Positions 1 to 64,000 of a stretch of 64,000 nt of DNA are shown here, piece after piece. The stretch covers positions 23,732 to 87,731 of the forward strand of contig NZ_JANQCD010000021.1 in NCBI RefSeq assembly GCF_026672275.1. Direction: 5' to 3'. Source of the DNA: Marinifilum sp. D737. GTDB lineage: Bacteria; Bacteroidota; Bacteroidia; Bacteroidales; Marinifilaceae. The position numbers were made by a program, and so were the translations under genes. A model generated the notes under the pieces. The model had not been told where the DNA came from, did not search any database, and saw nothing but the letters and a program-made list of their open reading frames with translations. Position 1 is the first letter of the stretch; every line of letters begins with the position of its first letter.

Positions 1-149
1 ATATTGGATTGGTAATATTCGAGTTGAATTTTTCCGTACATCTTCTTTAACTCCTCAAAATAAGTTTCAAACGAAACCTCTCCATATATAGATTTTTCGC
101 GTACTCCAAGCAAATTTAGGTTAGGGCCATTTATTATCAAAAAATTCAT
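1..149 (-). CDS. aroQ: 3-dehydroquinate dehydratase, type II (5' part only)
   Basis: The reverse strand from the ATG at 149 encodes 49 residues before the window edge. They begin MNFLIINGPNLNLLGVRE and continue to an IYG tripeptide, which is the diagnostic N-terminus of type II dehydroquinases (GPNLNLLG-x-RE...YG; the Arg and Tyr are active-site residues in this family). The enzyme dehydrates 3-dehydroquinate to 3-dehydroshikimate in the cytosolic shikimate pathway. The rest of the roughly 140-residue protein lies outside the window. It is divergent from xerD with 186 bp between the start codons; that gap shows no clear consensus promoter to me. Confidence 0.88.
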   Translation of the reverse strand, partial: MNFLIINGPNLNLLGVREKSIYGEVSFETYFEELKKMYGKIQLEYYQSN

Positions 150-335
150 CTTATCAAAAATAATTAAGGTTAAACATAAATAGTATATGAAAAATTTGTC
201 AGCTTACGTAATATTTTTTTAAATTGCACACAAGAATTATCATAAACATTTCGTATATTTAAACGACTGAGTAAAACTACAAATTATAAAGCAAATTATT
301 TACAACTATAACTACATACTAAAAACTGGATAAAA

Positions 336-1241
336 ATGAAATGGACAACAACAATTGAAAATTTTAAGACCTACCTCACCTTAGAGAAGTCACTCTCTAA
401 GAACTCGGTAGATGCTTACATTAATGACATTACTAAGTTAACTACTTTCTTTAGAGAAAAGAATATTGAGGTAACTCCTGAAGAAGTAGTACTTCAGCAT
501 TTAAAGGATTTTGTTGCTTGGATTAATGATGCAGGTACTAGCCCTCGCACACAAGCACGTGTAATTTCTGGTATTAAAGCTTTCTTTAAGTATTTATTAT
601 TGGAAGAAATTATCGAAAAAAATCCAACTGCTTTATTAGAAGCTCCAAAAATTGGACGTAAACTTCCTGACACTTTAACTACTGACGAAATTGACGTTTT
701 GGTAAAAGCTGTTGACATGAACAAGTCAGAAGGTCAAAGAAACCGAGCAATTCTTGAAACTTTATATTCTTGTGGATTGAGAGTATCAGAGTTAATCGAT
801 TTAAGAGTTTCTAACCTTCACTTCCGTATGGGATTCATTAAAATTCATGGAAAAGGAAACAAAGAGCGTTTAATTCCAATTGGAAAGAAAGCTAAAAAAG
901 AAATCAAATTGTATCTTAAAAACTATCGCGGTAAATTAAATATCGATAAGGATAGTGAAGACATTTTGTTCTTGAACAGAAGAGGTCGTAAGTTATCACG
1001 TGTAATGATCTTTACTATCATTAAGAACTTATCTAAGAAAGTTGGCTTGAAGAAAAATGTTTCTCCTCACACTTTCCGTCACTCTTTTGCATCTCATCTG
1101 GTAGAAGGTGGTGCTGATTTAAGAGCTGTACAAGAAATGTTAGGTCACGAGTCAATTTTAACAACTGAAATTTACACTCATTTGGATAGAGAGTATTTGA
1201 AAGAAACAATCAAAAATTTCCATCCAAGATCTAAAGACTAA
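336..1241 (+). CDS. xerD: Tyrosine site-specific recombinase XerD
   Basis: This 301-residue protein has the standard length and two-part layout of Xer recombinases: an N-terminal SAM-like core-binding domain (about 1-90) and a C-terminal catalytic domain. The full catalytic set is visible: R149 (GLRVSE), K173 (HGKGNKER), H245 and R248 (HTFRHSFASH), H271 (LGHESI) and nucleophile Y280 (IYTH). XerD acts with XerC at chromosomal dif to resolve dimers during division. An integrase is less likely, because the gene has housekeeping neighbours, no att-like repeats flank it, and its sequence is XerD-like throughout. It is a single gene ended by a strong hairpin terminator at 1297. Confidence 0.9.
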   Translation: MKWTTTIENFKTYLTLEKSLSKNSVDAYINDITKLTTFFREKNIEVTPEEVVLQHLKDFVAWINDAGTSPRTQARVISGIKAFFKYLLLEEIIEKNPTALLEAPKIGRKLPDTLTTDEIDVLVKAVDMNKSEGQRNRAILETLYSCGLRVSELIDLRVSNLHFRMGFIKIHGKGNKERLIPIGKKAKKEIKLYLKNYRGKLNIDKDSEDILFLNRRGRKLSRVMIFTIIKNLSKKVGLKKNVSPHTFRHSFASHLVEGGADLRAVQEMLGHESILTTEIYTHLDREYLKETIKNFHPRSKD

Positions 1242-1296
1242 TTGAATTTTCTTTCCATTTTATAATGGAATTTTGAAATAAATGTCACTTTTTACA

Positions 1297-1327
1297 CCTC
1301 CAAGGCGGTTGCTTTGGAGGTTTTTTT
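1297..1327 (+). terminator. Intrinsic terminator of xerD
   Basis: CCTCCAAGGC and GCTTTGGAGG form a GC-rich stem with a short loop, followed by seven T residues, 55 bp after the xerD stop codon. Confidence 0.9.
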
Positions 1328-1421
1328 ATAACTTTTAGTTAGAATTCTTCCTGCTACTCTATCTCTCAAGCGTACTCTATACTTAATCATAATTTTTAAT
1401 CATTTAGAACTAGTAATATTT

Positions 1422-1437
1422 ACGCAAACGTTTGTAT
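1422..1437. promoter_or_regulatory. LacI/PurR-type operator-like palindrome
   Basis: ACGCAAACGTTTGTAT contains the perfect 10-bp palindrome CAAACGTTTG. It matches the classical LacI/PurR family operator (ACGCAAACGTTTGCGT in E. coli PurR) at 13 of 16 positions. It lies about 217 bp upstream of the pckA start. The family resemblance is seen directly; the regulator and the function are inferred. Confidence 0.4.
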
Positions 1438-1617
1438 TTCAAAGAAAAGATGGGATTATTTTAAACAAAAAAAGAAGGGAAAACTGAAAAAAAGAAGCGT
1501 TTTCAACGTCCCTAGATCAATTTTCCCCACGGTAAAAGTAGTAAAACTTACTGAGAAATAATACATTAAAAATTACAAAAAAATATATACATAGTAGGAT
1601 TTATGCATATATAGTCA

Positions 1618-1635
1618 TACTTTTGGAGCTCCAAA
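1618..1635 (+). promoter_or_regulatory. Possible pckA promoter -7 element overlapped by a palindrome
   Basis: TACTTTTG at 1618-1625 matches the Bacteroidota -7 consensus TAnnTTTG and would start RNA about 22 nt before the pckA ATG. No good -33 TTTG sits at the usual distance, so the promoter call is weak. The perfect 14-bp palindrome TTTGGAGCTCCAAA (1622-1635) overlaps the -7 element and the predicted start site, as an operator would. Confidence 0.4.
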
Positions 1636-1653
1636 CCAAATATTAAATGTCAC

Positions 1654-3312
1654 ATGAACGCTATTGAAGTTAATATGATTACAGAATTACAAGAATCATT
1701 AAAAAAGCATTCTAACATTCAAGAGAATCTTTCAAGAGAATCTCTAATTACTCAAGCAGTAGAAAACAAAGAAGCTGTTTTAACAAAGAACGGCTCACTT
1801 GCAACATGGACACCTCCTCATTCTACAGGTAGAAGTCCTAAGGATACTTATATTGTAAGAAATCCTGAAAGTGAATTAAATATAGACTGGTCATCAGCCA
1901 ATAATATTGCTATGAATCCGCAAACGTTTTCGATGATTTTTGAAGACGCTTTAAAGATGATTGATGAGAAAGAAACAGTTTATACTACAGATAGAGTAAT
2001 TGGTGCCGATTCTAAATATGCATTACCAGTAAAAACCATTACTGATAAAAGTTTAAGTCAGGTTTTTATTGACAACATGTTTAGACCAGTACCTAATGAT
2101 CTTCACAAATCGATTTTTGTAAATGATGAATTTCATTTGATCGCTTTACCAAACAACAAGTTGAATAAAGAGCGCTACAAAGGCTTGGTAAGAGAACTTC
2201 CTAATGGGGAAACATCTGACATTTGCGTTGTTGTTGATTTCGATCAAAAAATCGGTATCGTTATTGGTTCTTCGTACATGGGTGCGATGAAGAAATTGAT
2301 GTTTACAGTAATGAACTACTATTTACCATTTAAAGGTGTTCTTCCTTTACACTGTTCGGCAAACGAAGGTAAAAATGGGGATTCAGCACTTCTATTAGGA
2401 CTTTCTGGTACTGGTAAAACAACTTTATCGGCAGATCCTAACAGAGCACTTTTAGGTGATGATGAGCATGGATGGAGTGACGATGGTATTTTCAACTTTG
2501 AAAATGGTTGTTACGCTAAAATGATCGACATCAAGCCTGAAAACGAACCTGAAATTTACGAAGCTGTAATGCACGAAGATGATTATACCAAACATGGTGC
2601 AATTATTGAAAATGCAATGATTTATCCTAATGGTGAATTAGATTTCTTTGACGATAGATTTACGCCTAACTCAAGAGCGAGCTATCCACTTAATTTCTTA
2701 AAGAACATCAAAGAAAGTTCAACATCTGGAAATCCAAACACCATTTTATTCCTTACTGCTGATGCATATGGCGTATTGCCTCCAATCTCAAAACTAACCA
2801 AAGAACAAGCAATGCTTTGGTTCCTAATGGGATACACCTCTAAATTAGCTGGAACCGAAACCGGAGTAACAGAGCCACAGGCAACTTTCTCACGTTTCTT
2901 TGGACAACCATTTATGCCTTGTAATCCAAACATCTATGCTGAAATGTTAGGTGAAAAAATGGAGAAACACAATACCAATGTTTTCTTGATTAACACTGGT
3001 TGGAGCGGTGGTTCATACGGAACTGGTTCTCGTATCAAGTTAAAGTATACAAGAGCAATGGTAGATGCAGCTTTAAATGGAAAATTAAATGATGTAGAAT
3101 ATACTGAAGACAAGTTGTTCCATGTAAATATTCCTGCTGTTTGTGAAAATGTTCCAACTGAAATCTTAAATCCTATTAATACTTGGGAAAACAAAGAAGA
3201 TTACAATAAAACGGCAGAAAAGCTTGCAAAAAAATTCTCCGTTGATTTTGACAAATCATATGGTAATCAAAACATTCCACAGGATATCCTTTCACAATGT
3301 CCAGGAAAATAA
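1654..3312 (+). CDS. pckA: Phosphoenolpyruvate carboxykinase (ATP)
   Basis: This 552-residue protein interconverts oxaloacetate plus ATP with PEP, CO2 and ADP in the cytosol. In anaerobic Bacteroidota it often runs toward oxaloacetate, on the route to succinate or propionate. The kinase-1a P-loop GLSGTGKTTLS (about 249-259), the HCSANEG segment just before it, the following LLGDDEHGW metal-site motif and the FSRFFGQPFMP segment identify the ATP-dependent family (usual length 520-550). The first ATG adds a few residues; an in-frame ATG seven codons later (MITELQESL) is an equally good start. The gene stands alone between two terminators. A second, PPi-type PEP carboxykinase candidate lies at 60164. 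Confidence 0.95.
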   Translation: MNAIEVNMITELQESLKKHSNIQENLSRESLITQAVENKEAVLTKNGSLATWTPPHSTGRSPKDTYIVRNPESELNIDWSSANNIAMNPQTFSMIFEDALKMIDEKETVYTTDRVIGADSKYALPVKTITDKSLSQVFIDNMFRPVPNDLHKSIFVNDEFHLIALPNNKLNKERYKGLVRELPNGETSDICVVVDFDQKIGIVIGSSYMGAMKKLMFTVMNYYLPFKGVLPLHCSANEGKNGDSALLLGLSGTGKTTLSADPNRALLGDDEHGWSDDGIFNFENGCYAKMIDIKPENEPEIYEAVMHEDDYTKHGAIIENAMIYPNGELDFFDDRFTPNSRASYPLNFLKNIKESSTSGNPNTILFLTADAYGVLPPISKLTKEQAMLWFLMGYTSKLAGTETGVTEPQATFSRFFGQPFMPCNPNIYAEMLGEKMEKHNTNVFLINTGWSGGSYGTGSRIKLKYTRAMVDAALNGKLNDVEYTEDKLFHVNIPAVCENVPTEILNPINTWENKEDYNKTAEKLAKKFSVDFDKSYGNQNIPQDILSQCPGK

Positions 3313-3350
3313 TTAACTCTACTTGTTATTTTATTTCTTATATAAAAAAA

Positions 3351-3376
3351 AAGAGTCTCAATCGAGACTCTTTTCT
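3351..3376. terminator. Bidirectional terminator between pckA and the NRDE gene
   Basis: AAGAGTCTC (3351-3359) and GAGACTCTT (3364-3372) form a perfect 9-bp stem with an A-run before and T-rich DNA after, so it works on both strands. The last codons of the leftward gene lie inside the stem. Confidence 0.85.
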
Positions 3377-4083
3377 TTTGTCAAATATCTTTCTGTCACT
3401 TCTTCCGAACGAAGATCTTCATATCTCATTCTCACTCCTAATCTATCATGTACAATTTGAGTAATACTAGTGGTTTTTACCACCTCTTTTCTGTTCATTA
3501 TCAACCCATTATGCAAATCATCACAACCGGCATTTTTATGAAAATTAAGAACATTTGAGCATGATAATTCATCCATAATTTTCCAATCTGCAAACCATGC
3601 TTTTCTCATTTCTCTTGCAGTTTCATCATACAAAGTGGATGATGACCAAATCTCAGCTCTTTTCGGATCAAGTTGCTTATAATGAACAGAACTACCATCC
3701 CATCTAATTTCCTCTAACGAAACTTTGTTTTCATATCTTACAACAATCATTGTAAATGGTTCAATATCCATGAAATCAAAATTCAATATAAAATCGAGTG
3801 AATTTTTAAACCGTTCATATTCCAATACAACAAGTCCCCTACTCTTTTTATAGGGTGGTTCATGCTTATGCTTTATAAAAGCTCCATTTAATAAACAAAC
3901 ACTGAAATATTTATTACACAACATCCAGGTTCCATTTCCTTCGGGATCTTTAGGGTATAAGCTTTCAATATTATTAGCAATATAATTACCTGGTGGCAAG
4001 GCTACTCTATTTGGATCTTCATCTCTATTAGTCGTGAAAATGAAATTCGTTCCCCCTACTGGTATGTATGTTAATGTGCACAT
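3358..4083 (-). CDS. NRDE (TANGO2-like) family protein
   Basis: The 241-residue protein starts MCTLTYIP and carries the family signature TTNRDEDPNR near residue 20. NRDE proteins begin with Met-Cys, as here, so Cys2 could become an N-terminal nucleophile after Met removal, as in Ntn hydrolases; that is family-based inference. TANGO2 homologues have been linked to haem handling and membrane organisation, but the bacterial role is unsettled. The start codon overlaps the end of the upstream DinB-like gene by 13 bp, so the two are probably translationally coupled. The 3' end is embedded in the terminator it shares with pckA. Confidence 0.75.
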   Translation of the reverse strand: MCTLTYIPVGGTNFIFTTNRDEDPNRVALPPGNYIANNIESLYPKDPEGNGTWMLCNKYFSVCLLNGAFIKHKHEPPYKKSRGLVVLEYERFKNSLDFILNFDFMDIEPFTMIVVRYENKVSLEEIRWDGSSVHYKQLDPKRAEIWSSSTLYDETAREMRKAWFADWKIMDELSCSNVLNFHKNAGCDDLHNGLIMNRKEVVKTTSITQIVHDRLGVRMRYEDLRSEEVTERYLTKEKSLD

Positions 4084-4592
4084 AAATCGTCTCTATACCT
4101 AATTGTCGAGTAAGCTATCCCAAAATTCTTATGCAATTTAAGATCTGGAAACTCTTTTTCGATAGCAATACGAATAATTGCCATATGATGAATTGCATGC
4201 TCAATATTGTATACCAATTCTCGTTCTATACTGGAAGGAATGGAAATGTTATTTTTACCTTCACTATCGTAACTAACAACCAGCATTAATTCCTTAGCTG
4301 GCTCTTCACTTTCCACCCAATTAAGAGCTTTTCTTAATCTTTGCAAGGTCAACTCCAGGCTTGTTTCTGTTTTGCTGCAATGCACTCTATTATCATAGCT
4401 TATTGGTTTATTCTCATTGTAAGCTTCAATTAAAATATCATAAAATTCAATAATATGCCGCATATGTTTACCTATCGTATTTTGAGACAAGAGGCTTAAT
4501 CTCATACAATATTGCGCAGGAGTTATATTTTCACACAAATGAATTAATTGGTTTAAAATTTCTCTATTCGCTAATAATATTTGATTCTGCAT
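4071..4592 (-). CDS. DinB-superfamily metal-binding protein
   Basis: This 173-residue, mostly helical protein has the spaced histidines of the DinB/YfiT four-helix bundle: GKHMRHIIEF near residue 45 and EHAIHHMAIIRIA near 133. In this superfamily three His residues hold a divalent metal, and some members transfer low-molecular-weight thiols. Nothing in the sequence fixes a substrate. It is the first gene of a two-gene leftward operon with the NRDE protein, overlapping it by 13 bp. About 270 bp of AT-rich DNA separates it from the divergent ATP-grasp gene; I see nothing definite there. Confidence 0.65.
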   Translation of the reverse strand: MQNQILLANREILNQLIHLCENITPAQYCMRLSLLSQNTIGKHMRHIIEFYDILIEAYNENKPISYDNRVHCSKTETSLELTLQRLRKALNWVESEEPAKELMLVVSYDSEGKNNISIPSSIERELVYNIEHAIHHMAIIRIAIEKEFPDLKLHKNFGIAYSTIRYRDDLCAH

Positions 4593-4864
4593 AGGTATGA
4601 TTCAAATGGTTATAAGTACAAGATATCAAATTATCAAAATATTTCATAGTTCTTTGAAATTTTAACAAATACTTACATGATTTCGTTCCAATCAACTTTT
4701 AATAAAAACCTGGGTTCAATTATAAATATGGTCACCGTTTGAATAGATTTTGAGCAGAAATTCTCAAATAAATCTGACTTTCTGTGGTATATATTTTTAA
4801 TCGAACTCAAGTTAAAAGATAAATTACTACCTTAAAAGATCATTTTAATCATTATAAAAAAACT

Positions 4865-5905
4865 ATGAGTAGAAAAATAAAAATCCCATTCATAATTTAT
4901 AAGTGGTTTCATTTCGAGTTTTGGCCATTCTGGTTTTTCTATATCCCAATGTTTTTTTACGGATTTTACCTTGCTATTAAAGCTAATGCATTTGCTTATT
5001 TTACACCTGCCAATCCTGCAATGAAATTTGGAGGTGCATTTGGAATGGATAAAATGAAAATTCTTAGTCAGCTTGACAGGAAGTATATACCTCAAGGATT
5101 TGTAGCAAACTCCTCCCTACCAATATCTGAAATAAAGGGATTAATGAATGAACACGAAATAGATTTTCCAATAGTGTGCAAACCTAATGTTGGAGAAAGA
5201 GGTGTTGGGGTCGAAAAAATTGATTCCGAATCTGACCTTCTTCCTTTTTTAAAAAACAAACATGAAGACATCCTTTTTCAGGAATTTATCGATTATCCCA
5301 TTGAATTAGGCGTATTCTATCATCGTTTCCCAATTTCAAAAAAAGATGGAATTACTTCCATTGTAAGAAAAGAATTTCTAACAATCACAGGTAATGGAAA
5401 ATTAAAATTTTCGGAATTGGTAAAGGCAAATATCAGGGCTACGAGCAGAATATCCTATCTAAAAAACAAATACAATTCGAAATGGAATCAAATTGTTCCA
5501 GCTGGCATTAGTTACAAGTTAGAACCCATTGGAAATCATAATCGAGGAACCAAATTTCTGGATGGAAGCAAGCTAATTAACGATCAACTAATTTCTGTTT
5601 TTAGGAAGATTTCAGAACCGCTAGATGGATATTACTATGGTCGATTTGATATGAAGGTAAACAGCATTGAAGACTTGTACAAAGGAAGAAATATCAAAAT
5701 TATAGAATTAAATGGTACCAATTCTGAACCAGCACATATCTATGATCCTGACTTTCCTTTACTAAAAGCATATAAAGTGATAATACAACACATGAGATTG
5801 GTATATGAAATCAGCATGGAAAACAGGAAACTTGGTTACGAACCTGATTCTTTTAAAGAAATTATGAGTGCTTTATACAAGCGAACTTTTACCCAAAAAG
5901 CATAA
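4865..5905 (+). CDS. ATP-grasp domain protein with N-terminal membrane segment
   Basis: The 346-residue protein opens with an aromatic hydrophobic stretch (about 13-40) that probably anchors it or lies on the membrane. An ATP-grasp fold follows: FPIVCKPNVGERGVGV (about 100-115, the glycine-rich lysine loop), ILFQEFIDYP (the hinge strand), and the metal-binding end YYYGRFDMKVNS ... IKIIELNGTNSEP. ATP-grasp enzymes join a carboxylate to an amine or similar nucleophile through an acyl phosphate. Closest in feel is the D-Ala-D-Ala ligase group, but the substrate cannot be told. It is a single gene ended by a strong bidirectional terminator. Confidence 0.7.
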   Translation: MSRKIKIPFIIYKWFHFEFWPFWFFYIPMFFYGFYLAIKANAFAYFTPANPAMKFGGAFGMDKMKILSQLDRKYIPQGFVANSSLPISEIKGLMNEHEIDFPIVCKPNVGERGVGVEKIDSESDLLPFLKNKHEDILFQEFIDYPIELGVFYHRFPISKKDGITSIVRKEFLTITGNGKLKFSELVKANIRATSRISYLKNKYNSKWNQIVPAGISYKLEPIGNHNRGTKFLDGSKLINDQLISVFRKISEPLDGYYYGRFDMKVNSIEDLYKGRNIKIIELNGTNSEPAHIYDPDFPLLKAYKVIIQHMRLVYEISMENRKLGYEPDSFKEIMSALYKRTFTQKA

Positions 5906-5943
5906 AAAAAGAGAGGATTTATCAGTAAAATCCTCTCTTTTTT
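5906..5943. terminator. Bidirectional terminator
   Basis: AAAAAGAGAGGATTT pairs with AAATCCTCTCTTTTT across a seven-base loop. A- and T-runs on both sides serve the convergent ATP-grasp and FadL-like genes. Confidence 0.9.
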
Positions 5944-5957
5944 AGAATAAAGTTCTG

Positions 5958-7343
5958 TTAAAATGTGAATGCTATATCAATTTCCAACTGATTCATATCC
6001 AAATTAATGGTTTGATTATGACCGGTAGGCATACCTGTATTTGTATCAAACTCATAATCCATTGGATTATATCCTTTAACTGATGCTGGTAATGCATAAC
6101 AGAAGGCTACATGTATTGCTTTTCCAGAATCTCCAATATTCTTACTAAATCCAAATGTAACATGATCTTCAATCACACCAGGAGCAAGAATATTAAACAA
6201 TACTTCTGAGCTTTGAATTGGTTGTTCGGTATGAGAATATCCTGCACGCAATGTCCAGTCTTTAATACCTGAATATTCCATACCAAATTTCAATATGTTG
6301 ATATCTTCCCAACCAAAACCAGCTCCATTGTCCGCTCCAAGTGGTACATGATTTGGATTTGGAGTATAATCTGATGGATTATTTGGATTTCCACCTGGAT
6401 TTAAAAATGCAGGTGGCAATGCCATTGGATCCATTGGATTTGAAACAGAAGCAACATCAGTATAATTAATTCTCTTGAAATCTGCCATCACAGCCCAGTC
6501 TTCATTAATTTCATAAGCCAAACCAATGGTCCAAGTTGAAGGAATATTAAAGTCACCTTGCTCAGCAAACAATCCAGCATAATCATCAAATTCACTCATA
6601 TATAACATGGTCTGATAACTAGCTCCAAGAGTTAGACCTTTGGCCAATTTACCCATGTAACCAAGTTTGAATCCAAAACCAGTAGCATTATCCATACCAT
6701 TATCAGTTAACTTATCAGGAGCACTTGAAAATGGTGCAAAAGCTCCCAAGCCTTTAGCTTCAAACATCTGGTATGCTATTAAACCTGTTATACCAAAGCT
6801 ATGGTTTTTAGCAATATTTCTAGAATAAGATACTCCAAGAAACATCTGCATTAGATTTACTCCAGTAGACCCAGTACTACCAAAAGTTCCCATCTTACTT
6901 CCATCCGGTAATGTTGTAGGCGGATAATCCGTGTTCATTCCACCATTTCCAAACAAAGCAATAGAGAAACTACTTTTATCATTTAACATCCAGTTTGCAC
7001 CAATTGAAGGAATAACAAACATCTTGCTATCACTTTTAACAGTCCCTGGAAGTAAACCAAAAGTACCAGGCATCATAGAAGGGTTACCTGTAACAGTATA
7101 TTCTCTATTCGGATTAAACAATCCAACACTAATAGAATATTGCTTTCCTAAAGAAACCAAACCTGCTGGGTTTCCATTGATTAAAGAATTTTTATACCAT
7201 GCGATACCAACACCACCCATACCTTTACTTTGAGTACCGTACCCACAACTAAAGTATCCATCGGTTGCCATTGCCGGATTTGTTACAAACATTCCAGAAA
7301 GCACCACCACCGCTGCAATAATAATTTTAATAGTTTGTTTCAT
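5958..7343 (-). CDS. OmpP1/FadL/TodX family outer-membrane transport protein
   Basis: This 461-residue protein has a Sec signal peptide (about 1-26, ending PAMA-TDG). It then shows the FadL hallmark N-terminus: a mature end rich in Gly and aromatic residues, with SKGMGGVGIAWYKNSLINGNPAGL matching the family's conserved GMGGA...A..NPAG hatch region. The C-terminus alternates hydrophobic residues and ends in Phe (DIAFTF), as expected for a Bam-assembled beta-barrel. FadL-type barrels admit hydrophobic compounds such as fatty acids or aromatics. The protein is a single transcription unit downstream of the sulfur operon but separated from it by a terminator and about 330 bp. Confidence 0.85.
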   Translation of the reverse strand: MKQTIKIIIAAVVVLSGMFVTNPAMATDGYFSCGYGTQSKGMGGVGIAWYKNSLINGNPAGLVSLGKQYSISVGLFNPNREYTVTGNPSMMPGTFGLLPGTVKSDSKMFVIPSIGANWMLNDKSSFSIALFGNGGMNTDYPPTTLPDGSKMGTFGSTGSTGVNLMQMFLGVSYSRNIAKNHSFGITGLIAYQMFEAKGLGAFAPFSSAPDKLTDNGMDNATGFGFKLGYMGKLAKGLTLGASYQTMLYMSEFDDYAGLFAEQGDFNIPSTWTIGLAYEINEDWAVMADFKRINYTDVASVSNPMDPMALPPAFLNPGGNPNNPSDYTPNPNHVPLGADNGAGFGWEDINILKFGMEYSGIKDWTLRAGYSHTEQPIQSSEVLFNILAPGVIEDHVTFGFSKNIGDSGKAIHVAFCYALPASVKGYNPMDYEFDTNTGMPTGHNQTINLDMNQLEIDIAFTF

Positions 7344-7622
7344 ATTCTTAATGAATTAGTTTTAATTAATTAGGATTTGAACACAAAATAGAAAGTCTAA
7401 TCACATCCATATATGTTGTATATCATATATCTATATATTAATCCTATAACATTTTTAACTATCTATATTTCAATACTTTATTTTTTTGATTTTTCACACA
7501 ATCGGCTAATTTTTATTCAATGTAAATAAACAGAGTATCAATCACTTGCATAATTGAAAATTCAAGAAGATATATATCATTGATGTTTCCGATTTTTATC
7601 TATCTAATTCACAACAGGTATC
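7344..7622. other. Intergenic region upstream of the FadL-like gene
   Basis: About 280 bp of very AT-rich DNA with runs such as ATATATCTATATATTA near 7425-7440 and no convincing ORF. It must hold the leftward promoter of the FadL-like gene. TATTTTG (minus strand, near 7387) is only a partial match to the -7 consensus, so I do not assign one. Confidence 0.4.
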
Positions 7623-7662
7623 AAAAAAAGCCTTTTCGAAATTTATTGAAAAGGCTTTTTTT
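7623..7662 (-). terminator. Terminator of the sulfur-respiration operon
   Basis: AAAAGCCTTTTC (7626-7637) pairs with GAAAAGGCTTTT (7648-7659). A/T runs flank both sides. It lies 15 bp beyond the rhodanese stop codon on the minus strand. Confidence 0.88.
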
Positions 7663-7677
7663 ATATTAATTGTTATA

Positions 7678-8298
7678 CTAACAACCTCCTGCAGCACGTT
7701 TTTTCTTTTTGCGCTTTTTAATAGTAGGCTTTGGTTTTTTCACAGTATTGGTATTCGTTACCACAGCATTTCCACCTCCCAAGGCAGCACTTGCACCTTT
7801 TCTAAAATCATATTTTGCAATTTCATCATCTGCCATAACAGATTTTGGTGCCTGAGGATTTAAAATGGTTTCTGCCCAATAGTTTAATCCGCCTTGCAAT
7901 ACAAAATTGTTTTCGTATCCCAATTGTCTGGTCAACATCCAGGCTTCGTTAGCCTTTAGGTTCCCATTCGAATAAAAAACATTCATCTTCACACCTTGAT
8001 CGATATACTCTTCATATTCATCAGATAGAATCTGGGTTAAAGGAATATTGATTGCTCCTGGCAAGCTATATTTTTCAAACTCTGCCTGGCTACGAACATC
8101 GATAAGCTGAAGACTAGGGTCTTTTAGAACCAACATGTCTGCTATCTCATCAGTACTAACGAATTGTGTTCCATCCTTGACTTCATCAAGCAATTCTTCT
8201 GCCGTTAGTTTAAAAGGTTTCGTTGTATTTTCGGGTATCGCTGCAATAATTATCCCTAAAGGAATAAATACCGAAGCTAATATTAATCTCATTTTCAT
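7678..8298 (-). CDS. Rhodanese-like protein lacking the active-site Cys, with a C-terminal GGC tail
   Basis: The 206-residue protein has an N-terminal signal or anchor (about 1-21), so it is likely exported or tethered outside the inner membrane. One rhodanese domain follows: LIDVRSQAEF (65-74), LPGAINIPL and the loop after FYS. In rhodaneses this loop reads C-x4-R/K and the Cys carries the persulfide. Here it is S110-NGNL-K, so the nucleophile is missing. The only cysteine in the protein is C206, the last residue, after a Lys-rich linker (about 187-201) and Ala-Ala-Gly-Gly. It is the last gene of the operon, after the two YeeE/YedE halves. A sulfur carrier or delivery role with the mobile tail as sulfur site is inference. 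Confidence 0.75.
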   Translation of the reverse strand: MKMRLILASVFIPLGIIIAAIPENTTKPFKLTAEELLDEVKDGTQFVSTDEIADMLVLKDPSLQLIDVRSQAEFEKYSLPGAINIPLTQILSDEYEEYIDQGVKMNVFYSNGNLKANEAWMLTRQLGYENNFVLQGGLNYWAETILNPQAPKSVMADDEIAKYDFRKGASAALGGGNAVVTNTNTVKKPKPTIKKRKKKKRAAGGC

Positions 8299-8324
8299 GA
8301 TCGTGATTTTTTGGTAATTAATAA

Positions 8325-8915
8325 TTAGTACTCTTCACGTGGGAATTTCTTTTCTGCCCATTCGCCAACCCAAAACATGGCAAATGCCATTAGAATAAGC
8401 CCAAGAGCAAATACACCTCGTGGAATATCAAGCAGTTCATTCATTGTTGGAGTACCAAGGTAATTGGCTTTGTACATCTCTTCAAATAATGGATATCCCT
8501 CAGTAAAGAAAACAATACCCAAAGTTAATCCTCCAATAAATGCCAAAGCATCCAATTTACCAATTGAGATGGCACAAAAAGCAGTTCCCGGGCAAAATCC
8601 CCCCATAATGAAACCAACACCCATTACAACTCCACCAACAATTGCTGATGTTATATAGGTTGGATTGATGTATACAAAATCCAAATCGATCCAACCAAAA
8701 AGACTAAAAAATAACATTCCTACCATTGCTGTAATTGCAGCAGTAAAGAATACTTTTAAAACCGTTGTGTCGTAACCATAGAACATTCCTGCCAATTTAC
8801 GACTTGAAGAAAAACCACTTCCTTCCAACACAAATCCAAATCCGATTCCAATTAAAAATGCAATTAACAAATTGGTATCCGGTGAAATTATTTCATTAAC
8901 AATTAATGGTGCCAT
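8325..8915 (-). CDS. YeeE/YedE family sulfur-compound transporter, second half
   Basis: This 196-residue polytopic membrane protein has about five hydrophobic segments and the family glycine-rich motifs GFGFVLEGSGFSSSRKLAG (about 25-43) and GGFCPGTAFCAISIG (about 105-119). In YeeE/TsuA, conserved cysteines in such motifs pass thiosulfate across the inner membrane; here the two Cys of GGFCPGTAFC are candidates. The neighbouring 173-residue gene is the other half, and single-chain homologues are about twice as long. The pair lies between the NrfD subunit and the rhodanese, pointing to uptake or movement of thiosulfate or sulfane sulfur for the adjacent reductase. Confidence 0.82.
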   Translation of the reverse strand: MAPLIVNEIISPDTNLLIAFLIGIGFGFVLEGSGFSSSRKLAGMFYGYDTTVLKVFFTAAITAMVGMLFFSLFGWIDLDFVYINPTYITSAIVGGVVMGVGFIMGGFCPGTAFCAISIGKLDALAFIGGLTLGIVFFTEGYPLFEEMYKANYLGTPTMNELLDIPRGVFALGLILMAFAMFWVGEWAEKKFPREEY

Positions 8916-8940
8916 AATCTATTTGTTTATACATTTAAAA

Positions 8941-9462
8941 TTAAATCCAATTCTTTCTAAAAAAGTAAGCCAAGGCAAAAGCAGTTCCGAATATACAAGC
9001 CATGGTTAAAAAACCTCCAACTGATAAAACTGCCATTCCGCTTAGTGCAGAACCACTGGTACATCCGCGCCCCAGTTGTGAGCCAAATCCGAAAAACATC
9101 CCACCAAGGATGGCAAAAATAATTCTTCTTTTAGATGTAATTTTTGGTGAATGCTCAACCTTAAATTTTAATCGTTTCGCAAAAGCTCCCGATAAAAATC
9201 CACCTACTAAAACTCCCATCATTTGGAATACCAACCACGATTTCATTGGGTTTTCGTGAGTTTCATTATAGTTTTTATAGAATGCTGAATTTTCAGCATG
9301 GGTAGGAGCAACAGTATTTACTGTAGATACCACTGCACTTTTAATTGCCCCACTTGCTCCCAATCCACGACCGGATACAAAATTTGCCGCCAAAAGCACA
9401 AGTCCTAACAATACTCCTCCGATATACGGATTAAAGTATTTTGTTTTTTTCACTTCGCTCAT
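8941..9462 (-). CDS. YeeE/YedE family sulfur-compound transporter, first half
   Basis: The 173-residue inner-membrane protein has about four transmembrane segments. The family motif GFGSQLGRGCTSGSALSGMAVLS (about 120-142) contains a conserved Cys. It is 25 bp upstream of its partner half in the same operon. Split YeeE/YedE pairs are common in Bacteroidota and occur beside rhodanese or DsrE-like genes. A sulfur-compound channel is the best reading; whether the cargo is thiosulfate, sulfide or polysulfide cannot be read from sequence. Confidence 0.82.
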   Translation of the reverse strand: MSEVKKTKYFNPYIGGVLLGLVLLAANFVSGRGLGASGAIKSAVVSTVNTVAPTHAENSAFYKNYNETHENPMKSWLVFQMMGVLVGGFLSGAFAKRLKFKVEHSPKITSKRRIIFAILGGMFFGFGSQLGRGCTSGSALSGMAVLSVGGFLTMACIFGTAFALAYFFRKNWI

Positions 9463-9495
9463 TTTATAGTGTTTTTAAGTTTTTCAATAATTAGA

Positions 9496-10437
9496 TTAGT
9501 AAAGCCATCTGCTAGCCTGTCCTGCATAAGCTATAATAAATCGAAGCATAACACTTCCGAAAAGTACTAGAACAACTGGGATTGCAACCGGAATTTTAAA
9601 TCCTTTCAACTCCATTCCTTCAAGGATTGCAGGAACAATCATTCCCAGGAATACAACGAAAATCCAGAATGGTGCAGTATATGCTCCTCCTAAAAATAAA
9701 TTGGCAGCATCAATCTGCACCTGAGTACTTGCCAGGAATCCCATAAACATATGGATGATCAAGAACAATTCAATTCCAATAATCATTAGATCCAATTGCG
9801 CAAATCTCTTACGTTCTGCATGGTTTTTCGACATCCAAATTACAAGCGCTGCTCCTGCAGATAATCCCGAAGCAAGGAACAAAGGTCCAAGTATTGAAGT
9901 ATTCCAAAGTGGACGAGCGTTAAATGCAGAAAATAATATTCCTGTATAAATTCCCAAAATCGCAGATGAAATCAGCATGATCCACGCAAGCGTTTTTTTA
10001 TGCTTCTTGAAAAATTCAATCAATTCTTCGATTACTTCAAATTTCCAATTCCATTTTGGGAATATGTCCTTCATGTGTATTGCCGTCCAAATCATTGACA
10101 ATGGTGTTACTACCATTAAAGTCCATGCTCCCCAAGACATTGGTGATTCCAGGCGAATGGTGGTATACAATCTCCAGAAATACAATTTGTGATGCAAATC
10201 TAAAAACAAAGCAATTAGGCCCAAAACCAAAGCAATTGGTGCAATAATAGGAGCAATTTTAACCGCGGTTTTGTATTCGTTTTCTTTGTTGCGAATGGTA
10301 TAAAGGGCTGCAAAAAACATTAAACCAGCAGCCAAACCTCCCAAAAACAAGTAAGTTGGAATTTCCCAATGCCAAACATGTAATTGAGGGTCGATTAGAG
10401 GATTGTTTCTCCCGCTTACAATAATTTCTTCTCTCAT
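9496..10437 (-). CDS. NrfD/PsrC-type quinone-interacting membrane subunit
   Basis: This 313-residue protein with about eight hydrophobic helices belongs to the NrfD/PsrC family. The N-terminus WHWEIPTYLFLGGLAAGLMFFAAL is the family signature of the quinol-site helix. PsrC homologues anchor a periplasmic molybdoenzyme plus Fe-S subunit and exchange electrons with menaquinone. It lies 12 bp after the Fe-S subunit gene in the operon order A-B-C, as in polysulfide and thiosulfate reductases. The menaquinone it would use can be made by the men genes in this window. Confidence 0.88.
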   Translation of the reverse strand: MREEIIVSGRNNPLIDPQLHVWHWEIPTYLFLGGLAAGLMFFAALYTIRNKENEYKTAVKIAPIIAPIALVLGLIALFLDLHHKLYFWRLYTTIRLESPMSWGAWTLMVVTPLSMIWTAIHMKDIFPKWNWKFEVIEELIEFFKKHKKTLAWIMLISSAILGIYTGILFSAFNARPLWNTSILGPLFLASGLSAGAALVIWMSKNHAERKRFAQLDLMIIGIELFLIIHMFMGFLASTQVQIDAANLFLGGAYTAPFWIFVVFLGMIVPAILEGMELKGFKIPVAIPVVLVLFGSVMLRFIIAYAGQASRWLY

Positions 10438-10449
10438 TTTTTAACAGTT

Positions 10450-10983
10450 TTAGATTAGGAAATACAAATGAGGTTTTGTACCAGCCTCAGGAATTAAAGT
10501 TTTATATTTTCTCTTTTTTAGAATTTGAGATACCTCACTTCTTGGATCATCCAAATCGCCAAAGTACATACATTTGGTTGGACAAACTGCCACACAAGCT
10601 GGCTGCATTCCTTTTTTTACCCTATGCAAACAGAATGTACACTTGTCTACATATCCTTCCGGGTGAACAAAACGCGCATCGTATGGACAAGAAGTTATAC
10701 AGGCACTACAACCAATACATTCATTCTTGCTTACAAGAACAGTACCTCCTTCTGAGTAATGACTTGCACCTGTTGGACAACAACGCACACAAGGAGAATT
10801 CTCACAGTGATTGCATCGTTCCGAGCGCAATTCCATTTCCAATTGAGGATAAGTTCCATCCATTACTTCCACCACCCAATCGCGGCAATACCCGATTGGC
10901 ACATCGTTTTCGGTTTGGCAAGCTACTACACAGTCGCTGCAACCTACACACTTTTTAGTATCAATAGCCATTGCATATCTCAT
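10450..10983 (-). CDS. 4Fe-4S ferredoxin-type electron-transfer subunit (PsrB/PhsB-like)
   Basis: The 177-residue protein holds four cysteine clusters typical of PsrB/DmsB/NrfC: CVGCSDCVVAC (14-24), CNHCENSPCVRCC (about 57-69), CIGCSACITSC (about 90-100) and CTFCLHRV...CVAVC. It should carry four [4Fe-4S] clusters and wire the molybdoenzyme to the NrfD subunit. It has no signal peptide of its own, as usual for a subunit co-exported with a Tat-bearing partner. It starts 3 bp after the catalytic subunit stop codon, so the two are tightly coupled. Confidence 0.9.
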   Translation of the reverse strand: MRYAMAIDTKKCVGCSDCVVACQTENDVPIGYCRDWVVEVMDGTYPQLEMELRSERCNHCENSPCVRCCPTGASHYSEGGTVLVSKNECIGCSACITSCPYDARFVHPEGYVDKCTFCLHRVKKGMQPACVAVCPTKCMYFGDLDDPRSEVSQILKKRKYKTLIPEAGTKPHLYFLI

Positions 10984-10986
10984 AGC

Positions 10987-13224
10987 TTACACCTCCGATT
11001 TTTTAATATCAGTTCTAAATGTTACAAAGTTTCCTCTCATTCCGGTACCACCCATAATCGGATCGGTCATTACATTGGTAATTAGCTGAGTGTCGCTAAC
11101 TCCTTTACCAAAGCATCTTTTCATTCTCTTATCGGCATGACCGAAACCATGTACCATATATATTGAATCGAATCTTATTCTTTCGGTTACTCTTACTTTT
11201 ATTGGAAACTCAGAAATAACTCCATCTTGATTTTCCAGGAAAACATACTGTCCGCTGCTTAAATCCCATTCTTTGGCAACTTTTGGGTTCACCCAACAGG
11301 TATTCTCATCCATCAAATCAGTCAAATTTGGATTATTGGCAGTTCTACTGAAAGTGTGCATAGGAGCTCTTCCGTATATTAGTCTATAAAATCCTTCTTC
11401 TGGTTCTGGATGTGGAGTATAAACCGGCATTGGATCGAATCCTTCTTCTTCAAGGGCAGTAGAATACAACTCTATTTTTCCTGTATTAGTATTGAACTCC
11501 ACATCTTCTCCATCAGCAAAGTACAAATCATCGAATTCTCGTTCCAATTTCTTAACTCCAACTCGTTGCATTTCCTCTAAGGATGTTCCAACTTGCTTCA
11601 ATTCCCAGTCAATTTCTTCCTCGATGGTTTCGAAAGGGAAATAATCCTGAAGATCTAATTTCTTCGCCAATTCTCTAGCCATCCAATATGCAGGCTTGGT
11701 ATTGTAAAGTGGATCAACAGCTGGCATTCTTAAGGCAATACTTGGTTCTCTTCCCTGTGATATTCTAAGTGCATCATATCTTTCCAAATAAGTACACTCT
11801 GGTAAAACCACATCGGCATAACCCGTAATTTCCATAGGCATGGTATCCACAACTGCAATTAAGTCAAGTTCCTGAATAGCCTGAATGGTTTTCTTTTGAT
11901 TTGGTAAGGTATTGATTAGGTTCGTTCCATTTACAATCCATCCCTTAATGGCATAATCCATATCCGGACCAGGAATGGATGCATCGCAAACACCAGAAGC
12001 TAAAGCTAAGTCCGCCAAATTGTATTTGCCATCCATTGCATCACGCCAGTTTTTCTTTGGTTTTGGAAATGCTGGTAATTTATAATGTGGTACTTCTGCC
12101 TTTTCAGGATTGTAGAATCCACCACGTCTTCCCCAACTTCCTAGTAATGCATTCAAAATAGCAACAGCACGTAATCTTTGCGTATCATCTCCGTACCAGG
12201 TTACATGACGACCTGGATGTACAATTACAGCAGGAGCTGCATTGGCCATTTCTCTGGCTGTTTCTCTAATTTGCTGTGGCTCAATGGTAGTTACACCATA
12301 GGCCCACTCTGGTGTATATCTTTGAACGTGATCTTTTAATTGATCAAATCCAAAAGTGTATTTTTCAACGTATTCTTTGTCGTATAATCCTTCATTGATG
12401 ATTACATTCATCCATGCAAGTAAAAGAGCATTATCAGTAGCAGGTTTAATTGGCAACCAATGTTTAGATTTTCCTGCAACTGTTGAAAATCTTGGATCCA
12501 CAGTAATAATATTGGCTCCTTTATCAATGGCATCAGACATTTCCTGTACCTGACCATTGTGCATATTTTCACCCAAATGCGAACCTATTAACACCAAACA
12601 TTTGGTATCTCTAATATCAGTATTCTCTGGAGAATTAATTCCTTGTCCAAAAGTTGAAATAAATGCAACTTCTCTTGGTCCACGACACTGAGCATATGAA
12701 GGAGCTGCAATATTGTTTGATCCAAATGCTTTTAAAAGTTTTCCGAAGTATTTACCTCCTGAACCATGTGTAAATAAAGCTGTACTCTCAGGCCCATACT
12801 CCTTTTTAATTTGTTTCATTTTAGAGGCAATGTATTCAAAAGCCTCATCCCAAGAGGCCTCTCTAAATGTTTGCTTACCTCTTTCTTCGGTACGAATTAA
12901 TGGTGTTTTCAAACGATCTTCATCGTAATACATACCTACTCCACCTGTACCTCTCGGACAGAATCGCCCATTACAATTGGGATCCAAATCATTTCCAATG
13001 ATCTTCTTTATCTTACCATTCTCATCCTTATAAACCCATCCTGCACACTTCCAAAAGCACACTTCGCAATAGGTAGGAGTTCTGGTAAAATCATATGGTC
13101 CTTTAAAAAAAGATTTGTTATTATTGACTAAGTTATTAGCTATAGAATCTAATATTCCACCTCCAAATATTAAGCCTGCTGCACTCAGGGAGCTGATTTT
13201 TAAAAACTCTCTTCTGCTCTTCAT
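10987..13224 (-). CDS. Tat-exported molybdopterin oxidoreductase, PsrA/PhsA-like
   Basis: I chose the ATG at 13224 (745 residues) because it begins directly with the Tat signal MKSRREFLKISSLSAAG. An upstream in-frame ATG at 13257 would add 11 residues without purpose. Visible features are the N-terminal [4Fe-4S] site C53-x2-C56-x3-C60 with C89 (RFCPRG), and YAQCRGPRE, where C180 is the probable Mo ligand, as in the PsrA/PhsA/ArrA branch of the DMSO reductase family. Bis-MGD-binding segments follow. The likely role is respiratory reduction of polysulfide, sulfur or thiosulfate in the periplasm, supported by the YeeE and rhodanese genes downstream. Tetrathionate or arsenate cannot be excluded. 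It heads a six-gene operon. Confidence 0.82.
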   Translation of the reverse strand: MKSRREFLKISSLSAAGLIFGGGILDSIANNLVNNNKSFFKGPYDFTRTPTYCEVCFWKCAGWVYKDENGKIKKIIGNDLDPNCNGRFCPRGTGGVGMYYDEDRLKTPLIRTEERGKQTFREASWDEAFEYIASKMKQIKKEYGPESTALFTHGSGGKYFGKLLKAFGSNNIAAPSYAQCRGPREVAFISTFGQGINSPENTDIRDTKCLVLIGSHLGENMHNGQVQEMSDAIDKGANIITVDPRFSTVAGKSKHWLPIKPATDNALLLAWMNVIINEGLYDKEYVEKYTFGFDQLKDHVQRYTPEWAYGVTTIEPQQIRETAREMANAAPAVIVHPGRHVTWYGDDTQRLRAVAILNALLGSWGRRGGFYNPEKAEVPHYKLPAFPKPKKNWRDAMDGKYNLADLALASGVCDASIPGPDMDYAIKGWIVNGTNLINTLPNQKKTIQAIQELDLIAVVDTMPMEITGYADVVLPECTYLERYDALRISQGREPSIALRMPAVDPLYNTKPAYWMARELAKKLDLQDYFPFETIEEEIDWELKQVGTSLEEMQRVGVKKLEREFDDLYFADGEDVEFNTNTGKIELYSTALEEEGFDPMPVYTPHPEPEEGFYRLIYGRAPMHTFSRTANNPNLTDLMDENTCWVNPKVAKEWDLSSGQYVFLENQDGVISEFPIKVRVTERIRFDSIYMVHGFGHADKRMKRCFGKGVSDTQLITNVMTDPIMGGTGMRGNFVTFRTDIKKSEV

Positions 13225-13532
13225 ATTGTGATTTTTTATTTTAACACATGAACACATCTAGAAAACTACATCTCTGCATGTAAACATATATCAAATCAAG
13301 AACAGACAACATGCTCTACAACATATTTTAGGGATTTGTAATTGATCTAAACAAAGTAAAATGTCGAAATCCTCTGATTTAAACATATATGCAACTATTT
13401 AGATCTTTACTAAATTACATTTGATACATTATTTCTTTAATAAGAGAGTTTTACATCCTTTATTTAAAGATATATCAATACCTATAAAGATTTATCTGCT
13501 CTCAGATTTAGCGATAAAAATCCATAAAGACA
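13225..13532. other. Control region of the sulfur operon (no gene)
   Basis: About 300 AT-rich bases between mobA and the PsrA-like gene. No intrinsic terminator follows mobA, so read-through from mobA into the operon is possible. TATATGTTTA (minus strand, near 13290) resembles a -7 element but lacks a matching -33. The rightward ORF here is codon-poor and is not a gene. Confidence 0.4.
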
Positions 13533-14117
13533 CTACAGTTTTTTCAAATCTTCCGGGCTATTCGCATTTGTTAAAATATTATCATGATAATATTTTAAAT
13601 CTCTAGTCACGAGGTACTCCTTGTGTTTAATCTTATCAATCAATTTCATCATCTTGTAATTCCCATTAAGAAGTTCAGCCTTGATAATTGAGAAACATGA
13701 CCTTTTATAGATTGCCACCAGAGGTTGCTTTTTACCTTTATTGTCAACGGCATAAATTAAATCGGCCTCACCTATATTTTTCAATAAGTCTTTAAAAAGT
13801 TCAGTCGGAACATTAGGAACATCACAGGAAATTACAAAGTAATAATCAGCTTGGAAATTCTTCATACATGAATAGATTCCTCCTATTGGGCCACAATTGG
13901 CAATTTCATCCTTAATAACAGGAAGATTCAAATAGTTGTAATCCTCATTATTAGAACTAATCACAATATCATTGCAAATGGAATTTAGACAATTTACTGA
14001 GTATTCTATTAAAGCTTTACTTTGCCACTTTACCAATCCCTTCTCTGTTCCCATTCTTGAACTCTTGCCACCAGAAAGAACTATTCCTATTGATTTTTTT
14101 TCCTGAATCATATCCAA
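13533..14117 (-). CDS. mobA: Molybdenum cofactor guanylyltransferase MobA
   Basis: This 194-residue nucleotidyltransferase has the MobA signature GIVLSGGKSSRMGTEKGLV (about 11-29, the GTP-binding loop), GPIGGIYSCM and VISCDVPNVP (the metal-binding Asp). MobA attaches GMP to molybdopterin, giving the guanine dinucleotide cofactor required by the DMSO-reductase family. It lies upstream of and parallel to the PsrA-like gene, so it probably supports that enzyme. Its last 70 bp contain a perfect 28-bp palindrome, listed separately. It is divergent from msrA, with about 110 bp between the two start codons. Confidence 0.88.
   Translation of the reverse strand: MDMIQEKKSIGIVLSGGKSSRMGTEKGLVKWQSKALIEYSVNCLNSICNDIVISSNNEDYNYLNLPVIKDEIANCGPIGGIYSCMKNFQADYYFVISCDVPNVPTELFKDLLKNIGEADLIYAVDNKGKKQPLVAIYKRSCFSIIKAELLNGNYKMMKLIDKIKHKEYLVTRDLKYYHDNILTNANSPEDLKKL
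13571..13598. repeat. Perfect 28-bp palindrome inside the 3' end of mobA
   Basis: TTAAAATATTATCA is followed immediately by its exact reverse complement. It lies in codons near the MobA C-terminus, about 350 bp before the PsrA-like start codon. It is not followed by a T-run, so it is not a simple terminator. Confidence 0.85.
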
Positions 14118-14225
14118 ATATAGATAAGATTAGGAAAGATCACCACTTTAAGAACTTTTAACTTTTATATGAAAAAACCAAACACTATCTTTAGAATCAT
14201 TATAAATAACTTAAAGCCGGAAAGA

Positions 14226-14843
14226 ATGAAAAAGTCAATAGTTTTAATTTTCATGTTAGTTTCCGGAGTAATATTCGGTAAAACAAATATGAATACGGAA
14301 AATCAATCAAAAAAAATAGAGATAGCGAGTTTTGGTGCTGGATGTTTTTGGTGTGTGGAAGCAATTTTTCAAGAGCTAAATGGAGTTGTGAAAGTAGAAT
14401 CGGGATATATGGGTGGTGATACAAAGAATCCAACTTATAAAGAAGTTTGTTCTGGGGAAACCGGACATGCAGAGATTTGTCAAATCACCTATGATGCAAA
14501 TTTAATTAGCTTTGAGGAACTTCTCGAGGTATTTTGGCAAACACATAATCCGACAACTTTAAACAGACAAGGAGCAGATGTTGGGACACAATACAGATCG
14601 GCGATATTTTATCATTCTGACGAACAAAAAGAACTTGCTTTGAAGTATAAAGAAAAACTAAGTGATTCTGGAGCCTGGGATGATCCTATTGTTACAGAAA
14701 TTACTCCTGCTTCGAAGTTTTATATTGCAGAAAACTACCATCAGGATTATTTCAATAACAATTCGAACCAACCTTACTGTAGTTTTGTAATCAAACCCAA
14801 GATGGAAAAGTTTAAAAAGGTATTTAAAAACAAGCTGAAATAA
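14226..14843 (+). CDS. msrA: Peptide methionine (S)-S-oxide reductase MsrA, exported form
   Basis: The catalytic motif GAGCFWCVEAIF holds the nucleophilic Cys, and GYMGGDTKNPTY, GHAEICQI and the HNPTT and GTQYRS segments complete the MsrA fold. The enzyme reduces methionine-S-sulfoxide in proteins. I prefer the ATG at 14226 (205 residues) because it starts a clean signal peptide (MKKSIVLIFMLVSGVIFG). The upstream ATG at 14169 would put 19 polar residues before it. Export implies repair in the periplasm. No MsrB domain is fused and none lies nearby. It is monocistronic, with a terminator 4 bp after the stop. Confidence 0.92.
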   Translation: MKKSIVLIFMLVSGVIFGKTNMNTENQSKKIEIASFGAGCFWCVEAIFQELNGVVKVESGYMGGDTKNPTYKEVCSGETGHAEICQITYDANLISFEELLEVFWQTHNPTTLNRQGADVGTQYRSAIFYHSDEQKELALKYKEKLSDSGAWDDPIVTEITPASKFYIAENYHQDYFNNNSNQPYCSFVIKPKMEKFKKVFKNKLK

Positions 14844-14846
14844 TTG

Positions 14847-14873
14847 AAAGCACCATTAAGGTGCTTTTTTTTT
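14847..14873 (+). terminator. Intrinsic terminator of msrA
   Basis: AAAGCACC and GGTGCTTT form the stem around a five-base loop, followed by a run of nine or more T. Confidence 0.9.
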
Positions 14874-15008
14874 ATTCCCAAACCCCGCAAACGTGTGCGA
14901 AGCCTAAAAAGTAATCATCAATCAAATCCTACAAATCCTTAATACATTCATTAATAATACTTTTAGTTTTTGTTTCTATATTTAGAATGGATAACTTAAA
15001 TTAATTCT

Positions 15009-15662
15009 ATGAAAAAACTTTTACCCCTATTGTTAATTTTAACAATTAACATCCCTTTGGGATTTTGCACAGACAATTCTATTCAAACCCAACAGTTTCC
15101 AAACTATGGCATATTTCAGTATTTCGTTCCCTCTCAAGATTTAACTTGTAAAAGCTTTCTCCCTGGAAAAATAATTACTCTTGATAAGAATATCATTACT
15201 CCACAAGGTGTACGATATAATATTGTAGAAGATGAAATTGAATGTCAAATTAACACACAATACAGTAGGATTTCATCTCCTCAAAAAATTAGTGAAGTAG
15301 AAATTAATGGAGATCTGTATGTTTATAAGAAATATCTTTATAGAGGAGACTCTGTTAAAGGCTATCTGCAAAAAATCCACACAGGGCAGCAAAACTTGTA
15401 TGTAAAGCAATTTTTAAAAGAATCTCAAAACCCACATTTAAAATGGGATACTAAGAATGTATTTTTTGTAGAGATACCGGGTAGTTTACCTAGAAAGGTA
15501 AATTCTTTAAGATCAGAAATTCTAAGTATTTATAAAAATCAAGCGAGCTATGCTAATTCGTTTATGAAGAAGAACAACTATCACTGGAATGATTCAAAAG
15601 CATTAGTTCTGCTGGTTAATTACCTGGAAAAACTAACTGCATCCAGTGTAGCATCACGTTGA
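15009..15662 (+). CDS. Exported protein of unknown function
   Basis: The 217-residue protein has a signal peptide (MKKLLPLLLILTINIPLGFC, about 1-20), and Cys20 within GFC-TDN might be a weak lipobox. I do not recognise the mature domain. It is rich in Tyr, Lys and Ser, contains two further cysteines, and has no transmembrane segment after the signal. It overlaps the convergent menE gene by 43 bp at its 3' end, so one of the two C-termini is constrained by the other. No terminator separates them. Confidence 0.6.
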   Translation: MKKLLPLLLILTINIPLGFCTDNSIQTQQFPNYGIFQYFVPSQDLTCKSFLPGKIITLDKNIITPQGVRYNIVEDEIECQINTQYSRISSPQKISEVEINGDLYVYKKYLYRGDSVKGYLQKIHTGQQNLYVKQFLKESQNPHLKWDTKNVFFVEIPGSLPRKVNSLRSEILSIYKNQASYANSFMKKNNYHWNDSKALVLLVNYLEKLTASSVASR

Positions 15663-16696
15663 ACCTTACCGGTTGATGTTCGTTTAAATTCGGAAACATA
15701 AAATATTTCACGAGCCTGTTCATATTTATTGAGCAGGCTTTTAATTTTATATTTCAATTCCCTTTTATAATTTTCATCAACATCATTCCATTCAATCAAA
15801 AGAACCACTTTTTGTCCCAAATGCTCATCAGGCAATCCGGAAATGAAAAAAGGCTGATTGATTATGGTTTCAAGCTTCTTTTCGATTTGCTCCGGAAACA
15901 ATTTTATACCGCCAGAATTAATCACATTATCGAACCTTCCTTTCCATTCAAATTGGCTTTCATCAAGCAACTCTACAACATCATTGGTAAGCAAAGGTTT
16001 ATCTAAAATTGCTGGCGCATTTATACTCAAACAATTTCTTCTGTCGATAGAAAACTTCGCATTCCCCATTGCCTGGTACGATTGAGATCTATTTTTCCCA
16101 TTCAATGCACGAATGGCAACATGCGAAACTGTTTCAGTCATTCCATAGCCAATAAAACATTCGGCAGATAAATCCTGTAAATCATTCTCAAGAACCTGAT
16201 CGACAGCTCCACCCCCTATTAACAACTTCTTGATTTGCTGAATGCCTTTCTCTAATTTCAAACTGTTCTTTACCTGCAGAGGAATCATTGCTGCAAAATC
16301 AATATCCGAACTGATATTTTCTAAAGGGTGCCCATCAGGGGCAACCGGCATCAAATTCAATTGCCACTCGAAAGCACGCACAATCATCATTTTGCCAGCA
16401 ATATAATTAGCAGACAAGCAAAAAAGCGCATTCTGTCCTGCTTTAAAATTGAAAAACTCCCCTGTGAGTTTGGCCGAATTTCTCATTTTTTGCTTCGACA
16501 AGTACATTGCCTTTGGTACACCTGTTGAGCCCGAAGTTTTCGCTTTTACCTGATCAGCATCATCCAACCACTCCAAAATAAACTTACAATAGTCTTTTTC
16601 CCATTCGTGATCCGAATTTGAAATAATATCGCTACAATAGCTTAAAAGCTCTATTTCTCTGTAGTTTTTACCGTTTATTGTAAGTTCTTTGTTCAT
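15620..16696 (-). CDS. menE: o-Succinylbenzoate-CoA ligase MenE
   Basis: This 358-residue acyl-adenylate-forming enzyme carries the P-loop TSGSTGVPKAM (about 55-65), the GYGMTETVSHVA motif, the hinge region (GRFDNVINSGG) and the C-terminal lysine in TSTGKVQR. It activates o-succinylbenzoate with ATP and CoA in menaquinone synthesis. It is shorter than E. coli MenE (about 450), as is usual in Bacteroidota. Its start overlaps the menC stop by one base (TAATG), so translation is probably coupled. It is last in the menA-menC-menE block. Confidence 0.88.
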   Translation of the reverse strand: MNKELTINGKNYREIELLSYCSDIISNSDHEWEKDYCKFILEWLDDADQVKAKTSGSTGVPKAMYLSKQKMRNSAKLTGEFFNFKAGQNALFCLSANYIAGKMMIVRAFEWQLNLMPVAPDGHPLENISSDIDFAAMIPLQVKNSLKLEKGIQQIKKLLIGGGAVDQVLENDLQDLSAECFIGYGMTETVSHVAIRALNGKNRSQSYQAMGNAKFSIDRRNCLSINAPAILDKPLLTNDVVELLDESQFEWKGRFDNVINSGGIKLFPEQIEKKLETIINQPFFISGLPDEHLGQKVVLLIEWNDVDENYKRELKYKIKSLLNKYEQAREIFYVSEFKRTSTGKVQRDATLDAVSFSR

Positions 16697-17748
16697 TATA
16701 TTTTATCCCAGTCTAAATTCGTATCGTACTTTAAAAACCCATTATCGATAATCAATGGAGAAGCAATATTGTTGGTATATAGCTGCCCTGTTCCCAATCC
16801 TTGCGGCATGGAGTTGTTCAAAGTATAAGTCCATTGGGCTATTGCATTCAATCCAATATTCGATTCCAAAGCTGAGGTAATCCACCAAGGAATATTTCTA
16901 TCATTGGCAAGATCAATCCACTCTTGTGATCCTTTAATTCCGCCAACCAAGCTTGGCTTTAAAATGATATACTGCGGAGCTATTTTTTCCAATAATTCAG
17001 CTTTGGCGGGTGTATCGTAAACTCCTATTAACTCCTCATCCAAAGCAATTGGCAGAGGAGTATTGGCACACAGATCAGCCATTTCTTTTACCTGACCTTG
17101 CTTTATGGGTTGCTCAATTGAATGCAAATCGAATTGAGCCAAAGCCTTCAATTTTTCCATGGCAGAATTGGGAGAAAAAGCACCATTGGCATCCACACGC
17201 AATTCAATTTTATCTTTGTCGAAGTCTTTACGGATAGATTTCAACAGTCTTAATTCTTCCTTAAAATCGATGGCGCCAATTTTCATCTTGATGCAATCAA
17301 ATCCGGTCTCTAACTTTTGTTCGATCTGTTCTTTCATAAAAACAGGATCGCCCATCCATATCAATCCATTAATAGGAATTTTATCGGCACCATTGCTAAA
17401 ATCAGAAGGAAATAAAATTTTAGAACCTTTGGCTTTAAAATCCAGAAATGCAGTTTCCAAACCAAAATAAATGGATGGCCATTCTCTCAAGCCTCCTTCC
17501 ATATAGTACCAGTAATCGCCAATCTGATGGCAAAGCTCTTGTAGTTTCTCTTCATACTCGTCTCGATCATCCGGGCTTAAGCCTTTTATGATAGAGCACT
17601 CGCCTATTCCAATTATTTCAGGTTGTTGGTCGTCCCACAAACGAATAAACCAAGAATCTTTTTCAGTTAAAACCCCACGTGATGTTCCACTCGGACGTTT
17701 AAAATTTAGAGGGTAATGTACGTAATCTGCTTTAAGCATCTTTTTCAA
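16696..17748 (-). CDS. menC: o-Succinylbenzoate synthase MenC
   Basis: The 350-residue enolase-superfamily enzyme shows the catalytic KMKIGA (second Lys of the K-x-K motif), then ELRVDANGAF, SIEQPI and LDEEL with the metal-binding acids, and LKPSLVGG with the opposing Lys. It dehydrates SHCHC to o-succinylbenzoate. The gene is 18 bp after menA and overlaps menE by one base. A start three codons in (MLKADYV) is also possible. Confidence 0.88.
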   Translation of the reverse strand: MKKMLKADYVHYPLNFKRPSGTSRGVLTEKDSWFIRLWDDQQPEIIGIGECSIIKGLSPDDRDEYEEKLQELCHQIGDYWYYMEGGLREWPSIYFGLETAFLDFKAKGSKILFPSDFSNGADKIPINGLIWMGDPVFMKEQIEQKLETGFDCIKMKIGAIDFKEELRLLKSIRKDFDKDKIELRVDANGAFSPNSAMEKLKALAQFDLHSIEQPIKQGQVKEMADLCANTPLPIALDEELIGVYDTPAKAELLEKIAPQYIILKPSLVGGIKGSQEWIDLANDRNIPWWITSALESNIGLNAIAQWTYTLNNSMPQGLGTGQLYTNNIASPLIIDNGFLKYDTNLDWDKI

Positions 17749-17766
17749 TGATCAGTTATCAGTAAT

Positions 17767-18669
17767 CTAAAGTAGTAAGCCTATTCCAAAACTCAAACTA
17801 AACAAAAGAGTTGACAAGGCCAGTTTTTTCAATTCAGGATCTAATTCTCTTGCTACCTTGTTTTTTATTACCACCGCAGTATGTTTAATCAACAAGGGTA
17901 AGCTAATCACAAATAGAAGCTGATAAAATGAATTCCAGTGGACATACATGTATGCGCAAGCCGAAAGCACTGCAAATCCAATCAAGAACAAATGGTATTT
18001 CTTAGCTGTTTCAGAACCAATTTTCACCACCAAAGTTCGTTTTCCTGAAAGAGAATCATTTTCGATATCACGCATGTTATTCAAATTCAAAACCCCTACA
18101 CTTAGCAATCCAACCGATGTTGCCGGCAAGAAAATGGTCCAATTTAAATCTCCGGTATGCAAAAAATAAGTACCCATAACTCCGGCCAATCCAAAAAACA
18201 GGAATACAAACAAATCTCCAAAGCCACTATATCCGTATGGATTCTTTCCCATCGTATAATTTATGGCCGCTCCTATGGCCAGCAAACCAACTCCTAACAT
18301 GATTAATGCCTGGGTATAATTCAACAATTGCAATGCTTCCCACAACAACCAAAGTCCTGATACCAGTGATAACAAAACAAATACAATTACCATTCTGGTC
18401 ATCTCTTTCTTGGTAATCACACCACTCTGAACTGCTCTTTCCGGACCAACTCTATTCTCATTATCAGCACCCGAAATGGAATCTCCCAAATCGTTGGCCA
18501 AATTAGACAATATCTGTAAAAACAAGGTTGTTAAGGTTGCCAGTAAGAATATTTTAAGGCTAAACTTGTGATCGGATGCAGCCAGCAAACTGCCAAGAAA
18601 AATATTAGAAAGTGCTAAAGGCAAAGTCCTTAGTCTAAATGCATGAATCCATGCTTTTGTTTTACTCAT
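17767..18669 (-). CDS. menA: 1,4-Dihydroxy-2-naphthoate polyprenyltransferase MenA
   Basis: The 300-residue UbiA-family membrane protein has eight or nine hydrophobic helices. The two Asp-rich prenyl-diphosphate sites are visible: NLANDLGDSISGAD (about 57-70, first) and NNMRDIENDSLSGKRT (about 193-208, second). It attaches the isoprenoid tail to DHNA at the inner membrane. It starts the leftward menA-menC-menE block. The other men genes are about 7.7 kb away in the same orientation. Confidence 0.9.
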   Translation of the reverse strand: MSKTKAWIHAFRLRTLPLALSNIFLGSLLAASDHKFSLKIFLLATLTTLFLQILSNLANDLGDSISGADNENRVGPERAVQSGVITKKEMTRMVIVFVLLSLVSGLWLLWEALQLLNYTQALIMLGVGLLAIGAAINYTMGKNPYGYSGFGDLFVFLFFGLAGVMGTYFLHTGDLNWTIFLPATSVGLLSVGVLNLNNMRDIENDSLSGKRTLVVKIGSETAKKYHLFLIGFAVLSACAYMYVHWNSFYQLLFVISLPLLIKHTAVVIKNKVARELDPELKKLALSTLLFSLSFGIGLLL

Positions 18670-18812
18670 CGGTGTTATAGAATTGATCAGGCTGTAAATT
18701 TAATAATTTTGCAAAGACAAGGCATTACCATGACCGCTGAAGTACAATTAGAATTGCCTTATCATTCTTAATTCCTTGAGCTTTTTCACGATTCTAAGCA
18801 TTCAAGAACTTT

Positions 18813-18840
18813 CATAAAAAAAAGCGGTGCAATGCACCGC
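18813..18840 (-). terminator. Terminator of the small Tat-signal gene
   Basis: GCGGTGC-AAT-GCACCGC is a perfect 7-bp stem. Read on the minus strand it is followed by eight T. It lies about 33 bp after the stop of the gene at 18874 and insulates menA from it. Confidence 0.9.
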
Positions 18841-18873
18841 CCTAATTATTGACTAAATAATTGATATGAAAGG

Positions 18874-19242
18874 TTATGCTTCTAATTCGGGAGTTATGGA
18901 ATTGGCAAATCTTTTCGATACTTCAATATATTTGGATTTAAAATCATCATGCTTGATGTATTCTTTAATCTCTTCTTGCCATCCGTTGGCCTCTTCCGAT
19001 AGCTCCATTATTCTTTTCTTGTTGGCAATATTCTCTTTGTTTTTCTTCTCCTCCTCAACAACATCAATGTACTGGTCTACCCATTTTTCGTATCGTGTAA
19101 GGAAAGCTTCTCGATCTTCAACATTCGAATATTTATTCGGATTAACTTCAGCTAACACCTCAGTATCAATTAAAGCAGCAGCTCCAACCGTTAATCCTAA
19201 TTTCTGTAAAAAACCTCTTCGTGTACTATTTTGATTACTCAT
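18874..19242 (-). CDS. Small Tat-signal protein of unknown function
   Basis: The 122-residue protein begins with a twin-arginine signal (STRRGFLQKLGLTVGAAALI, about 6-25) ending near LAEV. The mature part, about 90 residues, is highly charged and helical (many Glu and Lys, no Cys), with no recognised domain. Tat export usually means folding or cofactor binding before export, but no cofactor motif is visible; it may travel with a partner. It is monocistronic with its own strong terminator. Confidence 0.65.
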   Translation of the reverse strand: MSNQNSTRRGFLQKLGLTVGAAALIDTEVLAEVNPNKYSNVEDREAFLTRYEKWVDQYIDVVEEEKKNKENIANKKRIMELSEEANGWQEEIKEYIKHDDFKSKYIEVSKRFANSITPELEA

Positions 19243-19526
19243 AAGTGCAATTTTAATTCCAACAACATCTTTTGATTTCCACTCTTTAAAAGTTTTAAGA
19301 GTTTAATAAAAGACTTTCGGGTCTTAAAACTACTATTTAAATTCAGTTTAAACAATAGGCAAACGCAGATTAATATTTTTATCCACAAATGAATTCAAAT
19401 GATAATGTCACCGCTCTTTTCATTTGTGCTAATTTGTGTCCATTCGTGGACCTAGTTTTTCATTTTGGTGCATTTGCGGACCTATTTTTTATAAATTTGG
19501 AAATCGTAATTAATAATTTGTAATTC
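19243..19526. other. Intergenic region with dispersed-repeat sequence
   Basis: Between the divergent Tat-signal and HD-domain genes. The left part is AT-rich. From about 19420 it contains sequence resembling, in reverse orientation, the CACGAA/GGACACAAA repeats found at 20109, 24854 and 26166, plus a degenerate 30-bp direct repeat at 19441-19490. Confidence 0.5.
19441..19490. repeat. Degenerate 30-bp-spaced direct repeat
   Basis: CATTCGTGGACCTAGTTTTT (19441-19460) recurs as CATTTGCGGACCTATTTTTT (19471-19490) with three differences. Confidence 0.6.
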
Positions 19527-20102
19527 ATGTCACATATTCCCAAAAGAGAAGAAGCGCTGGAACTGCTTACTACATACATCAAAAATCCAAGTTTAATTAT
19601 TCATGCCAAAGCCGTTGAAGCCTGCATGCGATACTACGCACGCAAACATGGCGAGGACGAAGAAAAATGGGGAATTATTGGTCTGGTTCACGATATGGAT
19701 TGGGAACTGTTTCCTGAGGAGCACACCCAAAAGACCCGTGAGATACTGGAGGCAGCCAATTGGCCCGAGGAATACATTCGTGCGGTGGAAGCTCATGCCT
19801 ACCTCACCTGTACCGAGGTTGTTCCTGAAAGCCTAATGGAGAAAACCATTTATGCCGTTGATGAATTAACAGGACTGATTCGTACCACAGCTTTAATTCG
19901 CCCATCGAAATCGGTATTGGATGTGAAGGTAAAATCGGTAAAGCGCAACTGGAAGAACAAACGATTTGCAGCCGGAGTAGACCGCACGGTGATTGAACGT
20001 GGCGCCGAAATGCTGGGCATGGAAATTCCTGATTTGATTCACGATTGCATAGAGGCCATGAAAGAGGTAGCTGAAGAATTGGAGCTGAAGGGGAACTTAT
20101 AA
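19527..20102 (+). CDS. HD-domain (HDIG-like) hydrolase
   Basis: This 191-residue cytosolic protein has the HD metal-site pattern: an early His (LIIHAKAVEACMR, about 24-36), the HDMDWE dyad near residue 52 and a later conserved EAHAYL. HD proteins hydrolyse phosphate esters, often of nucleotides. Homologues are widespread in anaerobes, but I know of no defined substrate. The codon use is slightly more GC-rich than its neighbours. It is flanked by dispersed repeats on both sides and has no operon partner. Confidence 0.75.
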   Translation: MSHIPKREEALELLTTYIKNPSLIIHAKAVEACMRYYARKHGEDEEKWGIIGLVHDMDWELFPEEHTQKTREILEAANWPEEYIRAVEAHAYLTCTEVVPESLMEKTIYAVDELTGLIRTTALIRPSKSVLDVKVKSVKRNWKNKRFAAGVDRTVIERGAEMLGMEIPDLIHDCIEAMKEVAEELELKGNL

Positions 20103-20108
20103 AAGTCT

Positions 20109-20149
20109 AACCACAAAGTACACGAAGGTTTTTCACAAAGGACACAAAG
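20109..20149 (+). repeat. CACAAAG-type dispersed intergenic repeat, copy A
   Basis: AACCACAAAGTACACGAAGG is followed by a TTTTT spacer and CACAAAGGACACAAAG. Related copies lie at 24854 and 26166, each just after a gene's end or before a gene's start. Confidence 0.65.
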
Positions 20150-20553
20150 TTAGAAACCACAAGTTGATCCCTTCAGAATGATTGATTTTTGACGCAGAAA
20201 GGTATGATTCTATATAATTTACCTGGAATAAATCGACTTCCAATCGCAGTACCCAGTCGAGATAATTCACAAATTATCTCGACACAGGATTTATCCCTCC
20301 TGCTGACTGTCTTCGCGAGGATGAAGAATGAGGACTTGGCGATCTGTTAAAATACGCAGGTAGTAATTTTGAACAGATTCCTTCGTTGTACCTCCTCGGA
20401 ATGACAGCTTTGTTTGCATTAGGGATAGAAACGGTTACCCCACAGCGAGGTACGAGCGAGGAGTATAAGTGAATAGCCCGACCCGCAGGGGAATGCCCAA
20501 GTAGAGAAAATCGAATTAAGAAGCCATAGGTTATACAGATATATTTCAATTAA
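20150..20553. other. Non-coding, GC-richer repeat-like block
   Basis: About 400 bp that are visibly more GC-rich than their surroundings, especially 20300-20510, with phrases such as CCTCCTCGGAATGACAG and GGTTACCCCACAGCGAGG. ORFs here have no plausible protein signature. From memory, similar stretches are scattered between genes in many Bacteroidota genomes; that needs a search. Confidence 0.45.
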
Positions 20554-21024
20554 ATGAAAACACCTAGAATCATATTAATTCTTACCCTTATACTTTGGAT
20601 ACTTTCCACAGGAATTATCATTCTGGATAAAACCACCCCATTGGTAATTACCAGTATCAAAATCTATTATTCTCTCTTGATTACTTCCTTTGCCTTATTG
20701 GCAATCATCATCCTAAGATTCTGGCTAAAAATAAAAGGGGAAACATTGGTCATGTCATTCTCAATGAGTGTAGCATTACTTTTTGCCATTGCATATGTGT
20801 TTACCTGGCGATTAGAATGGAAAACTGAAACAATCCTCTACAAAAATCTTCATCTTCGAAACCGAACCATTGAATTTCAAAAAATGGACTTGGGCGCTTT
20901 TGGTACTAAATCAAGAACAATCGACCGAACGAAAATTTTTCCCTACTTTGAATGGAACAAAGAAATAAGAGTAAATGAAATTGACCCTTTAACATGGAAA
21001 AAGGCAGATATAGATCAAACTTAA
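20554..21024 (+). CDS. Membrane protein of unknown function
   Basis: The 156-residue protein has three hydrophobic segments (about 5-25, 32-57 and 67-86), then a charged C-terminal tail of about 70 residues. No family is recognised. Hydrophobic helix spacing and initiator Met placement support a real gene. It lies between a repeat-rich block and a lipoprotein gene, with no obvious operon partner. Confidence 0.5.
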   Translation: MKTPRIILILTLILWILSTGIIILDKTTPLVITSIKIYYSLLITSFALLAIIILRFWLKIKGETLVMSFSMSVALLFAIAYVFTWRLEWKTETILYKNLHLRNRTIEFQKMDLGAFGTKSRTIDRTKIFPYFEWNKEIRVNEIDPLTWKKADIDQT

Positions 21025-21136
21025 CGATCTTAACCTATCAAATCAATCAGCACCTTCTTTTTCCCACCTCAAACCTTCAATTTACAGCCTCCTGACAGTA
21101 CAAACATAAACGACCAATACAGTTTATCAATATTTT

Positions 21137-21150
21137 TTGACTTTTGTCAA
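21137..21150. promoter_or_regulatory. CRP/FNR-like palindrome
   Basis: TTGACTTTTGTCAA is a perfect 5-bp inverted repeat with a 4-bp spacer, the geometry of CRP/FNR-family sites (TTGAT-N4-ATCAA). It lies about 146 bp upstream of the lipoprotein start. Short sites like this also occur by chance. Confidence 0.25.
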
Positions 21151-21295
21151 CAATTTGATGAGAAATACTACTATTTTTACACTGATTTTGACATTAAAAA
21201 TCAAACAATTCTCAAATACAAATGAAACATATGAAACAAGCATGATTCTTTTAAGATTTCAGTTTCCATATGACAAATAGAAAGAAATTAAACCG

Positions 21296-21667
21296 ATGAA
21301 AAGATTTGCACTTATTTTTGTAAGCATTGCTGCAACCGTACTATCCATGACTTCATGTTCGAGTGATGACGATGATTTTAATCCAAATTTTGATGAAAGC
21401 TTAATTATCGGAAAGTGGAAAAGTGGTACCATATATGAAAGATACGACCTTGATTATTCAGGAGCCACCTGGGATACCGCCGATGATGTAACAGAGGAAG
21501 AAGCACAGAATTTTACCTGGACAATTACCAAAGATCAGTTGGAACAAATTCATATCATCGAAAATGGTGGAAAAGTTCCTAAAGTATACACCATTACCAA
21601 TCTAACAGCAACTACTTTAGAGTACGAAGATGCTTACGGAAAATCTAAATCATTCAGCAAAATATAA
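21296..21667 (+). CDS. Small lipoprotein, possibly lipocalin-like
   Basis: This 123-residue protein has a type II signal peptide with lipobox SMTSC (Cys21) followed by an acidic stretch SSDDDD. In Bacteroidota, acidic residues after the lipid-bearing Cys can act as a surface export signal. The mature part (IIGKWKSGTIYER ... TWTITKDQL ... YTITNLTATTLEYED) resembles the small beta-rich lipocalin-like domains common in this phylum. It lies 4 bp before the AsmA-like gene, so the two are probably co-transcribed. Confidence 0.7.
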   Translation: MKRFALIFVSIAATVLSMTSCSSDDDDFNPNFDESLIIGKWKSGTIYERYDLDYSGATWDTADDVTEEEAQNFTWTITKDQLEQIHIIENGGKVPKVYTITNLTATTLEYEDAYGKSKSFSKI

Positions 21668-21671
21668 TACA

Positions 21672-24600
21672 ATGCGAATATTGAAAAAAGTTGGGCTGGC
21701 TTTTCTGGTATTGGTTGTTGTATTGACAATAGCTGCGGCTATATCGCTGTGGTATCTTTTTACACCGGAAAAAATAACTCCATTAGCCAATAAGCAGGCA
21801 AAAAATTATTTGACGTGTACTACTACTATCGAAAAAGTTGAGCCAACTTTTTTTAGTACCTATCCGTTTTTTGGACTAGAGCTTACAAATCTTTGTTTGA
21901 GTGAGAGTCCTAAGGATACCATCTTGTACTCTGGCAAATGCTTTACCTCGGTAGATGTAATGTCCTACCTTTTCGACGACAAAATCATTCTTAGTCCCTT
22001 TCTTGTGGATGGAGGTAATGTGAATGTGAAAATAGACGCTCAGGGGCGGATGAATCTGGATGTTTACAAAGGCAGCTCCGATTCAGAAGAAACGGATTCT
22101 GAACCTATGTCTCTTGGCGATATGGATATCAGCAATGTGGAACTGAAGAATTTCAATGCGACATTTACCGATGATTCTGCAAAGAGAAAAGCTAAAGTTC
22201 AGAACCTGAATGCCAAACTGGCATTGATATACACCGGAAAGAAACAGTTGGTCGATTTGGACATGCATGCAAACAGCCTGCTTTTTGAAACTGCCAACTC
22301 CATGGCTCTTCATGTGGATGCTCAAGGCTGCGATCTAAAAATTAAATCCGATGGTAAAGACAAAAACCTGTACCATTCCGATATCGTGCTTGCGTGCAAG
22401 GAAATTTCTCTTGCTATGGCCGGTGATGAACTTTTATCGCAGATGAAAATCGACAGTCACTTGCCATTTGACTTGAATATCTCGAAAAATTCTTGCGATT
22501 TACAGAAGGCAAAACTCACAATTAAGGATAATCAGGAAATCACTTGCAATGGTACTGTCAGCATCCTGAAGGATGAATCCCTGGCAACAGATCTGCAGTA
22601 TGCTACCAATGAATTGGATGTTGAAAAGATTCTGGCCCTTGTTCCCAAAACATATGCAGAACCGCTAGAAGATATCAAGGCAAAAGGGCTTGCTAAAATA
22701 TCAGGATCGGTAAAAGGTCAGCTATCCGATACCAGTATGCCACTGGTAAAAGCCAAGCTAGACTACTCCAGGGGAGAGGTGAAATACACAGGTTATCCTA
22801 GAGTGAAAGATCTTCAATGCTCATTGGTCACCAATGTGGATTTGAATGGAAAACAGCCTTCTGTTATCAGTATCAGCAACAGCTATGCTCGTATTGCGAA
22901 CAGCTCGGTTTCTGTGAAAGGAAACATTTCGAATATACTCGAAAGCCCGGTGTATGATTTGTATACCAAAGGCAATTTTACTCTGGCAGATTTGAAACCC
23001 TTCATTCCAAAAGATCAGAATGTAGTTCTAAAGGGATCGCTGCAGGGAAATGCACATGCGCAATTTTCTCAGGGCGATGTGCTCAAAGAGAAGTATCATC
23101 GCATTAAATTAAGTGGGGATTTTAAGGCTCAGGATTTTCATACCATCTATAATGACAGCATAAACCTGAATCTGGACACAGCTAATATTAAGCTGAAATT
23201 GCCGGGACACAACAAGGTCGACAAGGATCTTTTGTTTGCAAATATTGAACTTGATGCGGCAAATATGGATGTGGAGTTGTCACCCGATATGAATGCGGCA
23301 ACTGAAAACTTACAGCTTTCTGTGAAGCTTAACAATCTTGCAAAAGGCTTATCTGCTCCAATCAGCTCATGTGCCTTTGCATTTGCCAGCCTGCGTGCTA
23401 AAAGCGATACCTTATCGGTTTATGCCGGCAATGGGAATGGAGAACTTGCCTACATTCCAACTCTGACAGGAAAACAGGAGATTGCCCTTATCAATTCAAC
23501 AATTAATAGCGAAAAGCTAGCTGTTTCGGGCAAGGATACTGTTCTTTTCGATACCAAAGGGCTATATGCCAAAACCAATCTGAAGTACGACGAATCGCAA
23601 AAAAATGTGATGCTAAAATGGCAGCCCGAAGTGGACATTCGTTTCTCTCAGGCAATGTTTAATTTGAATGAAAAGCTGAAGGGACAAATTCCTAATATTT
23701 CATTTGCCCTTAACAGGGATAACATGAAAATTGAGAAGGCAAGTTTAATTTTGGGAGATTCCGACTTTAGCCTTGATGGTGAACTTACCGATATCAGCAA
23801 GTACCTGAAGAAGGAAGCATTGCTGAAAGGGAAATTTAACCTGGCTTCAAAAAATACCGATGTTTACCAACTGATGGATATTTTTAATGGCATGGGAAGC
23901 GAAGAAACTGCCTCTGATAATAAAGAAGCAGAAAACGATCCTTTTATGGTACCCAAAGGTGTAGAAATTTGTTTGAATACAAATATTGACAAGACCATTG
24001 TAAGCAACAATGTGATTGAAAATATCAAAGGAGGATTAACCGTAAAGGATGGTACCTTGATTCTGGATCAGATGGGTTTTACAAGCAAGGCAGCCAATAT
24101 GCAGCTAACGGCAATTTACCGATCGGATAGAAAAAATCACCTCTTTACCGGTATCGATTTTCACCTTTTAGATATTGATATCGCCGAATTGATTGATTTG
24201 ATTCCTACAGTTGATACCATGATTCCGATGCTTAAATCCTTTAAGGGAAAAGGCGAATTTCACCTGGCGGGAGAAACCTACCTAAAAAGCGATTACTCTC
24301 TTAAAAATTCAACCATTAGAGGTGCAGCAGCATTTCAGGGTGAGGAGCTAACACTAATGGATAGCGAAACCTTCGACATGATTGCCAGCAAACTAATGTT
24401 TAAGAAAAAAACAGAGAACGTGATCGATCGATTAAGTGTTGAAATGACGCTTTACAAGGATGAAATAGACCTCTACCCTTTCTTGATTGAAATGGACAAT
24501 TACAAGGCTGTGCTTTCAGGACGTCATAACCTGGATAATCATTTTAACTATCACATTTCGGTAACCGATACGCCTCTGCCAGTTCGACTGGGATTGAATG

Positions 24601-24758
24601 TAAGCGGTACCCTGGAAGATTTGGATTACAAGCTGGTACCATGTAAGTACAAACACCTTTACAATCCTGAAAAGCAAGGAAAATTAGAGCAACAAACCTT
24701 ACGTTTGAAAAATCTGATTTCTACCTCGCTTAAAGAAAATGTGAAGGATTACAAATAG
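21672..24758 (+). CDS. AsmA-family protein
   Basis: I chose the ATG at 21672 (1028 residues), since it begins MRILKKVGLAFLVLVVVL, the single N-terminal membrane anchor of AsmA proteins. An in-frame ATG at 21630 lies inside the preceding gene. The rest is a long beta-rich periplasmic body with the AsmA-like N-terminal domain (KVEPTFFSTYPFFGLELTNL) and repeated strands ending in an AsmA C-terminal region (LKSFKGKGEFHLAGETYLK). AsmA/TamB-like proteins are thought to bridge the periplasm and move lipids toward the outer membrane; the role here is by family only. A terminator follows at 24788. Confidence 0.8.
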   Translation: MRILKKVGLAFLVLVVVLTIAAAISLWYLFTPEKITPLANKQAKNYLTCTTTIEKVEPTFFSTYPFFGLELTNLCLSESPKDTILYSGKCFTSVDVMSYLFDDKIILSPFLVDGGNVNVKIDAQGRMNLDVYKGSSDSEETDSEPMSLGDMDISNVELKNFNATFTDDSAKRKAKVQNLNAKLALIYTGKKQLVDLDMHANSLLFETANSMALHVDAQGCDLKIKSDGKDKNLYHSDIVLACKEISLAMAGDELLSQMKIDSHLPFDLNISKNSCDLQKAKLTIKDNQEITCNGTVSILKDESLATDLQYATNELDVEKILALVPKTYAEPLEDIKAKGLAKISGSVKGQLSDTSMPLVKAKLDYSRGEVKYTGYPRVKDLQCSLVTNVDLNGKQPSVISISNSYARIANSSVSVKGNISNILESPVYDLYTKGNFTLADLKPFIPKDQNVVLKGSLQGNAHAQFSQGDVLKEKYHRIKLSGDFKAQDFHTIYNDSINLNLDTANIKLKLPGHNKVDKDLLFANIELDAANMDVELSPDMNAATENLQLSVKLNNLAKGLSAPISSCAFAFASLRAKSDTLSVYAGNGNGELAYIPTLTGKQEIALINSTINSEKLAVSGKDTVLFDTKGLYAKTNLKYDESQKNVMLKWQPEVDIRFSQAMFNLNEKLKGQIPNISFALNRDNMKIEKASLILGDSDFSLDGELTDISKYLKKEALLKGKFNLASKNTDVYQLMDIFNGMGSEETASDNKEAENDPFMVPKGVEICLNTNIDKTIVSNNVIENIKGGLTVKDGTLILDQMGFTSKAANMQLTAIYRSDRKNHLFTGIDFHLLDIDIAELIDLIPTVDTMIPMLKSFKGKGEFHLAGETYLKSDYSLKNSTIRGAAAFQGEELTLMDSETFDMIASKLMFKKKTENVIDRLSVEMTLYKDEIDLYPFLIEMDNYKAVLSGRHNLDNHFNYHISVTDTPLPVRLGLNVSGTLEDLDYKLVPCKYKHLYNPEKQGKLEQQTLRLKNLISTSLKENVKDYK

Positions 24759-24787
24759 AAGGTGAAGCTTATACAACGAAATAAAAG

Positions 24788-24817
24788 ATCCTGGTAAGTC
24801 TGTTGCCGGGATTTTTT
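24788..24817 (+). terminator. Terminator of the AsmA-like gene
   Basis: ATCCTGG (24788-24794) pairs with CCGGGAT (24806-24812) with one G-T wobble, followed by a T-run. Confidence 0.75.
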
Positions 24818-24853
24818 ATATCCATAAATTACCCAAGTCAATACAAATAAATT

Positions 24854-24895
24854 AACCAATAAGGACACGAAGGGGATTCACAAAATCCACAAAGG
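24854..24895 (+). repeat. CACAAAG-type dispersed repeat, copy B
   Basis: AACCAATAAGGACACGAAGG, then GGATTCACAAAATCCACAAAG. It aligns with copies A (20109) and C (26166). Confidence 0.65.
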
Positions 24896-24905
24896 TTTTG
24901 ATAGC

Positions 24906-24938
24906 ATTGATACTCTCGCTTGGAATGAGAGCATCAAT
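24906..24938. repeat. 33-bp hairpin repeat, copy 1
   Basis: ATTGATACTCTCGCTT ... GAGAGCATCAAT folds as a stem-loop. A second copy of identical length is at 26262-26294, and both follow a CACAAAG repeat. Confidence 0.8.
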
Positions 24939-24956
24939 GTAAAAATGGTTTAATTA

Positions 24957-25631
24957 TTAGTCTGCTTTTTTAAACTGCAAGAGTACATTGCCTGTTTCAT
25001 CTAAAAGAAATAATTTCAATTCATCAAGCTTGTATTTCCTTGTATTTACAATAGCAAGGTCAAACTTATCCGGCACATCCATATCCTGACACATCCTTCT
25101 CGTACTGGCAATAGGACCAAATTCAAGCCTATCATTGTCAACATGTATAATTTTTCCACCATAGCTATTACAAGCATTATTGCCTCCTACCATCATTGTT
25201 GAAAGATTAATTTCCAGGCTTGGTCTCTTTCCTTTTATATTGATCGACTCCCCATTAATGGATTCCAACACCCATATATCATGTAACCTGAAAATTGGAT
25301 CGGCCTTTTTCTCCAATATTTTCACAAGTGTATATTTTATTGAAGAAGCATCGGCAGGTACTTGATCGGAACTTAATTTTTCTTCTTTTACCGATAATTT
25401 GTAAAAGTAACCGTGCTCAAAATTAAAGCCTTCAATTTCCGAATAGAAGTTCTCCCATTTTGCATCATCAGGACTTTCTCCTTTTTGCACCAGCAAACAT
25501 TTCGTTGGAGCTACACCTTCGCAGTTAACTTTTCTACTATTTACCCAATACGTATATTCACTACTTGCTTTTTGTATATTGCACGATGACAAAAAAAATA
25601 CGATTCCAATTAGACTTAAAACACTTTTCAT
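24957..25631 (-). CDS. Lipoprotein with DUF4377 and META (HslJ-like) domains
   Basis: The 224-residue protein starts with a lipoprotein signal (lipobox LSSC, Cys17). A DUF4377-like domain follows (YTYWVNSRKVNCEG ... CLLVQKGES, about 26-105), then a META/HslJ domain (DIWVLESINGE ... NNACNSYGGK ... FGPIASTRRMC, about 117-220). META proteins are envelope proteins linked in some bacteria to motility or heat-induced stress, with no enzyme activity known. It is 25 bp downstream of a GNAT gene on the same strand, so the two may form an operon. Confidence 0.78.
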   Translation of the reverse strand: MKSVLSLIGIVFFLSSCNIQKASSEYTYWVNSRKVNCEGVAPTKCLLVQKGESPDDAKWENFYSEIEGFNFEHGYFYKLSVKEEKLSSDQVPADASSIKYTLVKILEKKADPIFRLHDIWVLESINGESINIKGKRPSLEINLSTMMVGGNNACNSYGGKIIHVDNDRLEFGPIASTRRMCQDMDVPDKFDLAIVNTRKYKLDELKLFLLDETGNVLLQFKKAD

Positions 25632-25656
25632 ACGATTTCGTTTATTTATTTACTTG

Positions 25657-26151
25657 TTAATTGATTTCTCTACCATAGTACACATGACTGCACCACTCTC
25701 CATCAATATTGGCAATATTGGGCAGGCATGCCCAGCGTTCGAATCCGAATTTTTCCAGTAGTTTAATGCTTGCCGTATTGGGTTCCAGCAGAATGGCAAA
25801 AAGGTGTTTGATATGGTATTGAGGTGCTTGTCTGATGGCGAAATCCATTAACTGGCTGCCAATGCCTTTGCCCTGGTGATCATCATGCAGGTAGTAGCTT
25901 ACCTCAACTGCGGTTTGCAGGGCTCTTCTTCCTTGTCGGTAGGGTGAGTAACACATCCAGCCAATAATTTCATTATTCTCCTCAGCCACAAAAACGGGAT
26001 GAGTATCGGGATTGTGAGAGGTAAACCATTTTTTACGTTCCTGCATGGAGATTTCTTCCAAATCGGCAGTGCAGAATCGATTGCGTACGGCTTGGTTGTA
26101 AATCTCGTTTATGGCTTTTAAGTCTGTATGGGTAGCAAGTCGGATTTGCAT
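25657..26151 (-). CDS. GNAT acetyltransferase, phosphinothricin acetyltransferase-like
   Basis: The 164-residue GNAT fold has the acetyl-CoA-binding motif DDHQGKGIGSQLMDFAI (about 93-109; Q/R-x-x-G-x-G/A). An N-terminal IRLATHTDLKAINEIYNQAV and a late LLEKFGFERW typify the PAT/Bar-like branch. It transfers acetyl from acetyl-CoA to an amine; within this branch substrates include glutamate analogues and methionine sulfoximine. The actual substrate is unknown. It lies upstream of the META lipoprotein gene and is preceded by dispersed repeats. Confidence 0.8.
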   Translation of the reverse strand: MQIRLATHTDLKAINEIYNQAVRNRFCTADLEEISMQERKKWFTSHNPDTHPVFVAEENNEIIGWMCYSPYRQGRRALQTAVEVSYYLHDDHQGKGIGSQLMDFAIRQAPQYHIKHLFAILLEPNTASIKLLEKFGFERWACLPNIANIDGEWCSHVYYGREIN

Positions 26152-26165
26152 ATTGTAAAGGGCTT

Positions 26166-26209
26166 AACCACAAAGATAAACGAAGGGAGTCACTAAGTAA
26201 ACACAAAAG
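26166..26209 (+). repeat. CACAAAG-type dispersed repeat, copy C
   Basis: AACCACAAAGATAAACGAAGG followed by AGTCACTAAG and ACACAAAAG. It is the most diverged of the three forward copies. Confidence 0.6.
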
Positions 26210-26235
26210 AAATTATCAGAAAACACTCCCCTTAA

Positions 26236-26253
26236 CCCCCTCTCAAGAGGGGG
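26236..26253. repeat. Short GC-rich hairpin
   Basis: CCCCCTC-TCAA-GAGGGGG is a perfect 7-bp stem without a T-run. It lies between copy C and the second 33-bp hairpin. Confidence 0.7.
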
Positions 26254-26261
26254 ATGTTGAT

Positions 26262-26294
26262 ATTGATACCCTCACTTAAAGTGAGAGCATCAAT
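26262..26294. repeat. 33-bp hairpin repeat, copy 2
   Basis: ATTGATACCCTCACTT ... GTGAGAGCATCAAT; same length, same ATTGATAC and GAGAGCATCAAT ends as 24906-24938. Confidence 0.8.
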
Positions 26295-26337
26295 TTATAA
26301 TTTATCATTTATAATTTATCATTAATAATTCATCATT
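26293..26337. repeat. AT-rich short tandem repeat before menB end
   Basis: Three to four degenerate units of about 14 bp, related to ATTTATAATTTATC, ending just before the menB stop codon. Confidence 0.6.
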
Positions 26338-26343
26338 GAATCA

Positions 26344-27168
26344 CTATCCTGGGAATTTCGGGAACTTCTGGAATTCAGGATCACGCTTTTCAAGGAATGC
26401 ATTCTTACCTTCCTGCGCTTCTTCCATTAGGTAATACATCATGGTTGCATCACCGGCAAATTCCATTAATCCGCGCTGTCCGTCTAATTCAGCGTTCAAA
26501 CCACGCTTGATCATACGAATTGCCATTGGGCTACGCATCATGATTGTCTTACACCACTCAACAGTTTCGTCTTCCAATCTTTCCAAAGGTACCACAGTGT
26601 TTACCATACCCATGTCCTCAGCTTCTTTGGCAGTGTACTGCTTACAAAGGAACCAGATCTCACGAGCTTTCTTCTGGCCTACGTGGCGAGCCAAATAGTT
26701 CGAACCAAAACCAGCATCGAAACTACCCACTTTAGGACCAGTCTGTCCAAATTTTGCATTTTCAGAAGCAATGGTCAAGTCACAAACCACGTGAAGTACG
26801 TGCCCACCACCAATTGCATATCCGTTAACCATAGCAATTACAGGCTTAGGCATAGAACGGATAGCCTTGTGCAGATCCAATACATTCAAACGAGGCACAC
26901 CGTGCTCATCGATGTATCCACCAACACCTTTTACATTCTGATCACCACCTGAACAGAAAGCCTTATCGCCAGTTCCGGTCAACACAATTACACCAATATC
27001 ACTTCGCTCGCGGCAGATATCCATAGCATCCAACATATCGAAGTTGGTTTGCGGACGAAATGCATTGTACACCTCAGGACGATTGATGGTGATTTTTGCG
27101 ATTCCTTCGAAAAATTCGAATTTAATATCTTCGTATTCCTTAATGGTAGTCCAGTTTCTAGTTGTCAT
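26344..27168 (-). CDS. menB: 1,4-Dihydroxy-2-naphthoyl-CoA synthase MenB
   Basis: This 274-residue crotonase-fold enzyme has the expected length and motifs: [22 protein letters not shown] (CoA pocket), [12 protein letters not shown] (oxyanion hole) and [22 protein letters not shown], which is specific to MenB. It cyclises o-succinylbenzoyl-CoA to DHNA-CoA. Its start overlaps the menD stop by 4 bp (ATGA), so it is translationally coupled as the last gene of the menI-F-D-B operon. The menE product, its substrate supplier, is encoded about 10 kb away. Confidence 0.95.
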
Positions 27169-28862
27169 ACCTTCTCTTTTATAGTTTTAAAATAATTTAT
27201 TAGCACTTGATCGTTTATCGTTCTTGGCGTTTTAATCTCCAGAACGGCAGCTCTTTCGTTTGCTGCATAGAATTCAGGCAGAACGTTTTCTACCTCTGTT
27301 TCATTTTCGGCGTAAAAGTAATCCAATCCGTAGGTTTCTGCCAGCTTATCGGCACGGTATTCCTGTACCGTCTCAAAATATTCTTCCAACTCATCCACAC
27401 CCGATGGTCCAGATATGAATCGGAAAATTCCTCCTCCTCCATTGTTGATGAGAATAATTTTCAGATTTGGCTGCAGGTATTTGTTCCACAATCCATTCGA
27501 ATCATAGAAAAAGCTGATATCTCCTGTAATCAGCGTAGTAGTTCTGCCATTCACCAAGGAAGCACCTGCCGCTGTTGATGTGCAGCCATCTATTCCACTG
27601 GTTCCTCGGTTCGAGTTATATGTAATTTGATCGGATGTCTTGAACAATTGCGCATATCGAACTACCGAGCTGTTCGCCAACTGTAGATTTCCCCCCTCAG
27701 GAATAGCATCTAAAATCTTCTCGAAAGCTTTCATATCACTCCATTGTAAATTATCCAGATAAGTATCATGAATTTCGCCTACTACTGAATCTTTCTCTCT
27801 CCAGAGATTTGCATATCCACTTTGCGTATGATTCAATGCTGGCAACAACTGACGGAAAAAGGCAAGTGGAGACACATCAATTTGAGAAGTCAGGTTCTTA
27901 AAAGTATCAATAAAATGATCCTCTTGCCCTACAAACCAATGTTCCTTTGGACGATAATCACGTAAGAAAGATTTGATCATTTTTGACACCAAAGGTCCAC
28001 CAAAATTAATCAGCAAATCAGGCTGAAAATTCTTTTTCTCTTCCTCCTTCACCGAACAGATTACCCTGTCAATGCAGGGCAAGAATTTTTCTCCATGCAA
28101 ATTGGCAACCGATTCGGTCATTACCGCCACATTTGGTTTTTGAGCCAATTGTCTCAGCAATTCATTCAGTTCTGGCTGCTGATGAAGCAAACCTGCCAAT
28201 ATCAAAATCTTTTTATTCGAATTGAAAGCTGTAGCCAAATCTTCCACACTTTCCTTGCTCAATTCATCTACCGAACTCACTTTACGGATTACCCTTTCAT
28301 CCGTATCAGGATATTGTTTTACACCATACAAAGGCTCTCGCAAAGGAAAATTGATATGAACCGGTCCCATTCTACCCGATTGCGCCTTTGTTAAGGCCTC
28401 GTTAGCCATGCGATTCAAATACCAGCAATCATCAGGATTATTGGCATCCAAAGGCAATTGGTAACTGTCTTTCACAAAACCTTTGAAAACATCAGGCTGT
28501 GGAATGGCCTGGCTATCATCCTGACCGATCCATTCCGTTGGGCGATCGGCCGAGATTACCACCAAAGGCAATCGTTGATAGAAAGCCTCGGCAACAGCAG
28601 GTCCGTAATTCAACAGCGCCGTTCCCGATGTACAAACCAAACCCACGGGTTTTCTGGTTTGTTGTGCAATCCCCAAAGCAAAATAAGCAGCACTGCGCTC
28701 ATCCACAATCACCAAACTTTTAATTCGCTGATCTTTTGCAAAAGAGATGCTTAGCGGAGCATTTCTGGAACCTGGCGATACGATAACATACTCCATTCCT
28801 TTGGCCCAGCAGATATCAATCAGTTCTTTCACACCTTTGATATCTGAATAATTGCGCTCCAT
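27165..28862 (-). CDS. menD: SEPHCHC synthase MenD
   Basis: This thiamine-diphosphate enzyme (565 residues from the ATG at 28862) condenses isochorismate with 2-oxoglutarate. It starts [16 protein letters not shown], which matches the usual MenD beginning. In-frame ATGs at 28907 and 28961 would add residues with no family counterpart. [10 protein letters not shown], the glutamate region near [29 protein letters not shown] and the ThDP-binding [10 protein letters not shown] ... [12 protein letters not shown] stretch are diagnostic. It lies between menF and menB in the same operon. Confidence 0.93.
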
Positions 28863-28983
28863 GTATTTTGTATTTTCTTTTATTATTGTGGTACTTTCTG
28901 AATTCATTCGCTTTCTATTGACCTTATTGGTAGAATACTTTAATACTTCTACCTTTCGCAATCCAAATTTAAAACAAATTCGC

Positions 28984-30087
28984 TTATTTAATCACTTTAA
29001 GCAAAGTTTGCGCTTTAAAACAGGTTTCCATCCATTCTTTTTCAGGATCAGAATCAGCAGTGATTCCTCCACCTACAAATAGTGCCATACTTTCCTGAAG
29101 CACCTTCATACTTCTCAAATTCACAAACAAAGCCAAACCGCCATCAGCATGAATAGGGCCTAAAAATCCAGCATAATATTCTCTCTTATGTTTCTCCACT
29201 TTTCGGATTAAATCCATTGCCTTATTTTTTGGCAAGCCACAAACCGCTGGTGTTGGATGCAAGGCTTGAGCAAAACTGGAGATCTGATCGAAACTTAATG
29301 CTGTGTTTGCTTTATAGGTAGTTTTTAGATGAACAACATTACCCGCTTGCACTGTAAAAGGACCTTGCTTCTGATAATCATCAATCTGATAATTGGAAAG
29401 AAGCTCTTCGATATATTTACTCACGTATGCTTGCTCTTCTATCTCTTTTTTCTCCCATTCAACAGATTGAACTGCACTATCACCTAACTTCTGTGTTCCT
29501 GCTAAAGCTACTGTTTCTATGGTTTTTCCATCCGAATTTAAAAACCTCTCCGGACTAGCACCTATCCACAATCCTTCACTTGGTATATCTATCATGGAAA
29601 CAAAAGCATTGGGATAAGTTTTATTCAACCGAAGAAAAATTGATGCTGCATCTTTACGTCCTTTGCCATTCAACACATGTACTCTGGAAAGAATCACTTT
29701 ATCAAGCTTTTTACTCTTTAAATCGGCAAGCATTTCCTTGATTTGCTCCAGGTAATCCTCCTTCGAACTTTCGTAAACTTCCGAATCCTCATCCTTTTGA
29801 TCAGGTAAGTCTGAAAAATCTACAAACTGTGTTGATTTTGAACTAAACTCGAATTCTGGATCTATGAAATAAGCAGACTGTTCTTCATCCAAATCGAAAG
29901 GCGCAAATAAAAAACCTTCCTTCCCTTTCAAATCCAATAAATTAATAACCCTAGATGGACTTGTTTGAATTCCGATTTTAATTTCGTGATCTCCCGGCAA
30001 GGAATAAGCATAAAACGAAAGCCTTTTTTGTAAGCACTGCTCTAAAAAATATTGTATTGATTTTTCTCTGTCCTCCAATTGGCTCAT
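28984..30087 (-). CDS. menF: Isochorismate synthase MenF
   Basis: The 367-residue chorismate-binding enzyme carries the family motifs KLDKVILSRV (catalytic Lys), GASPERFL, ETVALAGTQKLG, HPTPAVCGLPK and REYYAGFLGP with its metal-binding acids. It converts chorismate to isochorismate, the first committed step of menaquinone synthesis. The start is 3 bp after the menI stop. menD begins about 120 bp downstream if the 28862 start is right. PabB or TrpE are unlikely because the TPAVCG-type motif and gene context are those of isochorismate synthases. Confidence 0.9.
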   Translation of the reverse strand: MSQLEDREKSIQYFLEQCLQKRLSFYAYSLPGDHEIKIGIQTSPSRVINLLDLKGKEGFLFAPFDLDEEQSAYFIDPEFEFSSKSTQFVDFSDLPDQKDEDSEVYESSKEDYLEQIKEMLADLKSKKLDKVILSRVHVLNGKGRKDAASIFLRLNKTYPNAFVSMIDIPSEGLWIGASPERFLNSDGKTIETVALAGTQKLGDSAVQSVEWEKKEIEEQAYVSKYIEELLSNYQIDDYQKQGPFTVQAGNVVHLKTTYKANTALSFDQISSFAQALHPTPAVCGLPKNKAMDLIRKVEKHKREYYAGFLGPIHADGGLALFVNLRSMKVLQESMALFVGGGITADSDPEKEWMETCFKAQTLLKVIK

Positions 30088-30090
30088 TCT

Positions 30091-30507
30091 CTATTTTTTA
30101 ATGATCACATTGGTAATTCTGCAAATCGATACAAGTTTCTCCTGTTCATTTAGCACATTCACTTCAACAATATGAGTCATTTTGCCTTTATGAACAAACT
30201 TAGCCTTGGCGATAACCTTTCCTTTTCGCAGGCTTCTGATATGATTGGCATTAATCTCCATACCTTTCACATCGTAGTTCTTTAAATCGGTATGAATTAC
30301 AGAAAGTGCACTTCCTACTGACTCCGCCAATGCCAAAGTAGCTCCTCCATGCAATATCTTCATGGGTTGCCAATGGTTTGAAGTCACCTCCATTTCTGCT
30401 ACCAAATAATCTTCACCTACTTCTGTATATATAATGCCCAAATGCTCCATTAAAGTTTCGGAGCACATCTTATTTAAAGATTCTAATGCCTCAGTATTTT
30501 TAATCAT
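30091..30507 (-). CDS. menI: Hotdog thioesterase, probable DHNA-CoA hydrolase
   Basis: The 138-residue PaaI/YdiI-type hotdog protein carries LHGGATLALAESVGS (about 53-67), with the Glu that acts as catalytic base in YdiI, and MEINANHIRS. E. coli YdiI hydrolyses DHNA-CoA, and the lead position in a menF-D-B operon makes that role likely here; the symbol is inferred from context. A TATTTTTG on the minus strand (30512-30519) matches the -7 consensus, but it lies so close to the ATG that the mRNA would be almost leaderless. The upstream csp terminator blocks easy read-through. Confidence 0.8.
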   Translation of the reverse strand: MIKNTEALESLNKMCSETLMEHLGIIYTEVGEDYLVAEMEVTSNHWQPMKILHGGATLALAESVGSALSVIHTDLKNYDVKGMEINANHIRSLRKGKVIAKAKFVHKGKMTHIVEVNVLNEQEKLVSICRITNVIIKK

Positions 30508-30560
30508 TCTACAAAAATAATGTTTTCGTTAAGACTACATTCATTACTTGCTTATAGAGC

Positions 30561-30587
30561 CAAAAAAAGCTCAATTAAATTGAGCTT
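30561..30587 (-). terminator. Terminator of the cold-shock gene
   Basis: AAAGCTCAATT / AATTGAGCTTT palindrome; on the minus strand it runs into a T-run of seven. It lies about 30 bp after the csp stop. Confidence 0.85.
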
Positions 30588-30616
30588 TACCTTTAGGAAA
30601 AATATTTTAATAAAAA

Positions 30617-30808
30617 TTAGTCAATTTTTACATTAACTGCATTTAATCCTTTTTTTCCTTCTACAACATCGTAAGTTACGTTATCACCTTGATCAACTTT
30701 ATCAATCAAACCTGTAACATGAACAAAAATGTCTTCTTGTGTTTCATTGTTTTTAATAAAACCAAAACCTTTGGTTTCATTAAAGAATTTTACTGTACCT
30801 GTAGGCAT
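30617..30808 (-). CDS. Cold-shock domain protein
   Basis: The 63-residue CSD protein has RNP1 (KGFGFI, about 13-18) and RNP2 (DIFVHVT, about 26-32), the aromatic patch that binds single-stranded RNA and DNA. It probably acts as an RNA chaperone. The start MPTGTVKFFNE matches the family exactly. The upstream 150 bp contain an inverted repeat (30830-30850) near a TACATTTA element, and the gene has its own terminator, so it is a single transcription unit. Confidence 0.95.
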   Translation of the reverse strand: MPTGTVKFFNETKGFGFIKNNETQEDIFVHVTGLIDKVDQGDNVTYDVVEGKKGLNAVNVKID

Positions 30809-30829
30809 TATTTAAAAATTTTAAAATTA

Positions 30830-30850
30830 TTACGTAGTAAATGTACGTAA
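30830..30850. promoter_or_regulatory. Inverted repeat upstream of csp
   Basis: TTACGTA-N7-TACGTAA is perfect in both arms. It surrounds TACATTTA (minus strand, 30838-30845), which matches TAnnTTTG at all but the last base. It could be an operator over the csp promoter or a hairpin early in the csp mRNA. Confidence 0.5.
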
Positions 30851-31012
30851 ATTGATTTAATAACTAAACAATTATCTGATTATTTTCAATTTTCTTAACA
30901 AAGAATTACCATTAAGCATACAACACCTGATTTTCAATATGATATTAAGAAAAGCCAGGGAATTAAACATACCAAAATGATGAACAGAAAATAAAAATCT
31001 GTAAAAATGACT

Positions 31013-31043
31013 TTTGGTAGTTTAAATTTTAATCCTACATTTG
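31013..31043 (+). promoter_or_regulatory. Consensus Bacteroidota promoter of the asnA leader
   Basis: TTTG at 31013-31016 and TACATTTG at 31036-31043 are separated by 19 bp. This fits the major sigma factor consensus of the phylum exactly. Transcription should start near 31050, about 14 nt before the first leader ORF. Confidence 0.82.
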
Positions 31044-31063
31044 TAAGCAAGAAAGACAAGGAA

Positions 31064-31138
31064 ATGAGACAATTCAACAACAATAATAATCTTTTCAATA
31101 ATTTGATGAATAATTCATCAGAAGTGGGAAGGCTATAG
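31064..31138 (+). CDS. Asparagine-rich leader peptide 1 of asnA
   Basis: A 24-codon ORF starts MRQF and carries 9 Asn codons: five in a row at residues 5-9, then pairs at 12-13 and 16-17, both AAC and AAU being used. It ends with TAG at 31136-31138. It is too short for ordinary gene callers. Its final codons overlap the first arm (31125-31134) of a mutually exclusive RNA structure, so its translation can report the supply of charged tRNA-Asn. It starts about 14 nt after the predicted transcription start and is related to leader 2 (shared M-x-Q-F-(F)-Asn-run layout). The peptide itself probably has no other function. Confidence 0.85.
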   Translation: MRQFNNNNNLFNNLMNNSSEVGRL

Positions 31139-31192
31139 TTGTTATCGAAAAAATATTTTACACGAGCCTTCCCAAATTGGGAAGGCTTTTTT
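31125..31192 (+). promoter_or_regulatory. Transcription attenuator 1 of asnA (antiterminator/terminator switch)
   Basis: Arm A TGGGAAGGCT (31125-31134) can pair over 10 bp with arm B AGCCTTCCCA (31165-31174). Arm B can instead pair with arm C TGGGAAGGCT (31178-31187), which is followed by a T-run, forming an intrinsic terminator. Arm A is identical to arm C. A ribosome stalled on Asn codons (31076-31114) leaves A free, so A:B forms and transcription continues. A ribosome reaching the stop (31136-31138) masks A, so B:C terminates. Confidence 0.88.
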
Positions 31193-31203
31193 ATTTATAT
31201 CAA

Positions 31204-31260
31204 ATGGTACAATTTTTCAACAACAATAATAATAACACTAATAATTCTCCCCCAAGGTGA
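31204..31260 (+). CDS. Asparagine-rich leader peptide 2 of asnA
   Basis: An 18-codon ORF encodes MVQFFNNNNNNTNNSPPR, 8 of 18 residues Asn (six in a row). It ends with TGA at 31258-31260. It sits between terminator 1 and terminator 2 and resembles leader 1 at its start, suggesting that a whole attenuator module was duplicated. Its stop codon lies inside the first arm of attenuator 2, so a terminating ribosome would mask that arm. It has no ordinary protein role that I can see. Confidence 0.85.
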   Translation: MVQFFNNNNNNTNNSPPR

Positions 31261-31319
31261 GGAAGTAGCATTGTTATACCATATTACAAGCCTTTCTCAC
31301 CACAGAGAAAGGCTTTTTT
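31256..31319 (+). promoter_or_regulatory. Transcription attenuator 2 of asnA
   Basis: Arm A GGTGAGGAAG (31256-31265) pairs with CTTTCTCACC (31292-31301) over 10 bp with one G-U wobble. The competing terminator is AGCCTTTCTC (31289-31298) with GAGAAAGGCT (31305-31314) and a T-run. The arms differ in sequence from attenuator 1, but the logic is the same. asnA starts 40 bp downstream. Confidence 0.86.
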
Positions 31320-31358
31320 ATTATCAACTTATTTCTATTAATTAAAATTTTAAAAATC

Positions 31359-32396
31359 ATGAAAAACTTAATTATTCCTAAGGCTTACAAAAGCATCTTA
31401 TGTCCTGATGCAACTGAAAAAGCAATTAAATTTATTAAAGATCAGTTTCAACTACAGCTCTCTTCGGAACTGAAACTACGTAGAGTAACTGCACCTATGA
31501 TTGTTCTAAAAGGTACTGGTTTAAACGATGATTTGAACGGAATTGAACGCCCTGTAGCATTTCCAATTAAAGGACTGGGAGAACAAACTGCAGAAGTTGT
31601 ACATTCTTTGGCAAAATGGAAAAGATACATGCTTGGCGAACTTCAAATCCCTGAAGGTAAAGGACTTTATACCGACATGAACGCCCTTCGCCCTGACGAA
31701 GATTTTACCAACCTTCACTCCATTTATGTGGATCAATGGGATTGGGAAAAATCAATCAGTAAAGAAGAACGAAGCATTGATTTTCTAGTGAAAACTGTAA
31801 AGCAGGTTTATGCATCAATTAAAAGAACAGAATACATTTTAAGTGAATATTACCCGGCATTAAGCCCTCAATTGCCGGAAAAAATTACTTTTATTCACTC
31901 TGAAGAATTATTGGAAAAGTATCCTGATTTAAGTCCAAAAGAAAGAGAAACTGAAGCTGTAAAAGAGTTTGGCGCAATCTTTATCATTGGTATTGGAGGT
32001 GAATTGAAAAACGGTGAACCACATGATGGTCGCGCCCCTGACTATGACGATTGGACTACTCCATCGGTTAACGGATACAAAGGCTTAAACGGAGATATTA
32101 TTCTTTGGAACCCTGTTCTTGAACAAGCTTTCGAGATATCATCAATGGGAATTCGTGTAGACGAAAAAGCATTGTTGGAGCAACTTGAGATTAAGGGAGA
32201 AGAAAAGCGAAAAGAACTAATGTTCCACAAAAAATTATTGTCTGGAGAATTACCTTACTCTGTTGGTGGAGGAATTGGTCAATCGAGATTGTGCATGTTC
32301 TTATTGCGCAAAGCACACATTGGAGAAGTCCAATCGAGTATCTGGCCAGATGAACTGAGAGACACTTGTAAAAAAGCAGGAATTATTTTCTTGTAA
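31359..32396 (+). CDS. asnA: Aspartate-ammonia ligase (asparagine synthetase A)
   Basis: This 345-residue class II aaRS-like enzyme makes asparagine from aspartate, ammonia and ATP in the cytosol (E. coli AsnA is 330 residues). Diagnostic segments are VTAPMIVLKGTGLNDDLNG (about 44-62), the LHSIYVDQWDWE stretch (about 118-129), GAIFIIGIGGELKNGEPHDGRAPDYDDW (about 206-233) and the C-terminal GGGIGQSRLCMFLLRK with the class II motif 3 Arg. The ATG at 31359 fits the family start. It is preceded by a consensus promoter and two Asn-codon leader ORFs with terminator/antiterminator switches, so it is probably induced when tRNA-Asn charging falls. It is monocistronic, ended by a shared hairpin. Confidence 0.97.
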   Translation: MKNLIIPKAYKSILCPDATEKAIKFIKDQFQLQLSSELKLRRVTAPMIVLKGTGLNDDLNGIERPVAFPIKGLGEQTAEVVHSLAKWKRYMLGELQIPEGKGLYTDMNALRPDEDFTNLHSIYVDQWDWEKSISKEERSIDFLVKTVKQVYASIKRTEYILSEYYPALSPQLPEKITFIHSEELLEKYPDLSPKERETEAVKEFGAIFIIGIGGELKNGEPHDGRAPDYDDWTTPSVNGYKGLNGDIILWNPVLEQAFEISSMGIRVDEKALLEQLEIKGEEKRKELMFHKKLLSGELPYSVGGGIGQSRLCMFLLRKAHIGEVQSSIWPDELRDTCKKAGIIFL

Positions 32397-32412
32397 TGAT
32401 TGTAGTCCCCCT

Positions 32413-32448
32413 ACAAAAAAGAGGCTGTCAACCGACAGCCTCTTAAAA
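32413..32448. terminator. Terminator between asnA and the protease gene
   Basis: GAGGCTGTC (32421-32429) and GACAGCCTC (32434-32442) form a perfect 9-bp stem. The A-run on the left gives a strong minus-strand T-run; the plus-strand T content is weaker. Confidence 0.85.
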
Positions 32449-32462
32449 TTTATAAAAAAAAT

Positions 32463-33686
32463 CTATCTGTGTGCGATAGGATCTGCATTTCCATCAGGAT
32501 CATTATTCACATATCCATCGGTATGGATAGGACCTAATAACAATAAACCACAAACGTGAGGTGCAGCCATTGAAGTTCCACTCATAGTACCATACCCTCC
32601 ATTCAAATAGCATGACTTAATATCTACACCAGGAGCACAAACATCAACAGGTGTTCCATAATTTGAGAATGAAGCAAAATTGTCATTGATATCAGAAGCT
32701 GATACAGTATAAACATTTGGATGGTTAGCTCTAGCTGGAGAATAATATAAAGCATCATCAGATGAGTTACCTGCAGCAATTGAAATCAAAATTCCCAAAT
32801 CAGCAACAGACTTTACAGTCTCATCGTAAGCATCGTAAGTATAACGAGATTTTGGTCCTAAACTCATATTAACAGCATCGCCAGGCTGACCTTCAGCAGC
32901 AATATAATCCAATGCAGCCATCGACCAAGACATATTACCATTACCTCTTCTGTCAAGAACACGGCAAGAAACAACTTTTGCATTTGGAGCTACACCAATA
33001 ACACCAATAGAGTTGTTTAAAGCTGCAACAGTACCAGCAACGTGAGTACCATGTCCATGCTGATCATCTGGAGTAGTTTTACCTTGAGTAATGAAAGTTT
33101 TACTTCTTGCAACATCAACGTTCAAGTCTGGGTGATCCATATCAATACCAGAATCAATAATCCAGGCTGTTTTTCCAGTACCATCACCAGCACCACCTAC
33201 GCGTGTAATTCCCCATGGAGTTTCTTGTGCAGGTTGAGTACTTCCACCTCCTGGTTTTCCCAATGAGATTTGAATATCCTTCTCAACACGCTTTACTCTT
33301 GGATCAAGTAACAATTTTGCTACCTGATTTTCATTTAGTTTTACAGAGAAACCTTGAATTGCAGTACTGTAAGTATGCTCAACATTTTCTTCTGAGATTC
33401 CATTGCCTTTTAGGAACTTAACTACGTGCGACTTCATGCGAACTGCTTTCTTTTCGTAGCCTTTTAATCCTTTTAATTCACTCTTTAAAACAACATCATC
33501 ATTAAATTGAACAACATAGGTACTCTTACCGCCTTTATTATCAGCAAATCCCGATTTCACATTTAAGGTAGCTTCTGAGCTTTCATTCAACATTTCATCC
33601 TCAATAGAATTATCACAGGATGTTACTAAAGAACCAATTAGCGCTAATAATAGCATGGCTTTCATAGAATTTAAAAAATTCTTCAT
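32463..33686 (-). CDS. Subtilisin-like (S8) serine protease lipoprotein
   Basis: The 407-residue protein has a type II signal peptide (lipobox LVTSC, Cys24), then an I9-type inhibitor prodomain (STYVVQFND ... RVEKD, about 55-137) and an S8 catalytic domain. The triad is clear: D178 (DSGIDMDHPD), H212 (HGHGTHVAGT) and S372 (GTSMAAPHV), with N307 (AAGN) for the oxyanion hole. The C-terminus stops soon after the Ser helix and has no sorting domain. It is probably a surface- or periplasm-tethered protease that matures by cleaving its prodomain. It is a single gene convergent with asnA. Confidence 0.92.
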   Translation of the reverse strand: MKNFLNSMKAMLLLALIGSLVTSCDNSIEDEMLNESSEATLNVKSGFADNKGGKSTYVVQFNDDVVLKSELKGLKGYEKKAVRMKSHVVKFLKGNGISEENVEHTYSTAIQGFSVKLNENQVAKLLLDPRVKRVEKDIQISLGKPGGGSTQPAQETPWGITRVGGAGDGTGKTAWIIDSGIDMDHPDLNVDVARSKTFITQGKTTPDDQHGHGTHVAGTVAALNNSIGVIGVAPNAKVVSCRVLDRRGNGNMSWSMAALDYIAAEGQPGDAVNMSLGPKSRYTYDAYDETVKSVADLGILISIAAGNSSDDALYYSPARANHPNVYTVSASDINDNFASFSNYGTPVDVCAPGVDIKSCYLNGGYGTMSGTSMAAPHVCGLLLLGPIHTDGYVNNDPDGNADPIAHR

Positions 33687-33959
33687 AAAAATTAAATTTT
33701 TATTAGTTAGTGATTAAGTGGTTAATTACAATACCCTTACACAAAATGCTTGTTTTACATTGTCAAGTGCATTGTAAATTTGATATACACCTATATATTC
33801 TCCTTTTTCCAAAAAGGTAACCCAAAAAATGAAGTTTTTTTTCAAAAAAATTACCACACAAAACACAACAGATTGATATTTCGCGCTTTAGTCTTATTAA
33901 TTATTTTTCTTATTATTTCTTTCTGCTTATATTTAGACTTAACCATCAAAATACTCCCT
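33687..33959. other. Intergenic region, protease / SRPBCC divergent control
   Basis: About 270 AT-rich bases. TTTACATTG-N7-CATTGTAAA (33754-33778) is an imperfect inverted repeat (one mismatch per arm), about 70 bp upstream of the protease start and possibly an operator. No further gene is seen. Confidence 0.4.
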
Positions 33960-34484
33960 ATGAAAATTTTACTATACATTGTTGGAGCTTTTGCTCTTAT
34001 TGTAGGAATACTCCATTTTATGGCTCCAAAAACTTATCAGGTAGAAAGAAAAATTGTTGTATCAGAAGATATTGACACAGTTTTCAAAAGCCTATGTTCG
34101 TTAAAAGAGCAACAAATTTGGTCTCCCTGGGCCGAAAAAGATCCAGATATGAAAATAACTTATAGTGGTACTGATGGCACCATTGGTTCATTTACACATT
34201 GGACGGGAAATAAAGATGTAGGTGAAGGACAGCAAGAAATTAAAAAAATGGAACCAAATTCTTACATCGAAACTGAACTGCGATTTTTGAAACCATGGGA
34301 ATCTACTAGTACTGGATTTTTTGAAATTAAACCTGTTACCGAAGGAACTGAAATAACCTGGGGCTTTAAGGGTAAAAACACTTTCCCCAGTACAATTCTG
34401 ATGGTTTTTATGGATATGGATAAAGCCATTGGTCCTGATTTTGAAAAAGGACTGGCAAAATTTAAAACTTATATCGAAAAATAA
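33960..34484 (+). CDS. SRPBCC-family (polyketide cyclase/START-like) protein
   Basis: I start at the ATG at 33960 (174 residues). It opens with one transmembrane segment (MKILLYIVGAFALIVGILHFM), then a START-like beta-grip: VERKIVVSEDIDTVFKSLC ... QQIWSPWAEKDPDM ... TEITWGFKG. The longer frame from 33750 adds 70 residues of low-complexity hydrophobic sequence with no family match. SRPBCC proteins bind hydrophobic ligands in a cavity; no ligand can be named. It lies 6 bp before a DUF2892 gene, so they are probably an operon. Confidence 0.75.
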   Translation: MKILLYIVGAFALIVGILHFMAPKTYQVERKIVVSEDIDTVFKSLCSLKEQQIWSPWAEKDPDMKITYSGTDGTIGSFTHWTGNKDVGEGQQEIKKMEPNSYIETELRFLKPWESTSTGFFEIKPVTEGTEITWGFKGKNTFPSTILMVFMDMDKAIGPDFEKGLAKFKTYIEK

Positions 34485-34490
34485 ACAGCT

Positions 34491-34706
34491 ATGAAGAAAA
34501 ATATGGGAACTTTAGATCGCATCTTAAGAGTAATTGTATCAATAACTCTTGCGATTCTTTATTTTACAAATATCCTAACTGGAACCTTTGGTTTAATTGT
34601 ATTCATTTTTGCCTGTGTAATGTTTCTTACAAGTGTAATTGGCAATTGTCCACCCTATACATTAATGGGAATTAACACATGCAAGCTTAAACCAGAAAAA
34701 GAATAA
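34491..34706 (+). CDS. DUF2892 small membrane protein
   Basis: The 71-residue protein MKKNMGTLDRILRVIVSI... matches the DUF2892 (YgaP-like transmembrane) family: a short amphipathic lead (GTLDRILR), two helices (about 13-32 and 34-50) and the closing GNCPPYTLMGINTC, whose two Cys are typical of the family. In E. coli YgaP this domain is fused to a rhodanese; here it stands alone. Role unknown. It is co-transcribed with the SRPBCC gene and followed by a strong terminator. Confidence 0.85.
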   Translation: MKKNMGTLDRILRVIVSITLAILYFTNILTGTFGLIVFIFACVMFLTSVIGNCPPYTLMGINTCKLKPEKE

Positions 34707-34726
34707 AAAAATTCGTGCCAAAAATG

Positions 34727-34759
34727 AACCTCGAAGAGTTTTTCTTCGAGGTTTTTTTG
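34727..34759 (+). terminator. Terminator of the SRPBCC-DUF2892 operon
   Basis: AACCTCGAAG (34727-34736) pairs with CTTCGAGGTT (34744-34753) and is followed by a T-run. Confidence 0.92.
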
Positions 34760-34870
34760 TATTATAAAACATCTTGAAAACTCTGATTTTCTTAGCTATA
34801 TTTAAACAATTCATGATGCATTTTGCAAAAGAATACGGCATGCTTAAGTATCATAAAAAACCAGCGACCT

Positions 34871-35242
34871 ATGAACAGAATTCAAGACAAAGATCGGATT
34901 GCCTATTGTGGAGTTAACTGCTCAACATGTCCGGCATATGTTGCTACCCAAAGGCAACAGGAGAAGGTAAAGGTTAGAATTGCCAAACTGTGGTCTGATG
35001 AAGATTACAAATACGAAGCCTGCGAAATTACTTGTAAAGGATGTCATGAACCTTGGGGTAAAAAATTTCGCCATTGCACCGAGTGTGCCGTAAGAGAATG
35101 TGCAAGACAAAAACTATGCAACACTTGTGCTGAATGTGACGAGTATCCATGTAACAAGTTAGTAGAGCTGCATAATACTCTGGATAAGAAAATTGCCAGA
35201 ATTAATTTAGATGACTTAAGACAAAACAATAAAGCTGGTTAA
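34871..35242 (+). CDS. Cys-rich DUF3795 protein
   Basis: From the ATG at 34871 (123 residues) the protein reads MNRIQDKDRIAYCGVNCSTCPAY, the DUF3795 start. It then has 13 Cys in pairs (CKGC, CTEC, CNTCAEC and others), suggesting one or two metal or Fe-S sites. DUF3795 is frequent in anaerobes and its function is unknown to me. The frame is open 16 codons upstream (ATG 34823), but that extension has no family counterpart. A terminator begins inside the last codons. Confidence 0.78.
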   Translation: MNRIQDKDRIAYCGVNCSTCPAYVATQRQQEKVKVRIAKLWSDEDYKYEACEITCKGCHEPWGKKFRHCTECAVRECARQKLCNTCAECDEYPCNKLVELHNTLDKKIARINLDDLRQNNKAG

Positions 35243-35257
35243 TTCCAGCTTTTTTTT
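35231..35257 (+). terminator. Terminator of the DUF3795 gene
   Basis: AAAGCTGG pairs with CCAGCTTT; the stop codon lies in the loop and eight T follow. The 3' end of the convergent gene at 35256 touches the T-run. Confidence 0.88.
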
Positions 35258-35768
35258 AGAATATTGGCAGATTAATGGCCAATCTCCGAATTTGAAAAGC
35301 AAGAGTAAGACACTTCTCAACAGATCGATAATTTTCTATTGGTTGTAGTATTACTGCTTCTACATTCTGATTTTTATTATTAAAATACCAGGATCGATGA
35401 TGCCCGTCGTGAACGATATAACGGATTCTCTTTTCCTGATACAAATCCCAAACGATAATAGGAGGAAACTCCTCTCCCTTTTCTGCAATATAATCATGAG
35501 CTGCATCAACCATATGCAATTTTTCTTGCTCTAAACGAACCTGACTGGCCCACAACACTTTTGGATTCATAATTTTAGGTGGTAAAATTTTAATATGCTC
35601 AGGTTTCAATTGAAACTGCACACTTGCCAACTTGCACAAGTTTGCCGTGGTATTTCCTTTTACCCAATGCGTTCTCCCCAGAAAGGCATTGTAACCTCTC
35701 TCCCTTTCTGCCGGATTCGTAGAAAGTAATAATTTGGTTATCTCGAATGGGGATTTGATCTGCATCAT
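35256..35768 (-). CDS. ParB/sulfiredoxin-like fold protein (putative)
   Basis: The 170-residue cytosolic protein ends with a segment resembling the ParB N-terminal/Srx fold: PPIIVWDLYQEKRIRYIVHDGHHRSWYF (about 102-129), where ParB-like domains have a G-x-H-R box. The N-terminal part (NPAERERGYNAFLGRTHWVKG) is not recognised. There is no parA, DNA-methylase or partition site nearby, so chromosome segregation is unlikely. The ParB-like call rests on the DGHHRSW motif only. It is a single gene, upstream of a tandem-repeat-bearing intergenic stretch. Confidence 0.5.
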   Translation of the reverse strand: MMQIKSPFEITKLLLSTNPAERERGYNAFLGRTHWVKGNTTANLCKLASVQFQLKPEHIKILPPKIMNPKVLWASQVRLEQEKLHMVDAAHDYIAEKGEEFPPIIVWDLYQEKRIRYIVHDGHHRSWYFNNKNQNVEAVILQPIENYRSVEKCLTLAFQIRRLAINLPIF

Positions 35769-36023
35769 ATATCCTCAAGTTACAAATATCTGCAGACAAT
35801 GAGATACTATAGTGCTGGGTATTTACAATACCTCACACTCCATTAGCCTAACTATGGATTGTACATTAGCATAAGGATAGATACTTTATTAGCTTAAGGA
35901 TAGACACTGTATTAGCTTAAGGATGTAGAGTCTATTCATCTACCTACTTTCAGAACCAAAGTATCTGCAGCATATTCTCGAATTTCCAATATCTGCAAAA
36001 AAAACAATAATACAAGATATTAC
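35769..36023. other. Intergenic region with 23-bp tandem repeat
   Basis: No gene. It holds four 23-bp units (35841-35932), then AT-rich sequence up to the kinase terminator. The leftward promoter of the gene at 35256 must lie at its left end. Confidence 0.6.
35841..35932. repeat. Four-copy 23-bp tandem repeat
   Basis: Units start at 35841, 35864, 35887 and 35910. The core TATTAGCTTAAGGATAGA is best kept in units 2-4; unit 1 is diverged (CATTAGCCTAACTATGGA). The period is close to two helical turns. Confidence 0.85.
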
Positions 36024-36074
36024 AAAAAGTCAGGGGGTGACTATTTACGTTTTGTAAGTTAGTCACCCCTTGAC
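36024..36074 (-). terminator. Long hairpin terminator of the kinase-regulator operon
   Basis: Arms GTCAGGGGGTGACTA (36029-36043) and TAGTCACCCCTTGAC (36060-36074) pair over 15 bp with one wobble, and the loop can extend through TTAC/GTAA. On the minus strand it is followed by TTTTT. It lies about 25 bp after the kinase stop codon. Confidence 0.85.
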
Positions 36075-36097
36075 TGAATTCCATAAAGCAAGTCCAA

Positions 36098-37447
36098 TCA
36101 AAACTGCAAGGTAAATTCAGTAAGGCAATTGGGCTTGGAACGAACGGCAATGGTACCACTATGCAATCTCATGATCTGTCTCGACAAGTTTAATCCAATG
36201 CCAGAACCTTTTTCTTTTGTAGTAAAAAAAGGTGTAAAAACATTGTCAATTACATCTTCCGGAATACCGATTCCATTATCTCGAATAATAATAAAATTAA
36301 CTGGATTCGCTTCTCCCGTGGAAATGAACAAAGTTTTATTTTCAGTTTCTTTCAGTGCATCAATCGCGTTTCGAACCAAATTAATCAACACTTGAGTAAT
36401 TAATTTCTCATCGGCAATTAATTCCTGATTCTTATCCTGAAGATGATATGTAAACTCTATTTGCTCAGCTTTGAATTCTTCTTTAAACAGCGTTTCAATT
36501 TGGAAGAAAAGTTTCTCCATCGGAACCAGTTTAAAATGCGGCTTAGGCAAATGGGTTAGATTTTTGTATTCATCAACAAAAGCTAAAAGTCCCTTACTTC
36601 GTTTTCGAATGGTAGTTAAGCCCATAATGGTATTGGAAATCGTTCCCTCATCAACAAATTTATCTTTTGATTTTTCCTTATCATTCTGATACAATTCAAT
36701 CAAACTACCTGATAACATAGAAATTGGACTAACCGAATTGGTAATTTCATGTGCAAAAACACGAATCAACTTGTGCATGGCATCCATTTCTCCTTTGTCA
36801 ACTGCATTTTTAATATCCTGGAAAGCAACCACTTTCAACTGTTCATCTTCCAGTCTAAAACTTGTGGCTTTAACTGCCAATTTTAAAATTCTGTTTTTAA
36901 CCAAGTAATTCCGCAATTTTTGCTTGCCTGATTTTGTTCTTTCCAAAAAATCAGGAAACTCCTTATCGATACATTCCAATTCGGATATATTCAAAAAATC
37001 CTCCACCAAAAACAACTCTTTAAAAGCAGGATTGCACAATTTCACATTTCCTTCTTTATCAAAGGCCAGAAGTCCGATCCCAACCAATTCCAAAGTATGC
37101 TGAAAAAAAATAAAATCCTTTTCCTTCTCTATTTTAACCTTTCCAAATGCATTGATAATATGGTTAAAACTTTGGTGTAGATTTTTAAAGGCCTTGTCCT
37201 TTTTTTGCTCATTAAAAACCAGTGTTGCATCCTGATATTGAAAGGCATCAAAAAAGCGAGACAAATCTCTATTGGTTTTATTCACATAGTGCAATAAATA
37301 AACAATTTGTAACACCCATAATACAACCAAACTATAGGTTGTAACCACCATATATTCTTTCGAATGAACATATAAAAACAACACCGGGGTAAGCGATATT
37401 AAAATCACCTGTATTATTATTCCAATATAGAATCGCCTATAAATCAT
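36098..37447 (-). CDS. NtrB/AtoS-type sensor histidine kinase
   Basis: The 449-residue kinase has two N-terminal membrane helices (about 9-27 and 32-54), almost no periplasmic loop between them (about five residues), a PAS-like segment (about 115-210), the phospho-acceptor H233 in FAHEITNSVSP, the N-box NLVRNAIDAL and G-boxes DNGIGIP, FTTKEKGSGIGLNLSRQIM. The near-absence of an outside domain suggests that it senses a membrane or cytosolic signal. Its start overlaps the end of the partner regulator by 11 bp. The pair is divergent from the ABC exporter it probably controls. Confidence 0.9.
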   Translation of the reverse strand: MIYRRFYIGIIIQVILISLTPVLFLYVHSKEYMVVTTYSLVVLWVLQIVYLLHYVNKTNRDLSRFFDAFQYQDATLVFNEQKKDKAFKNLHQSFNHIINAFGKVKIEKEKDFIFFQHTLELVGIGLLAFDKEGNVKLCNPAFKELFLVEDFLNISELECIDKEFPDFLERTKSGKQKLRNYLVKNRILKLAVKATSFRLEDEQLKVVAFQDIKNAVDKGEMDAMHKLIRVFAHEITNSVSPISMLSGSLIELYQNDKEKSKDKFVDEGTISNTIMGLTTIRKRSKGLLAFVDEYKNLTHLPKPHFKLVPMEKLFFQIETLFKEEFKAEQIEFTYHLQDKNQELIADEKLITQVLINLVRNAIDALKETENKTLFISTGEANPVNFIIIRDNGIGIPEDVIDNVFTPFFTTKEKGSGIGLNLSRQIMRLHSGTIAVRSKPNCLTEFTLQF

Positions 37448-38807
37448 ACTTTTTGATTTTGTCGTACAAGGTTGAACGATTAATTCCTAACTCTTTTGCT
37501 GCCATACTCATATTTCCTCCCGTAAACTGAATGGCTTTTTTTATCAACACCCGTTCATTTTCTATTAGGTTAAAACTATCAGGCATTACATCAGTTTTTT
37601 TAAGCGCTTCCACAATCATTATATCCTCAGCATTCAGTTTAGCCGAATCATTTAAGATTACAGTTTTCTCGATGATATGTTGCAACTCTCTAATATTTCC
37701 TGGCCATGCATGTTTCTCCAGCTTTACTATGGCTGATTTATTCATCTGCATGCTTTCCTTAGCATATTGTTTTGTAAATTTTTCCAGATAAAATTGCGAT
37801 AGTTCTGCAATATCTTCCGATCGTTCTCTTAAAGATGGTAATTCCAATGATATGGTATTTATGCGATACAACAAATCCTCTCGAAATAATCCATCAGCAA
37901 CCATTTTATGCAAGTTGCAATTGGTTGCTGCAACTATTCTAACATCAATTTGTACAGGAGTACTACCGCCTACAGGAATTACTTCCTTTCGTTGAATCAC
38001 AGTCAACAACTTCGTCTGTAAATGCAAAGGAACATTTCCAATTTCATCTAAAAACAAGGTTCCTCCTGATGCCAGCTCAAATCTTCCCATTCGGTCTTCT
38101 TTAGCATCTGTAAAAGCTCCTTTCTTGTGTCCAAACAATTCACTTTCGAACAATGATTCCGTAATTGCACCCAAATCAACATGAACAAAAATTTGATCAC
38201 TCCTGCTCGAACGCAAATGAACTTCACGTGCAACTACCTCCTTCCCTGTTCCATTCTCTCCTGTAATCAGAACATTGGCATCGGTAGCAGCAACTTTGTC
38301 CACTGTGTGAAAAACCTCCTTCATTCTGGCAGATTTTCCGATTACAAAACTTTTATTTTTGTTGATTTCCTGATTTAACCTCTTCTGCTTCGACTTCAAA
38401 CTCTTTATTTCCATTTTAGAACAACGAAGTTGATAAGCAGCCAAAAGTGTTGATAGAATATGCTTCTCATCCCAGGACTTTTGCACAAAATCAACAGCAC
38501 CCTCCTTCATAGCTCTTACTGCCAATTCGATATCTCCATATGCTGTAATAAATACTACACAGGCATTTTTATCAAAATCCAGGATTTGCTTTAACCAATA
38601 AAGTCCTTCGTTTCCGGAATTGATTCCTGCTTTAAAATTCATATCCAGCAGGATAACATCATATTCCTTCTCTCTTAGTTTTGATACAAGAACATTAGGA
38701 TTCTTAATGGTATCAATCAATTCAAAGTGTGATTTTAAAAATAGTTGAAAAGCAAACAGCAACTCTTCATTATCATCTACAATTAGAAGTCGTCCTTTTT
38801 GTGGCAT
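37437..38807 (-). CDS. Sigma-54-dependent response regulator (NtrC family)
   Basis: The 456-residue protein has a receiver domain (phosphorylated Asp is D55 in LLDMNF; acidic D11-D12), an AAA+ domain with Walker A GENGTGKE (about 170), the sigma-54 contact loop written GAFTDA rather than GAFTGA, Walker B GGTLFLDEIGN, and a Fis-type HTH (MSMAAKELGINRSTLYDKIKKY). It activates RNA polymerase-sigma-54 at enhancer sites. The obvious target is the divergent ABC operon, whose upstream region has a near-consensus -24/-12 element and paired palindromes. It starts the operon and is followed by its kinase gene. Confidence 0.93.
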   Translation of the reverse strand: MPQKGRLLIVDDNEELLFAFQLFLKSHFELIDTIKNPNVLVSKLREKEYDVILLDMNFKAGINSGNEGLYWLKQILDFDKNACVVFITAYGDIELAVRAMKEGAVDFVQKSWDEKHILSTLLAAYQLRCSKMEIKSLKSKQKRLNQEINKNKSFVIGKSARMKEVFHTVDKVAATDANVLITGENGTGKEVVAREVHLRSSRSDQIFVHVDLGAITESLFESELFGHKKGAFTDAKEDRMGRFELASGGTLFLDEIGNVPLHLQTKLLTVIQRKEVIPVGGSTPVQIDVRIVAATNCNLHKMVADGLFREDLLYRINTISLELPSLRERSEDIAELSQFYLEKFTKQYAKESMQMNKSAIVKLEKHAWPGNIRELQHIIEKTVILNDSAKLNAEDIMIVEALKKTDVMPDSFNLIENERVLIKKAIQFTGGNMSMAAKELGINRSTLYDKIKKYDL

Positions 38808-38850
38808 AAAAAAATGTATCGATTGGTTTTATTTTCAAAGTTAACAGATT

Positions 38851-38889
38851 GTTGTAATTCACAACATGAGGTGTTGGAAATTCCAACAC
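38851..38889. promoter_or_regulatory. Paired palindromes, probable enhancer sites of the NtrC-type regulator
   Basis: GTTGTAATTCACAAC (38851-38865) and the perfect 19-bp palindrome GTGTTGGAAATTCCAACAC (38871-38889) have centres 22 bp apart, two helical turns. They lie about 87 and 109 bp upstream of the predicted ABC transcription start, the usual enhancer position. Confidence 0.65.
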
Positions 38890-38940
38890 AAAATATTTTA
38901 CCAAAACACTAACTATTTGATTTTCTGATGCGATTTTATT

Positions 38941-38957
38941 TGGCACGCCAATTGGCA
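38941..38957 (+). promoter_or_regulatory. Near-consensus sigma-54 promoter of the ABC exporter operon
   Basis: TGGCACG-CCAA-TTGGCA compares with the -24/-12 consensus TGGCACG-N4-TTGCA. The -24 box is perfect; the -12 box has TTGG, with GC one base late. It would start RNA near 38967, about 20 nt before the ATG at 38988. Confidence 0.6.
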
Positions 38958-38987
38958 TTACAAAAGCGAACCTTTAAATTGAAAATA

Positions 38988-39698
38988 ATGATAATTACAA
39001 AAGACCTTTGCAAAGTTTTTAGAACTGAAGAAGTAGAAACCTCAGCATTACATGATGTTAACCTTCATATTGAGAGAGGAGAGTTTGCAGCCATTATGGG
39101 ACCATCGGGATGTGGTAAATCAACCCTTTTAAATATTATCGGATTATTAGATAATCCCAGCAATGGAAACTACATTTTTAACAATACTGACGTTACTAAA
39201 AAATCAGAAAAGCAAAGAACCCATTTCAGAAAAGGCAATATTGGTTTTATTTTCCAGAGTTTCAACCTAATTGATGAATTAACCGTTTTTGAAAATGTTG
39301 AGCTTCCTCTGATCTATATGGGGTTGACAACATCAAAAAGAAAAGTCAAAGTGAACGAAGTTCTTGAGAGAATGAATATTTCACATAGAGCCAAACATTA
39401 TCCCCAACAATTATCGGGCGGACAGCAGCAACGTGTTGCCATTGCAAGAGCTGTTGTTACCAGTCCAAAATTAATATTGGCAGATGAGCCTACTGGTAAC
39501 CTTGATTCGAGCAATGGTACGGAAGTAATGGAATTGCTAAAGGAACTAAATCACTCAGGAACCACTGTTGTAATGGTAACTCACTCGGTAAGAGATTCTG
39601 AATATGCTGATAGAGTTATTCATTTGTTTGACGGGAAAGTGGTATCTGAAAACAAACACAGGCAGAATACGAAAGAACTTATCAAAGAAGAATTATAA
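38988..39698 (+). CDS. ABC transporter ATPase, LolD/MacB type
   Basis: I start at the ATG at 38988 (236 residues, [18 protein letters not shown]) because the upstream frame (from 38928) runs across the sigma-54 promoter. Walker [11 protein letters not shown]-loop, signature [14 protein letters not shown], Walker [13 protein letters not shown] and H-loop THS are complete. LolD/MacB ATPases drive FtsX-fold permeases that extract substrates from the membrane rather than pump through a channel. Two such permeases follow directly. There is no MacA-type adaptor or TolC gene next to it. Confidence 0.93.
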
Positions 39699-39730
39699 TT
39701 CTTACTTTTAATCCAAACAAACTTTACAAT

Positions 39731-42088
39731 ATGTTTTTCTACAAACTTAAACTTGCCATAAGAAGTCTTGCAAAAGGCAAGCTTAACTCTTTTATCAATA
39801 TTTTCGGTCTTGCAGTTGGTATGGCTGCGGTCATACTAATTTCCATATTCATTCAATACGAGTTGAGCTACGATAAATTCAACTCCAAATATGATAGAAT
39901 TCACCGTTTGATTTCTCAACTAGGGAAAGAAACAACAAATGATCATGCCATTTGTCGAAGAATAAACCACGAGGAATACAAGGAAAATATTCCAGGACTA
40001 GAAGAAATAACCCAATTGTACAGAGGGTGGGAATGTGAAATCCACCATAAAGATAAAAGATTCTTTGGGTTCAAGTTTCATTTTGTAGATGACAATTTCA
40101 CCAAGATTTTTGATATTGATTTCCTGCATGGTAATCCTGAGACTGCATTGGAAGACTCTAAAAGTGTTGTTCTGTCAGAAAAAGCAGCTAAAACTATTTT
40201 TGGTAAAACTGATGTGCTTGGAACCTTAATCAATCTTAACGGAGTTGACTGCACCATTTCCGGAGTTACCAAAAACTTACCTAAAAACTCACACTATAAT
40301 TTTGAAGTACTGGCTCCATTGGAATACATCTATCCTATCAATTCAAAATCGGGTCTAGAGTTTTTCACCTATGCATTGGTAAAAGAAGGTGCAGATCAGG
40401 AAACGTGTTTAAATAGTGTATTGAAGAAATACCGTAAGAGTATTGATGGATTTCAACAATATGGTTACAAAACAGGAGCCTACTTTCAAAAACTAAGTGA
40501 CGTCCACCTGCATTCCGCACACTTACATAGCATTGGTCCCAAAGGGGATATCAATATCGTATTGACCTATATTTTTCTGGCTAATTTAATTCTTTCCATT
40601 GCCATTATAAACTTCATCAACATCATGACTGTACAGTATGAAGGCAAAATCAAGGAAATTGGCATGAGAAAAACCATAGGTGCAACCCGATGGCAATTAA
40701 TCAAGTTATTCGTGGGAAAATCTATACTTCTTACCTTTATTGCTTTGGTTTTGGGTATAATTTTAGCAGAAATTTTCCTTCCACACTTTAAACAATTGGT
40801 GTACAGAGATCTTACACTTTCCTACTCTTCGAACTTACTTTTAAGCATTGGCTTACCGGCATTAGCATTGATAGTAGGTATTTTATCAGGTGTTTACCCG
40901 GCAATATTTATCTCACGCCCTTCTCCTTCTGTTGCATTACAAGGTGGTGGTTTAAAAATGAATGGCAAAAACATACTCACCAAAGTATTGGTCATCTTTC
41001 AGTTCACTGTTTCAATTACTTTAATTGCATCTCTATTTGTTCTGAACAAACAGATAAACTATTTGAAAAATGCAGATTTGGGTTTCAAACCTGAAAAAGT
41101 ATTGGCCATTGAGAATATGAATGCAAAAATTAACCAGTCATACTTCTCTATAAAAGAAGAGTTATTGAAACTACCATTAATCAGGTTTGTATCTGCTTCA
41201 GATCATATTCCAGGTGGTGGAACCAGTGGACAAGGTTTTACTGTTATGGGTGAAGAACAAAACAAACAAAAGTCCTTCAATTCATACAGAATACAACCCG
41301 ACTATTTCAAGACAGCTGGAATCGAACTTAGCCAGGGACGCACCTTTAAAGAGACAGGTAAAATGCATGAAAAAGGCATTATCATTAATGAAACAGGTGC
41401 AAAATTATTAAGTCAGAATGATGTAATAGGCTTAAATGTTGAATACCAAGGTCAAATTCAGGAAATCATAGGCGTGGTAAAAGATTTCCATTTCCAATCG
41501 CTGCGTACACAGGTAAAACCACTAATGTTTACCCACAACAGCTTCGAAATGATTAGTGATATTTTGATTCGTTACGAGGGTGATAATCTTCAACAAGTAT
41601 TGGAAGAGGTGACCAATGTACTTCGCAAATTCGATCCGGGCTATGTTTTAGATTATATAATCATTGAGGAATTTAACAGGGATAAATATGGTGCTGAAGA
41701 AAGGTCAATGACGTTTATGAGTTATTCGTCCATCATATCATTGGTATTGGCACTGCTTGGACTTTACGCTCTATCCCTTTTCATGGTACAAAAACGCACC
41801 AAAGAAATTGGAATCAGAAAAGTGAATGGTGCTACCGAATGGCAAATCACTTCACTCTTATTTTCCACTTTCTCAAAATGGTTAGGCATTGCATTCCTTA
41901 TTGCAGTACCAATATCATATTTCATTATGAAAATTTGGCTGGAACAATTTGCATATCGTATTGATATCGGAGTTCTTCCTTTTGTAATTGCCGGAGTTGT
42001 AACAGGTATTTTTGCCTTGCTAACTGTAGGAAGACAAACCTGGAAAGCAGCCAATCAAAATCCTGTTGAATCTTTACGCTACGAATAA
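39731..42088 (+). CDS. FtsX/MacB-fold ABC permease 1
   Basis: The 785-residue protein has an N-terminal membrane helix (about 20-43), a periplasmic MacB-like domain (about 50-280), a block of three helices with the FtsX signature (IKEIGMRKTIGATRWQLIKLF), a second periplasmic domain and a final three-helix block (TKEIGIRKVNGATEWQITSLL). This tandem FtsX form is typical for Bacteroidota. It is a probable exporter or lipid/peptide-handling permease with the ATPase 32 bp upstream. Its last codons share a 44-nt identical stretch with the next permease gene. Confidence 0.88.
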   Translation: MFFYKLKLAIRSLAKGKLNSFINIFGLAVGMAAVILISIFIQYELSYDKFNSKYDRIHRLISQLGKETTNDHAICRRINHEEYKENIPGLEEITQLYRGWECEIHHKDKRFFGFKFHFVDDNFTKIFDIDFLHGNPETALEDSKSVVLSEKAAKTIFGKTDVLGTLINLNGVDCTISGVTKNLPKNSHYNFEVLAPLEYIYPINSKSGLEFFTYALVKEGADQETCLNSVLKKYRKSIDGFQQYGYKTGAYFQKLSDVHLHSAHLHSIGPKGDINIVLTYIFLANLILSIAIINFINIMTVQYEGKIKEIGMRKTIGATRWQLIKLFVGKSILLTFIALVLGIILAEIFLPHFKQLVYRDLTLSYSSNLLLSIGLPALALIVGILSGVYPAIFISRPSPSVALQGGGLKMNGKNILTKVLVIFQFTVSITLIASLFVLNKQINYLKNADLGFKPEKVLAIENMNAKINQSYFSIKEELLKLPLIRFVSASDHIPGGGTSGQGFTVMGEEQNKQKSFNSYRIQPDYFKTAGIELSQGRTFKETGKMHEKGIIINETGAKLLSQNDVIGLNVEYQGQIQEIIGVVKDFHFQSLRTQVKPLMFTHNSFEMISDILIRYEGDNLQQVLEEVTNVLRKFDPGYVLDYIIIEEFNRDKYGAEERSMTFMSYSSIISLVLALLGLYALSLFMVQKRTKEIGIRKVNGATEWQITSLLFSTFSKWLGIAFLIAVPISYFIMKIWLEQFAYRIDIGVLPFVIAGVVTGIFALLTVGRQTWKAANQNPVESLRYE
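42035..42078 (+). repeat. 44-nt identity block, copy 1 (end of permease 1)
   Basis: Identical to 44492-44535, both encoding the end of a permease (WKAANQNPVESLR). Flanking sequence of the two genes is clearly different. Confidence 0.9.
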
Positions 42089-42145
42089 TATGAAAGATTA
42101 CTTAGCATTTAAACTTAGATCCATAAGTAAAAAAATATTACAACT

Positions 42146-44545
42146 ATGATCTGGAATAATATAAAAATCGCCTTTAGAAATCTTTGGAGAGATAAAACCT
42201 TTTCATTGATAAACATTAGTGGGTTGGCAATTGGTTTAGCCTGTTGTATCATTATATTTCTATTCGTTAGTAACGAATTAAGTTATGACAAATACCACAA
42301 AGATTATCAGCAAATATACCGCCTTGGCATAGAAGGAAAGTTAGGTGATATGGAAATGAAAGGACCTTTTACGTCTAACCCTATGGCTCCAGCTCTGCTT
42401 AGCGAATTCCCCGAAGTAGAGGAAGCTGTGAGAATAAACCGAAGTAGTTACATTATTCAAAATGAAGACAAAATATTCTCAGAAAACAGAATATTTTGGG
42501 TCGATTCTACTTTTTTCAAGCTATTCAGCGCTAACTTTATATCTGGTAATCCTACTAAAGCTATAAGTGAGTCAAGGCAAATGGTAATTACCAAAAGTAT
42601 GGCTTTAAAATTTTTTGGAAATATTGATGTCATTGGAAAAAATTTGAAAGTAAATCAAAATCAAATCTATACTATTTCTGCAGTAATTGAGGATTGTCCA
42701 TCCAACACGCATTTTCAGTTCGATTTTCTGATTCCCTATTTTGACTATTCACAATCCAGAGATAATTTTTGGTTAAACGATGGCAAGTACACCTATGTAA
42801 AACTTAAAAAGGGAACCAAACAAAGTGATTTTGATAAGAAATTAAATACACTCGTCACCAAGTATGTGGCTCCTGCATTGAAATCAGCTTTAAACATGAA
42901 TTATGAAGACATGGTAAAAGCGGGGAATTACTATCGCTTTTATTCACGTCCTATGAGCGATATTCATCTTCACTCTCACTCTACCTTTGAACTAGGCAAT
43001 AATGGAGACATTCTAAATGTTAGCTTGTTTACAATCATTGCCATTTTAATATTGGTAATTGCATGTATAAATTTCACAAATTTGAGTACTGCCAGATCAA
43101 GCAAAAGAGCTAAGGAAATTGGGGTAAGAAAATCCTTGGGTTCTTCAAAAACGAGGTTGATTTTTCAATTTTTATTCGAATCGGTACTGCTTAGTTTTAT
43201 TGCTTTTACCATTGCAATGATTATTGTTGAATTCGTTCTTCCAATAACTTCAGTTTTAATCGGAAAAGAATTGTCCTCTAACTATATAAACAACCCACAA
43301 TTGTTTTTTATTTTTCTTGGAATTTCAATTGCAACCGGATTATTATCGGGAACCTATGCAGCTTTTTTCCTTTCTTCTTTTAAACCAGCCAAAGTTCTAA
43401 AGGGAGAACTTTCGAAAGGAAAAAATAATTTATTGCTCAGAAAATCACTGGTCATTTTCCAATTCAGCATTTCCATATTTCTATTTATTGCCACTTTCAC
43501 GGTTTACAAGCAAATGCAGTTTATACAAGACAAAAAGTTGGGATTCGAAAAGGAAAATGTGTTGATTCTGAAAAATGCAGACGAAATAAGTAATATCAAA
43601 AGCTTTAAAGAAAGGATTCAATCTCATCCAGGAATTATTAGTTCTACTTTTGCTTCCGCCATTCCGGGTGAATTCTTAAATGGTAATATCATTGGAAGAA
43701 AAGCAGATTTAGATCCAAACCAATACAGTTTCAGAAGAATTAGTGCTGATGAAGACTATCAAAAAACCCTACAATTAGAGTTAGTAGAAGGACGTTTTTT
43801 CAATGAAGAGATTGCATCCGATTCATCTAAAGTATTAATAAACGAAGCTGGGGTAAAAGAATTAGGCTTAACTAATCCTATTGGAGAAATAATTGCTCGC
43901 GGGGTAAGGCGTCCTTTAACAATTATTGGTGTGGTGAAGGATATTCATGGCGATACCTTTCGCAATAAAATTCTTCCTTTGATTATATTACCAAAAGATT
44001 CGGAATATCAAACACGTTTGGCCATTCGTTATCATGCAAGCAATAAAAATGCAATCCTTGGGATCATCGAAAAAGAATGGAACAACTACACAAACAACAT
44101 TCCATTCGAATATTATCATTTGGATAATCTAATTTACGATTTGCACAAGAAAGAATATGCCACCATGCGAACATTTACAGCTTTTGCATGCTTGTCCATA
44201 TTAATAGCTATTCTTGGCCTACTGGGATTAAGCTCCTACACTACAGAACAAAGGATAAAAGAAATTGGCATCAGAAAAACCTTAGGATCATCGGTTGGAG
44301 GAATCATTAAAATGATGAACAAAGACTTTTTACAATGGATTCTTATTTCAATTTTGATCACATCTCCACTGGCCTACTTCTTTATGTCGAAATGGCTCGA
44401 AAACTTTGCCTATCGTGCAAGTTTAGACATTTGGATATTTATTGCATCTGGCCTGTTATCGATATTAATAGCAATAACAACCATTTCCATTCAAACCTGG
44501 AAAGCAGCCAATCAAAATCCTGTTGAATCTTTACGATATGAATAG
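42146..44545 (+). CDS. FtsX/MacB-fold ABC permease 2
   Basis: The 799-residue protein has the same architecture as its upstream neighbour: an N-terminal helix, a MacB-like periplasmic domain, FtsX helices (AKEIGVRKSLGSSKTRLIFQF), a second domain and a closing FtsX block (IKEIGIRKTLGSSVGGIIKMM). Identity to permease 1 is moderate at protein level, yet the C-terminal 44 nt are identical. The two may form a heterodimeric exporter with the shared ATPase. It ends the sigma-54-controlled operon, with a terminator at 44560. Confidence 0.88.
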   Translation: MIWNNIKIAFRNLWRDKTFSLINISGLAIGLACCIIIFLFVSNELSYDKYHKDYQQIYRLGIEGKLGDMEMKGPFTSNPMAPALLSEFPEVEEAVRINRSSYIIQNEDKIFSENRIFWVDSTFFKLFSANFISGNPTKAISESRQMVITKSMALKFFGNIDVIGKNLKVNQNQIYTISAVIEDCPSNTHFQFDFLIPYFDYSQSRDNFWLNDGKYTYVKLKKGTKQSDFDKKLNTLVTKYVAPALKSALNMNYEDMVKAGNYYRFYSRPMSDIHLHSHSTFELGNNGDILNVSLFTIIAILILVIACINFTNLSTARSSKRAKEIGVRKSLGSSKTRLIFQFLFESVLLSFIAFTIAMIIVEFVLPITSVLIGKELSSNYINNPQLFFIFLGISIATGLLSGTYAAFFLSSFKPAKVLKGELSKGKNNLLLRKSLVIFQFSISIFLFIATFTVYKQMQFIQDKKLGFEKENVLILKNADEISNIKSFKERIQSHPGIISSTFASAIPGEFLNGNIIGRKADLDPNQYSFRRISADEDYQKTLQLELVEGRFFNEEIASDSSKVLINEAGVKELGLTNPIGEIIARGVRRPLTIIGVVKDIHGDTFRNKILPLIILPKDSEYQTRLAIRYHASNKNAILGIIEKEWNNYTNNIPFEYYHLDNLIYDLHKKEYATMRTFTAFACLSILIAILGLLGLSSYTTEQRIKEIGIRKTLGSSVGGIIKMMNKDFLQWILISILITSPLAYFFMSKWLENFAYRASLDIWIFIASGLLSILIAITTISIQTWKAANQNPVESLRYE
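44492..44535 (+). repeat. 44-nt identity block, copy 2 (end of permease 2)
   Basis: Identical to 42035-42078. Confidence 0.9.
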
Positions 44546-44558
44546 TTAATTCAAAATT

Positions 44559-44594
44559 AAAACTCCCAAGAATCATATTTCTTCGGGAGTTTTT
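44559..44594. terminator. Bidirectional terminator after the ABC operon
   Basis: AAACTCCC (44560-44567) pairs with GGGAGTTT (44585-44592), extended by AAGAA/TTCTT with one bulge; T- and A-runs flank it. Confidence 0.88.
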
Positions 44595-44600
44595 ATCCTA

Positions 44601-44969
44601 CTACAAATCAGCGGCAACTTTATAAATGGCATTAATTCGATGTTCTTCTGCGGGTGAACTTCCTTTCACATAACCCAAATCACTCAATCGCAAATGCGTA
44701 AAGTTTACCAGGCCATTGCGCTCCATTGTTAATTTACCACAATCTAAATTACAACCATCAATTACCAAACAGTCTGAATTCTTTACAGAATCAATCATTT
44801 TAGGGATTCCTGCACCAACAAAAGCCAAACATTTCATTTGTGCAAGCTTGTTTTTGTTCATCTTTCTAGCAACCAAATCTGTTAATTCGCCAACGTCTGC
44901 AGCTCCAGAACAGGCAAATACAACCTTTGGGCTTTTTCTTTCACAATCGCATTTTTTATCACTCATCAT
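44601..44969 (-). CDS. DGC-domain putative zinc-binding protein
   Basis: The 122-residue cytosolic protein carries the DGC motif (VIDGCNLDCGK, about 69-79), an early FACSGAADVGEL and a Cys-rich N-terminus (CDCE), as in the DGC domain family (Pfam PF08859, from memory). The family is thought to bind zinc through its cysteines; its function is not known. The first two codons are both Met, so the start may be one residue later. It is 15 bp downstream of the adenylate-kinase fusion gene on the same strand, probably co-transcribed. Confidence 0.8.
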   Translation of the reverse strand: MMSDKKCDCERKSPKVVFACSGAADVGELTDLVARKMNKNKLAQMKCLAFVGAGIPKMIDSVKNSDCLVIDGCNLDCGKLTMERNGLVNFTHLRLSDLGYVKGSSPAEEHRINAIYKVAADL

Positions 44970-44984
44970 TCAGGATTATTAGAG

Positions 44985-46145
44985 TTATTGAATATCATCC
45001 TTAATTTCATTTGCAATCCGATCAAAAACCTCATCAAACTCTCCTACTCCATCAACCTTCATCACTCCATGAAGCTGATTGTATTTCTCAATCACAGGAA
45101 CCGTTTTGTGTTCATGTTCTTGCAGGCGCTTCACAATTTTCGAGGTTTCAGTATCATAAGGCATACATCTATCTGTTTTACTTCTGGCATCTAGCCTATT
45201 TATTAGTTCCAGAGTAGGCACCTCAATTTCTATAATCTTACTAATCGATGAATTGTGTTTTTTTAATAAACCATCCAGAATATAGGATTGCACCAGAGTT
45301 CTTGGAAAACCTTTAAAAATAAAACCTTTCACACCATTAGAGTTTTCTATTTTCTTTTCAATCAACTGAACAACAATTTCATCTGGTACCAATTCACCAT
45401 TCTCATACAATTGAATAATGTGTTTGCCAATTTCAGATCCACTTTTAATTTCATGATCCAACATTTGTCCGGTGGCAACATACTCTAAACCAAACTCATT
45501 GGCCAAAGCGATTCCTTGCGATCCTCTCCCGGATCCTGGATATCCAAACAACACAACATTGTATAAACTCTTGGCTAATTCTTCATTAATTACTTTCTGG
45601 ATTTCCAGATTTACTTTATCAATGGATTGATTTCCATTAATTCCATGATAGATCCCTTTGTCTTTGTAAAATTGTAAAACGGGTAAAGTCTTATCTCTAT
45701 ATTCTCTTAATCGGTTTCTTATCACAGCCTCATTATCGTCCGATCTTCCAGAAGTTTTACCCCTATTCAATAATCTCGAAACCGATATTTCTTCTTCCAC
45801 CTCCAAACTTATCAAGCAATTTAAAGATGTGTTTAGTTTAATCATCAAACCTTCCAGAATATAAGTTTGAATGTAAGTTCTGGGAAATCCATCGAACAAG
45901 AATCCATTTGCATCTGGGTTCTCGGTAATGGTTTTTTCAATAATCTGTACAATAATCTCATCCGAAACCAAACCACCGGAAGCAATTATATTTTGGGCTT
46001 CCAAGCCTAATTTACTCCTTTCCTTTATTTCTTTTCTCAATAGGTCGCCCGTTGAAATATAGAATAGATTGTATTTCTTAATCAAAAATTCGGATTGTGT
46101 TCCTTTTCCCGCACCAGGAGGACCGAATAAAGCAATGTTTAGCAT
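44985..46145 (-). CDS. Tandem adenylate-kinase fusion with degenerate second domain
   Basis: From the ATG at 46145 (386 residues) the protein starts MLNIALFGPPGAGKGTQ, as adenylate kinases do. An ATG four codons upstream also exists. Domain 1 (about 1-190) has an intact P-loop, STGDLLR, DGFPRT and GRSDDN segments. Domain 2 (about 196-386) repeats the fold but has GYPGSGRGSQ (Arg for the P-loop Lys), ATGQMLD for STGDLLR and KGFPRT for DGFPRT. Domain 2 is thus probably inactive or altered in specificity. Normal adk is about 190-220 residues, so this is a true duplication. A separate housekeeping adk probably exists elsewhere. Confidence 0.82.
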   Translation of the reverse strand: MLNIALFGPPGAGKGTQSEFLIKKYNLFYISTGDLLRKEIKERSKLGLEAQNIIASGGLVSDEIIVQIIEKTITENPDANGFLFDGFPRTYIQTYILEGLMIKLNTSLNCLISLEVEEEISVSRLLNRGKTSGRSDDNEAVIRNRLREYRDKTLPVLQFYKDKGIYHGINGNQSIDKVNLEIQKVINEELAKSLYNVVLFGYPGSGRGSQGIALANEFGLEYVATGQMLDHEIKSGSEIGKHIIQLYENGELVPDEIVVQLIEKKIENSNGVKGFIFKGFPRTLVQSYILDGLLKKHNSSISKIIEIEVPTLELINRLDARSKTDRCMPYDTETSKIVKRLQEHEHKTVPVIEKYNQLHGVMKVDGVGEFDEVFDRIANEIKDDIQ

Positions 46146-46391
46146 ATTGGTAAGCATTTGAATTAATGAACTTTCCTAAAAACCACTATTAAAATAGCAT
46201 TTCCATACCTAAAATTCAAGAAACAGATATTTTTTAACAAAATTCAAAAGTCACCATAAATCCAACTCTCCTTTTTCTCCTTCACTAAGAAGATCAAAAA
46301 AAATTTTTCCTCACAGACTAATTTTATTATCTTAAAGATATCCAACCTAATACGATCTTTTTTTTATTCCTACACTTTGAATCTTTTACAT

Positions 46392-47291
46392 ATGAAAATG
46401 CAAAACAAAAGGAAGAAAAGCCGTCGAAAATTCTTACAGTCAAGTGGAATAATTGGAGTAAGTACACTTCTTGGAGTACAAACATTCCCTCTTTCCTCCT
46501 GCTCAAAAAAAGAGGGATCATCTCAAACCATTAAAGTACTCACTCCTGAGGGAAAGCTTATGGAAGTGGAAGCCAATCAGCTGCAAGAGGTTCACCACCA
46601 CAAACCTACTTCAAGCAAAGAATCGCGTAAGGGAATTCCTGGAAAAAAATTTGTCATGGTAGTTGATCTGGCAAAATGTAAAAATGCAAGAGAATGCATC
46701 AAAGCCTGTGAAGCACATCACAATCTGCCACCAGACCGCCCTTTTATCAAAGTGCTAAAAATACAAGATAACCCGCAGTCATCTCCATACTGGATGCCAA
46801 AAAAATGTTTTCAATGTGACAATCCTCCCTGCGTTAAGGTTTGTCCGGTTGGGGCTACATTCAAACGATCTGATGGCATTGTTCTAATCGATAATCAGCT
46901 GTGTATTGGTTGCCGATTCTGCATGGCAGCCTGTCCTTACTCTGCCAGGGTTTTTAACTGGGGAAAGCCTCAGCCTATCGGCAATAGTAAGCATGCTCAT
47001 TACTCTCCTGAAACAAGTACACCTAGCCAGGTAGGAACGGTTGAAAAATGTGATTTTTGCCCGGATCTTTTACGCGAGGGGAAACTTCCGCCATGTATTA
47101 CATCCTGTCCCAACGGTGTTTTGTATTTTGGTGATGCCAACGAAGATGCTGTTACCAATGGTGTTGATACCGTTCGTTTGAGTAAACTCTTAAAAGACAA
47201 AGCAGGTTACCGTTACCTGGAAGAACTTGGTACAGAGCCAAATGTTTACTATCTCCCTCCTGTTGATCGACTTTTCCCATTTAAGGAATAA
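46392..47291 (+). CDS. Tat-exported four-cluster Fe-S protein (HybA/CbcT-like)
   Basis: I prefer the ATG at 46392 (299 residues), which places the twin-arginine signal KSRRKFLQSSGIIGVSTLLG at the N-terminus. After a linker, four Cys clusters appear: DLAKCKNARECIKAC, CFQCDNPPCVKVCP, CIGCRFCMAACP and CDFCPDLL ... CITSCP, so four [4Fe-4S] clusters are expected. In the first cluster the spacing is C-x5-C rather than the usual C-x2-C, as in HybA-like proteins. It should carry electrons on the periplasmic side to or from the NrfD subunit encoded 22 bp downstream. No molybdoenzyme gene is adjacent. Confidence 0.87.
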   Translation: MKMQNKRKKSRRKFLQSSGIIGVSTLLGVQTFPLSSCSKKEGSSQTIKVLTPEGKLMEVEANQLQEVHHHKPTSSKESRKGIPGKKFVMVVDLAKCKNARECIKACEAHHNLPPDRPFIKVLKIQDNPQSSPYWMPKKCFQCDNPPCVKVCPVGATFKRSDGIVLIDNQLCIGCRFCMAACPYSARVFNWGKPQPIGNSKHAHYSPETSTPSQVGTVEKCDFCPDLLREGKLPPCITSCPNGVLYFGDANEDAVTNGVDTVRLSKLLKDKAGYRYLEELGTEPNVYYLPPVDRLFPFKE

Positions 47292-47313
47292 ATACAAAAT
47301 CCTCCCAAACAAT

Positions 47314-48657
47314 ATGGAACCAATTCTTAAAACCAAAGAAAACCAACAAGTTTTGAATGATTTGACAACCCCTATTGTCAAGACAGGACGAAATTTCAAA
47401 CTTCTTATGCTGGTATTATCGATAGTTATTGTTTTCGGAATTTTCGCATACTACAGACAACTTAAACATGGCTTAATTGTTACTGCAATGCGTGATTATA
47501 CTTCGTGGGGAATCTACATTTCCAACTTCGTGTTTTTTGTAGCCGTAAGTTTGGTTGGCTCTTTAATCAGCTCCATCCTAAAGCTTGCCAATGCAAAATG
47601 GTCCTACCCTTTAACACGGATTGCTGAAATGGTGGCAGTAGCCTCAATCATTTGTGCAAGTATTATAATTATTGTGGACATGGGACGCCCCGATCGGTTT
47701 TTCTATGTTATTACACATGCACGCATTCAATCCCCCATCATTTGGGATGTTATTGTCATCATTACCTATCTGGTAATTAGTATTCTTTTATTATTACTGC
47801 CACTTCTTCCCGATCTGGCCATTTGCAGGGATCAGCTAAATGGAATCTCTCAATGGAAAAAACGATTTTATAAGGCCATTTCATTGAATTGGAAAGGCAG
47901 TCCTATGCAACAAAAAAGGCTAAAGCGGGCCTCCTCTATTCTGGAAATAATGGTCATTCCGGTAGCTTTTGCAATCCACACCATAACATCCTGGCTATTT
48001 GCCACTACATGGCGTCCCGGTTGGGACAGCACCAACCTGGGTCCCTATTTTGTTTCCGGGGCTTTTATGCTTGGAGCAGCAGTCATAGTAATTGCCATGT
48101 ACTTTGTCCGAAGGAATTTCCACCTTCAGGCCTATCTAACACACGAACATTTCGACAAAATGGGAAAAATCCTGGTAATGTTATCCCTTGTCTATTTGTA
48201 CTTCAACATTAATGAATACCTGGGTCCCGCTTTTAAAATGGTAGGAGTGGAAGGAGAACATGTTACGGAACTTTTCTCAGGAAAATATGCTACCCTTTAC
48301 TGGTTTGTTCAGATTATAGGTCTGATTCTTCCCATCATCATCCTACTTTTCCGACGAGGAAGAAAGCCACTTATCATGTTACTGGTTTCTTTCATGGTGC
48401 TTTTGGGTGCATGGCTAAAAAGGTTTTTAATTGTAATTCCATCTTTACAACATCCTTACTTACCCATTCAGGATGTACACGAATCCTACCATCATTACTA
48501 TCCCACCTGGGAAGAGTGGGCGATCACATTTGCCACCTTTGCAGGCGTTATACTTATGGTAGGATTAATGATGAAAATTTTTCCCGTTATACCAATTACA
48601 GAATCCATAAATAATAGATCATCCAAAATTGCCGACAATGATACATCAAACAAATAA
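47314..48657 (+). CDS. NrfD/HybB-type membrane quinone subunit
   Basis: From the ATG at 47314 (447 residues) the protein has about ten hydrophobic helices. It belongs to the longer HybB/CbcU-like branch of NrfD proteins (TSWGIYISNFVFFVAVSLVG, DMGRPDRFFYVITHARIQSPIIWD). These helices form a quinol site, and the GRPDR segment is a family hallmark. The longer frame from 47227 would overlap the Fe-S gene and has no helix-related content. It pairs with the Fe-S protein upstream as a menaquinol-oxidising module. Its end overlaps the start of the next gene by about 20 bp. Confidence 0.87.
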   Translation: MEPILKTKENQQVLNDLTTPIVKTGRNFKLLMLVLSIVIVFGIFAYYRQLKHGLIVTAMRDYTSWGIYISNFVFFVAVSLVGSLISSILKLANAKWSYPLTRIAEMVAVASIICASIIIIVDMGRPDRFFYVITHARIQSPIIWDVIVIITYLVISILLLLLPLLPDLAICRDQLNGISQWKKRFYKAISLNWKGSPMQQKRLKRASSILEIMVIPVAFAIHTITSWLFATTWRPGWDSTNLGPYFVSGAFMLGAAVIVIAMYFVRRNFHLQAYLTHEHFDKMGKILVMLSLVYLYFNINEYLGPAFKMVGVEGEHVTELFSGKYATLYWFVQIIGLILPIIILLFRRGRKPLIMLLVSFMVLLGAWLKRFLIVIPSLQHPYLPIQDVHESYHHYYPTWEEWAITFATFAGVILMVGLMMKIFPVIPITESINNRSSKIADNDTSNK

Positions 48658-49279
48658 TCTCATCCCAATTAAAGGTGTACTATATCAAGTCACAAAAAGG
48701 CTTGTTATGGTGATTTTTATTTTGGGTTTCATTATGGAAATGTTCGCACAAGAAAGGGGAACTAAAATTGAGCTTATCTTTTCCGATACGGATTCCGTGA
48801 AACTAATTACTGCAATTGTAAGGGAACAACACCCTGAGGATATGGGTGCTCCTGTAGCAGGGATCGACCTGTACTTTTACGTACAAAGAAGCTTTAGCCT
48901 TCTACCTATTGGCAGTGTTTTCAATACCACCGATGAATCGGGGAAAGTGGAAATCGAATTCCCCTCTGATCTACCTGGCGACACAGTGGGAAATGTCATC
49001 CTATTGGTTAAAATAGAAGATACTCCACCCTACCGGGATACCACCATACAAAAAAACATCTCCTGGGGAATCCCCCTGGTATTTGATGAACAGGAAAATA
49101 AAAGAAGCTTGTGGGCTGCCAGGGCAAATGCGCCAATGAGCCTTATCCTACTGGTAAACTCTATTCTATTGGTTGTATGGGGAATAATTGCTTACATTCT
49201 CTTCCAACTGTATATGATTTACAAAGAGGAATCTGCCTCAGCTAAAAAAACCAGGCAAGATAAATGTTCCGACAACTAA
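48638..49279 (+). CDS. Membrane-anchored protein of the cytochrome cluster, unknown function
   Basis: The 213-residue protein has an N-terminal signal or anchor (about 20-37, ending FAQ), a beta-rich outside domain (IELIFSDTDSVKLITAIV ... GKVEIEFPSDLPGD), and one C-terminal helix (about 168-190) followed by a charged tail. The domain resembles an Ig-like or transthyretin-like fold, but I cannot assign a family. Its ATG lies inside the end of the NrfD gene, so translation is probably coupled. Its place between NrfD and the cytochromes suggests a structural subunit of the electron-transfer complex. Confidence 0.6.
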   Translation: MIHQTNNLIPIKGVLYQVTKRLVMVIFILGFIMEMFAQERGTKIELIFSDTDSVKLITAIVREQHPEDMGAPVAGIDLYFYVQRSFSLLPIGSVFNTTDESGKVEIEFPSDLPGDTVGNVILLVKIEDTPPYRDTTIQKNISWGIPLVFDEQENKRSLWAARANAPMSLILLVNSILLVVWGIIAYILFQLYMIYKEESASAKKTRQDKCSDN

Positions 49280-49325
49280 TAAAATCGAAGCTAAATTTTT
49301 TCACATTTTAAAAAGAATCAACATC

Positions 49326-49730
49326 ATGAAAAATCCAATCAAAATATTATTAATTCTTCTGCTTTCGGCACTGTCACTTTCGTGGATTGAATTTCAGGTT
49401 AAGCCTTGGAAGGTACCTGGCAAGTATCTAAATCTCAAGAATCCTTACGTCGACAAAACGGACACTAAATTTGTAGGAAAAACCTTATACAAAATTCACT
49501 GCAGTTCCTGTCACGGCAAACAGGGCCTTGGTGACGGAGTAAAAGCCAAACGACTTAAGTCTGCCGTACCTGATTTTTCTCTTCAGGATTTTCAGAAGCA
49601 AAAGGACGGGGAACTTTATTTTAAATCTTTTATTGGAAGAGACGAAATGCCCAATTTCGAGAAGAAAATCCACAAGGAAGAGGAGCGTTGGCTACTGGTC
49701 AATTATATGCGAACTCTAAAAAAGGAATGA
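49326..49730 (+). CDS. Monohaem cytochrome c
   Basis: The 134-residue exported protein (signal or anchor about 5-21) has one haem motif, CSSCH (near residue 58), preceded by GKTLYKIH, and a plausible axial Met in DEMPNFEKKI. It ends ERWLLVNYMRTL, the class I cytochrome C-terminal helix. It is a mobile or tethered electron carrier, probably taking electrons from the NrfD/Fe-S module or the multihaem cytochrome. It is 46 bp after the preceding gene and in the same orientation. Confidence 0.88.
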   Translation: MKNPIKILLILLLSALSLSWIEFQVKPWKVPGKYLNLKNPYVDKTDTKFVGKTLYKIHCSSCHGKQGLGDGVKAKRLKSAVPDFSLQDFQKQKDGELYFKSFIGRDEMPNFEKKIHKEEERWLLVNYMRTLKKE

Positions 49731-49855
49731 GGAACTTTTTTCTTCATTCCCAATGAAATGATTTTGCAGATATCAGGCAGAACACAACCATTTATCATCC
49801 TACTATGCCAAAGCAGATAATATAGAATCACATTCAAGCTTGGAGGGATCAAATT

Positions 49856-51541
49856 ATGACTCAATCGAATCAACCTAATCGTTCTGACAATGATTCATTG
49901 CTAAAGAGAATACAATCAATAGAACAACGGATTTCAAGAATTGAAGAATACCTGGTAAACTTACAGTTTAGGAAAGGCGAATTATCTTCTTCACCATCTG
50001 ATTTTCCCAAGAAAAAAGCCTCTCGCTCGGGAATTGAACAAGCTGAAAATGGTATTGAATTCAAAGTCGGGGAGTTTGGCCTGGCCTGGTTGGGAAGTAT
50101 CGTTCTTTTAATAGGGATTATCTTTTTAATGAACTATTCAAAAGATATTGGCTATCCTATTGTTTCAAGCCTAATTGGATTTTTTTCTGTCCTGTGTGTG
50201 TTCGCCTTGTCTCATATGCTCAGAAAGAACTTTTCTCATTTGGCTTTCATGCTCCAGCTTAGTTCACACCTGCTTCTGTACTACGTAAGTTTACTATTAC
50301 ATTTTTTTACTCCTCAACCTATTATCTCACAGGCTTGGATTGTTATCTTTCTACTTCTGATTATATCAGGAATTCAGATTTACCTTGCCATAAAAAAAGA
50401 GTCAAAACTTTATGGAGGCATGGGCATACTTCTGTGTCTTTTAACTGCAGTTTTCTCTGAATCATTGCAGCTACAGTTCTCTTTACTGCTCTTTACTTCG
50501 TGTATCACATTATTTTTTCTACTTCGATATTCCTGGTGGCACATTTTTTTACTCTTTTTATTCCTGGTTTATTTTTTCCATTTGTCTTTTTTGTTGGGGA
50601 ATCCAATAATAGGGCATCCTCTAAGACAGATAAGCAGTCATGGATTTAATCTCCTTTATTTATTGTGCTATTTTGGAGTCTATTCATTAATTGCTCCACT
50701 AAGAAGCAAACTGTCCATCTCAGACAATCTGTTTCTTCTTCTTCTGATTTGGAATGGAATATGCTTCACCTTTATGCTGGTGATGAATGTAATCTTCTTT
50801 TACCAGGATAATTATATTGGAATTTTTGGAATACTCGCACTCCTATCCCTGATCTTTTCAGTTATTCTGAAATCCATAGAGAGCAATCAATTTGAAATGT
50901 CTTTCTATGCTTGTTTTGGCTTTATGGCATTAAGTGTCTCCGTTTATGGTTATTCTCAACTCCCGAATACTTTTTTATGGCTTGCTCTGCAAAGTTTACT
51001 GGTGGTTTCGATAGCACTTTGGTTTAAATCCAGATTAATTACCATTGTCAATACAATATTGTTCCTGGGAATTCTCATAAGCTATTTAGCTTATAATACA
51101 CCTACTGGAATGATCAGCTTTACCTTTGCACTGGTTTCATTTGGTTCTGCACGTATCCTCAATTGGAAGAAGGAACGTCTAAGTTTACGAACCGATCTTA
51201 TGCGTAACATGTACCTGGGCGCACTCTTATTGATGATGCTCTACGGCCTATACCATGCTATTCCCCAGGAATACATTACTCTTTCCTGGACGGCTACTGC
51301 TGGATTATTCTTTCTGGCAAGTATCTTGCTCCAAAATTTTAAATACAGGTGGCTGGCAATCTGCACCCTATTTATCACCGTTGTATATCTTTTATTTGTT
51401 GACCTGGCGCATTTGGAGTTAGGGTATAGGGTAATAGCCTTTTTCTTCCTGGCTGGCATTTCATTAGGAGTTTCACTGTACTATACCAAGAGAATCAAAA
51501 AACATAAAAACAGTCTGGAAAATGGGGATAACAAATCTTAA
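49856..51541 (+). CDS. DUF2339-like polytopic membrane protein
   Basis: The 561-residue protein starts with a coiled-coil segment (LLKRIQSIEQRISRIEEYLVNL, about 15-36), a linker, then about 16 hydrophobic helices beginning FGLAWLGSIVLLIGIIFLMNYS. This is the layout of DUF2339 proteins, whose function I do not know. It is inserted between the monohaem cytochrome and the seven-haem cytochrome, with about 125 bp on each side, so it may or may not belong to the complex. No active-site motif can be seen. Confidence 0.65.
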   Translation: MTQSNQPNRSDNDSLLKRIQSIEQRISRIEEYLVNLQFRKGELSSSPSDFPKKKASRSGIEQAENGIEFKVGEFGLAWLGSIVLLIGIIFLMNYSKDIGYPIVSSLIGFFSVLCVFALSHMLRKNFSHLAFMLQLSSHLLLYYVSLLLHFFTPQPIISQAWIVIFLLLIISGIQIYLAIKKESKLYGGMGILLCLLTAVFSESLQLQFSLLLFTSCITLFFLLRYSWWHIFLLFLFLVYFFHLSFLLGNPIIGHPLRQISSHGFNLLYLLCYFGVYSLIAPLRSKLSISDNLFLLLLIWNGICFTFMLVMNVIFFYQDNYIGIFGILALLSLIFSVILKSIESNQFEMSFYACFGFMALSVSVYGYSQLPNTFLWLALQSLLVVSIALWFKSRLITIVNTILFLGILISYLAYNTPTGMISFTFALVSFGSARILNWKKERLSLRTDLMRNMYLGALLLMMLYGLYHAIPQEYITLSWTATAGLFFLASILLQNFKYRWLAICTLFITVVYLLFVDLAHLELGYRVIAFFFLAGISLGVSLYYTKRIKKHKNSLENGDNKS

Positions 51542-51671
51542 ATGAATTTAAGAACAATTTAATTCTCCTTCTTTACATCTCTTATTTTTACCAATATTAA
51601 ATTTAAACTAGCTCAATAAATTGTATAATATCAAGGATTTAAATAAATTATAGGAAACTAATCCATAAATA

Positions 51672-53177
51672 ATGAAACTACCTAAATCTTTTTACAATTG
51701 GACCTCGGTTTTGGGAGCTAGTATTGCAACAATTGCCTTTTTCCTTATCGTATTCTTTTTTGTAATCTCTGTTATCTTCGATCAGGGAAGTTCCTACATG
51801 GGATTAATCATCTATATTGTACTACCTGTTATCATGGTTATCGGGATGATATTGATTCCTATCGGTATGGTACTTCAAATTCGAAAACGCAGTAAGCTCG
51901 AATTCATTACAGGAACACAAAGATGGCCCAGAGTTGATCTAAATGATCAGAAACATCGAAATGCATTTTCAATTTTTGTCATCATCAGTTTCATCTTTCT
52001 TTTTCTTTCATCTATAGGAAGCTATGAGGCCTTTGTCTACAGCGAATCAGTAGCATTTTGCGGTACACTCTGCCACGAAGTTATGGAACCCGAATATGTA
52101 ACTTACCAGCAGTCTGCACATGCCAGGGTTGCCTGTGTTGAATGTCATGTAGGAGAAGGGGCCGATTGGTTTGTTCGTTCAAAACTAAGTGGTTTGTACC
52201 AGGTCTATGCCGTTATTTCTAACCATTTCCCCCGTCCCGTTCCTACACCGATTGCCAATTTGCGACCCGCCCAGGAAACCTGTGAACACTGTCACTGGCC
52301 TGAAAAATTCTACCCTAAACGTATTAAAAACCAACGAAATTTCCTTACTGACAGCCTGAATACAGAATGGAATATTCAGCTTCTAATGAAAACAGGTCCC
52401 GATCATCACACCCAACAACTTTCTGAAGGAATTCACTGGCATATCAACCCTAATATCAAAATAGAATTCATGTCGGCTGATGAAAAAAATGAGTTCATAC
52501 AATGGGTGAAGTATACCAACTTAAAAACAGGAGAAGAGCATATCTACAAAGACCAAATGATGGAACCAGACTCTGCATTCTATGCTGATGCAAAACTTCG
52601 TACCATGGATTGTATGGATTGCCACAACCGCCCATCACATGTATACCTCTCTCCCCCTGATTTTATCGATATAGCTATAGCTGACAGCAGTATCAATAAT
52701 AAAATCCCATTCATTAAAATGGCTGCGATGGAAGCTTTAAAAGCACCATACGGTACGAAAGATAGTGCCAACCTGATTATAGAACAGACAGTACTAAATT
52801 TCTATAAGGAAAAATACCCCAAGCTTTCTGATACTTTTAAAGATGATATCAGTCAGGCGATTAAGGGAATAAAAAAGGCCTATCACAATAATAATTTTCC
52901 TGCCATGAAAGTGCGCTGGGATGTTTACCCCGATCATAAAAGCCACATGGAATCTCAAGGATGTTTTCGTTGCCACGATAACATGCATGCCACAGACGAA
53001 GGACGCATCATTTCAAAAGATTGCAACCTCTGCCACACCATTACATCGCAAGGAAAGGTAGATTCGTTACAATTCGCAATTTCCGGAAATAGCCTTGAAT
53101 TTAAGCATCCCATTGATATTGGTAATGACTGGAAAGATTATTCCTGTGTCGATTGTCACGCGTATCTTTATCCTTAA
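51672..53177 (+). CDS. Seven-haem NapC/NirT-type inner-membrane cytochrome c (ImcH-like)
   Basis: The 501-residue protein has three N-terminal membrane helices (about 13-35, 45-69 and 98-117) and seven CxxCH motifs, at residues 130, 155, 204, 314, 431, 451 and 492. The first three follow NapC/NirT quinol-dehydrogenase spacing. This layout (three helices, seven haems, about 500 residues) matches Geobacter ImcH, an inner-membrane quinol oxidase used for extracellular electron transfer to high-potential acceptors, as I recall that family. Here it would take electrons from menaquinol and pass them to periplasmic carriers such as the monohaem cytochrome upstream. No outer-membrane conduit is in the window. 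Confidence 0.82.
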   Translation: MKLPKSFYNWTSVLGASIATIAFFLIVFFFVISVIFDQGSSYMGLIIYIVLPVIMVIGMILIPIGMVLQIRKRSKLEFITGTQRWPRVDLNDQKHRNAFSIFVIISFIFLFLSSIGSYEAFVYSESVAFCGTLCHEVMEPEYVTYQQSAHARVACVECHVGEGADWFVRSKLSGLYQVYAVISNHFPRPVPTPIANLRPAQETCEHCHWPEKFYPKRIKNQRNFLTDSLNTEWNIQLLMKTGPDHHTQQLSEGIHWHINPNIKIEFMSADEKNEFIQWVKYTNLKTGEEHIYKDQMMEPDSAFYADAKLRTMDCMDCHNRPSHVYLSPPDFIDIAIADSSINNKIPFIKMAAMEALKAPYGTKDSANLIIEQTVLNFYKEKYPKLSDTFKDDISQAIKGIKKAYHNNNFPAMKVRWDVYPDHKSHMESQGCFRCHDNMHATDEGRIISKDCNLCHTITSQGKVDSLQFAISGNSLEFKHPIDIGNDWKDYSCVDCHAYLYP

Positions 53178-53215
53178 AAAATATATATCCTGTAAATATC
53201 AAATAGACTAAAACA

Positions 53216-53250
53216 AACAGAGCCGACAAATTGCCGACTCTGTTTTCTTA
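53216..53250. terminator. Terminator between the cytochrome and DUF3857 genes
   Basis: AACAGAGCCGACA (53216-53228) pairs with TGCCGACTCTGTT (53232-53244) over 13 bp with two wobbles; TTTT follows on the plus strand. Confidence 0.85.
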
Positions 53251-55455
53251 TTCTTGGGTAACTATATTATCCTGCTTTTTTTGAATAACGATTTGCTTTT
53301 CGTATAAATTAGAAATCTTTGCAAAAAAGTTGCGAACTTTACCCCATTCTTCCACAGGCAAATGACTATTTTTGATACCAACTTCAAATTGTATAATCAC
53401 CTTATTAGCCTGTTTCTCATTGTCTGACTTGATATAAAAATAATCATCCTCCCAATTGTTTTTCAGTTCCTTTATTCCTTTCACATCAAAGCCTTCGGGC
53501 AACTCAAGTTCAAGTTTATACAACATCGCCTCCTTATTTTTAAAATGGACATCTAACATACGATCCTTTTGTAAGAATTCTTCCCCCAATGGTTTTTTCA
53601 TGAATCTGCCTACACTTAACAAGCTTCTTTCTCCAAACTGAGAAACATAGGAAGAGCTCTCCCAGACAACCTTAAAATTAAGCGATGAAGAGTCAGTCCA
53701 ACGCCCCGATGAAATCAAGTTAAAATCAACCACATTACAGTTTTGAATTCCATAAAGCTCTTGTAAATATTTTTCAAGACTTTCTGTTCTCTTCTTCTCT
53801 TCATCAGCAAACCTTACTCTCAGCTTTTCATTAAAAGCCCTTAATTGCTCTAATTTTCTTCCCTTATCTCTGTCTTTAATAAATTTACTATACTGGTCAG
53901 CTTTAAACTCATCGAAAAATACCTTATTGGTCATCACCAGTGTATCCCACTCTAATTTCGAAGTACCACTAATTGTAAATTCAGACTCAATTCTTAAAGT
54001 TTCATTTTCCGAATCGAATTTTAGTTTAGATACAATATTTTCTTCATTCTCACTTTTTAATTTAGGAAAAGTGTATGTCGATACAACTGGATTTTCCCCA
54101 ATGGATGGCACTGCATATGCTTTTACCTCACTTAGCAAGTGAGGGATTTCCGATGGCAGGCTGTACGGATTTATTTTTGTAATTAGGATAGGATGCTCCT
54201 CTCCCTTCACATGTAAACCTAAACTCAATTCATCCAGAAAAAGCAAATCATCCACCTCTCCAATATACTTAGGCATAATGTACAATAAGTCGTGTTTTAT
54301 CTCATACATTTTTAAAATTCTACTAATACCACCAACTGTGCTATACATCGTAAACCAATTGTAATAATTAGTCCTCTGATTCTTCACAAAAAACTGCTGT
54401 TGACACCAATATTCACGCAAAAAGAAATAGATATCATGAACGAGTTTTTCTACATTCTCAGGTTTTTCTTTTCCATACTTTGAAATAATATATTTCTTCA
54501 ATACAGGATAAAAAGTACCTGCTCCAGCGGTATTTACAGATTTTGCCAGCTTTGCCAGGCCTTGAGGATAGGCGGTATTTTTCATTTTTAATCTCTCACC
54601 TAAAAAGTCAGCATATGGCACTGAATATGAAAAAGCTCCCCCAGGGAAAAAAGCTTGAAATTTTATGCATGGAAGCTCAGAATAAGGAAAAGCCAAAATT
54701 TCATTCTCAAACTTCTCTCTCCCTTCATCAATCAAATGATATTTAACAGCTTTTGATACATCCGTATCTATTTCTTTCATAAAAGGAGCATCATTAACTG
54801 ACCTGCAATTCAGATAGCATTTTCGGGCGATTTCCAAAGTCAGCTCTTGCCTTACAATTGGATGGTTATCATTTAGAAAATATCGTACCGGATCAAACAT
54901 ATAGAATTGATCCATTGGGAACCTTCTTTCCATACAGTAATAATAGTCAATCACATCGCCCTTTTCCAGATTAGGTATGGCTATTTTTTGATAGCCCACC
55001 TTCCTATTTCGGTGCTTTACCTGCGTATGAATTTTGTCTGACTCTCCCACGATTTCCTCACTCCCATCAACTTTAATCACCTTAATACCAAAATAGTAAT
55101 GAAGGTTAGAAGATCCCCAGAACAGGCTGTAGTATTGTTGACTCTCTGCAAATGAAAACTCAGAATAACTTTCTATGGCCTTATCATCAATTACTTTTAT
55201 TCTTTTGTGGGTATGATACCGCTCTTCTAAGGAGGAGAACAGTGGTGTTTTCTTCACCCAGTAGTAGGTTTCCTTGTTCAGAATAACAGCTGATTCATCT
55301 TTCCATTTTTCAGGGATGTCGGTTTTCGTCCACTGCTCCGATCTATTCTCCCAGAATTGATTTCTTAATTGCTCTGCACGCAGCGAGTCAGTTTGTCCAT
55401 ATGACATTCCAACCATCGAAATTAATGCTAACCCTAATAGTATGATATTCTTCAT
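53248..55455 (-). CDS. Exported DUF3857 protein
   Basis: The 735-residue protein has a Sec signal (MKNIILLGLALISMVGMSYG-Q). A DUF3857-like beta domain follows (YHTHKRIKVIDDKAIESYSEF ... YQKIAIPNLEKGDVIDYYY, about 80-180), then a transglutaminase-like helical region (about 330-400) in which I do not see the Cys-His-Asp triad clearly, and a long beta-rich end. DUF3857 proteins are exported and very common in Bacteroidota; the role is undefined. It forms a probable pair with the related gene upstream (55565). Confidence 0.78.
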   Translation of the reverse strand: MKNIILLGLALISMVGMSYGQTDSLRAEQLRNQFWENRSEQWTKTDIPEKWKDESAVILNKETYYWVKKTPLFSSLEERYHTHKRIKVIDDKAIESYSEFSFAESQQYYSLFWGSSNLHYYFGIKVIKVDGSEEIVGESDKIHTQVKHRNRKVGYQKIAIPNLEKGDVIDYYYCMERRFPMDQFYMFDPVRYFLNDNHPIVRQELTLEIARKCYLNCRSVNDAPFMKEIDTDVSKAVKYHLIDEGREKFENEILAFPYSELPCIKFQAFFPGGAFSYSVPYADFLGERLKMKNTAYPQGLAKLAKSVNTAGAGTFYPVLKKYIISKYGKEKPENVEKLVHDIYFFLREYWCQQQFFVKNQRTNYYNWFTMYSTVGGISRILKMYEIKHDLLYIMPKYIGEVDDLLFLDELSLGLHVKGEEHPILITKINPYSLPSEIPHLLSEVKAYAVPSIGENPVVSTYTFPKLKSENEENIVSKLKFDSENETLRIESEFTISGTSKLEWDTLVMTNKVFFDEFKADQYSKFIKDRDKGRKLEQLRAFNEKLRVRFADEEKKRTESLEKYLQELYGIQNCNVVDFNLISSGRWTDSSSLNFKVVWESSSYVSQFGERSLLSVGRFMKKPLGEEFLQKDRMLDVHFKNKEAMLYKLELELPEGFDVKGIKELKNNWEDDYFYIKSDNEKQANKVIIQFEVGIKNSHLPVEEWGKVRNFFAKISNLYEKQIVIQKKQDNIVTQE

Positions 55456-55564
55456 TTTTACGTGTTTATTTTTTCACATTTAAGACATGGGATTTCTAAT
55501 CTACAATAAATTACACAAGTATTCCCTTATGGGTTTTATAATTATTTAATCATGTTTGCTTCAT

Positions 55565-57472
55565 CTATTTTTCCTTCAATACAATTTTCTGTTTTCTTGC
55601 TTTATGCTGGTAGTCGAACAATTTTGCAAGATCTTTTATTTGTTCCTGCTTGTAGATTTCATAAGGAATATACAAATGCGATTTAAATTTTACCAAATTG
55701 CCATCCAACAAGTATTCCATCCTGTAAAAAGCATTGTCAAATTCAAAAACCAATGGCTTTGGCAAATAGCACAATTCCATAGATTCCGGAATTTCCAAGG
55801 TCGTCTCATTCGATTGGTTTATAACTTGAGCAAACCTTACATGCCTACTTTTAGAAGTATCTATTTCAAAATTGATTTCAGGCATTAAATTGGCAATTCC
55901 AATAAATCGCTCATCTGCAATTTGTTTTAAAGCATTGTTTTTTAGTATTCTTCCTGTCAAATTCAAATTTGAATCTCTGTCAAAAGTCGCGGGTAATGCA
56001 CCAAGTGAATCCATAAGTAAATTATCTTCCTGGCACAAAAGTTCTCTAACATTCTTCTCTTGATCCGATCTTGAAAATTGTGACAAACTCATATAGAAAT
56101 GCCTTTTTGCTTCCCCTTGCAGCTGAAATTTCAGCTTACCCCTCAAATTATTTCCCTTCAATTCCAGTTCATAGTTGTAACTTTCTTCAGAAATATCTTC
56201 TTCACTCCTTCTCACTGTATCAATTACAAAATTGTTTCCATTTTCTATAAGGATTTCCTTTCCATTAATCCGGCTGGCCGTTTCGCCCAACTTCAAATAC
56301 TTTTCAGTGGCATCCAGATAATATTTTCTTTTGCCCTGATAAAGCACACAAATCATATGATTATCAACTGCAATGGAAGGCTCTTTATATGTATAGGGCA
56401 AATCCTGGGTGCCTAACCATGCCAGGCGTGCATCATATCCAAGGCTTGTAAGCATGGCTTTCAACAAATTTGACATCCCTTTGCAATCGCCATATTTATT
56501 CTCATAAACGGATAAGGCATTTTGCGGACGAAAACCATCTATTCCTTGTTCAAAAGCAATGTATCTTATCTTATCCTGAACCCAGTAAAAAACCTTTTTG
56601 ATACTATCAAGTTGATTAAAAGCTCCCAAAACCACATCTGAGCTAATCGCTTTAAACTTTTCCAAATCGTATTGCTCTGGCCCTCTCATTTCCTTATACC
56701 ATTTATACAACTGGTCTACATTTTCCAAAATAGGTTTCCATTCTCCGTTCCCTGTTCTAAACTTATTGTATAAAAACAGAAGATGCGGATGCACATTTGC
56801 ATAACCTGTAAAATAATCAGATTGGAAAGGAGCATTTAGATTTCCAGCTGTATAGCGATAACGAATATTTCCTTCAGGCAGAGAATCTACTTCACATGTT
56901 AGATCTGTATGATCAGTATGATACAATTTCACCTTCATATCCAACCAGGCAGGAACCAATACTTCTACTTCTCTTTTCACCGTGAACAATTTCAAATCTG
57001 CCATGTAGGTTCTGGTATAAAAACGTAGGTCGTCGGTAGTACTTTTCACTTCAAATTTCCCATACTGGTCGCTTGGTTTGATATTTCTTGAGAAGTAATA
57101 ATATTTACTATCGCTCTGAAAAATCCCAGGGGCATAACTATCTCCTATCACTGGCTTTATGCTTTTTCGTCCAGAGCAAGTATAGAACTTGTAATGTGTG
57201 ATTTGCTTATGAGAACTAGTAAAATAGTGTCTCATAACAGAATTATTTTGCAAGGGCACAACACGACACAAATCAGTCTCTTTCACAACAGGCATGCCCT
57301 CGTTTTTTGATCTTTCAAAAGTAATTACTGTTTTCCAGTGTTCAATAAGGGCATCTTTCTCCTGACTCTCATCAAGTAACTCGTAACTAGATCTGAGTTC
57401 AACCTGGGCTTTCAAATCGGAATTAAAAATCAAGAAAGCAATTAGAACAGTAAAGTAAAATTTTCTAAACAT
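55565..57472 (-). CDS. Exported DUF3857/transglutaminase-like protein
   Basis: From the ATG at 57472 (635 residues) the protein starts with a signal peptide (MFRKFYFTVLIAFLIFNSDLKA-Q); upstream ATGs at 57481 and 57526 merely extend it. After DUF3857-like strands, a transglutaminase-like core is visible: NKYGDCKGMSNLLKAML (Cys), DNHMICVLY (His) and YYLDATEKY (Asp), a complete triad. It is presumably a periplasmic or surface cross-linking or peptide-hydrolysing enzyme. Unlike its neighbour at 53248, it keeps the catalytic residues. About 110 bp separate the two genes. Confidence 0.82.
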   Translation of the reverse strand: MFRKFYFTVLIAFLIFNSDLKAQVELRSSYELLDESQEKDALIEHWKTVITFERSKNEGMPVVKETDLCRVVPLQNNSVMRHYFTSSHKQITHYKFYTCSGRKSIKPVIGDSYAPGIFQSDSKYYYFSRNIKPSDQYGKFEVKSTTDDLRFYTRTYMADLKLFTVKREVEVLVPAWLDMKVKLYHTDHTDLTCEVDSLPEGNIRYRYTAGNLNAPFQSDYFTGYANVHPHLLFLYNKFRTGNGEWKPILENVDQLYKWYKEMRGPEQYDLEKFKAISSDVVLGAFNQLDSIKKVFYWVQDKIRYIAFEQGIDGFRPQNALSVYENKYGDCKGMSNLLKAMLTSLGYDARLAWLGTQDLPYTYKEPSIAVDNHMICVLYQGKRKYYLDATEKYLKLGETASRINGKEILIENGNNFVIDTVRRSEEDISEESYNYELELKGNNLRGKLKFQLQGEAKRHFYMSLSQFSRSDQEKNVRELLCQEDNLLMDSLGALPATFDRDSNLNLTGRILKNNALKQIADERFIGIANLMPEINFEIDTSKSRHVRFAQVINQSNETTLEIPESMELCYLPKPLVFEFDNAFYRMEYLLDGNLVKFKSHLYIPYEIYKQEQIKDLAKLFDYQHKARKQKIVLKEK

Positions 57473-57633
57473 ATCAGACATATTATAAAACCAGATCTTT
57501 TTAATGTGAAACTCCAAAATAATCATATTTATATTGATTAGAGTATGTCTTATAAACTTTTTACTTTAAGAAAACTATTTGGATTTGTTTTAATTAAAGA
57601 AGATATTCGCAGTAAACAACAACAAATCAGAAT

Positions 57634-58032
57634 ATGAGTAAGAGAAGATTGACAGGAGAAGAACTTCACGAATTGGGAATCAAGTGGGTCTACAAACACA
57701 TCAAAGATGAGTTTGAAGTCCTATCGGTAAATATTGAATTTGATAAGAATCCACAAATTTTAGCAAGAAAGGACGATGAAATGCATTTTATCGTTGTTAA
57801 GACTAGCACTTATCCTGATGTTGGATCGTTGACTTCAGTAGCTGCAGAAGAAATTATCAAACACGCCGACAAACACAAGGCTAAAATTCTATTTGCCCAT
57901 GTTGGTGTAGCAAATGCAGATGCCAAAGATGAATCGGGAATGCAATTCCCGGAAAAAGATGGTCATTATTATATCAATTACACAGGATTAACCATAGAAC
58001 CAAACATTTTGCTTGACCCAAACAATAACTAA
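57634..58032 (+). CDS. Conserved hypothetical cytosolic protein (small, Bacteroidota-type)
   Basis: The 132-residue protein MSKRRLTGEELHELGIKWVYKHIK... is of a kind I recall as widespread in Bacteroidota, sometimes mislabelled as a Na+-NQR subunit. It has no flavin, Fe-S or membrane features, so that label is not supported. The pattern NPQILARKDDEMHFIVVKTS resembles the core of PD-(D/E)xK/YraN-like nuclease folds, only weakly. It lies 10 bp before the pdxH start, so the two are probably co-transcribed. Confidence 0.65.
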   Translation: MSKRRLTGEELHELGIKWVYKHIKDEFEVLSVNIEFDKNPQILARKDDEMHFIVVKTSTYPDVGSLTSVAAEEIIKHADKHKAKILFAHVGVANADAKDESGMQFPEKDGHYYINYTGLTIEPNILLDPNNN

Positions 58033-58042
58033 GATCGGGATT

Positions 58043-58687
58043 ATGACAATGAAGGAAGAATTTAAACGCATCAGGCATGAATATGGGAAAAAAGAGCTTC
58101 TAGAATCAGATGTTAATTCAAATCCATTCGAACAGTTTAATGTTTGGTTTTCTGAGGCAGTGGAGCAAAACCTACCTGATTCTAATGCAATGTGCTTGTC
58201 AACGGTATCATGCCAAGGAAGACCATCATCAAGAATATTATTACTAAAAGATTTTGATGAGACTGGTTTTTGTTTTTTTACCAATTACGATAGTAGAAAA
58301 GGAAAAGAAATAGAGAGCAATCCTTTTGCGAGCATGGTTTTCTTTTGGCCCGAATTAGAACGTCAGATCAGAATTGAAGGAAAAATTGAAAAGCTGGATA
58401 CTATAAAATCGGATGCTTACTTTAATGAAAGACCAATTGGTAGCAGAACCGCAGCAGCTGTATCTCCGCAAAGCAAAACAATTGAGAACCGTAATGAATT
58501 GGAGAAAATGGTTTTTGAATTCTCAGAAAAGCATGGAGAAAATTTGAAAAGACCAGATTTTTGGGGAGGCTACAAATTAATTCCTGATTTATTTGAGTTC
58601 TGGCAAGGAAGAAAAAATAGATTAAACGACAGAATTGAGTACATACTTGAGAAAAAATCTTGGATTTACCGAAGGCTTGCCCCTTAA
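58043..58687 (+). CDS. pdxH: Pyridoxamine 5'-phosphate oxidase
   Basis: I start at the ATG at 58043 (214 residues), just after the upstream stop; an earlier ATG (58013) would overlap it. The FMN-dependent oxidase carries NAMCLSTVSCQGRPSSRILLLKDFDETGFCFFTNYDSRKG (FMN- and PLP-binding strand), FFWPELERQIRIEG, and the C-terminal FWQGRKNRLNDR with the substrate-binding Arg/His-type box, ending RRLAP as in the family. It makes pyridoxal 5'-phosphate from PNP or PMP, using oxygen, which suggests the organism at least meets oxygen. Confidence 0.95.
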   Translation: MTMKEEFKRIRHEYGKKELLESDVNSNPFEQFNVWFSEAVEQNLPDSNAMCLSTVSCQGRPSSRILLLKDFDETGFCFFTNYDSRKGKEIESNPFASMVFFWPELERQIRIEGKIEKLDTIKSDAYFNERPIGSRTAAAVSPQSKTIENRNELEKMVFEFSEKHGENLKRPDFWGGYKLIPDLFEFWQGRKNRLNDRIEYILEKKSWIYRRLAP

Positions 58688-58841
58688 AAAGAAACATTCG
58701 TCACCACTATTAAGCCATTGATACAATAAATCAAGAAAAGCAACTTTCTCAGGGTTACCTTTTACTTATTTCGAGAATAAAATAATGAGATTAATTACCC
58801 AAACGAATTTTTCTCACTCAGTAAATTGTATGTAGTAAATT

Positions 58842-58876
58842 CACCCTTCCCTGTCCAGGAAGGGTGCTTTTATTTC
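58842..58876 (+). terminator. Terminator between pdxH and the PfkB gene
   Basis: CACCCTTCC (58842-58850) pairs with GGAAGGGTG (58858-58866), then CTTTTATTTC. It is oriented for the rightward pdxH transcript, 155 bp after its stop. Confidence 0.8.
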
Positions 58877-59793
58877 TTCAGTTTACACACAAAATCAGGA
58901 GAAACAAAATTATCAAAACTCATGCAAACGTGTTGAGAACAGCAAACTGCAAACTCCACCATTTCTTGTATTTGTTCTAAATTTAATAATTTAATCTCCT
59001 TTTTACCAATATTGGCAGTAAGCATAAAGTAGGCAATGGAAGCATTAAAGGTATCTCCAGCTCCCACAGTGCTTACAGGCTGAATTTGTGGTACTGCAAA
59101 TGAATGCAACTTGTCTGTATATACAGATACTCCATTTTTATTGGCCGTATAAATCAACACTGCTGACGAGAATCCTTTTAGCCACTCCTTCGCTTCTGCT
59201 GCGGATTTTACTCCACATATCAACTCAAAATCCTCGTTTGAGGCCTTTACAATATCAGCTAAAGCCAGATTCTCCTTAATATATGGAAGTACATCTTTTA
59301 ATAATGGCAAGTGTTGTTCTCTAAAATTGGGATCGTAAATGATTATTGCTCCTTTTTCTTTACAGGATTTTAGAAAGCTAACCAAACCAATTCTAAATTC
59401 TTCCTTTATTGCCAAAAACGAACCAAAAAGTATTACATCATCTTTGTTTACATCATCAGGAAATGTAATACATGACTTCTTTCCTGCACGAGTTTTATAA
59501 AACGCATAATCTGCATTTCTGTGTTCATCGAGAAAAGCCAGTGCCAGATTAGAATTGGTATCAGTAAACCTGGAAATGTTCTGAGTATCGACGGCATTCT
59601 GCTCAAGAAACTTGATAATTTGCATTCCTACTCGATCCTCTCCCAACTCACTAATCAAGGAAACCTTTATTCCCAATCGCCCCAAACTAACCGCAGAGTT
59701 TAAAAATGATCCTCCAGGTCTTGCCTCTACAGGCTTATCATCTTCAAAAAACAGATCTAAAACGCAATCTCCTATGGTATATACCTTTCTCAT
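58870..59793 (-). CDS. PfkB-family carbohydrate kinase (fructokinase-like)
   Basis: From the ATG at 59793 (307 residues) the protein begins MRKVYTIGDCVLDLFF, as PfkB sugar kinases do. The frame is open 32 codons further, but those residues have no family counterpart. PGGSFLNSAVSLGRLG (the first PfkB signature), DPNFREQHLP and the second signature VSTVGAGDTFNASIAYFM (catalytic Asp in GAGD) are present. It phosphorylates a sugar, probably fructose or a similar hexose, with ATP. No transporter or regulator neighbours specify the sugar. Confidence 0.88.
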   Translation of the reverse strand: MRKVYTIGDCVLDLFFEDDKPVEARPGGSFLNSAVSLGRLGIKVSLISELGEDRVGMQIIKFLEQNAVDTQNISRFTDTNSNLALAFLDEHRNADYAFYKTRAGKKSCITFPDDVNKDDVILFGSFLAIKEEFRIGLVSFLKSCKEKGAIIIYDPNFREQHLPLLKDVLPYIKENLALADIVKASNEDFELICGVKSAAEAKEWLKGFSSAVLIYTANKNGVSVYTDKLHSFAVPQIQPVSTVGAGDTFNASIAYFMLTANIGKKEIKLLNLEQIQEMVEFAVCCSQHVCMSFDNFVSPDFVCKLKK

Positions 59794-60095
59794 TACATAT
59801 TCAATTAAAACCAACGCTTCAAAATTATTAGAAAATGTCCACCGAATTGCTAAAATCATCAATTTGAACCCTTTTTTTTCTAAGTCCATGTGAAAAAATT
59901 GATCTATTTTTGTATAAAATCGATTCTCGCAAGCCAGTTTTTAATAAATCTCTAAAAAATCTATAATTTGGACTGAGTCTAGATTAAATACAAACTATCA
60001 AGATTAAATCGTTTTCGATTCATGCAATTTTATCTAACTAAAAATAGCAAGGTTAAATTGGAGGGATTGGGGTTATAGTGTGGAATGCAGGAATT
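59794..60095. other. Divergent control region, PfkB gene / PPi-PEPCK gene
   Basis: About 300 bp without a gene. AATCG-TTTT-CGATT (60007-60020) is a small inverted repeat. TATTTTTG at 59905-59912 also fits TAnnTTTG but lacks a -33 partner. The promoter for the gene at 60164 is annotated separately. Confidence 0.4.
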
Positions 60096-60125
60096 TTTGC
60101 CAAGTGAAAAAATAAAGTATTTTTG
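60096..60125 (+). promoter_or_regulatory. Consensus promoter of the PPi-PEPCK-like gene
   Basis: TTTG (60096-60099), 18 bp, then TATTTTTG (60118-60125) match the Bacteroidota -33/-7 consensus. Transcription would start near 60132, giving a leader of about 32 nt. Confidence 0.68.
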
Positions 60126-60163
60126 ATTCCGTCATTCCCTAAGCAAACAAAAATTGGAGACAT

Positions 60164-63100
60164 ATGCAAAGTAAAAAACCAAGCGAAATTAAAAAGAAGG
60201 TTAAGGGTAGTCAAAAAGACTTAATCCGTTATATCAACCTTCAATTGGCTTCTATGGGGCAACCTATTTACAAAGGAGATTCCCTAGAGGGGAAAAAGCA
60301 ATTATCTGATCCTAAATTTATCGAATTGACGGATAGTTTAATCCAAAACTATCGAGCTAAATCTCGTTTATTAGCAGATCATCTTTGCCCTGCCGACCAA
60401 CGTATACAGAACTTTCTGAATGATTATTTAAAAGATGTAGACGATGAAGTTGCACAACTTCCTACAGATACATTTATTCTTGACCAACCTGGAATTGCAA
60501 GAGAATTAAGTTTGCCTCCAAACAAGGATGAACACATTACAGAACTTTTAAGTTCGTATAGAATTAAACAAGGTGTACTTCACAACCCAAAACACGACAG
60601 AAGAACTACTAAAGGTTCATTCCATATTGTAGAAGGTAATCTTCCTGTACCATTGGATAAAATTGAAGTACCTAAAATAGCATTTTCAAGATTCTTAAAA
60701 GCAGCACTTACGCCGTCTGCAGAAAACAAGCAACTTCCTTTCACATCTGCACAGGAAGACAAAGCTGAATTGATGGTATCTCTTTTACTTCGTCCAATAG
60801 TTTGTCCTGAGGTAAAAGATGTAATTAGCCAAAAATCTATGGAAGTTAGATTCTTTGCACCAGGTAGTCTTGTAAGTAACCTGGACTTTGTAGAATCAAT
60901 TTTCGGTAATGCTGGTGATCCAAATATCCCTGCTAATGATTCTGGTTTGGACATTGAGCACTGGACAGGACACACAGGATGTATTATTTTGGCTCCTCAA
61001 TTAACCAAGCTTACCAAAAAAGAGTTAGGCTTACCACATTACGATGATGCAACAGAGCGTCAAAAAAGAGATGGTGTTTGCTGGATCAAAGAAGACGAAC
61101 TTTACAACAATGGTACTGCATTTAAATTAACATGCCGCAGCGAGAATGGTGTTGTAGTTACTTTAATTGCTGATAACTATTTCGGATACTCGAAAAAAGA
61201 GATCAAAACACAAATCAGTTTCTCTGCTAACCTTTATGGTTTAGCTGAAGAAGAACATGCTGGTGGTGCTATTGCTTTCCCAAGAAAGAATTTAGGTGAT
61301 AGCTTTAGCGGATCATTGTTCATGAAGAACGTATTGAAAAAGCAGTACAGCTACGATGAAGTGGTAAAAGAGTTTGGTGCAACAATGGATGTATATCCTG
61401 AAGGATATGCCGTTGATAAGGAGTATCCTAACATTTACTACATCAATGAAAATGCAAATATCGATCTTTACCAAAGCAAAGTAAGCTGGGAAAAAGATGG
61501 AAAAGAAGAAAGCATTAGATTGTTACCTGACCATTACTATGTGCATCCATCCGGATACAAAATGCACATGGAGAAACACCCAACTGCTCCATCATGGAGA
61601 TTGGTAAGTACTGCTTCTGAAGGGACTTTCTGCCACAAGCCATGTACTGTTTCAGGTGGTGGTAAATCTGAAATTTCCAAATCACTTCTGAATGCTATTA
61701 TTTATAGTTCGTTCTATGTTCAAGACATGGAAAAAGACTTTAACCTGGCTGATGAAGTTATTAATCACGATTATACAAAACGTTGGAAAGATCATCCGGA
61801 TAGAACTGAACCATCAAGATCTTTATTAAGCTCTGATCGTTCTTTAGGATCTGTAGTTAAGTTATTAACTCCATCGAAATATTATACTGCTGAATACAAT
61901 GCATTTTTGGACACAATTCCAGATCACGTTAAGGCATTGGTGTTATTCGTTAAGAGATTCTATCGTCCGGAACGTACCGATAGCAACTGGAGAGATTACT
62001 TTTCTGTTGATGTAATCAATGGTAGAAAAGGACACGAATTGTTATTCAACAACCGTAAAATTGTTGCTAGTTACCTACGTGTAGGATTCGCTGATGATAA
62101 TTCATGGTACTTGAACAAATTGCGTCAAGATTTTATTGCTGCAGCTAAAATTCAAATGGAAGATGATATTACTGCTTCCGTAGTACTTCCTGCAAATCAA
62201 TTGAAAAATCTTAATGAAGCTTACGATAACAAGAGTGTTAAGATTACAACCAACTGTGAGAAAAGATTCTTCCAGCGTCCTGATGAAGCAATTCACCGAG
62301 GATATGACAAAGAAGCTGAAGCAGATCTATCGATGAGAAATAACTTTACATCGAACTACGAACCATTGACTACGGAAGATGGTAAGGAGTTAATTGCTGA
62401 TGCAATTGGTTTTGACATGTATACCAAACCGATTCAGGAAGTAATTAAACGTGGAGCTGATAGTAAGAAATCTAACTATTTTATTTCTCCATCACATCCT
62501 AGAATTGTAAACGGAACTCCTACCAAGAATCCAAGATATCTGCAAATCAGACCTGATTTGGTAAATCCGATTGATGATCGTTTGGCTGACGTAGGTATTC
62601 GTTTGGCAAGAAGAATTCCATTGAACCAGGCAGTTTACCATCCGGTAAATGCAGTTTTACCTGGGCGCAGAAACAATCCGGCAGAGAAAGAAGTTGGTAT
62701 CCGTGCATTGAGTGTTTACAACCCAATTCACTACCAGGAGTTGCCTGAATTGTTCATGGACTTTATCTGTAGTTTAACTGGTAAATCTCCATCAACAACA
62801 GGAGCAGGTACTGAGGGAGCATTAACAAAAGGTCCTTTCAACATGTTGTCGCCAACTACTGACTTGAACAATGCATTACTTTCTTATATCCTTACCGGAT
62901 ATCAAGGATTCTCATCTGCAGCAGGTCACGTTGGAAATGAAAACAGATTCGACCATGATGTATCATTGTTGATTCCTGAGTTGTGGTGTCGTTTGAAAGA
63001 AGAGAACCGTGATCCTAAATTGTTGATTAATGAAGGTTCATTGGAAAAATTAGATGATTTCGAATATGAAGGAGAAAAAATCTATGCTTCTCGTTTGGGA

Positions 63101-63652
63101 TATCGTATTACTGAAGAGTTCTTATTCCGTTATATGAACCGCATTTTCGATGAACCTCAGAATGTATTCAACGAAAGAATGTTGAAACCTGAGATTCAGG
63201 ATATGGAAGCATATATAGATGGTATTAAGAACATTTGTGAAGCTCAGGAAAAAGTTGCTGTAAATTACTTTAAGGATAATAGTGTTGAGGCTGCTATTCC
63301 TCCATTAAAGATTCTATTAAGCATTATGGCTTACGGAGAATATGAAGGGAAAGAGATCTCTGATCCTGAATTGCGTAAACAATTCGATCGTGATGTAGTA
63401 ATCAATTCTGATTGGTACAAAGAAAGATTGAAACGCAAGCAGCAAATCGATATTGAATTCTACGAAAAGCAAATTGCTTATATTGAATCATTCATGGCTA
63501 AGAAGTTGAATGCTGAATGGAGCGAAGACCTAAGCCTTGCAGATCGATATGCAAAAGCTAAGAAGGATTTAGAACATGTTAAATCTGCTGAATATCTTGA
63601 AAGTTTAGTAGGTACAATTGGTGCTGATCCTTTGTGCAGAAAATCTGAATAA
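60164..63652 (+). CDS. Probable PPi-type phosphoenolpyruvate carboxykinase
   Basis: This very large (1162-residue) soluble protein has no signal or membrane segment. Its length matches the pyrophosphate-dependent PEP carboxykinases described from Entamoeba and Propionibacterium (about 1130-1160 residues), which interconvert PEP, CO2 and phosphate with oxaloacetate and PPi. Visible segments are EEEHAGGAIAFPRKNLGDS, a P-loop-like SGGGKSEISKSL (from residue 497) where other PEPCKs bind nucleotide, and SLTGKSPSTTGAGTEGALTKGPFN (about 875). I recognise the family by size and these motifs from memory, not from alignment. It has a consensus promoter and its own terminator. Confidence 0.68.
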   Translation: MQSKKPSEIKKKVKGSQKDLIRYINLQLASMGQPIYKGDSLEGKKQLSDPKFIELTDSLIQNYRAKSRLLADHLCPADQRIQNFLNDYLKDVDDEVAQLPTDTFILDQPGIARELSLPPNKDEHITELLSSYRIKQGVLHNPKHDRRTTKGSFHIVEGNLPVPLDKIEVPKIAFSRFLKAALTPSAENKQLPFTSAQEDKAELMVSLLLRPIVCPEVKDVISQKSMEVRFFAPGSLVSNLDFVESIFGNAGDPNIPANDSGLDIEHWTGHTGCIILAPQLTKLTKKELGLPHYDDATERQKRDGVCWIKEDELYNNGTAFKLTCRSENGVVVTLIADNYFGYSKKEIKTQISFSANLYGLAEEEHAGGAIAFPRKNLGDSFSGSLFMKNVLKKQYSYDEVVKEFGATMDVYPEGYAVDKEYPNIYYINENANIDLYQSKVSWEKDGKEESIRLLPDHYYVHPSGYKMHMEKHPTAPSWRLVSTASEGTFCHKPCTVSGGGKSEISKSLLNAIIYSSFYVQDMEKDFNLADEVINHDYTKRWKDHPDRTEPSRSLLSSDRSLGSVVKLLTPSKYYTAEYNAFLDTIPDHVKALVLFVKRFYRPERTDSNWRDYFSVDVINGRKGHELLFNNRKIVASYLRVGFADDNSWYLNKLRQDFIAAAKIQMEDDITASVVLPANQLKNLNEAYDNKSVKITTNCEKRFFQRPDEAIHRGYDKEAEADLSMRNNFTSNYEPLTTEDGKELIADAIGFDMYTKPIQEVIKRGADSKKSNYFISPSHPRIVNGTPTKNPRYLQIRPDLVNPIDDRLADVGIRLARRIPLNQAVYHPVNAVLPGRRNNPAEKEVGIRALSVYNPIHYQELPELFMDFICSLTGKSPSTTGAGTEGALTKGPFNMLSPTTDLNNALLSYILTGYQGFSSAAGHVGNENRFDHDVSLLIPELWCRLKEENRDPKLLINEGSLEKLDDFEYEGEKIYASRLGYRITEEFLFRYMNRIFDEPQNVFNERMLKPEIQDMEAYIDGIKNICEAQEKVAVNYFKDNSVEAAIPPLKILLSIMAYGEYEGKEISDPELRKQFDRDVVINSDWYKERLKRKQQIDIEFYEKQIAYIESFMAKKLNAEWSEDLSLADRYAKAKKDLEHVKSAEYLESLVGTIGADPLCRKSE

Positions 63653-63673
63653 TTAAACCTTCGATAATAAACG

Positions 63674-63709
63674 AAAAGGGCAACTCATTTCTTATGGGTT
63701 GCCCTTTTT
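63674..63709 (+). terminator. Terminator of the PPi-PEPCK-like gene
   Basis: AAAAGGGCAACTCAT (63674-63688) pairs with ATGGGTTGCCCTTTT (63694-63708), followed by T residues. Confidence 0.92.
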
Positions 63710-63821
63710 AATTAGTAATGATTAATTAATAATAAATAATTCGGATGGAGCCCATGGGTTATTATCCCCATCCAACCCTCCACATACAAATGCTTCCCAC
63801 AGAGTAAATTCAGTAGTTATT

Positions 63822-64000
63822 GACCGTTGGACTGTTGGACTGTTGAACTATTGGACTGTTGGACTGTTGGACTGTTGGACTGTTGGACTGTTGGACCGTT
63901 GGACCGTTGGACTGTTGGACTGTTGGACTGTTGGACTGTTGGACTGTTGGACTGTTGGACTGTTGGACTGTTGGACTGTTGGACTGTTGGACTGTTGGAC
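63822..64000. repeat. Octanucleotide tandem array running off the window
   Basis: About 22 copies of GACTGTTG in direct array from 63822 to the window edge. Variants are GACCGTTG (63822, 63894, 63902) and AACTATTG (63846). The period of 8 is not a multiple of three, and no coding frame fits. The array continues beyond the window. Confidence 0.93.

Follow-up and report, generated by a model that had tools for sequence, protein, structure and literature searches.

Results

The stretch of DNA analysed here (the window) spans 64,000 nucleotides of the Marinifilum sp. D737 genome. Between positions 31013 and 31358 of its forward strand lie, in order, a promoter-like site, leader ORF 1, hairpin 1, leader ORF 2 and hairpin 2, followed on the same strand by asnA (31359–32396), which encodes aspartate–ammonia ligase (asparagine synthetase A; Pfam AsnA PF03590, 345 bits) and whose product has 9v83, 11as and 4lns as solved structural relatives. 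Leader ORF 1 (MRQFNNNNNLFNNLMNNSSEVGRL) extends from an ATG at 31064 to a stop codon that ends at 31138, and 9 of its 24 codons specify asparagine. Because a longer ORF in the same frame opens at 31007, 5′ of the promoter-like site, ATG 31064 is the likely start. Leader ORF 2 (MVQFFNNNNNNTNNSPPR, 31204–31260) has 8 Asn codons among 18, carries Pro-Pro codons (CCC CCA, 31249–31254) 3′ of the Asn run, and ends 98 nt before asnA. Each leader precedes a terminator-like hairpin with a T-run. Hairpin 1 (31164–31188; T-run 31187–31192) pairs 5′ arm B1 (31164–31174) with arm C1 (31178–31188); in hairpin 2 (31288–31315; T-run 31314–31319), segment B2 (31288–31301), which comprises the 5′ arm and part of the loop, is partnered by arm C2 (31305–31315). 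A terminator scan of 30800–31420 returned three sites, the third on the other strand, compared with a mean of 0.2 in shuffled sequences.

Both B arms have a second potential partner on the same strand. Putative antiterminator arm A1 (TGGGAAGGCT, 31125–31134) overlaps the end of leader ORF 1 and can form ten pairs with B1, and arm A2 (GGTGAGGAAG, 31256–31265) overlaps the stop codon of leader ORF 2 and can form ten pairs with B2, including one G-U. The initial annotation had described this layout, which the sequence, the terminator scan and Pfam confirm, and had claimed a second partner for each terminator 5′ arm at the end of its leader, as the A1:B1 and A2:B2 pairs bear out. The promoter-like site TTTG-N19-TACATTTG (31013–31043, + strand) fits the Bacteroidota-type −33/−7 consensus, and the downstream element, TAnnTTnG, precedes leader 1 in all 21 close family loci, window included, but the full motif occurs in the window at chance frequency (5 seen, 4.4 expected). 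Transcription would probably start near 31050.

Three neighbouring features lie on the opposite strand. A menaquinone-type gene run (26344–30507) adjoins the leader and contains, by Pfam, an enoyl-CoA hydratase/isomerase fold, a TPP enzyme, a chorismate-binding enzyme and a small thioesterase, the first three presumably MenB-like, MenD-like and isochorismate synthase-like, respectively. A small cold-shock-domain protein gene (30617–30808) is divergent from the asnA leader, and a gene for a subtilase with an I9 propeptide (32463–33686) faces asnA.

The genome that contains the window encodes AsnRS (622.6 bits), and in 51 of 56 family genomes the AsnRS score exceeds the cut-off; thus free asparagine can set the charging of tRNA-Asn, as sensing of Asn-tRNA needs. 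The genome also encodes a second asparagine synthetase of the AsnB type. None of 20 asnB upstream regions has an Asn leader; these regions come from 19 of the 38 family genomes in which a match exceeded the cut-off, and that of the window's genome covers only 342 nt. Of 75 His4 matches in the genome, 20 were inspected in a search for His leaders, and none of these had a terminator.

To survey asnA loci we used a detector with three requirements: four Asn codons in a span of eight, a start codon, and an intrinsic terminator with its 5′ arm starting 15–125 nt past the last Asn codon. Of 233 asnA upstream regions fetched, 231 were tested, with L007 and L226 dropped for having less than 150 nt upstream; five asnA places from the order search were left out of the set (the G085 second copy, G254, the G247 second piece, G297 and G193). 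At least one Asn leader with a terminator was found in 48 regions and two units in 30, counts that are not independent, as the loci are related. Set to each of the other 19 amino acids, the same detector matched at most 5 of these regions (Leu) and never found two units. Elsewhere in these loci it found 3 units in 1,447 kb, and 4,620 dinucleotide-shuffled asnA upstream regions gave none (one with an earlier version). Over both strands of the 64-kb window it gives the two leader units and one weak, unrelated match at 44431. An Asn5 pattern matches six times in the 5.08-Mb genome, three times in these two leaders (two of the matches overlap in leader 2); reversed, it matches five times, but these repeats fit the pattern in either orientation and the control is therefore not independent. 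Both AAT and AAC occur at 5 of 10 family Asn columns in leader 1 and at 5 of 8 in leader 2.

In the window's family, 26 of 29 loci have a unit (20 two, 6 one); the remaining order sample contributes 18 of 79 (9 two, 9 one) and the class sample 4 of 15 (1 two, 3 one). The detector found no Asn unit in the order's best-scoring set (0/29) or in the named set (0/79). As 183 of the 231 loci lack the element, it is not a general asnA feature. By translation and alignment, both Asn-rich leaders are present in all 21 close family loci (asnA identity of about 78% or more, window included), and the detector finds two complete units in 20; in the remaining locus, L091, it does not find a second terminator. 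Of more distant loci of the same family, L105–L109 have one unit each, L103 and L104 none, and L110 is a fragment. Tandem pairs are also detected in eight other families of the same order (f25, f39, f63, f81, f83, f90, f100 and f117) and in one outside it (f152), making ten families with the window's. The proposal that an alignment of relatives would reveal conserved Asn-rich mini-ORFs is therefore upheld, within the close family loci and, as tandem pairs, beyond them. The Asn columns are not strict, as a non-Asn codon occurs in 5 of 10 family columns of leader 1 and 6 of 8 of leader 2, and apart from Asn and Pro the leader peptides vary in sequence.

By eye, L091, L236 and L240 are tandem, whereas the detector scores them as single. 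They are labelled two in the asnA tree, and their first units are counted as upstream, giving 33 upstream, 30 downstream and 15 single units. On this tree of 132 rows, the tandem label requires 7 changes, compared with 29.5 when labels are shuffled, and at least 4 of the 7 are forced by well-supported branches; the tree was built by a quick method, leaves 49 of 126 inner branches open and includes 20 of 80 named loci (every fourth). These label changes imply that the tandem arrangement was gained or lost more than once. Two loci with a single attenuator carry additional sequence between it and asnA. In L153, terminator-like fragments (GGCCTTCCC...) lie at about −140 to −85, behind the single Asn attenuator and with no second Asn leader; they are possibly the remains of a lost second unit. 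In L105, by eye, a long repeat-rich stretch (−270 to −1) connects the single attenuator to asnA.

The arms are positioned where a translating ribosome could control them. In 71 of 78 units, arm A starts 6–16 nt past the last Asn codon (32/33 upstream, 28/30 downstream and 11/15 single). The search for arm A was confined to sequence 3′ of the last Asn codon, and the position of the arm alone places it under a ribosome at the stop codon, so that this switch geometry arises partly by construction; the tight upper limit on the distance is not built in by the search. We modelled the ribosome as hiding 13 nt from the A-site codon onward. With the first Asn codon in the A site, the probability of A:B pairing exceeds 0.5 in 32/33 upstream, 29/30 downstream and 14/15 single units. 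With the ribosome on the stop codon, it does so in 0/33, 0/25 and 0/14, respectively, a count that covers 72 of 78 units, as six with a stop 13 nt or less from arm B, or past it, were left out. In both leaders of the window, modelled A:B probability is 0.97–1.0 at every Asn codon, 0.69–0.70 one codon past the last, and 0 before the stop; at the last Asn codon it is still at least 0.69 with footprints of 10–16 nt. Widening arm A2 changes the values for unit 2 from 1.0 on Asn codons and 0 at the stop to 0.83 and 0.15, respectively. The model thus predicts that each leader changes state immediately past its last Asn codon, and across the sample the predicted switch falls 0–3 codons past that codon in 74 of 78 units. 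With no ribosome, the modelled state is mostly read-through in tandem units (27/33 upstream, 23/30 downstream), compared with 5/15 single units.

On average, A:B pairing within a locus is stronger than when arms are swapped between loci (0/5,000 permutations as low, in each unit class); the locus's own B is the single best partner for A in only 9 of 50 distinct arms, because many arms are alike. For covariation we aligned 25 of the 48 upstream and single units (type 1), leaving out 17 of 21 family loci as near copies, L233 and L234 for odd arms, L147, and, as leader-2-like, L228, L229 and L232. In the B:C stem of this alignment, which spans several families, 94.7% of cells are paired and 22 cells are changed on both sides, compared with 6.9 in shuffles (0/500 as high); in the A:B stem, to which A1 belongs, 90.7% are paired and 11 are changed on both sides, compared with 5.3 (3/500 as high). 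Counted by pair, the excess is modest, with 5 of 9 B:C pairs changed on both sides (3.0 in shuffles, 28/500 as high) and 4 of 9 A:B pairs (2.4 in shuffles, 16/500 as high). The loop-adjacent pair is open in 8 (B:C) and 12 (A:B) of the 25 rows.

Compensatory changes in arms A, B and C, which the initial annotation proposed to look for, are therefore seen across families in the type-1 unit but not in family unit 2. In an alignment of 19 of 21 loci for that unit (L091 and the duplicate L094 left out), neither the A:B nor the 1:2 helix covaries beyond shuffles. Arm A is weak or missing in L225 unit 2 (−3.3 kcal/mol), L233 unit 1 (−4.9) and L109 (probability 0.46), and the first unit of the f83 pair has no good arm A. 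A four-strand (1:2:3:4) scheme for unit 2 was considered and rejected. Pairing of arm A2 with the Pro region into a hairpin (MFE −3 or lower) is predicted in 24/30 downstream, 4/33 upstream and 11/15 single units, but the mean z-score of this hairpin against shuffles is −0.18, its covariation is not above shuffles, and A:B mostly wins when arm B is available.

The two units are of different types, in that the downstream one has proline codons after its Asn run. A Pro codon occurs within five codons past the Asn run in 28 of 30 leaders 2 of tandem loci, compared with 5 of 33 leaders 1, and Pro-Pro follows the run in 16 of 30 compared with 0 of 33, in a sample that is small and partly composed of related loci. 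In a codon-by-codon model, a ribosome at 46 of 48 such prolines of leader 2, or at the Pro-Pro codons of the window, would mask arm A. A stop codon close to arm A is missing from seven leaders 2 (L086, L223, L230, L231, L238, L236 and L240); four of them contain PPP or PPPP (L223, L231, L238 and L240) and three Pro-Pro, and where the leader does stop at arm A, no more than two consecutive prolines occur. In L086, from the same genus, leader 2 is one base longer than in relatives in the run past the Asn codons; because of this extra base it has lost its nearby stop, and the ORF runs through the terminator region with Pro-Pro kept.

Discussion

Between the promoter-like site and asnA there are very probably two consecutive attenuators under ribosome control. 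The leader has the parts of an attenuator at the sequence level, namely an ORF rich in cognate codons, a terminator-like site before asnA and an alternative antiterminator arm, and in silico, partly by construction, a ribosome on Asn codons frees arm A and one on the stop codon masks it. The asparagine-sensing, two-step attenuator put forward in the initial annotation gains support from conservation, from covariation in the type-1 unit and from modelled folding. In such a mechanism, shortage of charged tRNA-Asn would slow the ribosome on the Asn codons, leaving arm A free to pair with the terminator 5′ arm and allowing transcription to pass. Once past the Asn run, a ribosome would instead hide arm A, and the terminator hairpin would fold. 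If termination occurs at both hairpins in vivo and the units act independently, RNA polymerase would have to pass both terminators, and two in series would multiply basal leak down and relative induction up.

It is unlikely that one unit alone regulates asnA, with the other a redundant or decaying duplicate. This reading draws on the 18 loci that the detector scores as single, such as L105–L109 and L228 (L091, L236 and L240, also in this number, are tandem by eye), on the degraded second terminator of L091 and on the leader 2 of L086 that lacks a nearby stop. Against it, close family loci keep both leaders throughout and two complete units in all but one, and the units retain distinct features in the same order across families, as the distribution of proline codons illustrates.

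We hypothesize that, with asparagine abundant, the proline codons of leader 2, by their modelled position, keep the ribosome parked over arm A. Tentatively, then, the leader could be a same-signal tandem attenuator with unlike stages, in which a plain three-arm Asn stage is followed by a 'sense-then-park' stage and the two together form a multiplicative AND gate, a possibility to which we give somewhat less than even weight. In stage 2, the Asn codons would provide a sensing pause that opens asnA, and Pro-Pro a second, built-in pause keeping the ribosome over arm A2 and closing the gene; in four leaders with no nearby stop, PPP or PPPP would substitute for the stop codon. According to passages of PMC5021804, a reporter showed that, when EF-P is missing, ribosomes held at polyproline increase termination at an intrinsic terminator lying 3′ of them.

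The same observations could be taken to mean that leader 2 reads proline or EF-P activity along with asparagine and is a two-signal unit. The Pro codons past the Asn run of nearly all downstream leaders and the EF-P effect just cited fit this idea, as does the Salmonella mgtCBR leader, which senses proline via Pro codons (passages of PMC3641672). We consider it improbable all the same, as a stall on proline is predicted to mask arm A2 and thus to favor termination, not induction. Shortage of proline would then repress asnA, for which no physiological reason is known to us.

Still more improbable, in our judgment, is that the Asn-rich ORFs work by translational coupling or through their peptides, with constitutive terminators. 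Leader ORFs may influence translation of the next gene, a hypothesis raised in passages of PMC4833913, but the effect described there involves distances of ~10–15 bp, whereas leader 2 lies 98 nt from asnA. Moreover, terminators with alternative arms sit between leader and gene, and the leader peptides vary except for Asn and Pro. Finally, chance proximity of low-complexity (AAT)n runs to ordinary terminators in an AT-rich genome can be dismissed almost with certainty: AAY repeats do occur elsewhere in the genome (three of six Asn5 matches) and the detector matches one unrelated window site, but the shuffle and amino-acid controls and the mixture of AAT and AAC codons argue against it, and the recurrence of the arrangement across families refutes it.

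Ribosome-mediated attenuators are known for trp, his, phe, leu, thr and ilv leaders. The two predicted asnA attenuators resemble these classical systems in having a short ORF rich in codons for the product amino acid, an intrinsic terminator and an antiterminator at the ORF end, and differ in their asparagine signal, their asnA target and the presence of two complete units in series. The Bacteroid-trp RNA (RF01692) is a trp attenuator. Described in passages of PMC2864571 as a cis-regulatory RNA motif of Bacteroidetes, and in that respect similar to the asnA leader, it has no match here at the gathering score. Indeed, no Rfam family matches at that score in the window or in 11 related loci, and a T-box riboswitch was rejected as a candidate, as the Rfam T-box model is unmatched at its gathering score in the window. 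The best match below the cut-off is Phe_leader (RF01859), which aligns at full length over unit 1 (30.7 bits, E 0.0029). It shares the overall layout of that unit, but its score is below the gathering score of 55, Asn codons replace Phe codons, and unit 2 is unmatched.

Other leaders have two regulatory elements before one gene. The Salmonella mgtCBR tandem attenuators, called a singular example and responding to different signals, likewise place two short ORFs in a single leader, with alternative RNA structures linked to each, and include Pro codons; as described in the available passages, however, the signals are ATP and proline and the stem-loops do not resemble intrinsic terminators (PMC3641672). 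The asnA leader has Asn codons twice and a terminator-like site in each unit, and falls outside the mgtCBR-type definition as given in those passages. ermB has two leader peptides before one gene, but its regulation is translational and induced by erythromycin, and its abstract makes no mention of serial terminators (PMC8274638). The rimP-leader has two serial terminators before a gene, one with a potential antiterminator, but the available passages make no mention of an amino-acid leader peptide, and the sole 'asn' match in that paper is an author's initials (PMC2965389). The word tandem is absent from the available part of an attenuation model paper (PMC1183508).

Searches of the open full-text literature, which mostly leaves subscription papers outside, gave no asparagine attenuator before asnA among the matches listed, as judged by title and start of abstract, and no same-signal tandem attenuator among the matches listed. 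A comparative attenuation survey is reportedly given in Lopatovskaya 2010 and could affect the novelty of these findings. Attenuation itself is a known kind of regulation; the asparagine signal and the same-signal tandem appear, at the level of sequence, to be new among the matches listed.

More broadly, asparagine would join the amino acids with predicted leader-peptide attenuation, and would do so in Bacteroidota, where such control is little described in the papers searched. The serial, same-signal design poses a testable question, namely how basal level and sensitivity benefit from a second attenuator. The proline signature further suggests that a well-placed ribosome pause can close an attenuator as well as open it. 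If the sense-then-park reading is true, the serial stages would constitute an AND gate for asparagine starvation that has been retained in ten Bacteroidota families.
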